A model generated the notes under the pieces. It did no database searches and was not told where the DNA came from. It saw only the letters and a list, made by a program, of their open reading frames with translations. Below, piece after piece: positions 1-53,632 of a DNA stretch of 53,632 nucleotides. This DNA comes from Candidatus Nomurabacteria bacterium RIFCSPHIGHO2_02_FULL_35_13. GTDB lineage: Bacteria; Patescibacteriota; Minisyncoccia; Phycocordibacterales; UBA9973. The stretch's first letter is position 1; every line of letters starts with the position of its first letter. A program made the translations under genes and the position numbers. The stretch is from positions 2,657 through 56,288 of the forward strand of contig MFTY01000004.1 in the NCBI GenBank assembly GCA_001785515.1. Direction: 5' to 3'.

Positions 1-2
1 AT

Positions 3-830
3 TCAAAATATTCCTATTATTCTGTTTTTGGAGTAAAAGATTGTTATGACAACTATGGAATGTCCCAAGCGGAAAAAGTATATGAAACATTGGCCATAGG
101 TTTCGAATCAAATGAAAATTCAAATTACTTTTTTAGTTATTTTATAAAAGGGAGCAACAGTATATATTATTCTGCCAGTTGTTTTTCTTCTAATAACCTC
201 TTTGCCTGCATCGGTCTCCGCTCCAAGCAATATTGTATCCTAAACAAACAATACACTAAGGAAGAATACGAAGAACTAGTTCCTAAAATCATCAAGCATA
301 TGAATGATATGCCATATATAGACGGTAAAGGAAGAATATACAGATACGGAGAGTTCTTTCCTCCAGAATTAAGTCCATTCTGTTACAACGAAACGGTAGC
401 ACAGGAGTACTTTCCTTTAACCAAAGAAGAAGCATTAAAACAAGGTTACAGATGGAAAGATAAAGAAGAAAGAAATTATAATGTAGATATTAAAAATGAA
501 GACATTCCTAACGATATCAAAGAAGTAGATGATTCAATAATTAACAAAGTCATAGAATGTGAACACAAAGGACAATGTAACGAACAATGCACTGAAGCCT
601 TCAAAATCATCCCGGATGAACTTAAATTCTATCAAAGAATGAATCTACCCTTACCTAATTTATGCCCCAACTGTAGACACTATAATAGGTTAAAACAAAG
701 GAATCCTTTAAAACTCTGGCATAGGAAATGTATGAAACCCAATTGTCTCAATGAATTTGAAACTTCCTACGCTCCCGACAGACCTGAAATTATTTATTGT
801 GAAAAATGTTATCAGCAGGAAGTGTATTAA
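3..830 (+). CDS. Zinc-module Cys-rich protein, 5' end outside window
   Basis: The reading frame is open from base 3, so the gene begins upstream; the ATG at 60 is internal. The visible product aligns along its length with the C-terminal half of the 580-residue protein encoded at 48229-49971. Shared parts are a CIGLRSKQYCILNKQYTKEEY segment, a YRYGEFFPPE stretch, a NETVAQEYFPLTKEEA stretch, and a C-terminal zinc module with CPNCRHYNR, two further Cys, and YCEKCYQQEVY at the end. The paired Cys are typical of zinc ribbons or treble clefs. No enzymatic motif is visible and the function is unknown. It ends 26 bases before mraY, which has its own promoter. Confidence 0.8.
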   Translation, partial: SKYSYYSVFGVKDCYDNYGMSQAEKVYETLAIGFESNENSNYFFSYFIKGSNSIYYSASCFSSNNLFACIGLRSKQYCILNKQYTKEEYEELVPKIIKHMNDMPYIDGKGRIYRYGEFFPPELSPFCYNETVAQEYFPLTKEEALKQGYRWKDKEERNYNVDIKNEDIPNDIKEVDDSIINKVIECEHKGQCNEQCTEAFKIIPDELKFYQRMNLPLPNLCPNCRHYNRLKQRNPLKLWHRKCMKPNCLNEFETSYAPDRPEIIYCEKCYQQEVY

Positions 831-841
831 GGCAATAAATA

Positions 842-856
842 TGCTAAAATCTCTAT
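842..856 (+). promoter_or_regulatory. mraY promoter, leaderless type
   Basis: Extended -10 TGcTAAAAT (842-850) is followed by six bases and then the mraY ATG. Transcription would start at or next to the start codon. No clear -35 is seen. The same 9-mer lies at the same distance from gltX. Confidence 0.65.
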
Positions 857-1909
857 ATGCTTTTAAATTTGGTTAAAATATTTTTGCCGACAGTAGTAGC
901 CTTCCTGATAGGGCTTTTTATTACTCCATTTGCGACGCATTTTTTTTATAAATATAAAATGTGGAAAAAATATTCCAGAAACGAGACCACTTTTTCAGAT
1001 TTTCAAAAAATCCACAATCATGAAGAAGAACTTAAAACTCCACGGGTGGGCGGAGTAATAATTTGGGTTTCAATACTTCTTTCCACCTTAATTTTTTATT
1101 TTATATCGATTTTATTTCCTTCCGTAGTTACTGAAAAAATAAATTTCTTGAGCAAAAACCAAACTCTGATACCTCTCTTGGTTCTGCTTTTTGGTTCATT
1201 CTTGGGACTTTGGGACGATTTGATACAAATTTATGGAAAAGGAAAAATCGCTCATGATGACAAATCTTGGCGTAAATGGAAAGCATTATTGGTGGTGTTC
1301 ATTTCTTTTTTAATTGGGTCTTATTTTTATTATAAATTGAGAATGACTTCGATACATATTCCATTCGGAGGCGAACTGGATTTTGGAATTTTCATTATTC
1401 CACTTTTCATAATAGTCGCATTGGCGACTTTTTCAGGGGGAGTGATAGACGGATTGGACGGACTTTCGGGCGGGGTTTTTGCTTCAATTTTCGCCGCGTA
1501 TTCCGTAATCGCTTTTACCAATAATCAAATAGACATTGCCGCTTTTTCGGGCGTTGCCACCGGGGCAACATTGGCCTTTCTTTGGTTTAATATTCCTCCT
1601 GCAAGGTTTTATATGGGAGAAACGGGTATTATCGGGCTTACCATTACTTTAGCCACCTTGGCGTTTTTAACCGATTCAGTTCTGATTCTTCCCGTAGTCG
1701 CAATGCCTCTTGTTATAAGTTCCGGTTCTGTCATATTGCAGACTATTTCAAAAAAATTCAGAGACGGCAAAAAAGTATTCAGGATTGCGCCGCTTCATCA
1801 TCATTTTGAAGCACTCGGTTGGCCATCTTATAAAGTTACTATGCGTTTTTGGATTCTATCTATTGCTTTTTCCATTATAGGAATAATTTTGGCTGTCATT
1901 AGCCGGTAA
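857..1909 (+). CDS. mraY: Phospho-N-acetylmuramoyl-pentapeptide transferase MraY
   Basis: An integral membrane enzyme that transfers phospho-MurNAc-pentapeptide from UDP to undecaprenyl phosphate, giving lipid I. About ten hydrophobic segments are visible in 350 residues, the usual family length. Family signatures are present: the Asp pair D120-D121 in LGLWDDL, VIDGLDGLSGG near 197-206, FYMGETG at 251-257, and APLHHHFE at 311-318. The family norm FMGDTG reads MGETG here, a conservative change. The start is fixed by the -10 box six bases upstream. It is the first gene of a mraY-ftsW-murG run, a fragment of the classical dcw cluster. Confidence 0.96.
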   Translation: MLLNLVKIFLPTVVAFLIGLFITPFATHFFYKYKMWKKYSRNETTFSDFQKIHNHEEELKTPRVGGVIIWVSILLSTLIFYFISILFPSVVTEKINFLSKNQTLIPLLVLLFGSFLGLWDDLIQIYGKGKIAHDDKSWRKWKALLVVFISFLIGSYFYYKLRMTSIHIPFGGELDFGIFIIPLFIIVALATFSGGVIDGLDGLSGGVFASIFAAYSVIAFTNNQIDIAAFSGVATGATLAFLWFNIPPARFYMGETGIIGLTITLATLAFLTDSVLILPVVAMPLVISSGSVILQTISKKFRDGKKVFRIAPLHHHFEALGWPSYKVTMRFWILSIAFSIIGIILAVISR

Positions 1910-1914
1910 ACAAT

Positions 1915-3018
1915 ATGAAAGAAAAAAAAATAGATAGATTTTTTTTAATAATTACTTATCTCTTGATAATTATCGGAGTGGCCATGTTTATTTCCGCCTC
2001 CTTGGGAATTCTTAATAAAAACGGAGAAACTTTTTATTCAGTGCTTTTTAGCCAATTGGTTCTCGGCCTTGGCTTCGGCTTTTTAGGTATGTTTATTGCG
2101 TTTAAAATAGATTATAAGTTCTGGCGCAATTATTCCTTTTATATTTTTTTAGGGTCTATACTACTTACCGCAGCGGTATTTATTCCTTTTTTGGGATGGA
2201 GTCATCAGGGAGCAGAGAGATGGATTCAGCTTGGTTCCTTAAAATTTCAACCGGTGGAAATATTAAAGTTCGGGTTTGTGATTTATTTTGCCGCCTGGCT
2301 TTCCTGGGCAAAAAACAGAGTTCAAGATTTTAAATTCGGCATTCTTCCTCTTTTTGTGTTGCTTGCAATTATTGCCCTAATTTTATTCAATCAACCTGAT
2401 ACCAAAAGTTTTATTCTGATAGCGGTGACCGGAATTTGCATGCTTTTTATTTCCGGAGCGTCAATGAAATATATTTCATTATTAGGCATAGGGTCTTTAA
2501 TTGTCCTCGGGTCTCTTATATTTGTTACTCCTTATCTACAAGAAAGAATAAAAACTTTTATTGACCCATCACAGGACCCTCAAGGGGCTTCTTATCAAAT
2601 ACAACAGTCGCTTATTGCCATCGGTTCAGGCGGAACTTTTGGCAGGGGGTATGGTCAAAGCATTCAAAAGTTCGGTTTTTTGCCGGAACCGCAAGGGGAT
2701 TCTATTTTTGCTGTTGCAGGAGAAGAACTGGGTTTTGTGGGGAGTGTTGCTATAATAATACTTTACCTGCTTTTTCTTCTGCGCGGGCTTCGCATTGCCA
2801 ATAATTCTCCAGATTTATTCAGTAGACTTTTAGTTTCCGGAATTGTTATACTGATAGTAACACAGTCGTTTATGAATATTGCTTCTATTACCGGAGTCTT
2901 TCCATTAACAGGCGTGCCATTGGTTTTTATGAGTCATGGAGGAACTTCGCTTATGGTGTATCTTATGGCATTAGGCATAGTGTTTCAAATATCAAAATAT
3001 CAGAATAAAAATAGTTAA
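1915..3018 (+). CDS. ftsW: SEDS peptidoglycan polymerase, probably FtsW
   Basis: A polytopic membrane glycosyltransferase of the FtsW/RodA/SpoVE family that polymerises lipid II with a partner class B PBP. Visible motifs are GAERWIQLG (99-107), FQPVEILKF (111-119), NQPDTKS (159-165), LPEPQGDSIFAVAGEE (257-271) with D262 at the family catalytic position, and MSHGGTSL near the C-terminus. Length (367) is normal. It starts five bases after mraY and is followed by murG, which favours FtsW over RodA. The only PBP2-like partner in the window is at 11708-13402. There is no Shine-Dalgarno before the ATG. Confidence 0.92.
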   Translation: MKEKKIDRFFLIITYLLIIIGVAMFISASLGILNKNGETFYSVLFSQLVLGLGFGFLGMFIAFKIDYKFWRNYSFYIFLGSILLTAAVFIPFLGWSHQGAERWIQLGSLKFQPVEILKFGFVIYFAAWLSWAKNRVQDFKFGILPLFVLLAIIALILFNQPDTKSFILIAVTGICMLFISGASMKYISLLGIGSLIVLGSLIFVTPYLQERIKTFIDPSQDPQGASYQIQQSLIAIGSGGTFGRGYGQSIQKFGFLPEPQGDSIFAVAGEELGFVGSVAIIILYLLFLLRGLRIANNSPDLFSRLLVSGIVILIVTQSFMNIASITGVFPLTGVPLVFMSHGGTSLMVYLMALGIVFQISKYQNKNS

Positions 3019-3027
3019 TTTAAATTT

Positions 3028-4158
3028 ATGAAAATAGTTTTTACAGGGGGAGGAACAGGCGGACATTTTTATCCAATTATTGCCGTTGCCCAAAAAGTCA
3101 ATCAAATAATAGATAAAGAAAATATAATAGGAACCAAACTTTATTATATTTCCGATAGTCCTTACGATAAGGAAATGCTTTTAGAAAATGGAATTTTGTA
3201 TGAAGAAGTAAGGGCCGGAAAAATGCGAAAATATTTTTCTTTTAAAAATTTCTCCGATATTTTTAAAATGTTTTTCGGCACATTGAATGCGATATATAAA
3301 ATGTTTTCAATTTATCCGGACGTTGTTTTTGGTAAAGGCGGATATGCATCTTTTCCGGCTATTTTTGCGGCAAGAATCTTGCGTATTCCTGTCTTAATTC
3401 ACGAATCAGATTCAGTGCCTGGACGAGTAAATAAATGGGCTGGGCGTTTTGCAAAAAAAGTAGCTGTTTCTTTTAAGGAGGCGGCAGATTATTTTCCTAA
3501 AAAAACAGTTGCATGGGTAGGACATCCGATAAGGGCAGAAATAGAACATCCTGCTGCAAGCAAAGAAGCGTTTCAATATTTTAAACTGGAAGCAAGTTTG
3601 CCCGTTGTTTTAGTTTTAGGGGGTTCACAGGGAGCAGAACTCATAAATAATACGGTGCTTGATGCTCTGCCAAGACTTATAAAAAATTTTCAAATTATAC
3701 ATCAAACCGGAATCGGTAATTTTAAAAGTATTGTAGAACGGGCGCAAGTAGTTCTTGCCTCAAGTCAAGAAAAAGGGAGATACCTACCTTTTTCTTTTTT
3801 AAATCCTCTTGCCATGAAAATGGCTTCCGGAGTAGCGACAATTATTGTTTCCAGAGCGGGGTCAACTTTATTTGAAATAGCGTCTTGGGGAATACCGTCA
3901 ATTATCACTCCCATTACTTCATCCAATGGTGACCATCAAAGAAAAAATGCTTTTAGTTATGCTCATGTGGGAGCCTGTAATGTCGTGGAAGAAATGAATA
4001 TGACTGCTAATATTTTAAGTTCGGAAATTGAAAGAATAGTAAATGACAAAGAAGTTTTAGATAGAATGGCTCGCAATGCAAAAGCATACAATAAACCCGA
4101 CGCTGCTTATAAAATCGCCCGTGAATTGGTAGATATAGCTCTTGCGCACGAAAAATAA
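3028..4158 (+). CDS. murG: UDP-GlcNAc:lipid I N-acetylglucosaminyltransferase MurG
   Basis: A GT28-family, GT-B fold enzyme at the inner membrane face that adds GlcNAc to lipid I to make lipid II. The N-terminal glycine loop TGGGTGGHFYP (6-16), GKGGYASFP (102-110), the HESDSVPGRVN stretch, LGGSQGA (197-203) and the UDP-binding SRAGSTLFEIASWGIP (275-290) are all intact. Length is 376. It is nine bases downstream of ftsW, so mraY, ftsW and murG likely form one transcript. Confidence 0.96.
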   Translation: MKIVFTGGGTGGHFYPIIAVAQKVNQIIDKENIIGTKLYYISDSPYDKEMLLENGILYEEVRAGKMRKYFSFKNFSDIFKMFFGTLNAIYKMFSIYPDVVFGKGGYASFPAIFAARILRIPVLIHESDSVPGRVNKWAGRFAKKVAVSFKEAADYFPKKTVAWVGHPIRAEIEHPAASKEAFQYFKLEASLPVVLVLGGSQGAELINNTVLDALPRLIKNFQIIHQTGIGNFKSIVERAQVVLASSQEKGRYLPFSFLNPLAMKMASGVATIIVSRAGSTLFEIASWGIPSIITPITSSNGDHQRKNAFSYAHVGACNVVEEMNMTANILSSEIERIVNDKEVLDRMARNAKAYNKPDAAYKIARELVDIALAHEK

Positions 4159-4185
4159 ATAACTTTTCTTATTTTAAGCAAAAAA

Positions 4186-4200
4186 TGCTAAAATAGAAGA
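4186..4200 (+). promoter_or_regulatory. gltX promoter, leaderless type
   Basis: Extended -10 TGcTAAAAT (4186-4194) sits six bases before the gltX ATG, the same 9-mer and spacing as at mraY. A TTTTCT-like -35 may lie about 17-18 bases upstream. Confidence 0.62.
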
Positions 4201-5616
4201 ATGGAAAACAAGGTTATCACAAGGTTTGCGCCTAGTCCGACCGGTTTTATGCATGTTGGCGGTATTCGCACTGCTCTATATGCGTTTTTGTGGGCTAAAA
4301 AAAATAAAGGCACTTTTATATTAAGAATTGAAGATACAGATAAAGAAAGGGAAGTTGAAGGCTCGTTGAACCATATTATTGAATCGTTAAATTGGTTGAA
4401 AATCAATTGGAATGAAGGGCCGAACATTGGCGGACCGCATAATCCTTATTTACAATCAGAAAGACTCGATTTATATAAAAAATACGCGCAAATTCTTATT
4501 GATAAAGGATATGCTTACCCCGACCCATATACCGAAGAACAAGTGGATGAATTTCGTGAGAAAGCGGAACTCGCAAAAAAACCATTTTTATATAGAGAAC
4601 ATAGGCCAGCAAAATTCGATGCATGGGACGGAACAAAACCCCTTCGTTTTAAAACACCGGAAATAAAAAGTTATAAATGGAATGATCTTGTCTATGGTGA
4701 CCTTTCTGCCGGACCTGAAGCGTTAGATGATTTTATTTTAATAAAAAGCGACGGCTATCCAACATACAACTTTGCGCATATTGTTGATGATATTGAAATG
4801 AAAGTGACTCATGTTATGCGCGGGCAGGAATTTATTTCTTCCACTCCAAAATTTTTATCTATTTATGAAGCTCTTGATGTAAAACCGCCGTTATTTGCGA
4901 CCTTGCCTCCGATTATGGCTCCCGATGGAAAGAAAAAATTGGGAAAAAGAGACGGGGCAAAAGATATTCTGGAATACAGAAATGAAGGATATTTACCCGA
5001 AGCAATAGTTAATTTTTTAGCTCTTTTGGGTTGGAATCCCGGGGATGACAGGGAAATATTTACCATGGACGAACTTGTAGAAGCTTTTGATATTTCTCGT
5101 ATCGGACATTCCGGCGCTCAGATGAATTTGGAAAAATTGGATTGGATAAATAAAGAGCATATCAAAAGACTTTCAAGGGAAGAACTAAAAAATAATATTT
5201 TTAAATATCTGCCGGACGATTTGAGAATAGAAAAAATTATTCCAATTATTTCAGAAAGAATTTCTAAATGGGAAGATATTAAAAATATGGTGAGCGGGGG
5301 AGAGCTGGATTTATTTTACAAGAAACCAATATTTTCGAAAGAAAAATTAATTTACAAAAATACATCACCGGAAAAAATCGCTGATAATTTAAAACAAGCA
5401 ATAAATGCGTTGGAAAAATTGAAAGAGAAAGATTTTACAAATGAAAATATAAAAAATGCCTTAATGCAAATAGCTGATAAATTAGAAAATAGGGGAGAAT
5501 TACTACATCCTGTTCGATATGCACTTTCCGGGCTTGATAAATCTCCGGACCCATTTATCATTGCCGATGTTTTAGGAAAAAATGAAACTTTATCACGATT
5601 ACAAAAAGCAATATAA
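4201..5616 (+). CDS. gltX: Glutamyl-tRNA synthetase
   Basis: A class I aminoacyl-tRNA synthetase that charges tRNA-Glu. The HIGH-type signature is APSPTGFMHVGG (10-21) and the KMSKS-type loop is KKLGKRDGA (245-253), with Gly where Ser is usual. An anticodon-binding C-terminal part follows and total length is 471. No glutaminyl-tRNA synthetase is seen although a tRNA-Gln gene is (18477-18545). By analogy with most bacteria lacking GlnRS, this may be a non-discriminating enzyme that also charges tRNA-Gln for GatCAB; that is inference. Its last 35 bases overlap the next gene. Confidence 0.95.
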   Translation: MENKVITRFAPSPTGFMHVGGIRTALYAFLWAKKNKGTFILRIEDTDKEREVEGSLNHIIESLNWLKINWNEGPNIGGPHNPYLQSERLDLYKKYAQILIDKGYAYPDPYTEEQVDEFREKAELAKKPFLYREHRPAKFDAWDGTKPLRFKTPEIKSYKWNDLVYGDLSAGPEALDDFILIKSDGYPTYNFAHIVDDIEMKVTHVMRGQEFISSTPKFLSIYEALDVKPPLFATLPPIMAPDGKKKLGKRDGAKDILEYRNEGYLPEAIVNFLALLGWNPGDDREIFTMDELVEAFDISRIGHSGAQMNLEKLDWINKEHIKRLSREELKNNIFKYLPDDLRIEKIIPIISERISKWEDIKNMVSGGELDLFYKKPIFSKEKLIYKNTSPEKIADNLKQAINALEKLKEKDFTNENIKNALMQIADKLENRGELLHPVRYALSGLDKSPDPFIIADVLGKNETLSRLQKAI

Positions 5617-6886
5617 AATATTTTCTTTAATTTTCTTGGGAATTTTATTAATGTTTCCTTTTGTTTTTTCCTATGCGCAGACGGTAGGGGAATTAAATAA
5701 TAAAATAAATCAAAAAAACGCAGATATAGAAAAACTGGAACAAGAAATCAAGCAATATCAAGCGGAAATCGAGGATTTGGATAAACAGCAAGATTCTCTC
5801 AATGTTTCCTTAAAGCAACTTGATTTAACCAGAAAGAAATTCATAGCCGATATATCCGTAACTCAAAATAAAATAGATAAAACTAATTTTAAAATTCAAG
5901 AACTAGGTTTTGAAATAAATGACAAACAAAGCATTATAGAAAATAATAAAGATGCCATATCATCAGGCATTAGACAGGTGAATGAACTTGAACGAAATGA
6001 TATATTGGCGACAATGCTATCAGAAAATGATTTTACTTTAGTCTGGAATGATATAGACAATATGGTTATTGTTAGTGATAAATTAAGAGAAGCCACTGTT
6101 CAATTAAAAGAAGTAAAGAGCAATCTGGAAAATACAAAAAAAAAGACCACGGATGCTAAAAATGAGCTTGTGGCGCTCAAAGGGAAGCTTGCAGACCAGA
6201 AAAAAATCGTAGACCAGAATACAGCAGAAAAAAAGAAACTTTTAGCACAAACAAAAAACAGCGAAGCCAATTATCAAAAATTAGTTAAAGACCAAATAGC
6301 AAAAAAACTAGCTTTTGAAAAAGAATTGAGGGATTATGAATCACAGTTGGAATTCATATTAGACCCCAGCAAACTGCCGAGCGCCGGAGTTTTGAGTTGG
6401 CCACTGGATAATATTTTTGTTACTCAGCAATTCGGAGCTAAGACGGGTCCTCATAGAACATACGCAAGCGGACATAGTGGAGTTGATTTCAGGGCTCGTA
6501 CGCCTCTTCCAGCCTATGCTATGGCAGACGGGGTGATTATGGGGACAGGAGATACGGATGTGGCTTGTCCTGGAGCTTCTTTTGGTAAATGGATTTTAAT
6601 TGAATATAACAACGGACTTTCTAGCACTTACGGTCATCTTTCACTTATTAAAGTGGTTAAGGGACAAAGAGTCTCTCGGGGTCAGACAGTGGGCTATACC
6701 GGAAGTTCCGGCAGAGTTACCGGACCGCATTTACATGTCTCTCTTTATGTTGCGAGTGCGGTTAAGGTACAAACATTACCAAGTAAATCCTGTCCCGGAA
6801 GAATTTTACAACAACCAATAGCGGCAATAAACGCTTATCTTGACCCAATGTACTACTTACCTTCATATTCATATTCTCAAAATTAA
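5582..6886 (+). CDS. Exported coiled-coil M23 (LytM/EnvC-like) peptidase
   Basis: A murein hydrolase or hydrolase activator that would work outside the membrane, probably in daughter-cell separation. There is a basic N-terminus and hydrophobic signal segment (about 11-33, ending SYAQ), a long heptad-rich coiled coil (about 35-260), and a C-terminal M23 domain. Zinc ligands H298 and D302 (GHSGVDF) and H385 (GPHLHVS) are present, as is H352 (YGHLS), so the domain looks catalytically competent, unlike degenerate EnvC. Two Cys (CPGASF and SKSCPG) in the M23 domain could form a disulfide. The start gives a 35-base overlap with gltX; the next ATG would cut into the signal peptide. Confidence 0.9.
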   Translation: MKLYHDYKKQYKIFSLIFLGILLMFPFVFSYAQTVGELNNKINQKNADIEKLEQEIKQYQAEIEDLDKQQDSLNVSLKQLDLTRKKFIADISVTQNKIDKTNFKIQELGFEINDKQSIIENNKDAISSGIRQVNELERNDILATMLSENDFTLVWNDIDNMVIVSDKLREATVQLKEVKSNLENTKKKTTDAKNELVALKGKLADQKKIVDQNTAEKKKLLAQTKNSEANYQKLVKDQIAKKLAFEKELRDYESQLEFILDPSKLPSAGVLSWPLDNIFVTQQFGAKTGPHRTYASGHSGVDFRARTPLPAYAMADGVIMGTGDTDVACPGASFGKWILIEYNNGLSSTYGHLSLIKVVKGQRVSRGQTVGYTGSSGRVTGPHLHVSLYVASAVKVQTLPSKSCPGRILQQPIAAINAYLDPMYYLPSYSYSQN

Positions 6887-6920
6887 TTAACAGTTTGTAT
6901 TGCCGAAGATAAGTGAATAA

Positions 6921-6935
6921 TGGTAAAATAAAATC
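6921..6935 (+). promoter_or_regulatory. Promoter of the small pilin-like pair, leaderless type
   Basis: Extended -10 TGgTAAAAT (6921-6929) lies six bases before the ATG of a 48-codon gene. This phasing is the main reason for accepting that short gene. Confidence 0.6.
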
Positions 6936-7082
6936 ATGAATCACAATATAAAAAATGAACAAGGCGGTTTTATAAAGTTAATTATTTTTATTGTTATTGC
7001 CATATTTTTAATGAAGTATTTTGAAATTTCCGTGTCTGATGTTGTTGATTGGGTTAAAGCATTATTCAGTAGTGTTTCTTAA
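6936..7082 (+). CDS. Small single-span membrane protein (48 aa), pilin-like N-terminus
   Basis: An ORF of 48 codons: a short polar N-terminus with NEQGGF, one hydrophobic helix (about residues 12-30), then a short amphipathic tail. The GGF-plus-hydrophobic layout is reminiscent of the processing region of type IV pilin-like proteins, but the classical glutamate at position +5 is absent. It resembles the N-terminal half of the next product (hydrophobic segment followed by KYFEISVSDVV versus SYFKISIRSVV), so the two look like tandem paralogues. Function unknown. The leaderless promoter supports it as a real gene. Confidence 0.6.
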   Translation: MNHNIKNEQGGFIKLIIFIVIAIFLMKYFEISVSDVVDWVKALFSSVS

Positions 7083-7093
7083 TTAAAATCACA

Positions 7094-7417
7094 ATGAAAA
7101 ATCTTAATAAGAGAAAAAGAGGAATAAGTATTATTGGAATTCTCTTTTTTGGGTTTATTATTGTTTTAGTGCTTAGTTATTTCAAAATAAGCATTAGGTC
7201 AGTGGTAGAGAGTCCAACTGCGCAGGACAACATCAGCTATGTCGGGGGAGGTACCAGGAATTTATGGGATGAATATTTCAGAAAACCGGTATCTTATCTT
7301 TGGAATGATATTTTTATAAATATTTTTTGGGCATCTTTTATAAACAACATGGAAAGAATCAGAGATGGTCAGGCGACGGATTATGAGATTAATGCTCCTG
7401 CTGTCAATAGAAAATAG
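7094..7417 (+). CDS. Small membrane-anchored protein (107 aa), paralogue of preceding gene
   Basis: An N-terminal KRKRG followed by a hydrophobic helix (about 10-28), then about 75 residues with a GGGTRNLWDEYF segment and two aromatic-rich stretches that may lie at the membrane. It starts 11 bases after the 48-codon gene and shares its N-terminal plan. Both follow the M23 peptidase, so a cell-envelope role is possible but unproven. A hairpin begins at the stop codon. Confidence 0.65.
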   Translation: MKNLNKRKRGISIIGILFFGFIIVLVLSYFKISIRSVVESPTAQDNISYVGGGTRNLWDEYFRKPVSYLWNDIFINIFWASFINNMERIRDGQATDYEINAPAVNRK

Positions 7418-7440
7418 GGAATAGCTTTTAAAGCCTATTT
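7412..7440 (+). terminator. Hairpin at the end of the small membrane gene pair
   Basis: AAATAGG (7412-7418) pairs with CCTATTT (7434-7440), with a nested GCTTT/AAAGC in the loop. It overlaps the TAG stop at 7415-7417 and is followed by an A-rich rather than U-rich tail, so it is an atypical intrinsic terminator candidate. Confidence 0.4.
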
Positions 7441-7509
7441 ATAAAAGAACACCACGTCGCACATTATATCTTTTACGCGGGTATGTTATACGACATTTAT
7501 GCATTACTA

Positions 7510-8178
7510 TTAAATAACAGTGTTTGATGTTTTCTTTGAACAAAAGTTCTTAAACTCCTCATAACACATTACTTGCTGGTCTGACCTTAATTTATTTTTT
7601 TTGTTAATAAGAACTTTATCTATATCCTCTCTTTTAAGATTTTCATTCATCTGAAGAAAAATTACTGGGTATTGCATCATAACATCACTTCTATAAGTCC
7701 TCATTTTACTGTTAAGACATCCTATAAAATTATGCTTATTAGAAGGATAAAACACATCTACTGAAAACTGGCCATGTTTATGATAGACAAAAAAATCTGT
7801 TCTTGTGCGATGGTCGTCACTAAAAAAGTACTCACGATGAACAAATTCTACTCCGAACTTCTTATTTAAAAAATCATAAATATTTTTTTCTAATGTATAT
7901 GCTCTCTTATTTACATTCTTAGCCTTTTCTGATCTGACTTTTCCCTTAGTGAAATCGGTGATATCAAGTTTAAGAGCCTGTCGAAGACCTACTACGCCAT
8001 TAAATCTGCGTTGCAGTGTTCGTGAAGCTGGTAAATAAGAACATTCATCAATTTCGGTTGCTGTTGGATAACGATTATTTTCATTAAAAAACTTTTTAAA
8101 ACCTTCCTTAATTTTATCAATTTCCCAAAAGTTTTTCTTCTTATTAAAAGATTTCTTTATATCATTGTTATTTATCAT
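7510..8178 (-). CDS. Homing-endonuclease-associated-repeat protein with nuclease-like C-terminus
   Basis: Residues about 37-70 (YPTATEIDE, then LPASRTLQRRF, then LRQAL) match the pattern of the homing-endonuclease-associated repeat, a small DNA-binding module of a conserved YPT, a following R-R-F and a terminal AL. Residues about 95-190 mix beta strands with D128 (RTDFF), D141 (SVDVFY) and K148, a spacing that could suit a PD-(D/E)XK-type nuclease; this is a weak inference. It is more AT-rich than its neighbours, stands alone between oppositely oriented genes, and is bracketed by 8-bp direct repeats, which fits a mobile or homing gene. A regulator with the same DNA-binding repeat is an alternative. 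Confidence 0.55.
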   Translation of the reverse strand: MINNNDIKKSFNKKKNFWEIDKIKEGFKKFFNENNRYPTATEIDECSYLPASRTLQRRFNGVVGLRQALKLDITDFTKGKVRSEKAKNVNKRAYTLEKNIYDFLNKKFGVEFVHREYFFSDDHRTRTDFFVYHKHGQFSVDVFYPSNKHNFIGCLNSKMRTYRSDVMMQYPVIFLQMNENLKREDIDKVLINKKNKLRSDQQVMCYEEFKNFCSKKTSNTVI

Positions 8179-8194
8179 ATAAATAATTATACCA
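8179..8194 (-). promoter_or_regulatory. Promoter of the nuclease-like gene
   Basis: On the minus strand TGgTATAAT (8194 to 8186) is followed by seven bases and the ATG, again a leaderless arrangement. Confidence 0.6.
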
Positions 8195-8233
8195 TAATGT
8201 TTCTATGTCGCACAAAAGAGTTTATGATGCTTG

Positions 8234-8575
8234 TTATCTACACGAGCTGGAAAGCTCATAGCCGGCGCTTTCCGCTTCTGTTGATGTTTCGAAATATACT
8301 CTGTTTTCTTCTTTAATAGTTTTTCCTGCGCCACAACTTATAGAATAATATTTTGTTCCCCTATTTGAAGCAAAGAAATTTTTTAAAGATGAACTTTCCA
8401 CAGATTTTATAACATTTGCCTCCTGACCCTCGTATTCAATTTTTATGCCCTTATTGGAGTCGCTTTTAGATAGTCTACCCAGTCCAAACGAGCCTAAACC
8501 GACCAAAATTATGATAATAATCACAAAAATGTCTTTCCCTTTGTCAGTTTCTGAAAATTGCTTGATTTTTTCCAT
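8234..8575 (-). CDS. Membrane-anchored Ada-type zinc-binding domain protein
   Basis: A short cytoplasmic N-terminus, one transmembrane helix (DIFVIIIIILVGLGSF), and a C-terminal domain following the Ada metal-binding pattern: KYYSISCG, then IKEENRVYF, then EAESAGYELSSSC. In Ada proteins four Cys bind zinc; here only two Cys are clear, so metal binding may be weak or altered. Such domains often sit at the C-terminus of exported proteins. Role unknown. A GTG at 8593 would give 119 residues, but TATAAA seven bases before the ATG at 8575 favours the shorter form (113 residues). Confidence 0.65.
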   Translation of the reverse strand: MEKIKQFSETDKGKDIFVIIIIILVGLGSFGLGRLSKSDSNKGIKIEYEGQEANVIKSVESSSLKNFFASNRGTKYYSISCGAGKTIKEENRVYFETSTEAESAGYELSSSCR

Positions 8576-8588
8576 ATAATTGTTTATA
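8576..8588 (-). promoter_or_regulatory. Promoter of the Ada-type zinc protein
   Basis: TATAAA (8588 to 8583, minus strand) is followed by seven bases and ATG. It overlaps the alternative GTG-start region, which argues for the internal ATG. Confidence 0.45.
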
Positions 8589-8631
8589 CTCACTTTACGT
8601 TAATTTATAAATAAATTTTAACATTTAACAG

Positions 8632-8645
8632 TATAAAAACAATAT
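8632..8645 (+). promoter_or_regulatory. rpmA promoter -10 region
   Basis: TATAAA (8632-8637) lies eight bases before the rpmA ATG, predicting a leader of at most one or two bases. No convincing -35 is seen. Confidence 0.4.
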
Positions 8646-8918
8646 ATGGCACATAGAAAAGCCGGCGGAACAGCGAAAAACTTAAGAGATTCAAATCCAA
8701 AATACCTCGGTACTAAGCTTACTGACGGCCAAAAGGCGCAGGCTGGCTCTATTATCATTCGCCAGCGTGGTACGGTCATTATGGCCGGTAATAATGTATC
8801 TATGGGAAAAGACCATACACTTTTCGCCTTAAAGCTCGGTACAGTCAAGTTTGGCTCTAAACGTAAGACTTCTTTCAATGGTAAAACGGTAGTAAAAAAG
8901 ACAGTAAGTGTAATTTAA
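8646..8918 (+). CDS. rpmA: 50S ribosomal protein L27
   Basis: L27 reaches the peptidyl-transferase centre with its N-terminus. It begins [20 protein letters not shown], the family hallmark, and continues with [15 protein letters not shown] and [10 protein letters not shown]. Length (90) is normal. The mature N-terminus is direct, without the cleaved extension of Firmicutes L27. The usual partner L21 (rplU) is not adjacent. The gene is an isolated plus-strand unit between minus-strand neighbours, with a terminator inside the convergent gene downstream. Confidence 0.97.
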
Positions 8919-8929
8919 GTAAAATAATC

Positions 8930-9691
8930 CTAAACAAAAAAATGTGTATCTTCCGGTAATTCTTCTGGAGCACCGGGTTTTTTGTGTAGCCGAATTGACC
9001 CCTTGCCTAACTGAATATCAATTTGTGGATATTTTGATTTTATCTTTTCTATACATTCTGCCACAATATTATCTTCTTTGTCGTTAATTGAGTTATAATT
9101 ATATTGAATAAACATAATTCCATTTTCATTTAATAAGCCATACCACAGTCTAACTGCATTATCTAAGGCAGTTTTACTTCCTTCAAATTGATTGAGTCCC
9201 CCAACCATTCTAGATATTATTAAGTCAATTTTATTTACATCAAGTTTCGCTCTAATTTCTTTAAATATTTCATCATTATGTACATCTAAAATATCTCCCG
9301 TAATCACATAATGATTTGATTTTGAATCTTCTACCTTTAAATTTTCGTTACGAATGTCAGCTAAACAAACTCCAATCGTTTTTCTAAAAAAATCATTGGA
9401 AAATCCACTAAAAAATCTGGACCCAGGACCTCCAAATTCCACTGCGGTTAGTTTTTCCTTTCTCTCTAAAGATAAAGTATTTTCTATATATAATCTTAGT
9501 CCTTCTTTCCAGCTTTTAAATTCATATTCTGTTGGCAAGGATGCATAGAAAGTTGAACCGAACTCTAAAAGATTAGAATCATATACCCCCCAACTTCTTT
9601 CCTTATCTTTAATCTTTTCCTTCTCTTTTTTTAATGACTTGTCATGGAAGAATTCTTTTACCATTCCTCCAAATTTTATTTTTCCTTCCAT
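8930..9691 (-). CDS. Class I SAM-dependent methyltransferase-like protein
   Basis: A Rossmann-like core is visible: motif I VEFGGPGSR (84-92), an acidic residue in CLADIRNENL (about 109-118), ITGDILD (130-136), IDLIISRMVGG (155-165) and a later FIQYNY strand. The first ~40 residues are lysine-rich and probably flexible. The substrate cannot be told. It begins 12 bases after rplI, so it is probably cotranscribed with the S41 peptidase and L9, but a functional link is not evident. The 3' end of the gene encodes, on the other strand, a terminator for rpmA. Confidence 0.65.
   Translation of the reverse strand: MEGKIKFGGMVKEFFHDKSLKKEKEKIKDKERSWGVYDSNLLEFGSTFYASLPTEYEFKSWKEGLRLYIENTLSLERKEKLTAVEFGGPGSRFFSGFSNDFFRKTIGVCLADIRNENLKVEDSKSNHYVITGDILDVHNDEIFKEIRAKLDVNKIDLIISRMVGGLNQFEGSKTALDNAVRLWYGLLNENGIMFIQYNYNSINDKEDNIVAECIEKIKSKYPQIDIQLGKGSIRLHKKPGAPEELPEDTHFFV
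8953..8983 (+). terminator. rpmA intrinsic terminator inside a convergent gene
   Basis: CCGGT (8953-8957) pairs with ACCGG (8972-8976), followed by G and six T (8978-8983). It lies 34 bases after the rpmA stop, entirely within the last codons of the methyltransferase gene on the other strand. Confidence 0.65.
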
Positions 9692-9703
9692 AATATTTAA
9701 TTC

Positions 9704-10147
9704 TTACTCTTTCTCTACAATAAGTTTAAACGAAGATTTTTTATTTTTTATAACAATTGGGATTTCAAACTCCCCTATTTCTTTTATATGTTTTTCTAAG
9801 ATAATAAATTTTTCATCTATTTGAGCATGATATTCTTTTTCCATAGCCTCTACTATCATTTTTTCGTGAATTGCGGAAAAAAGATGACCTTTTTCGTCTG
9901 CTTTCGCTTTGATAGTGACAGTTTTATCTTTTATCTCTTCCAGGTTTTTAATCAAAAGGTCTTCTTGCACTTCCCTTTCAATCACTATTTCTTTCTTGTG
10001 TCTTTCAATTTCTGCCACAGCTTGTACGGTTGCTGGAGTAGCCCATTTTTTAGGAAGTAAAAAATTTATGGCATAACCGTCATTTACTTCTTTTATATCG
10101 TATTTTTTACCCACTCTCGGCACATCTTGTAAAAAAATTATTTTCAT
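9704..10147 (-). CDS. rplI: 50S ribosomal protein L9
   Basis: An N-terminal domain beginning MKIIFLQDVPRVGKKYDIKE with NDGYAINFLLPKKWA, a long connecting helix (about 45-75) and a C-terminal domain. Length is 147. A TTG five codons upstream is open, but the ATG at 10147 starts at the exact family N-terminus and overlaps the stop of the upstream peptidase gene as ATGA, a coupling arrangement. The usual neighbours rpsF, ssb and rpsR are absent. Confidence 0.95.
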   Translation of the reverse strand: MKIIFLQDVPRVGKKYDIKEVNDGYAINFLLPKKWATPATVQAVAEIERHKKEIVIEREVQEDLLIKNLEEIKDKTVTIKAKADEKGHLFSAIHEKMIVEAMEKEYHAQIDEKFIILEKHIKEIGEFEIPIVIKNKKSSFKLIVEKE

Positions 10148-11370
10148 TGTTTTACCGGCCAATTGTTTAATAATTCCACTGCTTTATCTAACTGCGGGTC
10201 TTTCTTGTTTTCAATATCTTTTTTTGTAAAAGGTACTTCATAGTCAGGAGTTAGACCTGTTTTAGAAATCCAATTACCATTTGGAGTCAGCCATTTTGCC
10301 ACTGTAATTTTTAAAATAGTATCGGATGTTATCGGAACAACTTCTTGCACAGAACCCTTACCATAACTTTTTTCTCCCACAAGCAAAGCTTTTTTATAAT
10401 CTTGCATTGCCCCAGCCACAATTTCAGATGCTGATGCGGAACCGCTATTTATTAAAATCACGAATTTTAACTTATCATTAAACACGTCATAGCCCCGACT
10501 TCGATATATTTTGGGTTTTAAATCATTTCCATAATCTTCTGTTACCACAGTCTTACCTCCTTCTAAGAACCAACTGGATATATCAACAGCTGCGTCCAAA
10601 TATCCTCCCGGGTTTCCTCTTAAATCAAGCAGTAATTTATCAGCTTGAGATGCGGAGAACTCTTTTAACGCATTACGAAAAAGTTCGGCTGAATTTGCGG
10701 AAAAAGTGTAAAGTCTTATTACAAAAATACCGTCTTTTCTCAATTCCGTATCAAGGGTAGGTATATTTATTATATCCCGCACGATTTTTATTTCTTTTGG
10801 TTCTTTGTCTCCATCACGAAAAATTGTGAGCGCCACTGTTGTGCCAACCTCTCCCCTTATCAATCTTATTGCTTTTTCAATACTCAAACCGGAAGTTACC
10901 AAATCATCAATCTTAAGAATCTTATCACCTGACTTAACATTAGCTTTATAAGCAGGAGTATCTTTAAGAGAAGCAACTACTGTAAGTATTTTATCTTTTA
11001 TACCAACTTCCATACCAACTCCTCCAAAACTTCCTTCTATATCGTTCTTAAACATCTTTGCGTCTTCTGGGCTGAAAAATACGCTGTACGGGTCATTTAA
11101 AGAGCCCACAAGCCCTGAAATAGCCCCATATATCCTATCTTTGTCTGTTATTTCACTGGTGCTTGGGTATTTTTCGTTGATACTGTTCCAAACCTTCCAA
11201 AACGGAGAAAAATCAGCTTTTGTTTCAACTGCAGTTTCTTTCCCGATTATGTTGGCAACTTTATCTATCTCCGGTCTGTTATTAAATCCAACATAAATGC
11301 CCAGGCCAAAAAAAATAGCTATAAGTAGGATGGTGGCCGAAGCTCGCCTTGTTTTAAAATACTTTAGCAT
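10144..11370 (-). CDS. S41 family C-terminal processing peptidase (CtpA/Prc-like)
   Basis: An envelope serine protease: an N-terminal membrane anchor (about 11-28), a PDZ domain (about 112-190, with GSFGGVGMEV) and a catalytic S41 domain. The active site uses a Ser-Lys dyad; GSASASE (310-316) and K338 in SYGKG match the family, and RGNPGG (251-256) is the conserved loop. Members trim the C-termini of envelope proteins and peptidoglycan hydrolases. The stop overlaps the rplI start by four bases. An 18-base gap separates it from the upstream small membrane gene. Confidence 0.93.
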   Translation of the reverse strand: MLKYFKTRRASATILLIAIFFGLGIYVGFNNRPEIDKVANIIGKETAVETKADFSPFWKVWNSINEKYPSTSEITDKDRIYGAISGLVGSLNDPYSVFFSPEDAKMFKNDIEGSFGGVGMEVGIKDKILTVVASLKDTPAYKANVKSGDKILKIDDLVTSGLSIEKAIRLIRGEVGTTVALTIFRDGDKEPKEIKIVRDIINIPTLDTELRKDGIFVIRLYTFSANSAELFRNALKEFSASQADKLLLDLRGNPGGYLDAAVDISSWFLEGGKTVVTEDYGNDLKPKIYRSRGYDVFNDKLKFVILINSGSASASEIVAGAMQDYKKALLVGEKSYGKGSVQEVVPITSDTILKITVAKWLTPNGNWISKTGLTPDYEVPFTKKDIENKKDPQLDKAVELLNNWPVKQ

Positions 11371-11388
11371 AAGATTGCATTCATTAGA

Positions 11389-11652
11389 TTACTTAATTTC
11401 TTCTTTGTTTAAATCAATTTGCTCTTGCGTATCTGTTTTATTTTCATTAAAACCACTATTTTCAGAAAAATTATCGAAGGTTTCCTCTTTTATCTCCCCT
11501 GTTTTAGAATCATTATACGATAAATAGCCGAGATAGATAATTCCCAAACCGGTGATAGAAAACAGAATATTCTTCAAAGAATATGGAAAACCCAAATATG
11601 GCAATATTGCCACCCAGACACCTAGCGCAAAAGTTATTTTTATTTTACTCAT
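11389..11652 (-). CDS. Small two-helix membrane protein (87 aa)
   Basis: Starting at the ATG at 11652, the product has two hydrophobic segments (about 3-20 and 29-46) and an acidic, polar C-terminal tail rich in Glu, Asp and Asn. An upstream ATG 14 codons earlier is open, but TTGATT-N18-TATAAT six bases before 11652 decides for the shorter form. It heads a probable operon with the S41 peptidase, L9 and the methyltransferase. No family recognised. Confidence 0.6.
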   Translation of the reverse strand: MSKIKITFALGVWVAILPYLGFPYSLKNILFSITGLGIIYLGYLSYNDSKTGEIKEETFDNFSENSGFNENKTDTQEQIDLNKEEIK

Positions 11653-11688
11653 CCTTATATTATAGCGTAAAAGTTTATAAAAAATCAA
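11653..11688 (-). promoter_or_regulatory. Promoter of small membrane gene and S41-rplI operon
   Basis: TTGATT (-35, 11688 to 11683), 18-base spacer, TATAAT (-10, 11664 to 11659), six bases, ATG. The -35 lies inside a perfect 12-bp hairpin arm that ends the upstream gene. Confidence 0.75.
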
Positions 11689-11711
11689 GAACAATGTTTT
11701 TGATTTTTTAT
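11677..11711 (-). terminator. Perfect AT-rich hairpin overlapping the PBP2 stop codon
   Basis: ATAAAAAATCAA (11677-11688) pairs without mismatch with TTGATTTTTTAT (11700-11711) around an 11-base loop. On the minus strand the 3' arm carries six T, so it may end PBP2 transcripts; the stem is AT-only apart from one G-C pair, so strength is uncertain. It includes the TAA stop and the next promoter's -35. Confidence 0.5.
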
Positions 11712-13402
11712 TTAAAATATTGCGGAGTATTTATAGACATCCAATCCAAAAGTTGGCGCATTATGGAAGATGCGCCAATGCTATTTGAAGAAGGACCCGC
11801 TTCCATCATTATGGTAAATGCATATCTAGGATTTTCATATGGGAAAAAACCGACAATCCAAGAATTGACTTTATTTTTATTTACACCAAGTTGCGCCGTA
11901 CCGGTTTTAGCGGCAACTTTCACATAAGGCACATTAACCGGTATGGAAGTTCCAATTTGCACACTTTGTCTCATTCCTTCATGCACAACATCAAAATATT
12001 CTTTTTTCAAATCTATTTTTGAAATTATTTTTTCTTTTTCCATGTCGCCTAAAATATAATGCGGAGTGATAAGTGAACCATAATTTGCAATAGCAGATAT
12101 TGCGCGCGCCATCTCCATAGGAGTTACTTGAAATCCATATTGTCCAATGGCGGTATGATAAGTGTCTCCAATACGCCACACTTCTCCGTTGAAGTTTTTT
12201 ATTTTCCACAAAGGACTGGGAATTACACCTCCTTTTTCATCCGGTAAATCAACGCCGGTTTTTCCTCCAATGCCGAAAAGTTTCGCATATTTTTCAATAT
12301 TTGCTATACCCAAGCCTTTTTGTTCCTCAAATCCTCCTCCAATTTCATAAAAATAAACGTCGCTTGATACAGCCAGCGCCTGTCGCATATCTACCCATCC
12401 ATGCGCTTTCCAATCTTTAAAAATCGTTTTTTGGTCCGGGAAATAAGGATTAGGAATTGAAATAGAGCCCGTTGATAATATTTTTTTATAAGGGTCAATT
12501 ATTCCCTCTGTTAGTGCTCCGATGGCAAAAAATGGTTTTACAATAGAACCCGGCGTATATAAGCCCGAGATGGTTTTATCCAAAAAAACTTTTCTTTTAT
12601 CATTGAAATAACTTTCAATTTTTTTCGTATCTTTACCCAATGAGAGAATTTCAGAATTGTATTCCGGAAAACTGACAGAAGTCAGTATTTCACCGTTTTT
12701 TACATCAATCAGCACACCTGCTCCACCCGAAAAATAATTGCTTTGCGATAGATTTTTAATTAAATTATACAATTCTGTTTGAATGAGTGAATCTATGGTT
12801 GTTATCAAGTCAGTACCGCGCAAAGGGGCATTTACAATGTTTTCCGAATGAACTTCTCTGCGCGCGTCTATTTCCACTATTTTTGAGCCGTTTTCGCCTT
12901 TTAATTGAGGATTATATTGTTTTTCAAGTCCGTCTTTTCCTATGAATTCACTCTGCCAATAATTTCCCGACTTATCTTGCATTGGATAGCTTACATAGCC
13001 CAAAAGATGTGAAAACCCCGGAGCTAAATATTTACGGATTGGAATAGATAAGTCTGTTTCTTTTTTATTCCAAGCAAGTTCCACTTTATTTCTATCATAA
13101 ATAATTCCCCTATCGTTAAAAATTATTTGTTTCTCCAGTACGTTGTTTTGGCTTCTATTCAAATATGCCTCCCCTTTTTGTATCTGAAGGTATCCAAGTC
13201 TGGTTGAAAATGTTCCCAAAAATAATAAGAAAAAAATTCCGACAAAGAATATTGTTTTTTTAGAAATTGGTTTTTCTATCCGACCTTCGAATTGCTGGCG
13301 GTCAAAGTTTTGTAAATTTTTTGAATCGAGAAAAATTTCATCGGGTTCTACAAAAGAATTGGTATTCCTGATTTTTTGTTTTGAAAATATTTTTCTGATC
13401 AT
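11708..13402 (-). CDS. mrdA: Penicillin-binding protein 2 (class B transpeptidase)
   Basis: A peptidoglycan D,D-transpeptidase for cell elongation. A cytoplasmic N-terminus of about 50 residues precedes one transmembrane helix (51-68), a dimerisation/pedestal region and the transpeptidase domain. The three active-site motifs are S286-IV-K289, S346-SD and K499-TGT. The SxN motif is SSD here, as in PBP2/MrdA. Length (564) is slightly short. It starts one base after the small membrane gene upstream (mreD position), and mreB lies at the far right of the window. Its glycosyltransferase partner would be a SEDS protein. Confidence 0.94.
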   Translation of the reverse strand: MIRKIFSKQKIRNTNSFVEPDEIFLDSKNLQNFDRQQFEGRIEKPISKKTIFFVGIFFLLFLGTFSTRLGYLQIQKGEAYLNRSQNNVLEKQIIFNDRGIIYDRNKVELAWNKKETDLSIPIRKYLAPGFSHLLGYVSYPMQDKSGNYWQSEFIGKDGLEKQYNPQLKGENGSKIVEIDARREVHSENIVNAPLRGTDLITTIDSLIQTELYNLIKNLSQSNYFSGGAGVLIDVKNGEILTSVSFPEYNSEILSLGKDTKKIESYFNDKRKVFLDKTISGLYTPGSIVKPFFAIGALTEGIIDPYKKILSTGSISIPNPYFPDQKTIFKDWKAHGWVDMRQALAVSSDVYFYEIGGGFEEQKGLGIANIEKYAKLFGIGGKTGVDLPDEKGGVIPSPLWKIKNFNGEVWRIGDTYHTAIGQYGFQVTPMEMARAISAIANYGSLITPHYILGDMEKEKIISKIDLKKEYFDVVHEGMRQSVQIGTSIPVNVPYVKVAAKTGTAQLGVNKNKVNSWIVGFFPYENPRYAFTIMMEAGPSSNSIGASSIMRQLLDWMSINTPQYFK

Positions 13403-13403
13403 T

Positions 13404-13670
13404 TTATTCTTTTGAAATTCTAATTTTCTTTTTTAACAGCTCTATTATTGTCAAAAATAAAATAGAAATAATAGTAGAGATAAAAAATATGTTTAAAAAC
13501 CTGGCCTCACTCGTTCCATAAAGCAAATCTGAAAGGAAAAACAAAGCGACACTTTCCCAAAAAAAAGAGAAGTAAACTATCGCCGCTAGCGCCAATATAA
13601 CAGACAGCCAAAAAGGCATATAGATTATTGATAGTAATAGTAATAAAGAAGCCAGAATTCGAAGCGCCAT
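13404..13670 (-). CDS. Small membrane protein in the mreD position (88 aa)
   Basis: Three hydrophobic segments (about 4-20, 22-45 and 57-78) and a basic C-terminus. It immediately precedes the PBP2 gene, where mreD sits in many rod-shape operons. It is about half the length of typical MreD and no MreD signature can be confirmed, so the assignment is positional only. Its TAAAAT box six bases before the ATG supports the start. Confidence 0.5.
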   Translation of the reverse strand: MALRILASLLLLLSIIYMPFWLSVILALAAIVYFSFFWESVALFFLSDLLYGTSEARFLNIFFISTIISILFLTIIELLKKKIRISKE

Positions 13671-13704
13671 AACCCTATTTTACACGCTTAAATTAAAAAT
13701 ACAA
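13671..13704 (-). promoter_or_regulatory. Promoter of the mreD-position gene and mrdA
   Basis: TTGTAT (13704 to 13699), 16-base spacer, TAAAAT (13682 to 13677), six bases, ATG. Confidence 0.65.
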
Positions 13705-13708
13705 ACTT

Positions 13709-13726
13709 GCCTATGAATAGTTAGGC
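13709..13726 (-). terminator. Hairpin downstream of the exported protein gene
   Basis: GCCTA and TAGGC arms (13709-13713 and 13722-13726) with an 8-base loop, followed on the minus strand by a T-rich run. It lies 8 bases beyond the stop of the exported protein. Confidence 0.35.
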
Positions 13727-13733
13727 GCCACTT

Positions 13734-14555
13734 TTAAAAAACTTTCTTCCAAACATAGCGTAAAAGAAAGAAAGCAACAATAATCAGAATTCCATAAAAT
13801 AAAATTTGGTTGTTAGTAATATAAGAAAAAATAGTAAGAAAAAATAATTCTACATATTTAAACGGCTTTAATAGGGTATTTTCCGCTGTTTTTGAATCTA
13901 GTGTGACCTTTGCATTTTCTAGAGTTTTTATTTCTTTTTTTACTTCCTCTTTTTTATTTTCTGAAGCAACAACAATGTTCTGACGGAAATTTTCAATTGT
14001 GCTGGCGCCTAAAACCATTGGTTGGGCTATGGAATCCGGTGTTTTTTCTCCTACTATTTTTGTTATATCTGATATAGATGAAGATATGGCATTATTTATC
14101 TCAGAAATGGTGTCTGTGGCTGTAGAGGTTATTTTTTTTGAAACAGTATGTGAGCTTTTTTCTGTTTCGTTTTCAGTAATATACACTTCTTCGTATTTAT
14201 TATCTGATATTAAAAATTTGGCATTTTCAATTTTACCAAAAATCACATGGTCTCCGGCAGTTACTGTCCAATCAATAGATACGTCTTCCGCCTCTTTCGC
14301 AGGTATTATAAATTCTTTCTTACCCAGTAAAACAGTTTTATCAAAGAAAATAACCGTGCCGGATAATTCTCTACTGTCGGGGTTGAAAACAAATGTATAA
14401 ATTTTAACCTTATCCCCTTCTTCAAACGGGTCTTTTGAATACCAAATATTTCCCGACACAAAACCCGTATTAGAACTTTGCGCGAATATTTTTTGCATCG
14501 GCAATATGGAAAAAATCAAAAATAAAACGAGAATAATTTTTTTAATTTTTTGCAT
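13734..14555 (-). CDS. Exported, C-terminally anchored protein of unknown function
   Basis: A clear signal peptide starts at the ATG at 14555 (basic MQKIKK, hydrophobic core, then IFAQ). A beta-rich domain (about 30-130) resembles CARDB/immunoglobulin-like adhesion domains in its alternation. It is followed by a Ser/Thr-rich low-complexity stretch, a Lys/Glu-rich helical stretch, and a C-terminal transmembrane helix with basic end (ILIIVAFFLLRYVWKK). An upstream ATG at 14600 would bury the signal peptide. The gene overlaps the ATPase gene by 14 bases, so translation is probably coupled. It may be displayed on the cell surface; partners are unknown. Confidence 0.65.
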   Translation of the reverse strand: MQKIKKIILVLFLIFSILPMQKIFAQSSNTGFVSGNIWYSKDPFEEGDKVKIYTFVFNPDSRELSGTVIFFDKTVLLGKKEFIIPAKEAEDVSIDWTVTAGDHVIFGKIENAKFLISDNKYEEVYITENETEKSSHTVSKKITSTATDTISEINNAISSSISDITKIVGEKTPDSIAQPMVLGASTIENFRQNIVVASENKKEEVKKEIKTLENAKVTLDSKTAENTLLKPFKYVELFFLTIFSYITNNQILFYGILIIVAFFLLRYVWKKVF

Positions 14556-17235
14556 GATAAAATATTTTATTACGGTTAAAGAATTTTCTAATTTCTTCAA
14601 TAAATATGATAGATGATGCGATAGGTATAATAATAATCCAATCAGAAATCTCCAGTGGAACTGTATGCAGTATTTTTTGCAAAACCGGCGTATATACTGC
14701 CAATAATTGTAAAATTATAACAATAAATGTTGCTCCAAGTAAAAACTTATTTGAAAAAGGATTTGATTGGAAGATTGACTTTGAATCAGAACGGCAATTC
14801 CATGCATTAAACCATTGAAAAACAGCAAGCGTTGTAAGAGAAATAGTCCATGCTTTTTCTATATCTGTGTCAACATATTTTTGAAAAAGAAAAAGTGTAC
14901 CAATCATCATGGGAACTGCCATAACAACCATTCTTTGCAACATTAGATTATCAATGAGATATCTTTTTGGTTTTTCAAATATACCCAATAGAAGCCTTTT
15001 TTCTTTCGGTTCCATTGCAAGTGATACGTCGAGAAAGCCGTCTGTCACAAAATTAAGCCAAATAATTTGAGCGGCTAATATCGGCAATGGAAAACCTAAA
15101 AGCAATGCTCCAATTATTGTGAGAACTTCACCAATACTGGTTGAAAAAAGATATAGAATAACTTTTTTTATAGTTTTATAAATACTTCTTCCTTCTTCAA
15201 TGGCAGATATGATACTGCCAAAATTATCATCAAGAAGAACAATATCAGCGGCTTCTTTTGCCACTTCAGTGCCAATATTGCCCATTGCGACACCAAGGTC
15301 AGCGGCAACAAGTGATGGCGCGTCATTGACTCCATCTCCAGTCATTGCAATAATTTCTCCGCGCTTTTTAAACGCATTGATAATTTTTAATTTATGTTCA
15401 GGCGTTACTCGGGCAAATACGGTTACTCGAGACATTCTGTTTGAAAGCTCGTTATCATTTAATTTGTCAATTTCACTTCCTGTGAGTATTTCATCGCCTT
15501 TATGATATATATCCGCTTCACGAGCAATTGCCATAGCGGTAATTTTGTGGTCACCGGTAATCATAACAACTTTAATGCCTGCTTCTTGAGCTCGGTCCAT
15601 GGCATCTTTAACTTCAGGACGCAATACATCTTTCATTCCTAAAAAGCCAACGAAGGTAATATTGGAAATTGATTGCGGGTCAACCATATGCTTGACATTT
15701 TCATGAATACCAATAGCAATAACGCGTTGTCCCCGTTCGGACATACTTGTCAGTATTTCTTCTAATTTTTCCCTTTTTTCTTCCGAAAGAGGATGAACAC
15801 CCTCAACGCCCATTATATTTTTTGAAAGTCCGATAATAACTTCAGGCGCGCCGATTACTGTTAATAAGTTTTTATTTTCAACAGAATTAGAATTAACGAC
15901 TGCGCGATACTTAAGTTTGTAATCAAAAGGTATTTCGGATAAAAAAGGTGATTCAATAAGCAAATCTTCTTTATTGAATCCGATTTTTTTTGCAAAAACC
16001 ACCATTGCCGCTTCCGTCGGGTCTCCTGCTATATACCAATGTTTTTCAGCTTCAGAAAACGAGAGTCGGGCATTAGAACACAAAGCAACAACTTTTCCAA
16101 CCATAAGCAATTCTGGATGATTTGCCGCATCAACAACATTATTTCCAAAAGTTATATCTCCCACAGGTTCGTAACCAATGCCTCCCACATTAAATAATTT
16201 TTCTGCCGTCCATACTTGTCGCACGACTAATTCGTTTTTTGTGATAGTGCCGGTTTTATCAACAGCAATAATTCGCGCCTGACCAAGTGCTTCGACGGCT
16301 TGAAGTTTTTTTACCAATGCGTTGCGTTTAGACATTCGCCAGACTCCAGTCGCCAGCACTAAAGTTATAACTATCGGCAATCCTTCAGGTATGATAGAAA
16401 CCGAAAGAGATACGACAATGGAAAACATCGTTCGTATTGATTCACCGGTTGCGATACCAACACCAAACAATGTGACGCAAATTATTCCTACGGTAATAAT
16501 AATTGCCCGGGTTAAATATCTAATATTTGTTTTTAAAGGAATTTCCGTATCAATAGAAGAAATTTCTTTAGCAATTTTACCGATAACCGTAGCAAACCCT
16601 GTAGAGATGACAACAGCTCTTCCATTTCCAGAAACAACATGCGTGCCTTTGAACAGCATATTTTTTTGGTCAGCCACAGAAACTATGTCTTGCGTAAGCG
16701 CATTGCCTATTTTATAAACGGGCTCTGACTCTCCTGTAAGCGACGCTTCATCCACTTTAATATTTTGTGAAATAATAACACGCGCATCTGCTGGAACTTT
16801 TTCTCCTTCTTCCAGATTTATGATGTCTCCGGGAACCACTTCACGGTCTGAAATGATAAGCTCTTTTCCGTCACGTAACACTGTTGCTTTTGTTTCAACG
16901 AATTTTTTTAGAGCATTAAGAGTATTTTGGGCTTTTCCCTCTTGAATTGTTCCCACGATTGCGTTGAAAACAAGTATGGCTAAGATGATATACGCATCAC
17001 TGATTTCACCTATTATATAAGTGATGATACTTGCTATAAGCAGTATGAAAATAAGAGGACTATTGAACTGACTAAAAAAAATGAGAAATAAAGGGGTAGC
17101 TTTTTTCTCCGGTAAAATGTTGAAACCATATTGCTTGATTCGGTTTTGAACCTCATCAACAGAAAGTCCACGCAATGACGTGTTGAGCTTGTTGAATATT
17201 TGTTCCTGCGACAATAAATACCACTTTGTTTCCAT
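14542..17235 (-). CDS. P-type cation-transporting ATPase, probably Ca2+ type (P2)
   Basis: All P-type landmarks are present (numbering from the ATG at 17235, 897 residues): actuator TGES (167-170), PEGLP in M4 (283-287), phosphorylation site DKTGT (326-330), and the hinge TGDGVNDAP. An N-terminal cation-ATPase domain and a C-terminal membrane domain flank these. PEGLP and NFVTDG in M6 keep the Glu, Asn and Asp of SERCA/PMR1 calcium site II, while M5 (TSIGEV) lacks one site I Asn, so one Ca2+ per cycle is a plausible inference. The N-terminus LSQEQIFNKL is typical. A longer frame to 17313 is open, but TATAAT seven bases before this ATG sets the start. Confidence 0.9.
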   Translation of the reverse strand: METKWYLLSQEQIFNKLNTSLRGLSVDEVQNRIKQYGFNILPEKKATPLFLIFFSQFNSPLIFILLIASIITYIIGEISDAYIILAILVFNAIVGTIQEGKAQNTLNALKKFVETKATVLRDGKELIISDREVVPGDIINLEEGEKVPADARVIISQNIKVDEASLTGESEPVYKIGNALTQDIVSVADQKNMLFKGTHVVSGNGRAVVISTGFATVIGKIAKEISSIDTEIPLKTNIRYLTRAIIITVGIICVTLFGVGIATGESIRTMFSIVVSLSVSIIPEGLPIVITLVLATGVWRMSKRNALVKKLQAVEALGQARIIAVDKTGTITKNELVVRQVWTAEKLFNVGGIGYEPVGDITFGNNVVDAANHPELLMVGKVVALCSNARLSFSEAEKHWYIAGDPTEAAMVVFAKKIGFNKEDLLIESPFLSEIPFDYKLKYRAVVNSNSVENKNLLTVIGAPEVIIGLSKNIMGVEGVHPLSEEKREKLEEILTSMSERGQRVIAIGIHENVKHMVDPQSISNITFVGFLGMKDVLRPEVKDAMDRAQEAGIKVVMITGDHKITAMAIAREADIYHKGDEILTGSEIDKLNDNELSNRMSRVTVFARVTPEHKLKIINAFKKRGEIIAMTGDGVNDAPSLVAADLGVAMGNIGTEVAKEAADIVLLDDNFGSIISAIEEGRSIYKTIKKVILYLFSTSIGEVLTIIGALLLGFPLPILAAQIIWLNFVTDGFLDVSLAMEPKEKRLLLGIFEKPKRYLIDNLMLQRMVVMAVPMMIGTLFLFQKYVDTDIEKAWTISLTTLAVFQWFNAWNCRSDSKSIFQSNPFSNKFLLGATFIVIILQLLAVYTPVLQKILHTVPLEISDWIIIIPIASSIIFIEEIRKFFNRNKIFYHAKN

Positions 17236-17248
17236 AGTAAACATTATA
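17236..17248 (-). promoter_or_regulatory. Promoter of the P-type ATPase gene
   Basis: TATAAT (17248 to 17243, minus strand), seven bases, ATG. It overlaps two upstream in-frame start candidates, which excludes them if it is used. Confidence 0.6.
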
Positions 17249-17258
17249 ACCGATTTTT

Positions 17259-17642
17259 CTATTTTCCTTTTCTTAAAGAATCTTCGTGCTGTCTCTGTTG
17301 TTCTAAAAGCCAAGGGTAAGTAAATACCTGACGAAAAAATGCCCGAAAATTTTCTCGAGAATTATAATTTAGATTTTTTATATCTTTTTCTACATCTCTA
17401 TGATAGTCGCTGGAATCATTAATATCAGCTTCTGTCATCGAATTAGATTTATATTTATACCACATACGAGCATCTTCTTCAGTGAGTTCTTCGGGGTTTA
17501 TTTTAAGAAGTTCAGGACCTCCTCCTACTTCCCCTTTCTCCGCTTTTTCTTTAAGCTCAACTATTTCACCTCGAAATTTCTCCATATTTATCTGTGGTTC
17601 TTTCTCCTTTGTTTTTTCTGCGAATTTTAGTGATTTTTCCAT
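17259..17642 (-). CDS. Hypothetical soluble protein (127 aa)
   Basis: A charged, mostly helical product with no hydrophobic segment: a Lys/Glu-rich N-terminus, then KINPEELTEEDARMWYKYK and a C-terminal RAFFRQVFTYPWLLEQQ helix. I do not recognise the family. It ends 23 bases before the ATPase ATG. TATAAT lies ten bases before its ATG, so it likely has a short leader. Confidence 0.55.
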   Translation of the reverse strand: MEKSLKFAEKTKEKEPQINMEKFRGEIVELKEKAEKGEVGGGPELLKINPEELTEEDARMWYKYKSNSMTEADINDSSDYHRDVEKDIKNLNYNSRENFRAFFRQVFTYPWLLEQQRQHEDSLRKGK

Positions 17643-17661
17643 AAGTAGTTTAATTATATCA
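17643..17661 (-). promoter_or_regulatory. Promoter of the 127-residue protein gene
   Basis: Extended -10 TGaTATAAT (17661 to 17653) lies ten bases before the ATG; the leader would be about four bases. Confidence 0.5.
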
Positions 17662-17694
17662 TATTCTGTTTACCAATTTACGGCAAAATAAGAT

Positions 17695-17991
17695 TTAAAT
17701 AAGGAAAAGCAAAATTGCAAAAACAGCTACGAAACAAGCAAAAATTCCCACAACTTTGGCAAAAAAAGCAATAGCTTCCTGTTTTCGATTTTCCATGAGT
17801 AATTGCAATGGTTCAGATAAAAACAAAAATCCCATAATTGCAGCCGATAATACAAACAGACTTAACATAGTCATTGGAATAATTATGGTTTCTTCTTGAC
17901 TCTGTAAAAGAGAGCCTAAAGTTCGGACAACAAGAACTATGACAATAATATATAAGGCTGCTCCTAATGCGCACAAAAATGGTTTTTTCAT
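17695..17991 (-). CDS. Small polytopic membrane protein (98 aa)
   Basis: Three hydrophobic segments: about 4-25, 36-59 and 77-97, the last reaching the C-terminus. A short ENRKQEA loop separates the second and third. No recognised family. It has its own leaderless-type promoter and stands alone between the 127-residue protein and the SET gene. Confidence 0.6.
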   Translation of the reverse strand: MKKPFLCALGAALYIIVIVLVVRTLGSLLQSQEETIIIPMTMLSLFVLSAAIMGFLFLSEPLQLLMENRKQEAIAFFAKVVGIFACFVAVFAILLFLI

Positions 17992-18006
17992 ATTTTTATT
18001 ATATCA
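17992..18006 (-). promoter_or_regulatory. Promoter of the 98-residue membrane protein
   Basis: Extended -10 TGaTATAAT (18006 to 17998), six bases, ATG. It is almost identical to the SET gene promoter 460 bases away. Confidence 0.65.
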
Positions 18007-18042
18007 AATTTACTAGCTGGGTGTTTGGTGTGAAGTTGGAAC

Positions 18043-18453
18043 TTATTTAGAATTAACACCTTTATAATATTCCTCTCTTGTTTCTACAGGTTCTTCTAGG
18101 TCTCGATAATTTGCTAATATCTCTTCTCCTTGTTTGATATCACGGATAGAAAAATAACCTTTACCTTTTTTATATCTGACATTTGCACTTTCTGAATGAT
18201 TTAAATAATTACCTATATCCATTCTATTAAAAAGCCTCGGACATAAAAGTCTGTTATCTGGTAAATTAAGACAGTATCCTTGAAGATCCATTGGTACATC
18301 TTTTTTCTCCTTTATTTCTTCTTGAAAATCTTCTAAAAATAATTCCATATAAATATCTTTAGCAATGTCATGTAAAGCAAAAACTCCTACACCTCCATTG
18401 TTGACGATAGAGGGTTTTAAAATAAATGAAAAGCGGTCTGTGGTGTTTTTCAT
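18043..18453 (-). CDS. SET-domain protein (136 aa), putative lysine methyltransferase
   Basis: A compact stand-alone SET domain. Visible are the opening GVGVFALHDI, the SAM/active-site NYLNHSESANVRY, and GEEILANYR, the GEE-x3-Y motif that supplies the catalytic Tyr. There are no pre-SET Cys clusters and no other domain. Family members methylate lysine in proteins; bacterial examples occur in chlamydiae and some environmental lineages, and the target here is unknown. Horizontal acquisition is possible. Confidence 0.75.
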   Translation of the reverse strand: MKNTTDRFSFILKPSIVNNGGVGVFALHDIAKDIYMELFLEDFQEEIKEKKDVPMDLQGYCLNLPDNRLLCPRLFNRMDIGNYLNHSESANVRYKKGKGYFSIRDIKQGEEILANYRDLEEPVETREEYYKGVNSK

Positions 18454-18468
18454 ATTTCTATTATATCA
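18454..18468 (-). promoter_or_regulatory. Promoter of the SET-domain gene
   Basis: Extended -10 TGaTATAAT (18468 to 18460), six bases, ATG. It starts just eight bases after the tRNA-Gln 3' end. Confidence 0.65.
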
Positions 18469-18476
18469 AACTTGGC

Positions 18477-18545
18477 TGGGAGACTAGGAATCGGACCTAA
18501 ATTTTCTGCTTCAAAGGCAGACGTCCTACCGTTAGACGATCTCCC
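18477..18545 (-). tRNA. tRNA-Gln (UUG)
   Basis: The acceptor stem GGGAGAT pairs with GTCTCCC (one G-U). The anticodon stem TCTGC/GCAGA holds loop CTTTGAA, anticodon TTG. The D-arm contains TCTAACGGTAGGA. The T-loop reads TCCGATT rather than TTCGANN, so the position that becomes pseudouridine 55 is C. The discriminator is A and CCA is not encoded. It lies ten bases after the dnaX stop on the same strand and may be cotranscribed. Confidence 0.9.
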
Positions 18546-18554
18546 AATGTGTTA

Positions 18555-19604
18555 TTAAACAACTTCTCTATCTTTACCTATTATCTTCACCAACGCAAGT
18601 TCTAGCGGAAGTTCGGAAACGAAAGCATGGTCTATGTCGCTATAAGCTTCAAGTAAGACTGAAAGCGCTGATGAACGAAGCATTCCTTCTTTATCGCTTT
18701 TTACCAAACTTTTTAAAAATTCCAAATCCTCCTCTCCTAAATCCCCCACCATCTCTTTTTCTAATTTGGGCGCATATTTTAAAATTACTGCCACGCGAAA
18801 CTTTTCTATGATGAGCTTGGAGTAAAGTTTCATATCTAAACTTTCAGCCGCAGCTTTTCTGATGGTTAGGATTCCTTCTTCTAAATTTTTTGAGGCAATT
18901 GCCGAAATAAAATCATTAACCAAAACTGTTTTTGGCGCGCCGGTTATTTTTTCCACATCTTCTCTTTTTATTTTTTTACTCTTTGAAAAATTTAAAACTT
19001 TTTGCAGAGTACCTAAAGCATCACGGAACGAACCATCACCCAAAATGGCTATCAATTCCGCTGTGCCACTATCCAATTCGAAACCTTCCTTTTTTGAAAC
19101 TTCTAAAATCATATTTTTAGAAGCTAAGTCGGAGGCTTTTCTGAAAGTAAAAACCTGACAACGGGACACGATTGTTTCCGGCACTTTATGGATTTCAGTC
19201 GTGGCTAAAATAAAAATGACATGTTTAGGTGGTTCTTCCAATGTCTTCAGTAATGCGCCCCAAGCATCCTTGGAGAGCATATGCACCTCATCTATGATGT
19301 AAACCTTGTATTTTGAGTCAAAAGGCAAAACCCTGGCGCCATCGCGGAGGGTTCTAATATCTTCAATTCCTCTATTGGAAGCAGCATCTATTTCATAAAG
19401 GTCATTTTCTGAAACTCCTATATCTTTAGCAAAAATTCTGGCTACAGAAGTCTTACCTGTACCGCGTGAACCGACAAAAAGGTACGCATGCGAAACTTTA
19501 TTGGTTTCCACTGAGCTTTCCAAGACTTTCACAATATGGTCCTGTCCTATGACTTCTTTGAAGCTTTTAGGCCTATATTTACGATATAAAGCTAAATCAT
19601 GCAT
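18555..19604 (-). CDS. dnaX: DNA polymerase III clamp-loader subunit gamma, reduced
   Basis: The ATPase motor that loads the sliding clamp. Present are Walker A GSRGTGKT (45-52), Walker B DEVH (105-108), sensor/SRC TIVSRCQ (144-150) and a C-terminal clamp-loader helical domain. At 349 residues it stops after domain III, so the tau-specific DnaB- and polymerase-binding domains are missing. The four-Cys zinc module usually inserted after Walker A is also absent: RIFAKDIG is followed directly by LYEIDAASNRG. The start is fixed by a leaderless promoter. Confidence 0.93.
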   Translation of the reverse strand: MHDLALYRKYRPKSFKEVIGQDHIVKVLESSVETNKVSHAYLFVGSRGTGKTSVARIFAKDIGVSENDLYEIDAASNRGIEDIRTLRDGARVLPFDSKYKVYIIDEVHMLSKDAWGALLKTLEEPPKHVIFILATTEIHKVPETIVSRCQVFTFRKASDLASKNMILEVSKKEGFELDSGTAELIAILGDGSFRDALGTLQKVLNFSKSKKIKREDVEKITGAPKTVLVNDFISAIASKNLEEGILTIRKAAAESLDMKLYSKLIIEKFRVAVILKYAPKLEKEMVGDLGEEDLEFLKSLVKSDKEGMLRSSALSVLLEAYSDIDHAFVSELPLELALVKIIGKDREVV

Positions 19605-19619
19605 AAATTAACTATATCA
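19605..19619 (-). promoter_or_regulatory. dnaX promoter
   Basis: Extended -10 TGaTATAGT (19619 to 19611), six bases, ATG of dnaX. Confidence 0.65.
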
Positions 19620-19635
19620 AATTTTTTAGAATAAT

Positions 19636-19658
19636 AAAACTCTTTTGCAACGAGTTTT
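19636..19658 (-). terminator. AAAACTC/GAGTTTT hairpin upstream of dnaX
   Basis: A 7-bp stem with 9-base loop. On the minus strand it is followed by ATTATT, so it could end transcripts arriving from dus. It is part of a longer repeat that recurs, imperfectly, at 19768-19794. Confidence 0.4.
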
Positions 19659-19664
19659 TCAACA

Positions 19665-19760
19665 AATAAGAAGAAATTCAAAAATTTAAAGAGTCGTGGG
19701 TTCCCTGTCCTCACGGACTCCGAGGGCGAAGGCTCAGAAATTTTTCGAATTTTTCTTATT
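19665..19760. repeat. Hairpin repeat, family 1 copy A (dus-dnaX gap)
   Basis: Arms 19665-19687 and 19738-19760 are about 21 of 23 complementary. They enclose a GC-rich core of 50 bases with GAGTCGTGGGTTCCCTG and CCGAGGGCGAAGGCTCAG. The core ends GAGTC/GGCTC continue the stem. The same core is found at 21003-21051 and 23358-23407, with different arms. Could be a structured RNA, a small mobile repeat, or a core inserted into a hairpin. Confidence 0.8.
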
Positions 19761-19818
19761 TTATGAAAATAAAACTCTTTTGCGATGAGGTTTATTTAAG
19801 CAAAAAATATAAAAATTT

Positions 19819-19938
19819 AAAACTCGTTGAGGGATAACTTTTTTAGGGGGTTTTAAGCGCGACGGCGCGAAAACTTCAGAATTTTTCAAGCTTCGAAAAA
19901 TTCGTACCCTAGAAAAAGATATACCGATGAAGAGTTTT
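19819..19938 (-). other. Predicted three-way-junction structured element after dus
   Basis: Outer arms about 32 bases long (19819-19850 and 19907-19938) begin with a perfect AAAACTC/GAGTTTT and include TTTTTAGGG/CCCTAGAAAAA. Inside are two hairpins: GTTTT-GCGC/GCGC-AAAAC (19850-19874) and a perfect 9-bp GAATTTTTC/GAAAAATTC (19879-19903, 7-base loop). The base of the outer stem overlaps the dus stop codon. This and copy A account for most of the 332-base gap between dus and dnaX, which has no gene. It may act as a terminator, a small RNA or a DNA structure. Confidence 0.5.
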
Positions 19939-20971
19939 AGATAGAAATTTTTATATTTTTCTCATTTCTAAGAAAATTATTTATTATTTTCTCCACTTCT
20001 TTGGAGTTTTCTGTTTCCATTAATTTTGCGCGTAATTCTTTTGCGCCATCAAAGCCATTCACGTATGCTTTAAAATGTTTTTTCATAACAGCAAAACTTT
20101 TATTCTTTGGCTTTGAAAGTTCTTTATCAAAAATTTGCGTGTGTTCTATTAGAATTAAAAGTCGCTCCTTAAGGCAAGACCTTTCTGAAGATTTAAGGTC
20201 TTGCCTTTTCCCGCTAAAGAAAAATGGATTACCAAAAACTCCACGACCTATCATCACTCCATCGCAACCATATTCTAAAGCTTTACTTTCTGCGTCTTTT
20301 AAATCCTTAACATCACCGTTGCCAATAAGCATTATTTCTTTTCTGCTTTTTTTTATAAGTTCCTTTATTTTTTTAATGTAATCCCAATTTGCAGGAACAA
20401 GTGATAATTCTTTAGAAGTACGCAAATGGATGGTTAAAGCAGAAATATCTTCTTTGATTAATTCCCCTATCCAAGTATCTATTTCTTCTTTATTAAAACC
20501 AACTCTTGTTTTAACCGATACCGGGATATTTCCTCCTGCGGATTTTATTCCCGCATGAGCTGCCTGTATAATTTTTCTTGCAAGTTGTGGAGTTTTTATC
20601 AAACCTGCTCCAGCTCCTTGGCTTACTACGGATTTGTCTGGACAGCCCATATTTATATCAATTCCATCAAAACCAAGGCTAGCAACATATTGACAAGCCT
20701 TTTCCATATTTTCAGGATTAGCGCCAAAAACCTGAGCTACAATTGGCCTCTCTGATTCCGAATATTCCAACATATGAGATAATTTCTTTCTAGCAAGTTT
20801 ATTACACAAGCCATCGGCTGATACAAATTCTGTCCAAAAAACAATGCTATTTTTATTTTCTCTATTTTTGCCATATTTCGCTAATATATAGCGAAAAGCG
20901 ATATCGGTGACATCCGACATCGGCGCAAGGCAGAAAAAAGGTTTCTTCAGTTTTTCCCAAAAATTTTGCAT
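19937..20971 (-). CDS. dus: tRNA-dihydrouridine synthase
   Basis: A flavin-dependent TIM-barrel enzyme reducing uridine in the tRNA D-loop. Motifs are the FMN-binding CLAPMSDVTDIAFR near 14-27, INMGCPDKSVVSQGAG (106-121) with catalytic C110, VKTRVGF (153-159) and the phosphate-binding GNGDV and IGRGVFGNPF. The C-terminal helical domain is present; length is 344. Which Dus subfamily cannot be told. Hairpin copy B abuts its start, and a TAAAAT box just upstream is too close to the ATG to be leaderless. Confidence 0.94.
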   Translation of the reverse strand: MQNFWEKLKKPFFCLAPMSDVTDIAFRYILAKYGKNRENKNSIVFWTEFVSADGLCNKLARKKLSHMLEYSESERPIVAQVFGANPENMEKACQYVASLGFDGIDINMGCPDKSVVSQGAGAGLIKTPQLARKIIQAAHAGIKSAGGNIPVSVKTRVGFNKEEIDTWIGELIKEDISALTIHLRTSKELSLVPANWDYIKKIKELIKKSRKEIMLIGNGDVKDLKDAESKALEYGCDGVMIGRGVFGNPFFFSGKRQDLKSSERSCLKERLLILIEHTQIFDKELSKPKNKSFAVMKKHFKAYVNGFDGAKELRAKLMETENSKEVEKIINNFLRNEKNIKISI

Positions 20972-20976
20972 AATTT

Positions 20977-21077
20977 TACCAAACTAAGAAAATTAAAAAT
21001 TTTAAGAGTCGTGGGTTCCCTGTCCTTATGACTCCGAGGGCGAAGGCTCAGAAATTTTTGAATTTTTTAGTTTGGTA
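20977..21077. repeat. Hairpin repeat, family 1 copy B (ftsQ-dus gap)
   Basis: Arms 20977-21002 and 21052-21077 share a perfect TACCAAACTAA/TTAGTTTGGTA and about 22 of 26 overall. The core matches copy A except for a short variable part (TTATGACTC for CACGGACTC). It fills the gap between ftsQ and dus almost exactly. Confidence 0.8.
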
Positions 21078-21088
21078 CAATACTACCC

Positions 21089-21949
21089 TTATTTAAACTT
21101 ATAGTAAACCTTATTGCCGAAGCGAAGGTCAATGTATAGAAGCGAAGAGTATTTATTTTTTAAATCTGATTGAAGGGGTTCAGTAGTAAGCACTGTTTGT
21201 AAATTTTCCGCCAATTGTTCAAAATCAGAATCCGTTTTGAAAATTATTTCCGGACCCATTTGCGATATTGAAGAATAAAGAAACATTTTAATATCACCAC
21301 TATCTTGTATGTAAAATGCTGCCGGCTTTATTCCCGCTTTTTCCAGTGTTTCCTTGAATAAAATTAATTTTCCAAAATTTACCGGGAAAAAATACGAACC
21401 AAACGGGTCACCCTCATCCAAATTAACCGTTCCATATAATTTTAAATAAACTCCTCCAGAAAAATAAGGAGCTTCGTCAAAAATATATCCGCTATCATCA
21501 ACGAAATAACATTTATTGTCATTTAATTCTGGCAAAATATTACCGCAATATGTATATAACGCTGTTCGTTCTGTTAGAGAGATATTTAAAGTTTTTATAT
21601 TTTTATCATTAACAGAAATATCCTTGATTCTTTTAAATTTATCTTTTAATTCTGTTTCTATTTCGCGTTGCGGGTAAATTATAAAATTTGTTTTCGGGAA
21701 AAAATAAAGATAATTTCCTGAAATTTTTTCTTTTACAATTTCTTCTATCATGTCAGTTTCTATAACTTTATTGCCTGAAATTTGGATACTGTTTATATTT
21801 AATTTTTCCCATTTGGAAAGAAAAGACAGACCAATTAAAATTAAAATAAGCAAAAAAACCAGAAAAAATATCTTTCTTGTAAAAATCTTACGTTTTTTCT
21901 TTTTTAATTCCAAAAGACGCGGAGAATCCAAAACACTTCGATTTTTCAT
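21089..21949 (-). CDS. ftsQ: Cell division protein FtsQ/DivIB
   Basis: A bitopic division protein of the divisome. A Lys/Arg-rich cytoplasmic N-terminus (about 1-27) precedes one transmembrane helix (28-46), a POTRA domain starting at INSIQISGNKVIE (about 53-65) and a C-terminal FtsQ domain with SLTERTALYTYCG. Length (286) is normal. It lies away from the mraY-ftsW-murG cluster. The ATG directly abuts a palindromic element whose inner part holds AAGGAG about 20 bases upstream, too far for a standard ribosome site. Confidence 0.85.
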   Translation of the reverse strand: MKNRSVLDSPRLLELKKKKRKIFTRKIFFLVFLLILILIGLSFLSKWEKLNINSIQISGNKVIETDMIEEIVKEKISGNYLYFFPKTNFIIYPQREIETELKDKFKRIKDISVNDKNIKTLNISLTERTALYTYCGNILPELNDNKCYFVDDSGYIFDEAPYFSGGVYLKLYGTVNLDEGDPFGSYFFPVNFGKLILFKETLEKAGIKPAAFYIQDSGDIKMFLYSSISQMGPEIIFKTDSDFEQLAENLQTVLTTEPLQSDLKNKYSSLLYIDLRFGNKVYYKFK

Positions 21950-22019
21950 CCCAGTACTAAAATTTTAATCTCCTTATAATAATCATAAAAACAACCTAAT
22001 CAAAAATTTAGTACGGGAC
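21950..22019 (-). repeat. Start-codon-flush hairpin, family 2 copy 1 (before ftsQ)
   Basis: CCCAGTACTAAAATTTT (21950-21966) pairs with AAAATTTAGTACGGG (22003-22017) with one bulge, around a ~36-base AT-rich loop. On the minus strand the 3' arm ends CTGGG directly before the ftsQ ATG. It occupies almost the whole serS-ftsQ gap. Confidence 0.8.
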
Positions 22020-22024
22020 ACGTA

Positions 22025-23290
22025 CTATTTTATGAAATCCTTTCCACCCATATATTTCCTTAAAACTTCCGGAATTTTTATAGTGCCGTCGGCTTGCTGA
22101 TAGTTCTCTAAAATAGCTGCAGGTAATCTGGAAGTAGCGCAAGCCGTATTATTTAGAGAATGAACGTATTTTGATTTTCCATCTTCATCTTTATATTTAA
22201 TATTAAGTCTGCGAGCTTGAAAATCATGAAAATAAGATGATGAATGAGTCTCACGATACTTGTTTTGAGACGGCATCCATGTTTCTAAATCATATTTTTT
22301 TACCTGACCCAGGCCGAGGTCTCCTCCGCAATTAGCGACAATACGATATGGTATTTCCAATTCTTGCATTAAATGTTCCACATGATTAGTAATTTCTTCA
22401 TGCAGTTTAGCAGATTCTTCATGATTGGCTTCACATAGCAAAACTTGTTCCAGTTTAAAAAATTCATGAACTCTGATAATTCCTTTTATATCTTTTCCAT
22501 GACTTCCCGCTTCGCGTCTGAAACAAGGTGAAAAAGCGATGAATTTCATCGGGAGAGATTTTTTAGATACGACTTCTCCGGAAAAATAAGACATCATCGC
22601 AACTTCAGCAGTACCGGCTAAATATTCTCCATCTTGTGTTCTATATAAATCATCCTCGCCTTGGGGTAAATATCCAGTACCCATCAAAGCTTCTTTTCTC
22701 ACAAGTGACGGCACAATCATTGGAACATATCCCAATTTTACAAAATAATCCAAAAAATATTGCCAAAGCGCAAAAAATAATAAAGCTCCATCGTTTTTCA
22801 TAAAATATCCGCGAAAGCCAGAAACTTTTGTGCCCCGTTCAAAATCAGCCATATCAAGTTCTGTCATTATTTCAATATGGTCTTTGGGAGTAAAATTAAA
22901 TACAGGTTTTTCACCCCAAGTTCTGATTTCAACATTTTCCTCATCGTTTTTTCCTTCTGGAACGGAAATATCCGGAACATTCGGAACTTGTAGCATAATT
23001 TGATGCCACTCACTCATTATCGTTTTTAATTTTTCTTCCTTTTGCTTAATATCTTCTTTAACTGCGCGCATTTCATCAATTAACTGCATTCTTTTAACCG
23101 AATCTTTTTCAGTAGCAACATCATTTGAAACTCTATTGACTTCACTTCTCAAATCTTCAACCTCCCTTAATTGTTTCAAACGCTCATCATCTAAAGCGAC
23201 AAGTTTTTCAATATCAATGTCTACGAACTTCTTTTTTGCTCCTTCCTGCACTATTTGCTTGTTTTCGCGGATAAATTTGATGTCTAACAT
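22025..23290 (-). CDS. serS: Seryl-tRNA synthetase
   Basis: A class II synthetase with an N-terminal tRNA-binding coiled coil (about 30-105) and a catalytic domain. Visible are TGYLPQGEDDLYR, AGTAEVAM, motif 2 FSPCFRREAGSHGKD followed by IRVHEFFKLEQ, and motif 3 with NNTACATSRLPAAILENYQ. The family N-terminus MLDIKFIRENK starts at the ATG at 23290; an upstream ATG adds 13 hydrophobic residues that are not part of the family and overlaps the promoter. Length is 421. Confidence 0.96.
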   Translation of the reverse strand: MLDIKFIRENKQIVQEGAKKKFVDIDIEKLVALDDERLKQLREVEDLRSEVNRVSNDVATEKDSVKRMQLIDEMRAVKEDIKQKEEKLKTIMSEWHQIMLQVPNVPDISVPEGKNDEENVEIRTWGEKPVFNFTPKDHIEIMTELDMADFERGTKVSGFRGYFMKNDGALLFFALWQYFLDYFVKLGYVPMIVPSLVRKEALMGTGYLPQGEDDLYRTQDGEYLAGTAEVAMMSYFSGEVVSKKSLPMKFIAFSPCFRREAGSHGKDIKGIIRVHEFFKLEQVLLCEANHEESAKLHEEITNHVEHLMQELEIPYRIVANCGGDLGLGQVKKYDLETWMPSQNKYRETHSSSYFHDFQARRLNIKYKDEDGKSKYVHSLNNTACATSRLPAAILENYQQADGTIKIPEVLRKYMGGKDFIK

Positions 23291-23302
23291 ATGTTTATTA
23301 TA
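23291..23302 (-). promoter_or_regulatory. serS promoter
   Basis: TATAAT (23302 to 23297, minus strand), six bases, ATG at 23290; a TTTTCA-like -35 lies 17 bases further upstream. It excludes the longer serS start. Confidence 0.65.
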
Positions 23303-23334
23303 TATTATTACTGTTATAATGAAAAGCAAGAAAA

Positions 23335-23431
23335 AATTAAGGAAATTTAAAAGATTTTAAGAGTCGTGGGTTCCCTGCCCTCACGGTCTCCGAGGGCGAA
23401 GGCTCAGAAATCTTTTGAAATTTTCTTAATT
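23335..23431. repeat. Hairpin repeat, family 1 copy C (serS-dprA gap)
   Basis: Arms 23335-23357 and 23408-23431 match at 22 of 23 positions with one bulge (AATTAAG, AAATTT and AAAAGATTT blocks). The core is the same 50 bases as in copies A and B. The arms differ in sequence from A and B but stay self-complementary. It lies between divergent genes, so it is not simply a terminator. Confidence 0.8.
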
Positions 23432-23438
23432 ACTTTTT

Positions 23439-24302
23439 ATGGAAATAAGAAAACTACCAAAAAAAGATTTTCCCAAAGCTCTTCTGGAAATTCCACAGCC
23501 GCCGGAACAACTTTATATTATAGGTGAATTGCCGAAAGAAAACCTGATTTATTTATGCGTAGTTGGTTCACGTAAATTCACTTCATACGGACGCGAATCC
23601 TGTGAAAAAATAATTTCTGGATTGAAAGGATATCCAATAGTGATAGTTTCCGGTTTTGCTATGGGTATAGACACAATAGCGCATAAAAAAGCGATGCAAA
23701 CAGGATTGAAGACTATAGTTTTCCCGGGGTCAGGACTTTCTGATGAGGCAATTTATCCCAAAACTAATGTCAGATTAATGAGAGAAGTTGTAGAAAAAGG
23801 CGGATGCTTGATTTCAGAATTTGAACCGGATTTTAAGGCAACTCAATGGAGCTTTCCTATGCGCAACCGTTTAATGGCGGGTATTTCAAAATCCGTATTA
23901 ATAATAGAAGCAGAGGAAAAATCCGGCACGCTTATCACTGCAAGACTCGCTACGGAATACAATAGAGATGTACTTGTGGTGCCTGGGTCAATTTTTTCAT
24001 CAAATTCAAAAGGCACCAATAAATTAATAAAACAAGGCGCAACTCCCGTAACCTGCGCAGAAGATGTATTGGAAGCTTTAGGGTTTGAAGTAAAAAAAGA
24101 CGAAAATATGCAGGCAAAACTTTTTGAAGATTTATCGCCCGAAGAAAAAAAAGTTGTGGAACTTCTTCGCGAACCGATTCCCCGCGATGATTTGATTAGG
24201 GCGATGAAGATGCCGATTCCTAATGCAAATGCGATACTCTCTATTATGGAAATAAAAGAATTAATAAAAGAAGAAATGGGTGAGATTAGATTAAATACAT
24301 AG
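23439..24302 (+). CDS. dprA: DNA processing protein DprA
   Basis: A cytoplasmic ssDNA-binding protein that passes incoming DNA to RecA in natural transformation. The Rossmann-like core is clear: VGSRKFTSYG, VSGFAMGIDTIAHKKA, FPGSGL, and SEFEPDF with WSFPMRNRLMAGIS, then EEKSGTLITA and PGSIFSSNSKGTNKLI. A C-terminal winged-helix (about 225-285) follows. There is no N-terminal SAM domain. Length is 287. It is the first gene after hairpin copy C and precedes topA by 40 bases, a common pairing. With competence pili it would suggest DNA uptake. Confidence 0.94.
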   Translation: MEIRKLPKKDFPKALLEIPQPPEQLYIIGELPKENLIYLCVVGSRKFTSYGRESCEKIISGLKGYPIVIVSGFAMGIDTIAHKKAMQTGLKTIVFPGSGLSDEAIYPKTNVRLMREVVEKGGCLISEFEPDFKATQWSFPMRNRLMAGISKSVLIIEAEEKSGTLITARLATEYNRDVLVVPGSIFSSNSKGTNKLIKQGATPVTCAEDVLEALGFEVKKDENMQAKLFEDLSPEEKKVVELLREPIPRDDLIRAMKMPIPNANAILSIMEIKELIKEEMGEIRLNT

Positions 24303-24304
24303 AT

Positions 24305-24342
24305 TTGCAAAAAAAAACTATTTCGTGTAATACTTAGCCAAT
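24305..24342 (+). promoter_or_regulatory. topA promoter
   Basis: TTGCAA (24305-24310), exactly 17 bases, TAATAC (24328-24333), nine bases, ATG. The leader would be two to four bases. The -35 begins a few bases after the dprA stop. Confidence 0.65.
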
Positions 24343-26568
24343 ATGAAATTATTAATCGTTGAGTCCCCTTCAAAAGCAAAGACTATCGAGAAGTATCTTG
24401 AAGGCGCTTATACTGTGCGCGCATCTGTGGGACATATTCGTGATTTACCTAAATCAAATAAACAAGCAATAGACATTGAAGGTGGATTTATACCGCATTA
24501 TGAAATTTCCAAAGGAAAGGAAAAAATTGTTCATGAGCTTCAATTATTGGGAGAAAAAGCTACTGAAATATTTTTAGCAACAGACCCCGACCGTGAAGGA
24601 GAAGCCATAGCTTGGCATATTGAAGAATTATTGAATAAAGATAAAAAAATAAAAACGTTAATCAAACGCATAGTTTTTCATGAAATAACTAAAGAAGCGG
24701 TAGAAGAAGCGTTAAAAAATCCGCGAGATATTGATACAGCTTTAAGAAAAGCTCAGGAAGCAAGGCGAGTATTGGATAGACTCGTTGGCTATGACCTTTC
24801 TGGACTTATTTGGAAAAAAGTGCGTTATGGACTTTCTGCCGGCAGAGTGCAATCTCCCGCGCTTCGCATAGTAATGGAACGCGAACGTGAAATTCGCGCT
24901 TTTGTTCCGGAACAATATTGGAAAATATTAGGCCTTTTTGAAACTCTTAAAAAAGGAAAGTTAACTCTTAATTGCGAAGATGAACCAAGAAACGAAAAAT
25001 TAGTTGAAAAAATAGTAGAAGCGGGTAAAAAAGGAAATTGGCAAGTTGTTGAAGTAAAAGAATCAGAACAAAAAAGAGTTCCTCGCGCGCCCTTTACCAC
25101 TTCCACTTTACAACAAACCGCAAGCTCAAGACTCGGTTATTCCCCTTCCAGAACAATGCAAATAGCGCAAAAACTCTATGAAGCCGGACATATTACATAT
25201 ATGAGAACAGACAGCACTAATTTGTCTGCAATCGCGCAAACGCAGATAATTTCTCTTATTCAGAAAAAATATGGAGATAAATATGCTCAACCGCGAATCT
25301 ATAAAGCCAAATCAAAAAACGCTCAAGAAGCGCATGAAGCAATCCGTCCAACCCACATAGGAAATTTGAGCGCTGGAACAGAAGAACAAGAAAGACTTTA
25401 CAAATTGATTTGGGAACGCGCTGTGTCATCGCAAATGGCTGATGCAAAACTATTAAAAACAAAAATAAGCGCGAATATTAGTGAAAGCCTAGATGGTTTT
25501 AAATTCCCTGATTTTACAGCTACTGGTTTAAGAATTATTTTTCCTGGATGGCTGGAAGTAGATAAAAATAGCATAGGAGAAGAAATAGAATTACCGGAAG
25601 TAAAAACCGGAGAAAAATTAAAATTACTGAATCTTATAAAAGAAGAAAAATTTACCGAACCGCCTAATAGATACAGTGAAGCAGGTTTGATAAAAGAACT
25701 TGAAGCAAGAGATATCGGCAGGCCTTCCACTTACGCTTCCATAATGAAAACATTAGAAGACCGAGAGTATGTAAAAAAAGAAGGTAAAACTCTCTTCCCT
25801 ACCGACGTCGGTGAAGTTGTCTCTGATTTCTTGGAGAAGCATTTTATGAAATATATTTCCGACAGTTTTACTGCAGAAATGGAAGATGAATTGGATGAAA
25901 TTTCACGAGGTGAACGTGAATATGAAAAAACACTAAAAGATTTTTATGGACCGTTCCTGAAAGATGTAAAAAGTAAAGAAAAATTAGAAAAAGCGACAAA
26001 TTTAGGTGATGCGCCGGAAAATATAAAATGCCCGAAATGTGGCGGAAAGATGATAATCAAGCTTTCGCGCGCAGGTAAATTTTATTCTTGCATTAAATAT
26101 CCTGATTGCGATGGGGCTCTTAAATTGGATGGCACAAAATTAGAAGGCCCAAAAGAAACAGGAGAAATGTGTCCAGAATGCGGAGAAAAAAAAGGAAAAT
26201 CAGGAGGCGGAAAATTAATCATACGAGAAAGACGAGATGGAACCGGCACTTTTATTTCTTGCTCACGTTATCCAAAATGTAAATTTATTAAAAAAGACGA
26301 AGCAGAAGAAGCCAGAAAAAGAACAGGAGTTATTTGTCCTTTGTGTAAAAAAGGCGACATTTCGGAACGACGTGGAAGATTTGGAATATTTTATTCCTGT
26401 TCAAATTATCCCGATTGCAAATACGCAATAAAAGCAAAACCTACCGGTAAAATATGTCCTAAATGCGATTCTTTAATGATGGAAGGAACGAAAACCATAG
26501 GAGAAAGATGCAGTAATAAATCCTGCCCGAATCACAACCCTCACAAGATATTAAAGATAGAAAAATAA
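24343..26568 (+). CDS. topA: DNA topoisomerase I
   Basis: A type IA topoisomerase relaxing negative supercoils. The N-terminal Toprim domain has VESPSKAKTIEKYL and DPDREGEAIAWH (81-92); GHIRDLPK and LSAGRVQSPALR follow; the catalytic Tyr is Y286 in TYMRTDST. The C-terminus carries four Cys4 zinc motifs: CPKCGG with CIKYPDC, CPECGE with CSRYPKC, CPLCKKG with CSNYPDC, and CPKCDS with a final Cys pair. Length is 741, normal. It starts a run of plus-strand genes with relA. Confidence 0.97.
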   Translation: MKLLIVESPSKAKTIEKYLEGAYTVRASVGHIRDLPKSNKQAIDIEGGFIPHYEISKGKEKIVHELQLLGEKATEIFLATDPDREGEAIAWHIEELLNKDKKIKTLIKRIVFHEITKEAVEEALKNPRDIDTALRKAQEARRVLDRLVGYDLSGLIWKKVRYGLSAGRVQSPALRIVMEREREIRAFVPEQYWKILGLFETLKKGKLTLNCEDEPRNEKLVEKIVEAGKKGNWQVVEVKESEQKRVPRAPFTTSTLQQTASSRLGYSPSRTMQIAQKLYEAGHITYMRTDSTNLSAIAQTQIISLIQKKYGDKYAQPRIYKAKSKNAQEAHEAIRPTHIGNLSAGTEEQERLYKLIWERAVSSQMADAKLLKTKISANISESLDGFKFPDFTATGLRIIFPGWLEVDKNSIGEEIELPEVKTGEKLKLLNLIKEEKFTEPPNRYSEAGLIKELEARDIGRPSTYASIMKTLEDREYVKKEGKTLFPTDVGEVVSDFLEKHFMKYISDSFTAEMEDELDEISRGEREYEKTLKDFYGPFLKDVKSKEKLEKATNLGDAPENIKCPKCGGKMIIKLSRAGKFYSCIKYPDCDGALKLDGTKLEGPKETGEMCPECGEKKGKSGGGKLIIRERRDGTGTFISCSRYPKCKFIKKDEAEEARKRTGVICPLCKKGDISERRGRFGIFYSCSNYPDCKYAIKAKPTGKICPKCDSLMMEGTKTIGERCSNKSCPNHNPHKILKIEK

Positions 26569-26571
26569 TAG

Positions 26572-26586
26572 TGCTATAATAATGTT
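26572..26586 (+). promoter_or_regulatory. relA/spoT promoter, leaderless type
   Basis: Extended -10 TGcTATAAT (26572-26580), six bases, ATG. A TTAAAG at 26551-26556 could be a weak -35. Confidence 0.7.
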
Positions 26587-28056
26587 ATGGCAAACGTGCA
26601 AGAAATAATCAATCTCATAGTAGGAAGAGTAAATAAAAAGGACGAAGAACTCATAAAAAAAGCTTATAATTTCGCGGAACGTGCGCACGAAGGGCAAAAA
26701 AGGCTTAGTGGAGAATCTTATTTTACTCACGTTTTTGAAACTGCAAAAATTATTGCCAAATTGGGAATGGATGCGCAAACTATTGCCACAGGACTTCTGC
26801 ATGATGTGTTAGAAGACGCAAAAGTCACGGAAGAAGAGATAAAAAAAGAATTTGGAGAAGATATTGTTTTTTTAGTGAATGGTGTAACCAAATTGGGAAC
26901 TTTAAAATATCATGGGCACGAAAGACATGTAGAAAGTTTGAGAAAATTTTTCGTTGCAATAGCTAATGATTTACGTGTGGTTATAGTAAAGTTTGCTGAT
27001 AGATTACATAATTTGCGTACATTGCAGTTCATACGAGAGGATAAAAGACATAGAATTGCAATAGAATCCATAGAAGTTTATGCGCCATTGGCAAATCGCC
27101 TTGGAATGGGAAAGCTCAAAGGTGAGATTGAGGATGCGGCTTTTCCTTACGCATATCCAGAAGAGTTTGCTCAGATAGAGGAAATAATAAAAGAAAAAAA
27201 AGATTTATATGAAAAAAACATATTTGAAGTAAAAAAAGAACTTGAAAAAGAGTTAGGAAAAAATAAAATAAAAGTAATTGAAATCAACTATCGAGTTAAG
27301 CACAAATACAGTTTATGGAAAAAACTCGTTAAATATGAAATGGATATAGAAAAAATACATGATATAGTTGCCCTTCGAGTTGTCGTGGAAAGTATTGAAG
27401 AATGTTATAAGGTTTTAGGACTAGTGCATTCTATCTGGAATCCATTACCGGGTAGAATTAAAGATTACATTGCTGTACCTAAACCAAATGGTTACCGCTC
27501 TATTCATACGACTATCTTCACAGGTTCAGGTGGAATTGCAGAAATTCAAATAAGAACAAAAGAAATGCATGCGGAAGCTGCCTATGGTATCGCCGCTCAT
27601 TTTGCATACAAGGAACATGGAAGTAAAAAAGTTAATTACAACGAAAGTAAATTCAAATGGATAGAGGAATTGAAAGATTTACATTATAACCCAGAAGACC
27701 CAAAAAGTTTTATCGAACATCTTAAGATGGATTTTTTTAATAACCGCATTTTTATTTTTACTCCACAGGGAGATGTGGTGGATTTACCTGAAGACTCAAG
27801 TCCGATAGATTTTGCTTATTCCATCCACTCGGATATAGGAGACCATATATTCGGAGCAAAGGTAAACGCTAAAATAGCTCCCATCCTTTCAAAATTAAAG
27901 AACGGAGATATCGTGGAAATAATAACTAAAAAAGATTCACATCCGTCCAGCAAATGGTTGGAATATTCAAAAACAAATATCGCAAAAAAGAATATAAGGT
28001 CTTATTTGGAAAAAAACAGCTTGCTTTCCAAACTTAAATCCTTCGGACGTTCTTAA
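26587..28056 (+). CDS. RelA/SpoT-type (p)ppGpp synthetase/hydrolase
   Basis: The stringent-response alarmone enzyme. The N-terminal HD hydrolase domain keeps H48 and HDVLED (72-77) and KFADRLHNLRT, so hydrolysis looks possible. The synthetase domain has YRVKHKYSLWKK, GYRSIHTTIF and EIQIRTKEMHAEAAYGIAAH. A TGS domain follows (about 390-450, IFIFTPQGDVVDLPEDSS). The C-terminal zinc-finger and ACT domains of long Rel proteins are missing, giving 489 residues. Its last four bases overlap the convergent parB gene. Confidence 0.93.
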   Translation: MANVQEIINLIVGRVNKKDEELIKKAYNFAERAHEGQKRLSGESYFTHVFETAKIIAKLGMDAQTIATGLLHDVLEDAKVTEEEIKKEFGEDIVFLVNGVTKLGTLKYHGHERHVESLRKFFVAIANDLRVVIVKFADRLHNLRTLQFIREDKRHRIAIESIEVYAPLANRLGMGKLKGEIEDAAFPYAYPEEFAQIEEIIKEKKDLYEKNIFEVKKELEKELGKNKIKVIEINYRVKHKYSLWKKLVKYEMDIEKIHDIVALRVVVESIEECYKVLGLVHSIWNPLPGRIKDYIAVPKPNGYRSIHTTIFTGSGGIAEIQIRTKEMHAEAAYGIAAHFAYKEHGSKKVNYNESKFKWIEELKDLHYNPEDPKSFIEHLKMDFFNNRIFIFTPQGDVVDLPEDSSPIDFAYSIHSDIGDHIFGAKVNAKIAPILSKLKNGDIVEIITKKDSHPSSKWLEYSKTNIAKKNIRSYLEKNSLLSKLKSFGRS

Positions 28057-29033
28057 ACGCTAAAATTAGAAATGTTATACAACTCAGTATCGTCCTCTTT
28101 TTTTTCTTCTTTTGTTCTATCATCTATCGCATCTATCGGCGTCTCACCCGGAACTTCGGTATTTTTTGTAATATAATTTTCAAGCATTTCTTCAGGCCTT
28201 TTTTCACCAGTTGATTTACTTATCAAATCTAAAATTGTTCGTAAATCTTCAGTGGAAAAAAAGTCTATTTTAATCTGCCCTCCTAATTCTTTTCTGTCTA
28301 TATGCACACGAGTTCCCAATTTATCTTGAAATTCTTCTTCAAGTTCTGTTATTTCCGGGTCTGGCATAAATTCTTTCTTGCGTACACGGTCGTAAGCTAT
28401 TTTTCTTGCCAATCTTTCTGCTTCTCGCACAGTTATCTTTTTATATAAAATTTCTTTAAAAAGCACCGCTTGTTCTTCAGGGTGGTCCACCAGCATTAAT
28501 ATTGGCCGAGTATGACCTTCAGTAATTTTTCCTTCCGATAAGGCAGTTAATATTTCTTCCGGTAAAGATAAAATACGCAAAGAATTTGAGACATATTCCC
28601 TACTCCTGCCCATTTTTTTAGCAACTTCATTATGAGTGAACTTGAATTCGTTTACTAATTGAAAAAAAGCTCTGGCGCGGTCTACGACATTTAAATCTTC
28701 TCGTTGTAAATTTTCAATGATTGCAAGCTCAAGTTTCATCATTGACGTATCCCCTTCGCGAATTATTACCGGCACCTGATACACTCCAGCTAATTTAGCC
28801 GCGCGAAGCCTGCGCTCTCCCGCTATGAGCTCATATTCTGTGGTAAGACCGCCAGTTTCTTTTTCTACTTCCACGCGAGAAACCGTCAGAGGTTGAAGTA
28901 CTCCGTATTGTTTTATGGAATCAGCTAAATCTTTTAAGCGGATTTCATCAAAATCTCGTCTTGGTTGAAAAGGATTTGGTTTGATTTTATCTGCGTCAAT
29001 CCAAAAAATTGAATTGGAATATAAATTAGACAT
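28053..29033 (-). CDS. parB: ParB/Spo0J-family partition protein
   Basis: A chromosome-segregation CTPase clamp that binds parS. The N-terminal domain has PNPFQPRRDFDE (about 19-30), GERRLRAAKLAG (72-83) and ENLQREDLN (107-115). A helix-turn-helix is at about 136-158 (THNEVAKKMGRSREYVSN). The C-terminal dimerisation part is followed by an acidic tail. No parA lies next to it and I saw no parS-like 16-mer in the window. The 3' end overlaps relA by four bases. Confidence 0.92.
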   Translation of the reverse strand: MSNLYSNSIFWIDADKIKPNPFQPRRDFDEIRLKDLADSIKQYGVLQPLTVSRVEVEKETGGLTTEYELIAGERRLRAAKLAGVYQVPVIIREGDTSMMKLELAIIENLQREDLNVVDRARAFFQLVNEFKFTHNEVAKKMGRSREYVSNSLRILSLPEEILTALSEGKITEGHTRPILMLVDHPEEQAVLFKEILYKKITVREAERLARKIAYDRVRKKEFMPDPEITELEEEFQDKLGTRVHIDRKELGGQIKIDFFSTEDLRTILDLISKSTGEKRPEEMLENYITKNTEVPGETPIDAIDDRTKEEKKEDDTELYNISNFSV

Positions 29034-29048
29034 GATTGTATTTTATCA
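29034..29048 (-). promoter_or_regulatory. parB promoter, leaderless type
   Basis: Extended -10 TGaTAAAAT (29048 to 29040), six bases, ATG of parB. It lies between the tRNA-Leu 3' end and parB. Confidence 0.68.
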
Positions 29049-29071
29049 TAAAAAATTATTTTAAACTAAAG

Positions 29072-29155
29072 TGCCCAGGGAGAGAATCGAACTCTCATGA
29101 TGTTGCCATCAATAGATTTTGAGTCTATCGCGTCTACCAATTCCGCCACCTGGGC
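29072..29155 (-). tRNA. tRNA-Leu (CAA)
   Basis: An 84-base class II tRNA. The acceptor GCCCAGG pairs with CCTGGGC; D-arm GGCGGAATTGGTAGACGC is typical of Leu; the anticodon stem ATAGA/TCTAT holds loop CTCAAAA, anticodon CAA; the long variable arm is TGATGGCAACATCA; the T-arm is GAGAGTTCGATTCTCTC. The discriminator is A and CCA is not encoded. Confidence 0.95.
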
Positions 29156-29192
29156 ATTTTTAGATAATACTTGAATTTCATGCATAAATCAA
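29156..29192 (-). promoter_or_regulatory. tRNA-Leu promoter
   Basis: TTGATT (29192 to 29187), 17-base spacer, TATTAT (29169 to 29164), eight bases, tRNA 5' end. This is a near-consensus sigma-70 layout. Confidence 0.72.
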
Positions 29193-29221
29193 TTAAAAAT
29201 AGGAGTTATTCACAAACCTAC

Positions 29222-29256
29222 TTGCATTATATCATATATGAGATATAATGTTGTGT
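29222..29256 (+). promoter_or_regulatory. Promoter of the HTH-MurA fusion gene
   Basis: TTGCAT (29222-29227), 16-base spacer, TATAAT (29244-29249), seven bases, ATG at 29257. An in-frame ATG at 29248 overlaps the -10 box, which rules it out. Confidence 0.72.
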
Positions 29257-30774
29257 ATGTCTAAACAAACAAAGACAGAACAACAAAAAATAGGTTATTT
29301 CATAAAAGAACTTAGAGAACGCCGTGGAATGACACAAGAAGAATTTGCTAAAGCGCTCAACACCTCCCAGAGCTCCATTCCCCGCATGGAAAAAGGAGAA
29401 CAAAATTTTACAACAGAACTTTTATCTAAAATAAGCAATGTCTTAGAGCATCAAATAGTTTCTATCAATGACTCTATAGATTTTCAAGTTAATGGAGGAA
29501 AAAAACTTAGCGGAACAATAAAAACAAATTTTTCTAAAAATGGTTCTGTGGGTCTTCTCTGCGCTTCACTTGTTAATAAAGGAACAACAACTCTCCATGG
29601 TATTGCAAGAATAGAAGAAGTTTATCGAGTAATTGAAATTCTCGAAAGTATTGGCGTTTTAATTAAATGGCTTGACCAAAATACCGTGATAATAACCCCT
29701 CCTGATAAATTTAATTTGGAAAATATAAACATTGAATCGGCGGTTAAGACTCGTTCTATTGTGATGCTAATCGGACCTCTAATTCATTCACTTTCTTCTT
29801 TTTCTTTACCGCACGCACAGGGATGCAGTTTGGGAAGACGCACTATCGCTGCTCATACCTATGCGTTTGAAGAACTTGGAGTAAAAATAAAAACCACATC
29901 ACAAAATTATGAAATAAGCAGGGGAAAATTAAAACCAGCAAATATTGTAATGTATGAATCCGGCGATACAGCTTGTGAAAATGTTTTAACCGCGTCAGCT
30001 TTAATTCAAGGCGACACAACTATATCTTTTGCCAGCGCAAACTATATGGTTCAAGAGGTATGTTTCTTCCTGGAAGCTTTGGGAGTAAAAATAGATGGAA
30101 TCGGTACTTCTACTTTAACAATTCATGGAATGGGTGAAATTAATAAAAATGTTGAATATTGGAACAGCGAAGACCCGATTGAATCTATGATGTTCATTTC
30201 AGCTTGTATCGTCACAGATTCAAAACTCACCATAACCCGATGCCCGATTGATTTCCTTTCTTTGGAACTTGAAAAATTAAAAAGAATGAATTTAAAATAT
30301 AAAATTTTAAAAAGATATTATTCTTACAATAATCGCACTAAACTTGCTGATTTAGAAATTTTTCCAAGCAGTTTAAAAGCGTTATCCGATAAAATTCATT
30401 CCAATCCTTACCCAGGAATAAATATAGACAATTTGCCATTTTTTGTGCCAATTGCTATTCGCGCAAAAGGCCAAACGATGATTCATGACTGGGTTTATGA
30501 AAATCGCGCCATATATTTTACTGAATTGAATAGACTCGGGGCAAATATTACTCTTGCTGACCCGCACCGGGTTTATATTACCGGCGGAACCCCATTAAAA
30601 CCAGCTCAAGTGGTTTGCCCTCCTGCCTTGCGTCCTTCAATGGTAATATTTATTTCCATGCTGGCAGCCCCAGGTGTTTCAATCTTACGCAATGTCTATA
30701 TGATTAATCGCGGTTATGAAGAAATAGCTGAACGTTTAAACTCTATTGGCGCAGATATTAAAATTTTGAAATAG
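29257..30774 (+). CDS. XRE-type HTH fused to MurA-like enolpyruvyl transferase
   Basis: Residues about 8-67 form an XRE/Cro helix-turn-helix (GYFIKELRERRGMTQEEFAK, SQSSIPRMEKG). Residues about 73-505 form an EPSP-synthase-family domain like MurA, which makes UDP-GlcNAc-enolpyruvate. MurA active-site equivalents are kept: K94-N95 (SKNGS), C190 in QGCSLGRR, D391 in PYPGINID, and the Arg in ALRPSM. Normal MurA is about 420 residues with no HTH. It could be an enzyme that also regulates, or a regulator sensing UDP-GlcNAc. It is followed by miaA after 11 bases. Confidence 0.88.
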   Translation: MSKQTKTEQQKIGYFIKELRERRGMTQEEFAKALNTSQSSIPRMEKGEQNFTTELLSKISNVLEHQIVSINDSIDFQVNGGKKLSGTIKTNFSKNGSVGLLCASLVNKGTTTLHGIARIEEVYRVIEILESIGVLIKWLDQNTVIITPPDKFNLENINIESAVKTRSIVMLIGPLIHSLSSFSLPHAQGCSLGRRTIAAHTYAFEELGVKIKTTSQNYEISRGKLKPANIVMYESGDTACENVLTASALIQGDTTISFASANYMVQEVCFFLEALGVKIDGIGTSTLTIHGMGEINKNVEYWNSEDPIESMMFISACIVTDSKLTITRCPIDFLSLELEKLKRMNLKYKILKRYYSYNNRTKLADLEIFPSSLKALSDKIHSNPYPGINIDNLPFFVPIAIRAKGQTMIHDWVYENRAIYFTELNRLGANITLADPHRVYITGGTPLKPAQVVCPPALRPSMVIFISMLAAPGVSILRNVYMINRGYEEIAERLNSIGADIKILK

Positions 30775-30785
30775 ATAATCATCCA

Positions 30786-31673
30786 ATGCAAAAGCCAAAG
30801 GTTATTGTGATATTAGGGACGACGGCTACCGGAAAAAGCAATTTGGCTGTGCAAATTGCCCTTCGATTAAACTCAGGACAAGCCAAGAAAATCAATGGAG
30901 AAATTGTTTCCGCTGATTCTAGACAAATTTATAAAGGGTTGAATATCGGGACGGGAAAAATCATAAAAAAAGAAATGAAGGGTATTCCCCATCATTTGCT
31001 TGATGTGGTAAATCCTAAAAATAAATTTACAATCGCAGAATATCAGAAGAAAGCTATCTGCGCTATAGCGGAGATTATAAAAAAAGGTAAAATTCCGATT
31101 ATTTGCGGAGGAACCGGATTTTATATTGATGCAATAACTAAAGGAGCGGTATTTCCGGAAGTTCCACCTAATAAAAAACTTAGAAAATCTTTAGAGAAAA
31201 AATCAACAGTAGAGCTTTTCAAAATATTAAAACATTTAGATTCCAGGCGAGCAAAAAATATCGACAAAAACAATAAAGTAAGATTAGTAAGGGCGATTGA
31301 GATAGTAAAAGCTCTGGGCAAAGTTCCCCTGCTAAAAAATAAAAAATCTGATTATAAATTCATAAAAATCGGTTTATATTTACCACAAGACAGATTGAAA
31401 AATAAAATAGAAAAAAGAGTAGAAAAAATATTTAAAGCTGGTTTATTGAACGAGATAAAAAAACTGAAAAAAACCAGGGTATCGGAGAAAAGGCTGAAAG
31501 AATTTGGTTTTGAATATTGGAACCCCACAAAAGAAAAAGTACTAAGTGAAACTATTAAATACACAAAAAGACAAATGACATGGTTTAAGCGCGATAAGCA
31601 GATAAAATGGTTTGATGCGTCAAAGAAAAATTTAGAGAAAAATATTTTACTTAAATTGAAGAAAGATTTTTAG
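30786..31673 (+). CDS. miaA: tRNA dimethylallyltransferase MiaA
   Basis: Adds a dimethylallyl group to A37 of tRNAs reading UNN codons. The P-loop GTTATGKS (11-18), SADSRQIYKGLNIGTGK, PHHLLDVVNP, CGGTGFYIDA and the C-terminal YTKRQMTWFKRD are all present. Length (295) is normal. It follows the MurA fusion gene closely and its 3' end overlaps purC, on the other strand, by 23 bases. Confidence 0.96.
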   Translation: MQKPKVIVILGTTATGKSNLAVQIALRLNSGQAKKINGEIVSADSRQIYKGLNIGTGKIIKKEMKGIPHHLLDVVNPKNKFTIAEYQKKAICAIAEIIKKGKIPIICGGTGFYIDAITKGAVFPEVPPNKKLRKSLEKKSTVELFKILKHLDSRRAKNIDKNNKVRLVRAIEIVKALGKVPLLKNKKSDYKFIKIGLYLPQDRLKNKIEKRVEKIFKAGLLNEIKKLKKTRVSEKRLKEFGFEYWNPTKEKVLSETIKYTKRQMTWFKRDKQIKWFDASKKNLEKNILLKLKKDF

Positions 31674-32610
31674 TTACTCTCTCTTTGGTTGTAAAGCTGA
31701 AATCATGTTCAAAAGATTTACCTATAATCATTTCATATATTTCAATATATCTACGAGATAATTCAGCAATAAGTTCAAGAGGGGCTTTGGGTAATTCTTT
31801 ATCTTTATATGGGTCACAGTGTTCTTTGAACCAGATTCTTAAAAATTCTTTATCAAAGTATTCAGGCTCTTCTCCCTTGTTGAAACGTTCTTCATAAGTC
31901 CCAGCTTTCCAGTATCTGGAAGAATCTGGAGTATGAATTTCATCTATAAGCATCAATTTACCATTTTCATCTATTCCCAGTTCATATTTCGTATCTACCA
32001 ATATGAGTCCGCGCGAAAATGCTACTTCCTGCCCCCTTTTAAATAATGCTTTCGCCACCCTTTCCACTTCGGTTACCATCTCTTTTGTAAGTAGCCCTTC
32101 GGACACTATTTCCGCCAGAGTGATAGGCCTGTCATGCTCGTCAGATTTGGTAGTAGGATTGAAAACTGGTTCTGCCAGTTTCTGATTTTTCTTCATTCCT
32201 TCAGGCAGAACAAAATTGCCGAAATCGCGCTTCCCTTCTTTATAATGAGTCCAAAGCGAGGTACCTGTTACACCTGTAATATACCCACGCATTACGCATT
32301 CAATTGATAATGGTTTACATTTTCTAGCAACAACTACATTTGGGTCGGGTGTATTTAAAACATGATTTTCTATTATATCTTTAGTCTGATTAAACCAAAA
32401 CAAACTGATTTGATTCAAAACCTCGCCTTTGAAAGGTATAAAAGCGATATTTCTGTCAAAAGAAGAGTGCCTGTCGGTTGATATAAGCGTAATATGGTCA
32501 GGTTTGATATAAATATCTCTTACTTTCCCGACTTTTTTTTCTCCAAGATTGGTAAAATTTGTTTCTACCAAAACATCATTAATATGCTCTTTTATTTTTT
32601 CTATGTTCAT
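31651..32610 (-). CDS. purC: SAICAR synthetase PurC
   Basis: An ATP-dependent ligase joining aspartate to CAIR in purine synthesis. Signatures include VGKVRDIY, TDRHSSFDRNI, VVVARKCKPLSIECVMRGY, the SDEHDRPI stretch, and GLILVDTKYELGI with LIDEIHTPDSSRYW. At 319 residues it belongs to the longer PurC type rather than the ~240-residue one. It is the last gene of purE-purM-purC and starts four bases after purM. Confidence 0.96.
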   Translation of the reverse strand: MNIEKIKEHINDVLVETNFTNLGEKKVGKVRDIYIKPDHITLISTDRHSSFDRNIAFIPFKGEVLNQISLFWFNQTKDIIENHVLNTPDPNVVVARKCKPLSIECVMRGYITGVTGTSLWTHYKEGKRDFGNFVLPEGMKKNQKLAEPVFNPTTKSDEHDRPITLAEIVSEGLLTKEMVTEVERVAKALFKRGQEVAFSRGLILVDTKYELGIDENGKLMLIDEIHTPDSSRYWKAGTYEERFNKGEEPEYFDKEFLRIWFKEHCDPYKDKELPKAPLELIAELSRRYIEIYEMIIGKSFEHDFSFTTKERVTKNLSSI

Positions 32611-32614
32611 ATAT

Positions 32615-33655
32615 TTATATTAAAACAACTCTTTTATTACTTTTAATAATTTTACCAATTTCATAAATTTTAAATTTTGGATAACTCATTAAAACCTTTT
32701 CTATTTTATTTTTTTCTTCTTTTGGAACAATAAGCACTAAACCAATTCCCATATTAAAAGTACGATACATATCTTGTTCCGGAATGTTTCCTATCTTTTG
32801 CATAAAAGGAAAAATTGGCAACATAGGCCATGAGTCTTTTTTAATTTCCGCGGCAAGATTTTCTGATAATACCCGCGGAATATTTTCGATAAACCCTCCA
32901 CCAGTTATATGAGCAATACCGCGAATATTTATTCCTTGATTAAGCATTTCAAGCACCGGCAAAGAATAATTGACGTGAATTTTCAATAATGCTTCCCCTA
33001 CTGTTTCTTTTAATTCGTTTATTTTTAGATTTACATTATATCCTGCTATTTCAAAAAATAATTTTCTGGCAAGTGAAAAACCATTAGTGTGCAGACCGCT
33101 TGAAGAAAAACCTAAAATAATATCATTTTCTTTTATTTTTTCTCCGGTAATAATTTTATCTTTTTCCACCACACCGGTAATGCATCCGGCAATATCATGC
33201 TCTCCTTTCATATACGTACCGGGCATTTCTGCTGTTTCTCCTCCTATAAGACTCACATTATTTTCTCTGCAAGCTTTTGACATTCCGGAAACTATAGATT
33301 CCATTATGTTTGGGTCTAATTTATCATGAGCCACATAATCAAGAAAAGTAAAAGATTTGGCTCCCATAGAAAGTAAATCATTACAACAATGATTTACTAT
33401 ATCTTCTCCAACAGAGTCATATTTATTCATTAACTGAGCCACAGAAAGCTTTGTCCCAACGCCATCAATACTCTGAACAAGTACAGGATTTTTATATGGT
33501 TTTAAAACCTTGCCGATATCATAGAGTCCGCCAAAACTTCCGATACCAGTAAGAACAGCATTTCCATGAGTACTAGCAACATCAGCTTTGATTCGACGTA
33601 CCACTTCATTTCCTACGTCAATATTTACTCCAGCTTCCGAATATAGATCATTCAT
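32615..33655 (-). CDS. purM: AIR synthetase PurM
   Basis: Cyclises FGAM to AIR with ATP. YSEAGVNIDVGNE near the N-terminus, VQSIDGVGTKL, GGETAEMPGTY, CITGVVEK, FSSSGLHTNGFSL and HITGGGFIENIPR match the family, which shares its fold with PurL. Length is 346. It begins 15 bases after purE. Confidence 0.97.
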   Translation of the reverse strand: MNDLYSEAGVNIDVGNEVVRRIKADVASTHGNAVLTGIGSFGGLYDIGKVLKPYKNPVLVQSIDGVGTKLSVAQLMNKYDSVGEDIVNHCCNDLLSMGAKSFTFLDYVAHDKLDPNIMESIVSGMSKACRENNVSLIGGETAEMPGTYMKGEHDIAGCITGVVEKDKIITGEKIKENDIILGFSSSGLHTNGFSLARKLFFEIAGYNVNLKINELKETVGEALLKIHVNYSLPVLEMLNQGINIRGIAHITGGGFIENIPRVLSENLAAEIKKDSWPMLPIFPFMQKIGNIPEQDMYRTFNMGIGLVLIVPKEEKNKIEKVLMSYPKFKIYEIGKIIKSNKRVVLI

Positions 33656-33670
33656 AGTTTATACAACTTA

Positions 33671-34186
33671 TTATTGAAGATATTTTTTATAACCGATTTT
33701 AAATAATTTTTCACTTTTTATTTTTATTTCATCACTCATTTTTTCTTTATAAATAATGAGTTTTTTCTCAAGATTTTTATCGGAAAGAGCTAAAATTTGA
33801 ATAGCTAATAACCCCGCATTCTTTGTGGCATTAATGCCTACAGTAGCCACAGGCACTCCGGGAGGCATTTGACTGGTGGAAAGAAGAGAATCAAGTCCAT
33901 CTAAAGTTTTTGCTTTAATTGGTATACCTATTACCGGTAGCGTGGTAAGAGACGCTATCACACCTGCCAAATGCGCTGCTCCACCAGCTCCAGCAATCAA
34001 TATTTTTATTCCATGATTTTTAGCATTAGCGACATATTGATGGACTAATTCAGGGCTACGATGCGCTGAAGCAACTGTTATATCATAAGAAATGCCAAAT
34101 TCTTCTAAAATTTTTGCTACCTCGCTCATAACTTCCAAATCAGAATCTGAACCCATAAGTATTAGAACTTTTGCGTCTTTTTTCAT
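33671..34186 (-). CDS. purE: N5-CAIR mutase / AIR carboxylase PurE
   Basis: The octameric carboxyl-transfer enzyme of purine synthesis. LMGSDSDLEVM near residue 11-20, ASAHRSPELV, GAGGAAHLAGVIAS, LPVIGIPI and MPPGVPVATVGI are typical. Class I PurE normally needs PurK to make N5-CAIR; no purK is in the window, so either it lies elsewhere or this form uses CO2 directly. Sequence alone does not settle it. purE has its own promoter just after guaA. Confidence 0.95.
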   Translation of the reverse strand: MKKDAKVLILMGSDSDLEVMSEVAKILEEFGISYDITVASAHRSPELVHQYVANAKNHGIKILIAGAGGAAHLAGVIASLTTLPVIGIPIKAKTLDGLDSLLSTSQMPPGVPVATVGINATKNAGLLAIQILALSDKNLEKKLIIYKEKMSDEIKIKSEKLFKIGYKKYLQ

Positions 34187-34201
34187 AAGTTTATTTTAAC
34201 A
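34187..34201 (-). promoter_or_regulatory. purE promoter, leaderless type
   Basis: Extended -10 TGtTAAAAT (34201 to 34193), six bases, ATG. It lies within the 35-base gap between guaA and purE, so purE-purM-purC can be expressed separately from guaA. Confidence 0.68.
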
Positions 34202-34221
34202 TTAAAAGTAAATAAAACAAC

Positions 34222-35748
34222 TTATTCAAATTCTGTTGTTGCCGGGGGTTTTGGTGTCATATCAAAAAATACACGTACTATATTTTTATGTTTTGTAAGT
34301 GCGCTGATAATTTCATTTACAATTTTCTCTGGAAAATAGTATCCTTTGACTGTCATAAAATCCGCTGTTTGCACGGCGCGAATGGCAAGAGAATGTCCAT
34401 AAACACGTTCGTCGCCTTTGACTCCAACAGAATTAACGCCTAGCAACGCTACAATAAGTTGAGAAATATTTTTCGTTAAACCATATTTTTTGATAATATC
34501 TGTTACTGTTTTGTCCGCTTCTTGCACTAATTTAATTTTTTCTTTTGATACCGGTGTACCGACAACTCTCAAATACAATCCTGGACCTGGAAAAGGATTG
34601 CGTTCATATACAGACTTGGGAAGGTTAAGAGCACGAGCAAGCTCTCGGACTTCGTATTTGAATAAATTTCTGAATGGATGTAAATCTTTCACTTTCCATG
34701 CTAAACCAACATTATGATGCGTTTTAATCATTACTGATTGCCCTATTTTACCACTTTCAATAATATCAGTCGCTAAAGTTCCCTGCACAATAAAATCGGC
34801 ATTATGCTTTTTTATTTGTTTTTCGAATATTCTTTGATAAACAACGCGAAATTTTTTTCGTTTTTCTTCCCCGTCGATTGTTTTACTGATATTTTTTATA
34901 AATTCTACGGCAGCTGAAATTACAATAAGTTTTTTTACTCCTGCATTTTTTGCATTTTCTTTTAATTCTATAAGTTCATTTTCCCTAAATCCACCCGTAT
35001 CTATAGCCACACAAATAAGTCTTTTTCCTAAAACAGGGCTAAGAATTCTAGCTAAGGTGGTAGAGTCCACTCCTCCGGAAAAACCCAAGATAACATTTGA
35101 TTTATTTTTTACAACCTCAAGAACTTCTTTCTGAATTTGATGAATTAAATTTATAGGATTCCAATCTTTATCGCATTTAGAGAGTGTAAGAAAATTCTGT
35201 AATATTTTTTTGCCTTCTGTCGTATCAATAACTTCCGGGTGAAATTGAATTCCTAATACACGATTATTTTTATTGCTCATAGCGGCAATTCCTTTTGATT
35301 TGGCAATAGAAATAAAACCTTTTGGCAACGCAATTACCGTATCTCCATGACTTGCCCAAACTTTTGTTTTTTCTTTTACATTTTTAAAAAGTGGATGTTT
35401 TTTATTTACAGATACTTCCGCTGGTCCGTATTCACGATGCAAAAAAGGTTTTTCTACAACACCCCTGAGTTTATGCGCAAGGAGTTGCATTCCATAACAA
35501 ATACCTAGAATTAAATATTTTTTACCGGTAATATCCAGCATTTTTGGAAGTCCGGGCGCTCCATCGTTATGCACACTCCAATTGCTGCCAGAAAGAATAA
35601 CCGCCTTTGGCGTGTTATGTTTCAGCCATTTATCGGCTTTTTTAACTGGTAATATTATGCCTCGCACACCAAGCTCGCGTAAAGTTCTTCCGATAACAAG
35701 CGTATATTGCGAGCCGTAATCCACGATAAGAATTTGTATGTCGTCCAT
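34222..35748 (-). CDS. guaA: GMP synthase (glutamine-hydrolysing)
   Basis: Makes GMP from XMP. The N-terminal class I glutamine amidotransferase has C84 in LGICYGMQLLAH and QFHPEV. The ATP-pyrophosphatase domain has the PP-loop GFSGGVDSTTLARIL, and the C-terminal dimerisation domain ends with DMTPKPPATTEFE. The start at 35748 gives the family N-terminus MDDIQILIVDYGSQ; seven extra codons upstream overlap the promoter. Length is 508. It is divergent from guaB, which makes its substrate. Confidence 0.97.
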   Translation of the reverse strand: MDDIQILIVDYGSQYTLVIGRTLRELGVRGIILPVKKADKWLKHNTPKAVILSGSNWSVHNDGAPGLPKMLDITGKKYLILGICYGMQLLAHKLRGVVEKPFLHREYGPAEVSVNKKHPLFKNVKEKTKVWASHGDTVIALPKGFISIAKSKGIAAMSNKNNRVLGIQFHPEVIDTTEGKKILQNFLTLSKCDKDWNPINLIHQIQKEVLEVVKNKSNVILGFSGGVDSTTLARILSPVLGKRLICVAIDTGGFRENELIELKENAKNAGVKKLIVISAAVEFIKNISKTIDGEEKRKKFRVVYQRIFEKQIKKHNADFIVQGTLATDIIESGKIGQSVMIKTHHNVGLAWKVKDLHPFRNLFKYEVRELARALNLPKSVYERNPFPGPGLYLRVVGTPVSKEKIKLVQEADKTVTDIIKKYGLTKNISQLIVALLGVNSVGVKGDERVYGHSLAIRAVQTADFMTVKGYYFPEKIVNEIISALTKHKNIVRVFFDMTPKPPATTEFE

Positions 35749-35785
35749 AATATATGCTAGTATACACAATATATTATGTCTTCAA
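35734..35785. promoter_or_regulatory. Divergent guaA/guaB promoter with overlapping -10 boxes
   Basis: For guaB: TTGTAT (35734-35739), 18 bases, extended TGcTAGTAT with its box at 35758-35763, twelve bases, ATG at 35776. For guaA on the other strand: TATACT (35764 to 35759), ten bases, ATG at 35748, with TTGAAG (35785 to 35780) as a possible close -35. The two -10 boxes occupy nearly the same base pairs. Confidence 0.6.
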
Positions 35786-37266
35786 AAGCAAAGGGGGAAG
35801 GAAGAAAAAATTTTGAAGAAGGTCTTACTTATGACGATGTATTGTTAGTGCCTCAATACTCTGAAATTTTGCCACGGGAAGTTGATACAACTTCTCATCT
35901 TACTAAAAAAATAAAGCTCAATGTTCCAATTATTTCCGCCGCTATGGATACCGTAACTGAAGCAGCAATGGCAATAGCTATGGCGCAAGAAGGAGGAATA
36001 GGGATTTTACATAAAAATATGAGCATTGAGAAACAAGCAGCTGAAGTGCGTAAGGTTAAGCGTTCTGAAAGCGGAATGATTCATGACCCTATAACTTTGA
36101 CTACAGAAGCATTATTAAAAGATGCTCTAAAAATTATGAAAGAAAACAAAATTGGCGGTATTCCGATAGTTGATAAAAATATGCAGTTAAAAGGAATACT
36201 GACTAATCGTGATTTAAGATTTCAAAAAAACTTGGAACTTTCAGTAGGGCAAGTAATGACAAAAACAAATTTAATAACCGGCAATATTAACACAGACTTA
36301 AAAGAAGCGGAAAAAATACTCACAAATCATAAAGTTGAAAAATTGCCTTTAGTTGATAAACAAAATAAACTTATCGGACTTATCACTTACAAAGACATAA
36401 TGAAAGTAAAGTCACGTCCAAATTCTTGCAGAGATGATTTTGGCAGGTTGCGAGTAGGGGCGGCGGTAGGAATCACTTCTGATACTTTAGGGAGAGTAAA
36501 AATGCTCTTACAAAATGAGGTTGATACGATAGTTATTGATACCGCTCACGGTCATTCAAAAGGAGTGATTGAAATGTTGAAAAAAATAAAAAAAGAATTT
36601 CCAAAATTGGAAGTTATTGTTGGAAATATTGCCACCGGGGAAGCAGCTCTGGATTTAATTAAAGCCGGAGCCGATGCGATAAAAGTAGGTATTGGTCCTG
36701 GGTCAATCTGCACTACACGCGTAATTGCTGGCGTAGGTTTTCCTCAGTTTTCTGCCGTATATGAAGTGGCAAAAGCGATAAAGAACACAGGAGTGCCAGT
36801 TATTGCTGATGGAGGTATCAGAAATACCGGAGATATACCGAAAGCTTTAGCTGCTGGAGCAAGTTCCATTATGACAGGTTCCCTTTTCGCTGGGGTAGAA
36901 GAATCACCGGGCGAAACCGTCATTTTTGAAGGTAGAAAATATAAAACTTATCGAGGTATGGGTTCTATTGAAGCCATGCAACAGGGTTCCAAAGACAGAT
37001 ATTTCCAAGACACTGAAGACGATATAAAGAAACTTGTGCCGGAAGGCATAGTTGGTAGAGTTTCTTTTAAGGGAAATCTTTCCGAAGTTATTTACCAGAT
37101 GGTTGGCGGATTACGGGCAGGCATGGGATATTGTGGAGCAAAAAATATAAAAATTCTTCAAGATAAAGCAAAATTTGTGCGAATTACACAATTTGGCATG
37201 GAAGAAAGCCATCCACATGACGTTGTTATTACTAAAGAATCCCCAAATTATAGTTTAGGCAAATAA
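35776..37266 (+). CDS. guaB: IMP dehydrogenase
   Basis: Oxidises IMP to XMP with NAD. A TIM barrel carries two CBS domains inserted at about 95-215. Catalytic C312 lies in [15 protein letters not shown], the flap motif is [11 protein letters not shown], and [12 protein letters not shown] and [15 protein letters not shown] bind phosphate. The C-terminus has [14 protein letters not shown] and [17 protein letters not shown]. Length is 496. It shares a promoter region with guaA and is followed by purA after nine bases, so the IMP branch-point enzymes are clustered. Confidence 0.97.
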
Positions 37267-37275
37267 AATTCTAGA

Positions 37276-38610
37276 ATGAAAAAAAATAAAAATAAAAATG
37301 GGTTCGTAGATGTGGTTGTCGGTCTCCAATGGGGAGATGAGGGAAAAGGCAAAAATATAGACGAACTTCTTTCTCGTGGAGAATATTCAGCGGTCGCGCG
37401 TTTTCAAGGCGGAGCAAACGCCGGTCATACCTTGAAATATAAAAATACCACTTTTATCGGGCATATTGTGCCGTCCGGGTGCTTGCAGAAAAATATAGAA
37501 CTATATATAGGTAATGGCGTAGTAGTTGATGTAATTTCCCTGCTGAAGGAAATGTCTGAGCTCAAAAAAATGGGTTTCAATGTCGCTCCGCGTTTGTATA
37601 TTTCCAATCGGGCAAAATTAGTTTCTTATCTTCACCCATTTCTGGACCAAGCGGAAGAATTTTACAGAAGTAAAGGTGGAGCAAAAGTGGGAACTACCGG
37701 CAGGGGTATAGGTCCGGCCTATAGCGATTCGCGATCTCGCCGAGGACTTTTGATAGGCGATGTGTTGCATCCTGATTTTAAGGAAAAAGAATTAAATCTT
37801 TCAAGATTTCATATGGATTTTCTTGAGATGTACAGGAAAAGATACGGTTTTAAATATTCAGAAAACGCGATAAAACAAGCAAGAAAAAATTGGCTGGATG
37901 CGATAAAAAGTCTAAAAAAACTTCAGGTTTGTGATTTGTCTTTCTTGATACAAAAAAGATTATTAGAAGGCAAGAATATCTTGGCTGAAGGAGCGCAAGC
38001 GGTGATGCTCGATGTCGATTTCGGGGATTACCCGAATGTCACAAGTTCAAACACCTTGCCCGCCAATGTGTCTTTAGGCCTCGGCATACCACATACTGTT
38101 ATCAGAAATGTATATGGCGTGATTAAAGCTTATACTACGAAAGTAGGTGGAGGTAGTTTCCCTTCCCGTATTGAAGATGCAAATCTGGAAAAGCTCTTTC
38201 AAAATGCCGGTTATGAATTCGGAGCTACTACCGGGCGTCCCAGGATGTGTGGTTGGCTTGATTTATTCGCGCTTCGTTATGCCTTAGGATTATCCGGGGC
38301 AAATAAAATCTTCATCAACAAAGCGGATATATGTCTCTCGGATAAAATAAAAGTTGTAGTCGGATATAAAATTAAAGGAAAAAGATTGAAAGATTTCCCT
38401 CTTTATCTTAATCAAGTGGAAAAAGTGATTACCGAAGAAATACCCGGTTGGGGAAATAAAAATTATAGAATAAAAGAAAAGAAAAAAGTTTCCAAGGAAT
38501 TAGCTTTGTATTTAAAATATATAAAAAATAAGTTATCCGACTTGAACGTGAAAATAATATCAGTCGGTACCGGTCCAGACCGAGAACATTTTTTTAATTG
38601 GGATAATTAA
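37276..38610 (+). CDS. purA: Adenylosuccinate synthetase
   Basis: Converts IMP and aspartate to adenylosuccinate using GTP. The P-loop-like GDEGKGK is at 20-26; FQGGANAGHTLKY, GTTGRGIGPAY, AEGAQAVMLDVDFGDYP and TTGRPRMCGWLD follow. Length (444) is slightly above usual. It is cotranscribed with guaB, so the AMP and GMP branches start from one transcript. The stop is one base from the end of convergent purD. Confidence 0.97.
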   Translation: MKKNKNKNGFVDVVVGLQWGDEGKGKNIDELLSRGEYSAVARFQGGANAGHTLKYKNTTFIGHIVPSGCLQKNIELYIGNGVVVDVISLLKEMSELKKMGFNVAPRLYISNRAKLVSYLHPFLDQAEEFYRSKGGAKVGTTGRGIGPAYSDSRSRRGLLIGDVLHPDFKEKELNLSRFHMDFLEMYRKRYGFKYSENAIKQARKNWLDAIKSLKKLQVCDLSFLIQKRLLEGKNILAEGAQAVMLDVDFGDYPNVTSSNTLPANVSLGLGIPHTVIRNVYGVIKAYTTKVGGGSFPSRIEDANLEKLFQNAGYEFGATTGRPRMCGWLDLFALRYALGLSGANKIFINKADICLSDKIKVVVGYKIKGKRLKDFPLYLNQVEKVITEEIPGWGNKNYRIKEKKKVSKELALYLKYIKNKLSDLNVKIISVGTGPDREHFFNWDN

Positions 38611-38611
38611 T

Positions 38612-39889
38612 TTATAACAAATATTTTCCTATATCTTTACGATACTGCATTCCTTCAAAAGATATTTTAGATACAGCTTCATAGGCTATATCTAAGGCTT
38701 TTTTCAAATCACTGCCAATCGCGCTCACCCCCAGCACTCGTCCGCCGTTGGTAATTAAATTGTCTTTTTCTATCTTAGTGCCTGCATGAAATACAATAAT
38801 ATTATTATTGCGTTCCGCCTCTTCTATGCCTCTAATAATTTTTCCTTTCTCATAAGAGCCCGGATAACCTCCCGAAGCAAGTATAATAGTGCAAGCATAA
38901 ATCGATTTCCATTTTATTTTAATTTCATTGAGCTTTTGGTCAACACATGCATTAATAATTTCCAGTAAATCTGTTTCAAGCAATCTCATATAAGTTTCTG
39001 TTTCCGGGTCGCCAAAACGCGTATTGTATTCGAGAATTTTAGGACCACTCTCTGTTAATATGAGACCGGGATAAATCACTCCGGAGAAGGTATTTTTATC
39101 TTCATTCATTTTAGATAAAGTAGGCGCGATTATTGTTTTCTTTATGTTGTTTAGAAGTTCGTTTGTAACAAAAGAAAGCGGGGCAACTGTTCCCATACCT
39201 CCGGTATTTGGCCCTGTGTTTCCTTCTCCTATGCGTTTATGGTCTTGCGATGTCGGAAAAATGGAATAATTTTTACCATCTGAAAACGCATGGATAGAAA
39301 TTTCCCGGCCTATTAAAAATTCTTCAATTATGACTTCATTTCCGGATTCGCCAAAAATCTTTCTTACCAAAATGTCTTCCAGCGCCTTATGAGCTTCTTC
39401 TGTTGTTTGAGCAATAATTACTCCCTTACCAAGAGCCAAACCGCTGGCCTTGATTACAATCGGTAAACTTTGAGTATCAATATATTTTACCGCTTCATTA
39501 AAATCGGAAAAAACTTTAAATTTTGCCGTTGGTAAATCATATTTCTGCATAAAATTTTTAGCGAATGCTTTTGAAGATTCGAGTTGAGCGGCTTTTTTCG
39601 TCGGTCCAAAAATTCTCAAATTTTCTTTTTGAAATTCATCCACAATACCAAGCGCCAAAGGGTCATCAGGAATGGCAAGAGTTAAATCAATTTTTTCTTT
39701 TTTTACAAATTCTATTAATGCAGGAATATTTTTTGCATCTATAGGAACATTTATTCCAATTTTTTCCGTTCCCGCATTCCCGGGCGCAAAATAAAGTTCA
39801 CCGCACATTGGCGACTGTTTGATTTTCCATCCGATAGCATGTTCCCGTCCCCCGCTTCCGATTATTAAAATTTTCTGTTTATTATCCAT
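38612..39889 (-). CDS. purD: Phosphoribosylamine-glycine ligase PurD
   Basis: An ATP-grasp enzyme joining glycine to phosphoribosylamine. IIGSGGREHAIGWK at the N-terminus, VIKASGLALGKGV, EEFLIGREISIHAF, QDHKRIGEGNTGPNTGGMG and EYNTRFGDPETE are the family landmarks. Length is 425. It overlaps purN by eight bases and ends one base from purA. Confidence 0.97.
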   Translation of the reverse strand: MDNKQKILIIGSGGREHAIGWKIKQSPMCGELYFAPGNAGTEKIGINVPIDAKNIPALIEFVKKEKIDLTLAIPDDPLALGIVDEFQKENLRIFGPTKKAAQLESSKAFAKNFMQKYDLPTAKFKVFSDFNEAVKYIDTQSLPIVIKASGLALGKGVIIAQTTEEAHKALEDILVRKIFGESGNEVIIEEFLIGREISIHAFSDGKNYSIFPTSQDHKRIGEGNTGPNTGGMGTVAPLSFVTNELLNNIKKTIIAPTLSKMNEDKNTFSGVIYPGLILTESGPKILEYNTRFGDPETETYMRLLETDLLEIINACVDQKLNEIKIKWKSIYACTIILASGGYPGSYEKGKIIRGIEEAERNNNIIVFHAGTKIEKDNLITNGGRVLGVSAIGSDLKKALDIAYEAVSKISFEGMQYRKDIGKYLL

Positions 39890-40601
39890 TAGGATACAAT
39901 TTTATGGCTAATTCTTTGCATTCTTCTAGTATTTTTTCTTCTCCAGGTAAAACAAGTGGAATTTCACGAATAAATTCTTTTACTTTGCCTTCACTGAAAT
40001 CTTTTAAGGTTTCAATCTGAACTTTGTGTTCTGTTGGAAGCACTCGAGCCTGTAATATTTCTACTGTATCATCTATAAATATTGGAACTTGTTCTCTTTT
40101 TATTATTTTTCCTTCATCAAAATTAGACGTCACATAATGAGCCGTTGCTTCTGTCCAAAAATCACGGTTTGTTCTTCGAACAAATTCTATTCGTGCTTGA
40201 TGCACTCGCAAGCCGAACATTCCAGCTCCTCCAAAATCCGGCTTACCCGTGTCTAGTGGTCCGGGATGTTGATTTACAATCATTCCTTTATAAGCTTCAC
40301 AAACGTTTCTAGGTGTTTTTACCAACCAACCATATTGACCAATAAAGTCTACATCCCTCTCTTTACATAAAGAAATAATAGCTTGACCAAAATCTTCTTC
40401 TGAAGAAAATGCTCTTCGATTTAATACTACGACATCTTCTTCTTGCATCCCGAGATCCAATGCTTTTTTTATACCTAGAATATTAGATTTACTTGCAATA
40501 ACAAGTACGGGAACAATATTTTGCAATATATTATTCTTGCAAGCTTTTAATATTGCTTCCATTGTTGTTCCCCCGCCTGATATAAATAATGCTATTCTCA
40601 T
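39882..40601 (-). CDS. purN: Glycinamide ribonucleotide formyltransferase-like PurN
   Basis: A formyltransferase using 10-formyl-THF. The N-terminal ISGGGTTMEAILKA binds the ribonucleotide, the catalytic N110 and H112 lie in IVNQHPGPLD, and the Asp is in SNFDEGKII. At 239 residues it is longer than most PurN (about 200), with an insert after the catalytic loop (about residues 118-150) rich in Arg. Because of this insert, a related formyltransferase cannot be excluded, but position between purF and purD supports PurN. Its ATG abuts a palindromic element. Confidence 0.85.
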   Translation of the reverse strand: MRIALFISGGGTTMEAILKACKNNILQNIVPVLVIASKSNILGIKKALDLGMQEEDVVVLNRRAFSSEEDFGQAIISLCKERDVDFIGQYGWLVKTPRNVCEAYKGMIVNQHPGPLDTGKPDFGGAGMFGLRVHQARIEFVRRTNRDFWTEATAHYVTSNFDEGKIIKREQVPIFIDDTVEILQARVLPTEHKVQIETLKDFSEGKVKEFIREIPLVLPGEEKILEECKELAIKLYPNG

Positions 40602-40680
40602 CCCGTACGAAATTCAGTTAAATTAATAAATTGACCAATCCCCTATTACGAAACTTCTTTAATAAGATTTCGTACGGGAC
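40602..40680 (-). repeat. Start-codon-flush hairpin, family 2 copy 3 (before purN)
   Basis: CCCGTACGAAAT (40602-40613) and ATTTCGTACGGG (40667-40678) pair perfectly over 12 bp around a ~53-base loop. On the minus strand the 3' arm ends CGGG right before the purN ATG. It fills nearly the whole purF-purN gap. A near-repeat of the arm, TTACGAAACTT, is inside the loop. Confidence 0.8.
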
Positions 40681-40686
40681 TCATAA

Positions 40687-42075
40687 TTAAACGTTATGTT
40701 TTATTTCTTTTTCGTGTTCAAAAATAGGCAACGGATATTCTCCATTAAAAGCGGAAAGCGAGAATCTTTTTCTAGGCAAGCCAGTTGCTTTTACCATGCC
40801 ATCTATGGAAAGAAATGATAAAGATGTTGCGCCTAAATATTGACGGGTTTCTTCTATTGTTTTTTGCGAAGAAATAAGATTTTCTTGTTTAGGAGTATCT
40901 ATTCCATAAAAATCAGGAAACTTAACCGGAGCTGAACCAACTAAAAAATGAACTTCCTTTGCCCCAGCATCAAAAAGCATTTTAATAATCAGCTTGGAAG
41001 TGGTTCCACGAACTATTGAATCATCTATTACTCCAACGCGTTTGTTTTTAATAACGCTTCGAAGTATGGTTAATTTCATTTTCATTTTTTTATCACGATC
41101 TACCTGTAAGGGTTCAATAAATGTGCGATGAATATACCGATTTTTATTTAAAGCCATTTCAAAAGGAACACCAGAAGCTTGAGAATAACCGATTGCTGCT
41201 GGAATAGAAGTTTCTGGCACAGGCACTACAACATCAAGTTTAATATTGGGATGTTCTTTAAATAACATTTTTCCAAAATTTTTACGGACTTGATAAACAG
41301 ACTTTCCCATCATCAAACAATCGTGACGAGAAAAATAAACAAATTCAAAAATATCAAATTTTGGCTCTTCTTTGGCTAAAATTTTACTCTTCATTCCTTT
41401 TTTTGAAATAATTATCATTTCTCCGGGCAATACTTCTCGTAAAAAACTGGCGCCTACGGTTCTGAGAGCGCACGTTTCAGAAGCTATAATTGTTTCATTT
41501 TCTCTTTTTCCAATTACCAAAGGACGAATGCCTCGCGGGTCCCGAAAAGCCACTAATTCTTTATTTGAAAGAGCTACGCAAGAAAATGCTCCAGTAAAAA
41601 GCGGATATGATTTTTCTATGGCTTTTGACAAAGACAATTTTTTTTTCATGTAAAAACCAACAGCTTTTGCCATTAGTTCCGAATCAGAATTGTTCTTGAT
41701 TGGCACTTTATTTTTTTTAAGAAAACTTTCCAATGCCTTTGTGCTTGGAAGGTTTCCGTTATGAGCAAAAGAAACAGTGTTATTAAAAATAATCGGTTGA
41801 GCATGTTTTGAACTAGTGCCGCGAGAAGTTGAATAGCGATTGTGTCCAATGGCGGCAAAACCAGGAAGTTTTTTCATAATTTTTTCAGTATAAACTTGAC
41901 TGACTAATCCTGAACCTTTATGAAAAAATATTTTTTTTCCATTAGTTGAAACAATACCGGTTTGTTCTTGCCCGCGGTGTTGAAGGGCAAATAAACCGAA
42001 ATAAGTTTGACGAGACGCTATGCCGGGAGCATTAAAAATTCCAAAAACTCCGCATTTTTCATTTAATTTATTCAT
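40687..42075 (-). CDS. purF: Amidophosphoribosyltransferase PurF
   Basis: The first committed enzyme of purine synthesis (PRPP plus glutamine to phosphoribosylamine). The Ntn-hydrolase nucleophile C8 in NEKCGVFGIF would be exposed after removal of a seven-residue propeptide. LQHRGQEQTGI, GHNRYST and AFRDPRGIRPL follow. The PRPP loop is VIDDSIVRGTTSK. Length is 462. It overlaps the purQ stop by four bases. Confidence 0.97.
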   Translation of the reverse strand: MNKLNEKCGVFGIFNAPGIASRQTYFGLFALQHRGQEQTGIVSTNGKKIFFHKGSGLVSQVYTEKIMKKLPGFAAIGHNRYSTSRGTSSKHAQPIIFNNTVSFAHNGNLPSTKALESFLKKNKVPIKNNSDSELMAKAVGFYMKKKLSLSKAIEKSYPLFTGAFSCVALSNKELVAFRDPRGIRPLVIGKRENETIIASETCALRTVGASFLREVLPGEMIIISKKGMKSKILAKEEPKFDIFEFVYFSRHDCLMMGKSVYQVRKNFGKMLFKEHPNIKLDVVVPVPETSIPAAIGYSQASGVPFEMALNKNRYIHRTFIEPLQVDRDKKMKMKLTILRSVIKNKRVGVIDDSIVRGTTSKLIIKMLFDAGAKEVHFLVGSAPVKFPDFYGIDTPKQENLISSQKTIEETRQYLGATSLSFLSIDGMVKATGLPRKRFSLSAFNGEYPLPIFEHEKEIKHNV

Positions 42076-42893
42076 TGTCTGAAATATTTAATTGCATTTT
42101 TAAATAATAAAATTCCATCTCCATCTTTCTTAAGATTACCTTCTGTTTTTCTAACTTGCCAAAGCGGAGAATGGTGGAAAAACATAGCCCTCTCCGGATG
42201 AGGCATCATCCCCAATACTCGTCCATTATACCCGACTACGCCCGCAATGTCATACATGGCGCCATTGGGATTTTTTTCTAAATTTTGGAAACTGCAGATT
42301 TCTCCTTTTACATAATTTAAAGCTATTTCTTTTTTTCTCTTCATTTCTCTGTATTTTTTTGAATCAATGACATAGCGTCCTTCTCCGTGCGCAATAGGCA
42401 AAGATATATTCTTAATACCATACAGCCATGGACTTTTACCTTCAATTTTTAAATCTACCCAACGGTCAATATATTTTCCGTTTTTATTATAGGTTAATGC
42501 TCCCGGCAATATTCCCAAAGATGTTAATATTTGAAAACCATTGCATATCCCTATCATTAAAGTATCACGAGATAAAAATTCTTTTAATTCTTTTGACAGA
42601 TGATTTTTTAATTTATTGGCGTATGCCTTACCACTACCGGTGTCATCGCCATAAGAAAAACCTCCTGGAAACGCCAAAATTTGATATTCAGAAAGCATTT
42701 TCGGCATAGCAATCAAATCATTTATATGCACAATGTCCGCCTTCCCGCCCGCAGATTCAAAGGCGAATTTTGTTTCTTCTTCGCAATTTAACCCATAACC
42801 TGAAAGAATGATGACTTTTGGTTTTTTGATTTTTATTTTTTTCATGGTTCGATTTTTACTCACCATGACCCTGAGTTTATTCGAATGGGTCAT
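42072..42893 (-). CDS. purQ: FGAM synthase glutamine amidotransferase subunit PurQ
   Basis: Supplies ammonia to PurL. A class I amidotransferase with catalytic Cys in GICNGFQILTSLG, His/Glu in MPHPERAMF, FPGGFSYGDD, and HGEGRYV. Two starts are possible. The ATG at 42893 overlaps the purL stop as ATGA. The ATG at 42845 begins MKKIKIKKPKVIIL, nearer to the family N-terminus. A 7-bp hairpin occupies 42865-42893. With the long start it has 273 residues, slightly more than usual. Confidence 0.93.
   Translation of the reverse strand: MTHSNKLRVMVSKNRTMKKIKIKKPKVIILSGYGLNCEEETKFAFESAGGKADIVHINDLIAMPKMLSEYQILAFPGGFSYGDDTGSGKAYANKLKNHLSKELKEFLSRDTLMIGICNGFQILTSLGILPGALTYNKNGKYIDRWVDLKIEGKSPWLYGIKNISLPIAHGEGRYVIDSKKYREMKRKKEIALNYVKGEICSFQNLEKNPNGAMYDIAGVVGYNGRVLGMMPHPERAMFFHHSPLWQVRKTEGNLKKDGDGILLFKNAIKYFRQ
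42865..42893 (-). other. Hairpin including the first purQ start codon
   Basis: ATGACCC (42865-42871) and GGGTCAT (42887-42893) are perfectly complementary with a 15-base loop. The 5' arm on the minus strand contains the ATG that overlaps the purL stop. It could hide this start and favour the later ATG, or tune coupling. Confidence 0.4.
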
Positions 42894-45800
42894 AACATTT
42901 TATTTGAAAAATCATGATAAATATCATGTAATTTTTTGACATTAGATTCAATTATTTTTTTATTCGAATCCGTAATTATAAATTTGTTATCTTTTGAAAC
43001 CCATCCAATTTTTTTATATGAAATTCCTTTAACTGTTTTTTCAAATTTAGAGACATTTTTAGGTAAAACTGAAACAAGAATTCTCCCCTGGCTTTCGGAA
43101 AATAGTCTTACATCTACGGAGGAATTGCCTCCGTATAATGAAGAAATCCTGCCCGGCATGTCTGAAAGAGAAACTTTGCATCCCAACATTCCACCAACAG
43201 AAGCTTTTGCCAGCGCAACAGCTAAACCGCCGGAGGTAAGAGATATAGATGAGGAAATTAATTCCTTTTTGATTACTTCCTCTAAAACTAAATAGGTTTT
43301 TAAATTATTTTTTAAATCAACCTTGGGAACATTATTTCCAATACTGTTGTTTCCTTCTTTCTTGGCTAGGAATTTATAATATTCGGATGCCCCAAGTTCG
43401 TCATTTGTTTCTCCTAACAAATAAATAACATCACCGGAATTTTTAAATTCAGGAGAAACAATTTTATGAATATCTGGAACAACGCAAATAGCTGAGATTA
43501 AAATTGTAGGTGGAATTGATATTGCTATAGGATTATTTTTTTCATCATATCCTTTAAAATCATTAAACATGCTATCTTTTCCGGAAATCAAAGGAGTGCC
43601 ATATCCGACTGAATAATCATAACAAGCTTTGACTGATTCTATAAGCTGAGCAAGACGATTCTTATCGTAAGAAGAACACCAGCAGAAATTATCTAAAATT
43701 GCCAAATGCGACAGAGTTCCTCCGCAAGCAATTACATTTCTGATCGCAGTGTCTAAAGCGCAAGCTGTCATATGATAAGTGTTAATATCTCCGTATGACG
43801 GATAAAGACCAGCGGACAAAATCACTCCTTTAGAAGCTGAAAAAACAGGACGAAAGACTTGCGCATCGGTATTTATGCGTCCCCGGCCGGAAAGAGGTTT
43901 TAAAACGGAAGATGCCTGAACTTCGTGGTCATATTGTTCCGAAATGAAAGAAAAACCGCTAATATTTTTATTAGCAAGCAATTCTTCTAAAATTTTAGTT
44001 TTTGAATTTTTTGCAATTTTCGCCTCGCCCGTAAGGCTATGGCCGAGGGGTTCAGGAAAAATATTTACAATAGCTTTGCTTTCAAGAGAACGTTTTGGCA
44101 ATCCGTTATGCAAAAATTCTAAATCAATATCAACGATGGTTTTACCTTCATATTTCACTACACATCTTCCGGAATCGGTAAATTCTCCTATCACCACCGC
44201 TTCAACTCCGTGATTTTCCATAAGTTTTCTGAATACTTCCCATTTTTTCTTTGGAACAGAAAGAGTCATCCTTTCTTGAGACTCTGAAATCCAAATCTGC
44301 CACGGCTGTAATCTGGGATATTTCAATGGAACTTTTTCCAAATCCACAAGAGCGCCATTACACTCTTTCGCCATCTCCGCAACTGAACAAGAAATACCTC
44401 CCGCACCATTATCAGTAATGCTGTTATATAAATTCATCGCTCGCGCTTCTTTTACTATTGCGTCACTTAATTTTTTTTGGGTAATTGGGTCACCTATCTG
44501 CACCGCTGTCGCCGGGCTGGAAGAATCCATCGTTACTGAAGAAAAAGTAGCGCCATGAATGCCGTCTGCGCCTACCCTTCCGCCAATCACAACAATATAA
44601 TCGCCAGCTTCCGTTTTTTTCTCATGAGAAAGTTTTCCATTTATTTTTCTCGGAATAATTCCAACTGTTCCCACAAAGACCAAAGGCTTTCCTCTAAATC
44701 TGTCGTCATATTTCACAAATCCGGAAACTGTCGGAATTCCGGAACAATTTCCGCCGACATTCACGCCTTTTATGACTCCTTCCATAATACGTTTCGGCGG
44801 GAACATTTTTTTTCTTTTTTCATTGCTTGCCCGTCCGAAGTCTTTAGACGAAGGAGGGTCTCTATATAAAGCCCTGGTGTCTTCAGGATTTCCAAAACAA
44901 AAACCATACGCATTTGCAACAGGTTTTGCTCCGAGTCCGAAGCCAATAGTGTCTCGATTTACCCCTACAATGCCCGTAATTGCCCCGCCAAACGGGTCAA
45001 GCGCAGAAGGACTATTGTGAGTTTCAACTTTATGCGTCACTAAATAATCTTCATCAAAAACAATACCGCCGGAATTGTCAGAAAAAACCGAAACGCAAAA
45101 GTCTTTATTTCCCTTTTGTTTTCTTATTAAATTTGTAGCGCCCTTTATGTAAGTTTTATATAGACCGTCTTTTATATCGTCTATTTGATTTGCAAAAATA
45201 GTATGTTTGCAATGTTCGGACCACGTTTGTGCTAAAGATTCTAATTCTATATCTTTCGGGTCTCGTTCAAGTTTTTTAAAATATTTCTGAATCACTTTCA
45301 TTGAAGCAAGGTCCAGAGCTAAAGGACCTCTACGCGCGCCAGTCTCATCTAAAATTCCTTCACGACCGATTTTTATCAATTCTTCATCGGATACCGAAAG
45401 TGAAACAGGGATTACTGGAATGCGTTTTTCTAAAATTACTTCTGGCGCTTTAAGCGGTAATCCTTTCGTTTTTACAATTTCTTTCACGCCGGCAATATAT
45501 GCGCGCTCAATTAAAGGATTATGCAAAGATAGGGCAATTTTTTTAACATCTTCTAATTTAACTGAACCGGAAATTATGAAAACCTTAGAAGTATAAATTT
45601 TTAAATTTGCATCTTTCTTTAAATGTAACAAATCAACAACGGTTTCTTTCGCTGTATTTCCCACATTATCCGTGACCCCCGGCAAAAAGCCGATTTCAAT
45701 AATGTAATTGAATTTTCCAGCATTTTTTAAAATTTCATTAATTGAGAATTTTTCAATAATCGGATTTGTCAGCATTTTTGCGGATTGTAGTATCTGCTCA

Positions 45801-45946
45801 TTAGAAAGACTTGAATCTACCAGGTATGAATCAATTATTGATATAGTTTTCACTTTTCCTGATATATTAAGAGAATTCCATGACTTTAAAAACAGCCTTT
45901 CCCGGCTGTCTTTTATTTTAGGAATTACGTATATCCTCGATATCAT
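42890..45946 (-). CDS. purL: FGAM synthase, PurS-like domain fused to PurL
   Basis: Converts FGAR to FGAM with ammonia and ATP. Residues about 1-160 form two PurS-like halves (LTNPIIEKFSI and LHNPLIERAYI are matching elements). The rest is a large PurL with SEHCKHTIF (243-251), KVETHNSPSALDPFGGAITG, and duplicated ATP-grasp-unrelated PurM-like lobes. At 1018 residues it lies between small PurL (~740) and large PurL (~1300); the glutaminase is the separate purQ. Residues about 632-640 (LGHSLTGEA) come from an inserted palindrome also seen in holB. TGA is the stop. Confidence 0.95.
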   Translation of the reverse strand: MISRIYVIPKIKDSRERLFLKSWNSLNISGKVKTISIIDSYLVDSSLSNEQILQSAKMLTNPIIEKFSINEILKNAGKFNYIIEIGFLPGVTDNVGNTAKETVVDLLHLKKDANLKIYTSKVFIISGSVKLEDVKKIALSLHNPLIERAYIAGVKEIVKTKGLPLKAPEVILEKRIPVIPVSLSVSDEELIKIGREGILDETGARRGPLALDLASMKVIQKYFKKLERDPKDIELESLAQTWSEHCKHTIFANQIDDIKDGLYKTYIKGATNLIRKQKGNKDFCVSVFSDNSGGIVFDEDYLVTHKVETHNSPSALDPFGGAITGIVGVNRDTIGFGLGAKPVANAYGFCFGNPEDTRALYRDPPSSKDFGRASNEKRKKMFPPKRIMEGVIKGVNVGGNCSGIPTVSGFVKYDDRFRGKPLVFVGTVGIIPRKINGKLSHEKKTEAGDYIVVIGGRVGADGIHGATFSSVTMDSSSPATAVQIGDPITQKKLSDAIVKEARAMNLYNSITDNGAGGISCSVAEMAKECNGALVDLEKVPLKYPRLQPWQIWISESQERMTLSVPKKKWEVFRKLMENHGVEAVVIGEFTDSGRCVVKYEGKTIVDIDLEFLHNGLPKRSLESKAIVNIFPEPLGHSLTGEAKIAKNSKTKILEELLANKNISGFSFISEQYDHEVQASSVLKPLSGRGRINTDAQVFRPVFSASKGVILSAGLYPSYGDINTYHMTACALDTAIRNVIACGGTLSHLAILDNFCWCSSYDKNRLAQLIESVKACYDYSVGYGTPLISGKDSMFNDFKGYDEKNNPIAISIPPTILISAICVVPDIHKIVSPEFKNSGDVIYLLGETNDELGASEYYKFLAKKEGNNSIGNNVPKVDLKNNLKTYLVLEEVIKKELISSSISLTSGGLAVALAKASVGGMLGCKVSLSDMPGRISSLYGGNSSVDVRLFSESQGRILVSVLPKNVSKFEKTVKGISYKKIGWVSKDNKFIITDSNKKIIESNVKKLHDIYHDFSNKML
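44022..44048. repeat. In-frame palindromic insert, copy in purL
   Basis: CCTCGCCCGT-AAGGCTATGG-CCGAGGG is an imperfect palindrome (CCTCG/CGAGG, CC/GG, TA/TA pairs). Read on the minus strand it encodes LGHSLTGEA at a likely linker of PurL. The same palindrome, with two centre changes, lies in holB in the same frame. Confidence 0.75.
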
Positions 45947-45960
45947 ATGCAGTCATTATA
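45947..45960 (-). promoter_or_regulatory. purL-purQ-purF promoter -10 region
   Basis: TATAAT (45960 to 45955), eight bases, ATG of purL. A leader of one or two bases is predicted. No clear -35. Confidence 0.5.
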
Positions 45961-45995
45961 ATACAAATTTAGGAAATAAAAATATATTTTGTGAA

Positions 45996-46024
45996 TTGAC
46001 TTTTATATAATTTTCTGTTAATCT
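45996..46024 (+). promoter_or_regulatory. Promoter of the 247-residue membrane protein gene
   Basis: TTGACT (45996-46001), 17 bases, TAATCT (46019-46024); the ATG is 13 bases further, giving a leader of about six bases. Confidence 0.6.
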
Positions 46025-46037
46025 TCTTATTAATTTC

Positions 46038-46781
46038 ATGACAGAAACCAGAGAGAAAAAAATAAACAACAAAGTATTTACGAAAAATGATATTATCAAT
46101 CTTTGGCATATATTTAGTTCTCAACATTTATCTCAAAAAAAAGACGAAAGAACTTCTCCAGAAATGCAAGTAAGATGCACAGATGGAACACGTTATGAAA
46201 ATAAAAACGAGGAATTATTATCTCAAGGAAATATATTTGATATAAAAAAAATTGAATCTATAAATTTTGAATATCGTAGTTTTTTAAAAGAATATAAAAG
46301 AATAACTATTGAATTAACTCATGGTAATAGTAATTATCGTAATATCTTAACTGTAAAAGGAGATGAGGGTCTTTGGGTTGCCGGTACTTTTAATAAATTT
46401 GAAATTTTATTAAATTCAGTTAAACCACAAAATAACTGGTTTGTTAATTATCAGACTTCTATTTTAATATTAAGTACATTTTTTTTATCGAATGTCTTAC
46501 TAAAAATAATAACTTATTTATATCCACAATATCTTGGTAATTTATATCCTCATAGTATTTCAATTCTTGATTATATAGTTGGTATATTCTTTTTTATAGT
46601 TTTAGGGTCTATATTATCTATATATTTAGTTAATTGGGTAATAAAATTATGGCCTAACATTGAATTTGATTTCGGACCAGAACATGAAAAGTTAGAAAAA
46701 ATTAGAAGGACAAGAATATGGAGTTTTTTTTCTCTAATAATATTTCCTTTTTTACTTTCACTTATACCTTTCTTAAATTAA
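46038..46781 (+). CDS. Membrane protein of unknown function (247 aa)
   Basis: A soluble N-terminal part (about 1-130) predicted as mixed alpha/beta, with the sequence KGDEGLWVAGTFNKFEILLNSV at its end when read in two pieces (KGDEGLWVAG then FNKFEILLNS). Two transmembrane helices follow (about 138-158 and 180-204), then a polar DFGPEHEKLEKIRR stretch and a final hydrophobic segment at the C-terminus. It is more AT-rich than the purine genes. I do not recognise the family. It is an isolated plus-strand gene facing tRNA-Trp. Confidence 0.6.
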   Translation: MTETREKKINNKVFTKNDIINLWHIFSSQHLSQKKDERTSPEMQVRCTDGTRYENKNEELLSQGNIFDIKKIESINFEYRSFLKEYKRITIELTHGNSNYRNILTVKGDEGLWVAGTFNKFEILLNSVKPQNNWFVNYQTSILILSTFFLSNVLLKIITYLYPQYLGNLYPHSISILDYIVGIFFFIVLGSILSIYLVNWVIKLWPNIEFDFGPEHEKLEKIRRTRIWSFFSLIIFPFLLSLIPFLN

Positions 46782-46789
46782 GATTTCTG

Positions 46790-46860
46790 CGGGCGATGAG
46801 AGAATCGAACTCCCGACATCGGTTTTGGAGACCGAAGTTATGCCACTTAACTAATCGCCC
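46790..46860 (-). tRNA. tRNA-Trp (CCA)
   Basis: The acceptor GGGCGAT pairs with ATCGCCC; discriminator G. The anticodon stem TCGGT/ACCGA holds loop CTCCAAA, anticodon CCA. D-arm GTTAAGTGGCATAAC and T-arm GGGAGTTCGATTCTC are regular. CCA is not encoded at the 3' end. A perfect TACGATA/TATCGTA palindrome lies 14 bases upstream (46874-46888). Confidence 0.93.
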
Positions 46861-46923
46861 AACATAAAGAACATACGATATTATCGTAAAATTAAGTATA
46901 TCAGAATAAGCATGAAATAAGAA

Positions 46924-47082
46924 TTACTTCTTTATTTCCTTATGCTTGGTCTGTTTTCTGCACCATTTGCAGTATTTTTTCAGCTCGATTTTTTTAGTTA
47001 CGAGTTTCTTGTTTTTACTGGACCAGTAATTTATGCGCTTACAGGTGGAACAGGCAAGTTTTATAAGTCTTTCTTGTGACAT
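46924..47082 (-). CDS. rpmG: 50S ribosomal protein L33
   Basis: A 52-residue product beginning MSQERLIKLACSTCKRINYW, with Cys pairs CSTC (11-14) and CKWC (38-41) and the KKLVTKKIELKKYC block typical of the zinc-binding L33 form. It is too short for usual ORF cutoffs. TTGCAT-N17-TAATCT-N6-ATG places the promoter exactly upstream. Its 3' end forms an AT-rich hairpin with downstream DNA. It lies between ddl and tRNA-Trp on the same strand. Confidence 0.93.
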   Translation of the reverse strand: MSQERLIKLACSTCKRINYWSSKNKKLVTKKIELKKYCKWCRKQTKHKEIKK

Positions 47083-47117
47083 AATAATAGATTAATATAA
47101 AACCCTTTAAAATGCAA
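47083..47117 (-). promoter_or_regulatory. rpmG promoter, leaderless type
   Basis: TTGCAT (47117 to 47112), exactly 17 bases, TAATCT (47094 to 47089), six bases, ATG. The -35 lies seven bases beyond the ddl stop. Confidence 0.75.
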
Positions 47118-47123
47118 CTTTAT

Positions 47124-48089
47124 TTAAGAAACCGTGGTTTTTAATTTTTGTTCTCTTTTAAACCTTCCTATCGCAAGGTTAATCAATTTATCTAAAAGTT
47201 TTTTAAATGGCAGACCGCTTGCTTCCCATAATTTCGGATACATGCTGATATTAGTGAATCCCGGAATCGTATTTATTTCATTTACCAACACTTCTCCGTT
47301 TTTCCTAACAAAAAAATCCACTCGTCCCATTCCTTCACAATCCAAAACTTTAAAAGCTTTTACCGCTATATCTTGTATTTTCTTGATTGTATTTTTATCC
47401 AATTTTGCCGGTATTACGGTTATGGACCCCTGGTCTATATATTTGGCATCATAAGAATAAAATTCTTGATTGGCGATAATCTCGCCAGGTAGTGAAGCTA
47501 CTGGGTGTTCATTGCCTAATACGGAACATTCAATTTCTTTTCCATTTATTGCCTCTTCAACTATAATTTTTGAATCATACTGAAATGCATCTTTTAACGC
47601 TTCTTTCCATTCTTTTTCGTTTTTAACTTTATGAATCCCAACCGATGAGCCCATATTTACGGGCTTAACGAATACAGGCAAACCTAAAGTTTTCGCAATT
47701 TTTTTAAATGGTATTTTTTCTCCTTTATATATGGTAACAAATTTACCAATGGAAATTTTAGCTTCTCTGAAAAGTCTTTTCATTATATCTTTATCCATAC
47801 TAACAGCCGAGCCGAGCACACCCGGTCCGACAAAAGGCAAATTAAGAATTTTTAACAATCCCTGCATGCTTCCGTCTTCCCCGAAAGGACCATGAAGCAC
47901 GGGAAAAATAACATCCATTTTCTGTAAGGAGTTTAAATTAAATTCCCCATTCCTACTTATTTTTACGGGAAATATTTGATATTTATTTTTATCCAGAGCT
48001 CCGGTAACGTTTTTGGCCGACATTATGGATACTTCGTGTTCAGCCGATTTGCCTCCGAAAAGCACTCCGATTTTTAATTTCTTTTTCAT
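47124..48089 (-). CDS. ddl: D-alanine-D-alanine ligase
   Basis: An ATP-grasp ligase giving D-Ala-D-Ala for the peptidoglycan stem peptide. LFGGKSAEHEVSIMSAKNV (N-terminus), GPFGEDGSMQGLL, PVFVKPVNMGSSVGIHKV, GRVDFFVR and NEINTIPGFTNISMYPKLW are present. Length is 321. The ATG is directly preceded by a palindromic element (family 2 copy 2). It is transcribed in the direction of rpmG. Confidence 0.96.
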   Translation of the reverse strand: MKKKLKIGVLFGGKSAEHEVSIMSAKNVTGALDKNKYQIFPVKISRNGEFNLNSLQKMDVIFPVLHGPFGEDGSMQGLLKILNLPFVGPGVLGSAVSMDKDIMKRLFREAKISIGKFVTIYKGEKIPFKKIAKTLGLPVFVKPVNMGSSVGIHKVKNEKEWKEALKDAFQYDSKIIVEEAINGKEIECSVLGNEHPVASLPGEIIANQEFYSYDAKYIDQGSITVIPAKLDKNTIKKIQDIAVKAFKVLDCEGMGRVDFFVRKNGEVLVNEINTIPGFTNISMYPKLWEASGLPFKKLLDKLINLAIGRFKREQKLKTTVS

Positions 48090-48156
48090 CCCAGTAGTAA
48101 AATTTAATTAATAATGTTTATCTTTACGTCTCGTAATCAAAAATTTACTACGGGAC
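48090..48156 (-). repeat. Start-codon-flush hairpin, family 2 copy 2 (before ddl)
   Basis: CCCAGTAGTAAAATTT (48090-48105) pairs with AAATTTACTACGGG (about 48141-48154) with one bulge around a ~35-base loop. On the minus strand the 3' arm ends CTGGG directly before the ddl ATG. Compared with copy 1, GTACT/AGTAC has become GTAGT/ACTAC: both strands changed together. Confidence 0.8.
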
Positions 48157-48228
48157 AAGTTGTTTTTTGAGTTTAGCACATTCCCGCCTGCAAAAGCCAT
48201 ACTTTAAGCATTGCGGGCAGGTATTACC
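48148..48228 (-). other. In-frame zinc-finger-like extension after the TAA of the zinc-module gene
   Basis: Reading on from TAA (48229-48231) in the same frame gives 26 sense codons before TAG: GN, then TCPQCLKYGFCRRECAK, then LKKQLVP. Four Cys in CPxC and C-x3-C form a further zinc-binding pattern, consistent with the protein. It may be a relic C-terminus or a read-through extension. The DNA of this stretch also forms a near-palindrome (48185-48221), so an alternative is a terminator hairpin without U-tract. Confidence 0.4.
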
Positions 48229-49971
48229 TTAATACACCTCTTTTTGATAGCATTTTTCACAATATACCATTTCCGGGCGGTTCGGCGCATAAGCTGTTTC
48301 AAATTCATTTTGGCAATGATTTTTATGGTCGTGATTACTTTTATCACACATGCAATTTCTTTTCCATAATTTTAAAGATGGCATAATCTTAAACCTTTCA
48401 TAGTGACGGCAGTTTGGACAAAAAATTGGTAATGGTATGTCATGTTTTTTGTAAAATTTAAGCTCATAATCTGTTAAACGAAAAGCAATATTGCATTGAT
48501 GGTCACAATTCCCTTCATGAGCGCAACCCAGAACTTCTTTTAAAATATTTTCATTTACATCATCAATATTATCAGGAATTTTACCTGCTGGAATTGTAAT
48601 ATCAAAATTCTTTGCATCTGGTTCACGCCAAGGATAACCATTTTTTCTTGCTTCTTCCTTGGTAATTGGAAAAAACTCCTGCGCCGCAGTTTCATTGTAA
48701 GCCCATGTGCAAACTTCTATCGGAAAAAATTCACCGTATTCATATTTTCTTCCCGCTTTATCAATAAAAGGCATGGTACTCATTTGCTTGATGATTTCTG
48801 ATTTTAATTTAATAAATTCCTCTTTGGAATAAATTTTATTAAAAATCGCATTTTCTGCGTTGCGAAGTGAAATACAACCGAAAATATTCGTGCAAAATCT
48901 GCAAGATTCAGTATAATCGGCGTCCCGCACAGAATCCATCGCTGAATAAGAAAACCTCACATTGTAATCATTCATGGCGCCCGCCATATAGTCATAGAGT
49001 AACTCTGATGTTCCTGCAAAATCCATATCCATACAATCTTTAGAGCCAAATGCTCTAAAACAATAACTGCAGTTTTCCATGTTGTATACTTCAAAACAGT
49101 TTTTACAGTTTTTTACATTTAGAAGATTATTTCCAGTAGAATTTGTGGCTTTGTTTATATTGCCAAAACGATATATAGCTTTTTTTCTCATCTGTTTAAA
49201 TTCTTCCAAGAGAATATTGCGAGAAACTCTGCTTTTTAAATTAAATTTCTCCAATTCTTTAAAATATTCCTCTTTTGAATATTGTTTATTGCGAATACAG
49301 AATTTCTTATTACGCAAGTTGTAAGAAAGAATGCAATCGTTGCAATTAATGCAATCAATGGAGTAATAAGAATCCATGCAATTTCTACAAAGTAAAAGAT
49401 ATTGCGAATTGTAATTTCCTTGCGCCTCAACAGTTTCATATAAGCTTTCAGAACCGTTTATAACATTTAAACAATCTATTATATCTTTTGAATGATCTAT
49501 GCATTTTGAATAAAAAATGTTTTCTGATTCCATCACTACGGAAGTAGATAAATAAACATTTTTAGCTTCTCCCACATGATTTGAATAATCTGAGTTAATT
49601 GCATTTCTTTGCCAAAGCATCAGTCTCGGAACCGTGTTGGAAAATTCTTTATATTGTTCAAAAAACGGCCTGGACATATCATATTCTCGTCCATAAGAAG
49701 TTGGGTCCCATTGGTCTCCTAACCAGCATTCCCGGCAATATACCGGAAAAGGCACCGATGCATGATACATAGATATGATATTCTTATTACAAAGATTACA
49801 GATACGGCGATATAATATTTTCTCGTTGCGCCAAACTAATCTGCGAGTAAGTCTGCATTCTGGACAAAAAGTCGGCGGAGGAACTTTTATTTTTTCATAA
49901 AATTTAAAATCTTCAAAATCTATTGTGAAATCTTTCTTACAGTTTTGACATATTTTTGTTTCACTTTTCAT
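48229..49971 (-). CDS. Large Cys-rich zinc-module protein (580 aa), family unknown
   Basis: About 40 Cys, arranged symmetrically. The N-terminal module (about 8-85) has C8/C11, then YEKIKVPPPTFCPECRLTRR, then ICNLC and YCRECW. The C-terminal module (about 478-580) has the same order: Cys-rich start, YKKHDIPLPIFCPNCRHYER, a Cys pair and YCEKCYQKEVY. Between them is a repetitive region with CINCNDC, NCSYC and CRFC motifs, each followed by a NLRNKKFCIRNKQYSKEEY-like unit, found at least twice; this looks like a solenoid. No signal peptide or catalytic motif. The C-terminal half matches the partial gene at the left end of the window. Confidence 0.8.
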   Translation of the reverse strand: MKSETKICQNCKKDFTIDFEDFKFYEKIKVPPPTFCPECRLTRRLVWRNEKILYRRICNLCNKNIISMYHASVPFPVYCRECWLGDQWDPTSYGREYDMSRPFFEQYKEFSNTVPRLMLWQRNAINSDYSNHVGEAKNVYLSTSVVMESENIFYSKCIDHSKDIIDCLNVINGSESLYETVEAQGNYNSQYLLLCRNCMDSYYSIDCINCNDCILSYNLRNKKFCIRNKQYSKEEYFKELEKFNLKSRVSRNILLEEFKQMRKKAIYRFGNINKATNSTGNNLLNVKNCKNCFEVYNMENCSYCFRAFGSKDCMDMDFAGTSELLYDYMAGAMNDYNVRFSYSAMDSVRDADYTESCRFCTNIFGCISLRNAENAIFNKIYSKEEFIKLKSEIIKQMSTMPFIDKAGRKYEYGEFFPIEVCTWAYNETAAQEFFPITKEEARKNGYPWREPDAKNFDITIPAGKIPDNIDDVNENILKEVLGCAHEGNCDHQCNIAFRLTDYELKFYKKHDIPLPIFCPNCRHYERFKIMPSLKLWKRNCMCDKSNHDHKNHCQNEFETAYAPNRPEMVYCEKCYQKEVY

Positions 49972-50008
49972 ATTTAAACTATTCGCCTATTCGCGCGAAT
50001 TAGAGATA

Positions 50009-51130
50009 TTAAAATAATTTAATTACATCGTGATAGGTAACCAAAAGCATTAAAATAATTAGAATTGCAAAACCAACCATGTTGGCAATATTTGCAAATT
50101 TGGGATTTAAACGAGAACCTTTAATTTTTTCAATCAAAAGGAAAAGCAAGCGTCCGCCATCTAATGCCGGAAAGGGAATAAGATTTATTACGGCTAAATT
50201 CACAGAAATTAATGCGGTAAAAGAAAGCAGATATATAAAACCAAATTGATAGGCGTTGCCAACTATACCTATCATGCCAATAGGTCCTGTGACCGACGCA
50301 AAGCTTCCTTTGCCCATTATACCCTCTGCTATGAGCGTATAAAGCCCTATAACAGTGCTTTTTGTCACAAACCAGTCTAGTTTTAATCCCTCCCAAAAAG
50401 CTGTCAAAACAGGCAATTTAAGGGTTCCTATTTGGTCCATAGAGATACCTATAGAGAATTTTCCATCATCATTTTTTGGGGTAATTTCTATCATATTATA
50501 TGCCGTATCTTTCCCTCGCAAATATCCGATTTCTATTTTATTACCCGGAGCGACAAAAGACCTTATTGTTTCAGGAGTAATGTAACTGGCAGTAAGGTCA
50601 TTGTTTTTTATATAAACTATTTTATCTCCTGATTTTAATCCTGCTATTTCGGCTGGCGAATTGGCTAAAACTGAAACTACCACCAGATGAACATTTGTAG
50701 CGGAATATCCTTCTGGTTCGTTTCCAACCGAAGTAGGAAGTCCTGACATAAAACCCACGGAAAATAAAAGCCATGCCAGTAAAAAATTGGCAAAAATTCC
50801 AGCAAATAAAACCATAGCTTGCTGATATTTCGGCTTACTAACAAGACTTCGTGAAAAATCTTGCTTGGCTACCAAATCTTTTTCTAAAAATCCAACTTCC
50901 ACGAAATCAGCTTCTTCAAAATTCTCACCGAAAATCTTCACAAATCCCCCAACCGGCAAAAGATTAAAACTATATTCAGTCTCCCCTTTTTTAAAACTGA
51001 ATAATTTTGGCGGAAAACCAAAACCAAATTCATCTACCCTGATACCGAATTTTTTGGCAGTAAAAAAATGCCCAAACTCGTGAACTAAAACCAAAACCAG
51101 TAAAATTATTAAAAAAATAATTATGCTCAT
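50009..51130 (-). CDS. rseP: Site-2-type intramembrane zinc metalloprotease (RseP/RasP-like)
   Basis: Cleaves transmembrane substrates. The zinc motif HEFGH (17-21) lies in the first transmembrane helix, a PDZ domain is at about 150-235, and the third metal ligand is in IPFPALDGGRLLF near the C-terminus (LDG motif). Four transmembrane segments are visible. Length (373) fits. Its promoter is TATAAT six bases before the ATG. Substrates such as anti-sigma factors or remnant signal peptides are typical for the family but unknown here. Confidence 0.93.
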   Translation of the reverse strand: MSIIIFLIILLVLVLVHEFGHFFTAKKFGIRVDEFGFGFPPKLFSFKKGETEYSFNLLPVGGFVKIFGENFEEADFVEVGFLEKDLVAKQDFSRSLVSKPKYQQAMVLFAGIFANFLLAWLLFSVGFMSGLPTSVGNEPEGYSATNVHLVVVSVLANSPAEIAGLKSGDKIVYIKNNDLTASYITPETIRSFVAPGNKIEIGYLRGKDTAYNMIEITPKNDDGKFSIGISMDQIGTLKLPVLTAFWEGLKLDWFVTKSTVIGLYTLIAEGIMGKGSFASVTGPIGMIGIVGNAYQFGFIYLLSFTALISVNLAVINLIPFPALDGGRLLFLLIEKIKGSRLNPKFANIANMVGFAILIILMLLVTYHDVIKLF

Positions 51131-51142
51131 AAATCAATTATA
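51131..51142 (-). promoter_or_regulatory. rseP promoter, leaderless type
   Basis: TATAAT (51142 to 51137), six bases, ATG. It lies just after the stop of the small membrane gene upstream. Confidence 0.65.
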
Positions 51143-51149
51143 CTCTATC

Positions 51150-51314
51150 CTATTTTTTATCTTTTTCAAGCAAATTCATAATCCATGGAAAAGTCACAAA
51201 GCAAAAAATAAGTACTCCTATTATGAATTCTAGAATTCCTTTTTGTAGAAATCCCCAATATACTATCAATGCTATGGCCAGCAGAGTTAATATTGCATAA
51301 ATGAAATTCGACAT
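51150..51314 (-). CDS. Small two-helix membrane protein (54 aa)
   Basis: A 54-codon ORF: MSNFIYAILT, a hydrophobic helix (about 5-22), a GFLQKGILEF turn, a second helix (about 29-48) and a charged LLEKDKK end. The layout of two helices with a short charged tail is characteristic of a small integral membrane protein. It lies between frr and rseP on the same strand. No family recognised. Confidence 0.5.
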   Translation of the reverse strand: MSNFIYAILTLLAIALIVYWGFLQKGILEFIIGVLIFCFVTFPWIMNLLEKDKK

Positions 51315-51382
51315 GTAAATTATTTATTCTAATAATCAAACTTCAAGTTAATTTTTCAAAACCAATCTGCGGGCAATCTGCG

Positions 51383-51934
51383 TTAACCTAACACTTCTTT
51401 TTCTTTCTTTTCAAAAATATCTTCCAATTTTTTATTTATTTCATCAATAATTTTCTGTAAATCTTCCTTTGCCCTGAACTTGTCATCCTCTGTTATTTTA
51501 TCATTTTCTTCTTGTGCTTGAACATCATTCCAGATGCGTTCTCGTTCACGACGCACGGTTATTCTTGCTTCCTCTAATTTCTCTTTCAAAACCTTTACCA
51601 GTTTTTGCCTTGTTTCTGTCGTTAATTGTGGAAAAATAACTCGGATACCAGCATCGTCAACAGCTACCGAAAGTCCCAAATTGGCGCTAGTTATCGATTT
51701 TTCTATCTCTTTTATTTGGCTTTTATCCCAAGGCGCAATGCGTAAAGTTTTGGGGTCTTCAATGGAAATTGAGGCGACATTTTTTAAAGAAACATACGAA
51801 CCATACGATTCTACGGAAATTCCGTCCAATATCATGGGAGATGCTCGTCCTATATTAAGCTGGCTGTATTCTTTACTCAAATATTCTGATACCTTATTTA
51901 TTTCTGTTTTAAAATTTGAAAAATTATATTGCAT
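51383..51934 (-). CDS. frr: Ribosome recycling factor
   Basis: Splits post-termination ribosomes with EF-G. GRASPMILDGISVESYGS, LRIAPWDKSQIKEIEKSI, IRVIFPQLTTETRQKLVKVL and VRRERERIWNDVQ match the family; length is 183, standard. The usual partner pyrH is absent. Its 3' side has a tandem CAATCTGCG repeat. The gene has its own leaderless-type promoter. Confidence 0.97.
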   Translation of the reverse strand: MQYNFSNFKTEINKVSEYLSKEYSQLNIGRASPMILDGISVESYGSYVSLKNVASISIEDPKTLRIAPWDKSQIKEIEKSITSANLGLSVAVDDAGIRVIFPQLTTETRQKLVKVLKEKLEEARITVRRERERIWNDVQAQEENDKITEDDKFRAKEDLQKIIDEINKKLEDIFEKKEKEVLG

Positions 51935-51949
51935 AGTCTAATTATAACA
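51935..51949 (-). promoter_or_regulatory. frr promoter, leaderless type
   Basis: Extended -10 TGtTATAAT (51949 to 51941), six bases, ATG of frr. It lies in the 19-base gap after holB. Confidence 0.72.
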
Positions 51950-51953
51950 TTAA

Positions 51954-52691
51954 TTAAAAATTCGGAGTAATTAAAGCTACAGATTCCATTAAGCTTTTTG
52001 CAGATGAGCCAGGTTGGTTTAAAAATTCGCGAACTTTGAAAAAATGCTTAAAAAAAGTAAAGTCAGAATAATTCTTTAGAAACTTGCTTTGCAATATGGT
52101 TTCAAGCGCATTTAAAAATTTTAAAGCTTTGGAACGAGCGCTTGATGTTTCAATTACTAAATTTTCCTCATCTTCTTCCGCTTCGGCTAACAATTCTTTT
52201 ATAAAATCAATTCTATTTCTGGTGGGCATTGTTATAAATTTTTCTGCTTCCTTTAATTCATTTCCTAATTCTGTTTTTGTCCTGATTAAATAAAACCTGG
52301 AAACAAGGGTTTTTAAAAGAATATTAATATCAGGTATTATGATAAAAAAATGCGTATTTTCTATCGGTTCTTCAAATATTTTGAGTAAAGTATTTTGCGC
52401 CTCTAGCAAAAAATTATTGGCAGAAATTAAAAATATTTTTTTCCCGGTTGCCTCGCCCGTAGAGCTATGGCCGAGGGAAAAACTTTTCTCATATTCCATG
52501 GATTTTAAATTACGGGCATCTTCAATCTTAAAAGAATCTACATTTATGTGACAAAAATCAGGATTACCGGAAGTTTCTATCTTTAAATTTTTCATGAATT
52601 TAAAAATTTCCGGCACAATTTCTTCTTGTGCGCCTTCTATCAAATATGCGTGATGTAAATTATTTTTATCTAGATTATTTAAAATTTCCAT
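51954..52691 (-). CDS. Clamp-loader delta-prime-like protein (HolB-like)
   Basis: An AAA+ clamp-loader relative with no Walker A (LIEGAQEEIVPE takes its place). It keeps HHAYLIEG, KIFLISANNFLLEAQNTLLKIFEEP and the SRFYLIRTK region that in delta-prime contacts the ring. Residues 73-81 (LGHSSTGEA) are an insert from a palindrome shared with purL; the family normally goes straight into the KKIFLI strand here. Length (245) is short for HolB (~330), so the C-terminal collar may be reduced. It overlaps the mreB stop by one base. Confidence 0.8.
   Translation of the reverse strand: MEILNNLDKNNLHHAYLIEGAQEEIVPEIFKFMKNLKIETSGNPDFCHINVDSFKIEDARNLKSMEYEKSFSLGHSSTGEATGKKIFLISANNFLLEAQNTLLKIFEEPIENTHFFIIIPDINILLKTLVSRFYLIRTKTELGNELKEAEKFITMPTRNRIDFIKELLAEAEEDEENLVIETSSARSKALKFLNALETILQSKFLKNYSDFTFFKHFFKVREFLNQPGSSAKSLMESVALITPNF
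52451..52477. repeat. In-frame palindromic insert, copy in holB-like gene
   Basis: CCTCGCCCGT-AGAGCTATGG-CCGAGGG: paired arms CCTCG/CGAGG, CC/GG, TAG/CTA. On the minus strand it encodes LGHSSTGEA between EYEKSF and the KKIFLI strand of the AAA+ fold. Confidence 0.75.
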
Positions 52692-53632
52692 TATTTTTTA
52701 CTCAAGATTGTTTTTTTATAGACATCCAAATGTTCAAGAGCTATACCCGTGCCTTTTACTACGCAAAAAATAGCGTCTTCGGCCAGAGTTGCTTTTACTC
52801 CGGTTTTTCTATAAACCAAATCTGGAAAATTACGCAATTGCGATGAACCGCCTGTCATAATAATCCCATAATCCATAATATCAGAAGCGAGCTCTGGTGG
52901 AGTTTCTTGTAATACGTCCTTGATTGCTTTTATTATTTGTTTTAATTCTCCGTCTATTGCTTTGACTATTTCATTTGTTCCGACTTGAGCGGAGCGAGGC
53001 AATCCTTGAATAAAATCGCGTCCTTTAATTGTAACTCTAAGTTCTTCTTCTAAGGGAACGGCTGCGCCAATTTTTATTTTTACTTCTTCCGCTGTTCTGT
53101 CTCCTATCGCCAAATTAAAAGTCTTTTTTATATAATCGGCAATTGCCTGGTCAATTTTATTTCCGGCGCATTTTACCGATGTAGAAGCCACAATTCCGCC
53201 TAACGATATGACAGCCACATCTGTCGTGCCACCGCCAATATCAACTACCATATACCCCTTTGATTCATAAATTGGAATACCAGCGCCAATTGCGGCCAAT
53301 ATTGGTTCTTTTACCACGTAAGCATTCCTGGCACCCGCGCGTATAGCCGCTTCTATCACTGCCCTGCGTTCCGTGGAAGTAACGCCTGCCGGCACTGAAA
53401 CCATCACGTCAGGTTTAAAAAGATTAAATCGTCCCAATGCTTTGTTGATAAAATAACGAAGCATGGCTTCTGTTACACGATAGTCGGCGATAACTCCGTC
53501 TTTCATTGGACAATAAGTAATGATGGAATCCGGCGTTTTTCCTATCATATCTTTAGCTTCAAAACCAATAGCTAAAATTTTATTATCTTGTTCAGAAACC
53601 GCCACTACTGAAGGCTCGTTTAAGACTATTCC
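52691..53632 (-). CDS. mreB: Rod-shape protein MreB, N-terminus outside window
   Basis: A bacterial actin that guides cell-wall elongation. The frame is open to the right edge and reads GIVLNEPSVVAVSEQ, the usual sequence near residue 20-35 of MreB, so only about 20 N-terminal residues are missing; the GTG at 53605 is internal. IGFEAKDMIGKTP, VSVPAGVTSTERRAV, VDIGGGTTDVAVISLGGI and TGGSSQLRNFPDLV are actin-fold phosphate and adenosine motifs. It is followed by the holB-like gene and lies far from PBP2 (11708). Confidence 0.95.
   Translation of the reverse strand, partial: GIVLNEPSVVAVSEQDNKILAIGFEAKDMIGKTPDSIITYCPMKDGVIADYRVTEAMLRYFINKALGRFNLFKPDVMVSVPAGVTSTERRAVIEAAIRAGARNAYVVKEPILAAIGAGIPIYESKGYMVVDIGGGTTDVAVISLGGIVASTSVKCAGNKIDQAIADYIKKTFNLAIGDRTAEEVKIKIGAAVPLEEELRVTIKGRDFIQGLPRSAQVGTNEIVKAIDGELKQIIKAIKDVLQETPPELASDIMDYGIIMTGGSSQLRNFPDLVYRKTGVKATLAEDAIFCVVKGTGIALEHLDVYKKTILSKK

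Follow-up and report, generated by a model that had tools for sequence, protein, structure and literature searches.

Copies A, B and C, three hairpins in the window (the whole stretch of 53,632 nucleotides analysed here, part of the 554-kb Candidatus Nomurabacteria genome G000), are members of one repeat family, which we call alpha. This family is dispersed, has been inserted whole, both into intergenic gaps and in frame into protein loops, and has persisted at the same loci across species. We propose that the three copies represent a palindromic DNA repeat that is non-autonomous and in which complementarity of the arms is maintained at the DNA level, probably by template switching during replication, an explanation to which we assign a probability of roughly one half. 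The hairpins reported in the preliminary description of the window were all recovered at the same coordinates and in a single orientation (Table 1), and copy C is indeed flanked by divergent genes, serS and dprA. The genes beside copies A and B (dus, dnaX and ftsQ) all run opposite to the element strand. Compared with dinucleotide shuffles, fold stability had z-scores of -3.1 for copy A, -6.6 for copy B and -4.4 for copy C.

Table 1. Features of the three alpha copies, in positions of the window.
Feature	Position	Strand	Context
Copy A, whole hairpin	19665..19760	+	Flanked by the 3' end of dus and the 5' end of dnaX; antisense to both genes
Copy A, conserved core with inner helix GAGTC/GGCTC	19691..19736	+	
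Copy A, left outer stem	19667..19679	+	Private sequence, complementary to 19746-19759
Copy A, right outer stem	19746..19759	+	
Copy B, whole hairpin	20977..21077	+	Flanked by the 5' end of dus and the 3' end of ftsQ; antisense to both genes
Copy B, conserved core	21006..21050	+	
Copy B, left outer stem	20982..20994	+	
Copy B, right outer stem	21060..21073	+	
Copy C, whole hairpin	23335..23431	+	Between divergent serS and dprA
Copy C, conserved core	23361..23406	+	
Copy C, left outer stem	23337..23349	+	
Copy C, right outer stem	23416..23429	+	

Searching the genome and its relatives with the core revealed that further copies exist. G000 holds 21 alpha matches, and matches were obtained in 14 of 25 genomes of the genus, with the core itself present in 13 of them and the match in G013 consisting of flank alone, with no core. 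None of 16 genomes from other families of the same order had an alpha match, and in a phylum-wide sample of 192 genomes the only one with a match was G000. The phage and plasmid collections searched gave no match for alpha, and three pattern hits in viral contigs were rejected, as they look like chance. In a pattern scan of species genomes, true alpha copies were almost all from Nomurabacteria. The host range comprises, so far, one Ca. Nomurabacteria genus. Altogether 143 unique copies were collected, 100 of them intergenic and 43 inside long ORFs. The distance between cores was 0.088 within a genome versus 0.143 between genomes (0 of 2000 permutations), and the variant CGTGTTGG is carried by seven of the nine G003 cores. 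One copy, L249, is truncated, showing that the repeat also decays. No paper on the alpha repeat was found in the literature searched.

The repeat is about 90-100 bp long, roughly 95 bases. Its core, mostly 36-40 nt among the 143 unique copies, reads CGTG...GGGCGAAGG and contains an invariant GTGGG followed by a CCCT/AGGG helix, which hardly varies, so that its pairing is not proven. The GAGTC/GGCTC ends of the core, which the preliminary description had taken to extend the stem, do form a real helix, as they covary between copies (GCGTC/GGCGC, GAAAC/GTTTC); the 13 inner pairs are 93.9% paired, two-sided changes were counted in 40 cells, and none of 500 shuffles did as well. Next to the core, the arms are conserved over 15 nt on the left side and over 13 nt on the right in the same 143 copies. 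Beyond this conserved part comes an outer stem of about 13 bp, which between copies hardly departs from background in sequence (mostly 0.0-0.4 bits) and in which, despite this randomness, about 93% of the pairs are Watson-Crick. The arms had been called unrelated between copies, which is correct for these outer ~13 bp and incorrect for the 13-15 bases beside the core. The stem mostly ends 27-33 positions from the core, a sharp end at about 28-33 bp, with a weak A/T edge outside it. That the left and right arms are complementary in each copy was confirmed on 56 copies from the genus, where own arms reached a pairing score of 18.7 ± 2.7 versus 7.9 ± 3.5 when arms of different copies were combined.

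Compensation is directly visible when orthologous copies are compared between species, in agreement with the earlier suggestion of a repeated structured element with a drifting but compensated outer stem. In 24 same-locus pairs, which were picked for similar outer stems and some of which, aligned on AT-rich flanks, may not be truly orthologous, 76 outer-stem pairs had changed on both sides and were still Watson-Crick, versus 23 that had changed on one side. A stricter set of 12 pairs, whose flanks are strongly homologous to the left and to the right, gave 32 two-sided changes that kept Watson-Crick pairing versus 13 one-sided ones. These 12 pairs agree with the larger set despite the caveat about its selection. 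Several two-sided changes were found inside coding sequence, when recJ of G000 was compared with that of G022 (L033 versus L333). Divergence in same-locus pairs was 0.09 for the core, 0.31 for the outer stem and 0.23 for the flank. Regarding the copies in the window, the locus of copy A is also filled in G006, G081 and G078, downstream of dus, and its counterpart in G060 is reversed; copy B has a filled ortholog in G022; and for copy C there are empty orthologous gaps as well as L416, another filled ortholog.

Comparison of filled and empty sites shows what was inserted. At recJ and cca the net insertion amounts to about 90 nt, which is the whole hairpin with both arms. Element-free gaps and loops at dus-dnaX, serS-dprA, recJ and cca mostly measure only 9-70 nt or 3-9 residues: the dus-dnaX gap, where copy A lies, spans 9-20 nt in several relatives without the element, the serS-dprA gap, where copy C lies, spans 17-70 nt in many relatives, and empty recJ genes encode three residues between LP and LP, the filled genes being around 30 codons longer. 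Among 71 sequences of the cca loop, 31 were empty and 40 filled, counting all core families together, and every filled loop was open in frame. At least seven core families (alpha, beta, delta, epsilon, zeta, eta and theta) occupy these filled loops, and most of them have locus-specific complementary arms in the same architecture as alpha. Some cca loops contain two elements, in tandem or nested.

Genic copies make up about 30% of those collected (43/143) and lie in frame in housekeeping genes that include pheT, rsmH, recJ, cca, ligA, polA, uvrC and mnmA. Pfam was used to assign the genes around copies A-C and the proteins encoded by cca, rsmH and recJ of G000, and all other gene names were read from translations. 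The inserts add peptides such as KNSPAFALGDIGQGTHGSLNS or, in RsmH, AFALGDIGQGTH. In an AlphaFold2 model of one protein, the RsmH of G000, residues 101-115 within the insert had pLDDT values below 50 and were placed between two well-predicted methyltransferase segments. The inserts examined in cca, recJ and rsmH are open and in frame, and only these three sites are informative on frame, since for genic copies elsewhere an open frame was a condition of the search. A translational bypassing element was considered and rejected on account of these three open frames.

Orientation is strongly biased at both kinds of site. Genic copies are antisense to their host gene in a ratio of 40:3, and within 75 scorable gaps co-directional neighbours were antisense to the element in 51 cases and sense in 8 (p = 9e-9). 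Replication strand, as opposed to transcription strand, was considered as the cause of this bias on one 336-kb contig, whose five copies were too few to tell. The earlier remark that the hairpin is not merely a terminator can be extended beyond copy C, as copies also occur within operons and within genes. An intrinsic terminator (hairpin and U-tract, at the 3' end, in sense) was in fact rejected, given the 51 co-directional gaps with an antisense element and the copies inside genes.

Template switching could account for arms that change and still pair. As single-stranded DNA, the element strand would fold into a hairpin during replication, and the nascent strand would then switch template within this hairpin and rewrite one arm from the other, so that the arms could drift yet remain complementary. 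The stem would sometimes extend into the flank, as appears clear at L416, the core would be homogenised among the copies of one genome, and the repeat may spread via ssDNA or replication-dependent copying. Template switching is established in E. coli, where it perfects imperfect palindromes (PMC7202029), and it can create hairpins and has been proposed to help maintain RNA hairpins (PMC8794818). The clearest footprint is L416, whose right arm runs on into GCTTTTCATT; this repeats, perfectly and in inverted form, the native AATGAAAAGC that adjoins the insertion. The native sequence is common to other species, with L400 and L404 reading AATGAAAAGT. When native flank codons were compared with the opposite side for complementarity, p values were 0.017 for cca, 0.24 for rsmH and 0.52 for recJ. 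The outcome of this flank-copy test was thus weak for cca and not significant for rsmH and recJ, which means that copying of the target is not a general property of the arms and that the claim is limited to single cases.

Other observations are less easily accommodated by template switching. The sharp end of the stem fits a defined unit better than an open-ended extension, and the slow evolution of the core needs conversion or selection besides. Moreover, selection on an ssDNA hairpin predicts equal compensation without any template switching, and the mild intergenic excess of wobble pairs is easier to explain by selection. In addition, the copies were not seen to move, and no transposase could be linked to them. 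A broader proposal is made only tentatively, and we would not be surprised to see it fail: that alpha exemplifies a class of bacterial repeats with a fixed core and an always-complementary stem that would be continually rewritten arm from arm by replication, several unrelated cores in one genus using the same process, even inside essential genes, and covariation arising from mutation and not from selection on structure.

The main competitor of template switching is selection on an ssDNA hairpin that serves mobilisation. It would concern the same DNA repeat, with arms kept by selection because a Y1/HUH (RAYT-like) nuclease, or another ssDNA-binding protein, needs a long element-strand hairpin for movement. 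The invariant GTGGG before the CCCT/AGGG helix recalls REPs with their GTRG tag and hairpin, a T.G pair in the inner helix and the wobble bias (both described below) indicate one strand, the orientation bias is strong, and Y1 transposases occur widely in the genus, in 32 of 40 genomes. We nevertheless consider this reading rather unlikely, because none of the 30 Y1 loci examined had any of these families within ~0.7-1.5 kb, three genomes (G022, G008 and G016) carry the element yet have no Y1 match, and long-lived orthologous copies within genes should not remain selected for mobility. A RAYT link, whether through adjacency or through presence across genomes, was rejected on the first two counts.

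The mismatches in the stems bear on which molecule folds. Pair 27-69 of the inner helix is mostly T.G on the element strand, which corresponds to C.A in the mRNA. Between positions 19 and 28 of the outer stem, intergenic mismatches read on the element strand were G.T in 27 cases versus A.C in 10 (p 0.008), genic mismatches were 7 versus 7, and a broader count (positions > 18) gave 38 versus 28, with no wobble preference. If an mRNA hairpin were selected, G.U would be expected on the mRNA strand; the reverse is seen, and this makes an mRNA hairpin unlikely. As the element strand is opposite to the genes, better candidates are an ssDNA hairpin or an antisense RNA of its own, and the strand evidence favours DNA over mRNA as the folding molecule. 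For these reasons a cis-acting structured RNA in transcripts (a regulator, processing site, terminator or stability hairpin) with an outer helix free in sequence seems improbable. The defined stem length, the conserved core, the covarying helices and the location in short intergenic gaps speak for it, but the stable wobble pairs are on the strand opposite to the mRNA, the element lies antisense amid unrelated coding sequences, and most orthologous gaps are without it. In addition, Rfam covariance models gave no match at the gathering score and nothing credible up to E = 5.

Quite improbable is the possibility that insertion itself produces the entire outer stem, by fold-back copying of the flank at the target, each copy then holding its own target in inverted form. 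L416, where the left arm runs on into the native AATGAAAAGC and the right arm closes with the perfect inverted copy of it, would be an example, together with L404, which is similar but imperfect, and L393, in which the final part of the dus coding sequence forms the left arm. Against this, the insertion of about 90 nt at recJ and cca contains both outer stems, and the swap tests on native codons were mostly not significant. Finally, a small mobile core that inserts specifically into the loops of pre-existing hairpins, as proposed in the preliminary description, can practically be dismissed, since the unfilled dus-dnaX, serS-dprA, recJ and cca sites hold no leftover hairpin and the net insertion includes both arms, even if the alpha copy in cca of G000 has beta-like remnants on either side and two elements are present in each of L299, L302, L315, L318 and L321.

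By analogy, the behaviour of alpha appears closest to that of Rickettsia palindromic elements (RPE) and intragenic REPs. In the parts of two articles that deal with them (PMC10969869, PMC3767692), RPE and Wolbachia palindromic elements are palindromes of ~100-150 bp with several families per genome, present in frame in the loops of housekeeping genes and also between genes, conserved at orthologous sites, and with different families sometimes near one site. Alpha is likened to RPE by description, as a dispersed palindrome that lies in frame within genes and does not break them (the 43 of 143 copies in long ORFs), but its host belongs to a different phylum, and arms that are private to each copy and kept complementary were not found described for RPE in those parts of the two articles. 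REPs, the CGTC-tagged ones included, are palindromic and present in many copies, mostly intergenic and sometimes in repair or replication genes (PMC3733652), and REPINs form long hairpins (PMC3116915). The GTGGG before a GC-rich helix in the core of alpha may correspond to the unpaired GTAG/GTGG-type tag that precedes the hairpin of REPs. A REPIN, however, consists of conserved arms (inverted REPs) around a spacer, whereas alpha has a conserved centre and variable outer arms, and the REP/RAYT system has a cognate Y1 gene with flanking repeats, whereas no RAYT gene was adjacent to alpha among the 30 Y1 loci. MITEs have terminal inverted repeats common to all copies and a target-site duplication; the conserved inverted arms of alpha reach only 13-15 bp from the core, and its outermost parts are private. 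Quasipalindrome mutation by template switching resembles alpha in that it yields compensatory changes that are linked and inverted copies that are perfect (PMC8794818, PMC7202029), but it is a mutational process and not an element, and on alpha it would act repeatedly on a dispersed family. Long inverted repeats are also found inside translated mitochondrial genes of Nematomorpha (PMC6649704); there both arms encode conserved protein, whereas the alpha palindrome is a loop insertion and belongs to a dispersed family.

With alpha, palindromic repeats of the in-frame kind described in Rickettsia are now also seen in Patescibacteria, whose genomes are reduced, and the inserts of about 30 residues in RecJ, RsmH and the CCA enzyme are not to be mistaken for functional domains. 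Compensatory change is usually taken as proof of a selected RNA structure. Alpha may offer a natural example of textbook covariation on the strand that is not the mRNA, at many replicate loci and across species, and these replicate loci make it testable whether selection or template switching is responsible.

Alpha is the palindromic repeat family with a conserved core and locus-specific complementary arms. In two alpha copies from one genome (L064 and L073, G021), the palindrome CCTGCCTGYCGGTAGGCAGG, or a shortened form of it, was nested in the core at an identical insertion point. At shared sites in RsmH (L331/L086), CCA (L299) and the dus-dnaX gap (L393), copies were found in the orientation opposite to the usual one of their relatives. 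Such copies either inserted independently or had the spacer inside their palindrome inverted.

Copy A, between dus and dnaX, has a direct repeat on either side that may be linked to insertion. At L052, a single MFS transporter gene, directed against its replichore, lies between two alpha copies of the same orientation, and the whole is a possible composite unit. A clear alpha copy was also detected on a 268-kb contig assigned to Burkholderiales (L095), which is probably a misbinned Nomurabacteria contig. Genes for Y1 (PF01797) transposases of ~200–260 aa are plentiful genus-wide, with up to 13 per genome; no repeat partner was recognised for these genes of the genus.

Several non-alpha repeat families, differing between species, are hosted by one protein loop, that of CCA-HD (L284–L322; also the RsmH and RecJ loci). 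These families have distinct conserved cores and complementary arms specific to the locus. One such loop-family core, GGTCCTCGG..CCAGACCA, was found in both orientations; further examples are GGGGTCGCTGTCT.., GGAACCTTCCGTC.. and CCGTCRTTCGCAC.. Other repeats in the window are included in the table.

Coordinates of repeats and associated features
Feature	Position	Description
Direct repeat around copy A (AATAAAACTCTTTTGCRAYGAG..)	window 19624-19658, 19759-19793	35 nt, 83% alike
L052	G003:C15:172000-176000	alpha copies and MFS gene
AAAAATTTAGTACGGGACACGTACT-like repeated motif	window 21945-22031, 48134-48168; also L399	hairpin-like intergenic context between ftsQ and serS; seen again in relatives
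GCCTCGCCCGTARRGCTATGGCCGAGGG	window 44022-44049, 52450-52477	second GC-rich repeat, 28 nt, two copies 93% identical
Inverted repeat pair	window 742-837, 48222-48317	96 nt, 47 kb apart, 77% complementary

In the serS-dprA gaps of many species (e.g. L400, L405, L411), a TATAAT-like box lies about 7 nt upstream of the dprA start codon, a spacing which suggests that dprA transcription is leaderless.
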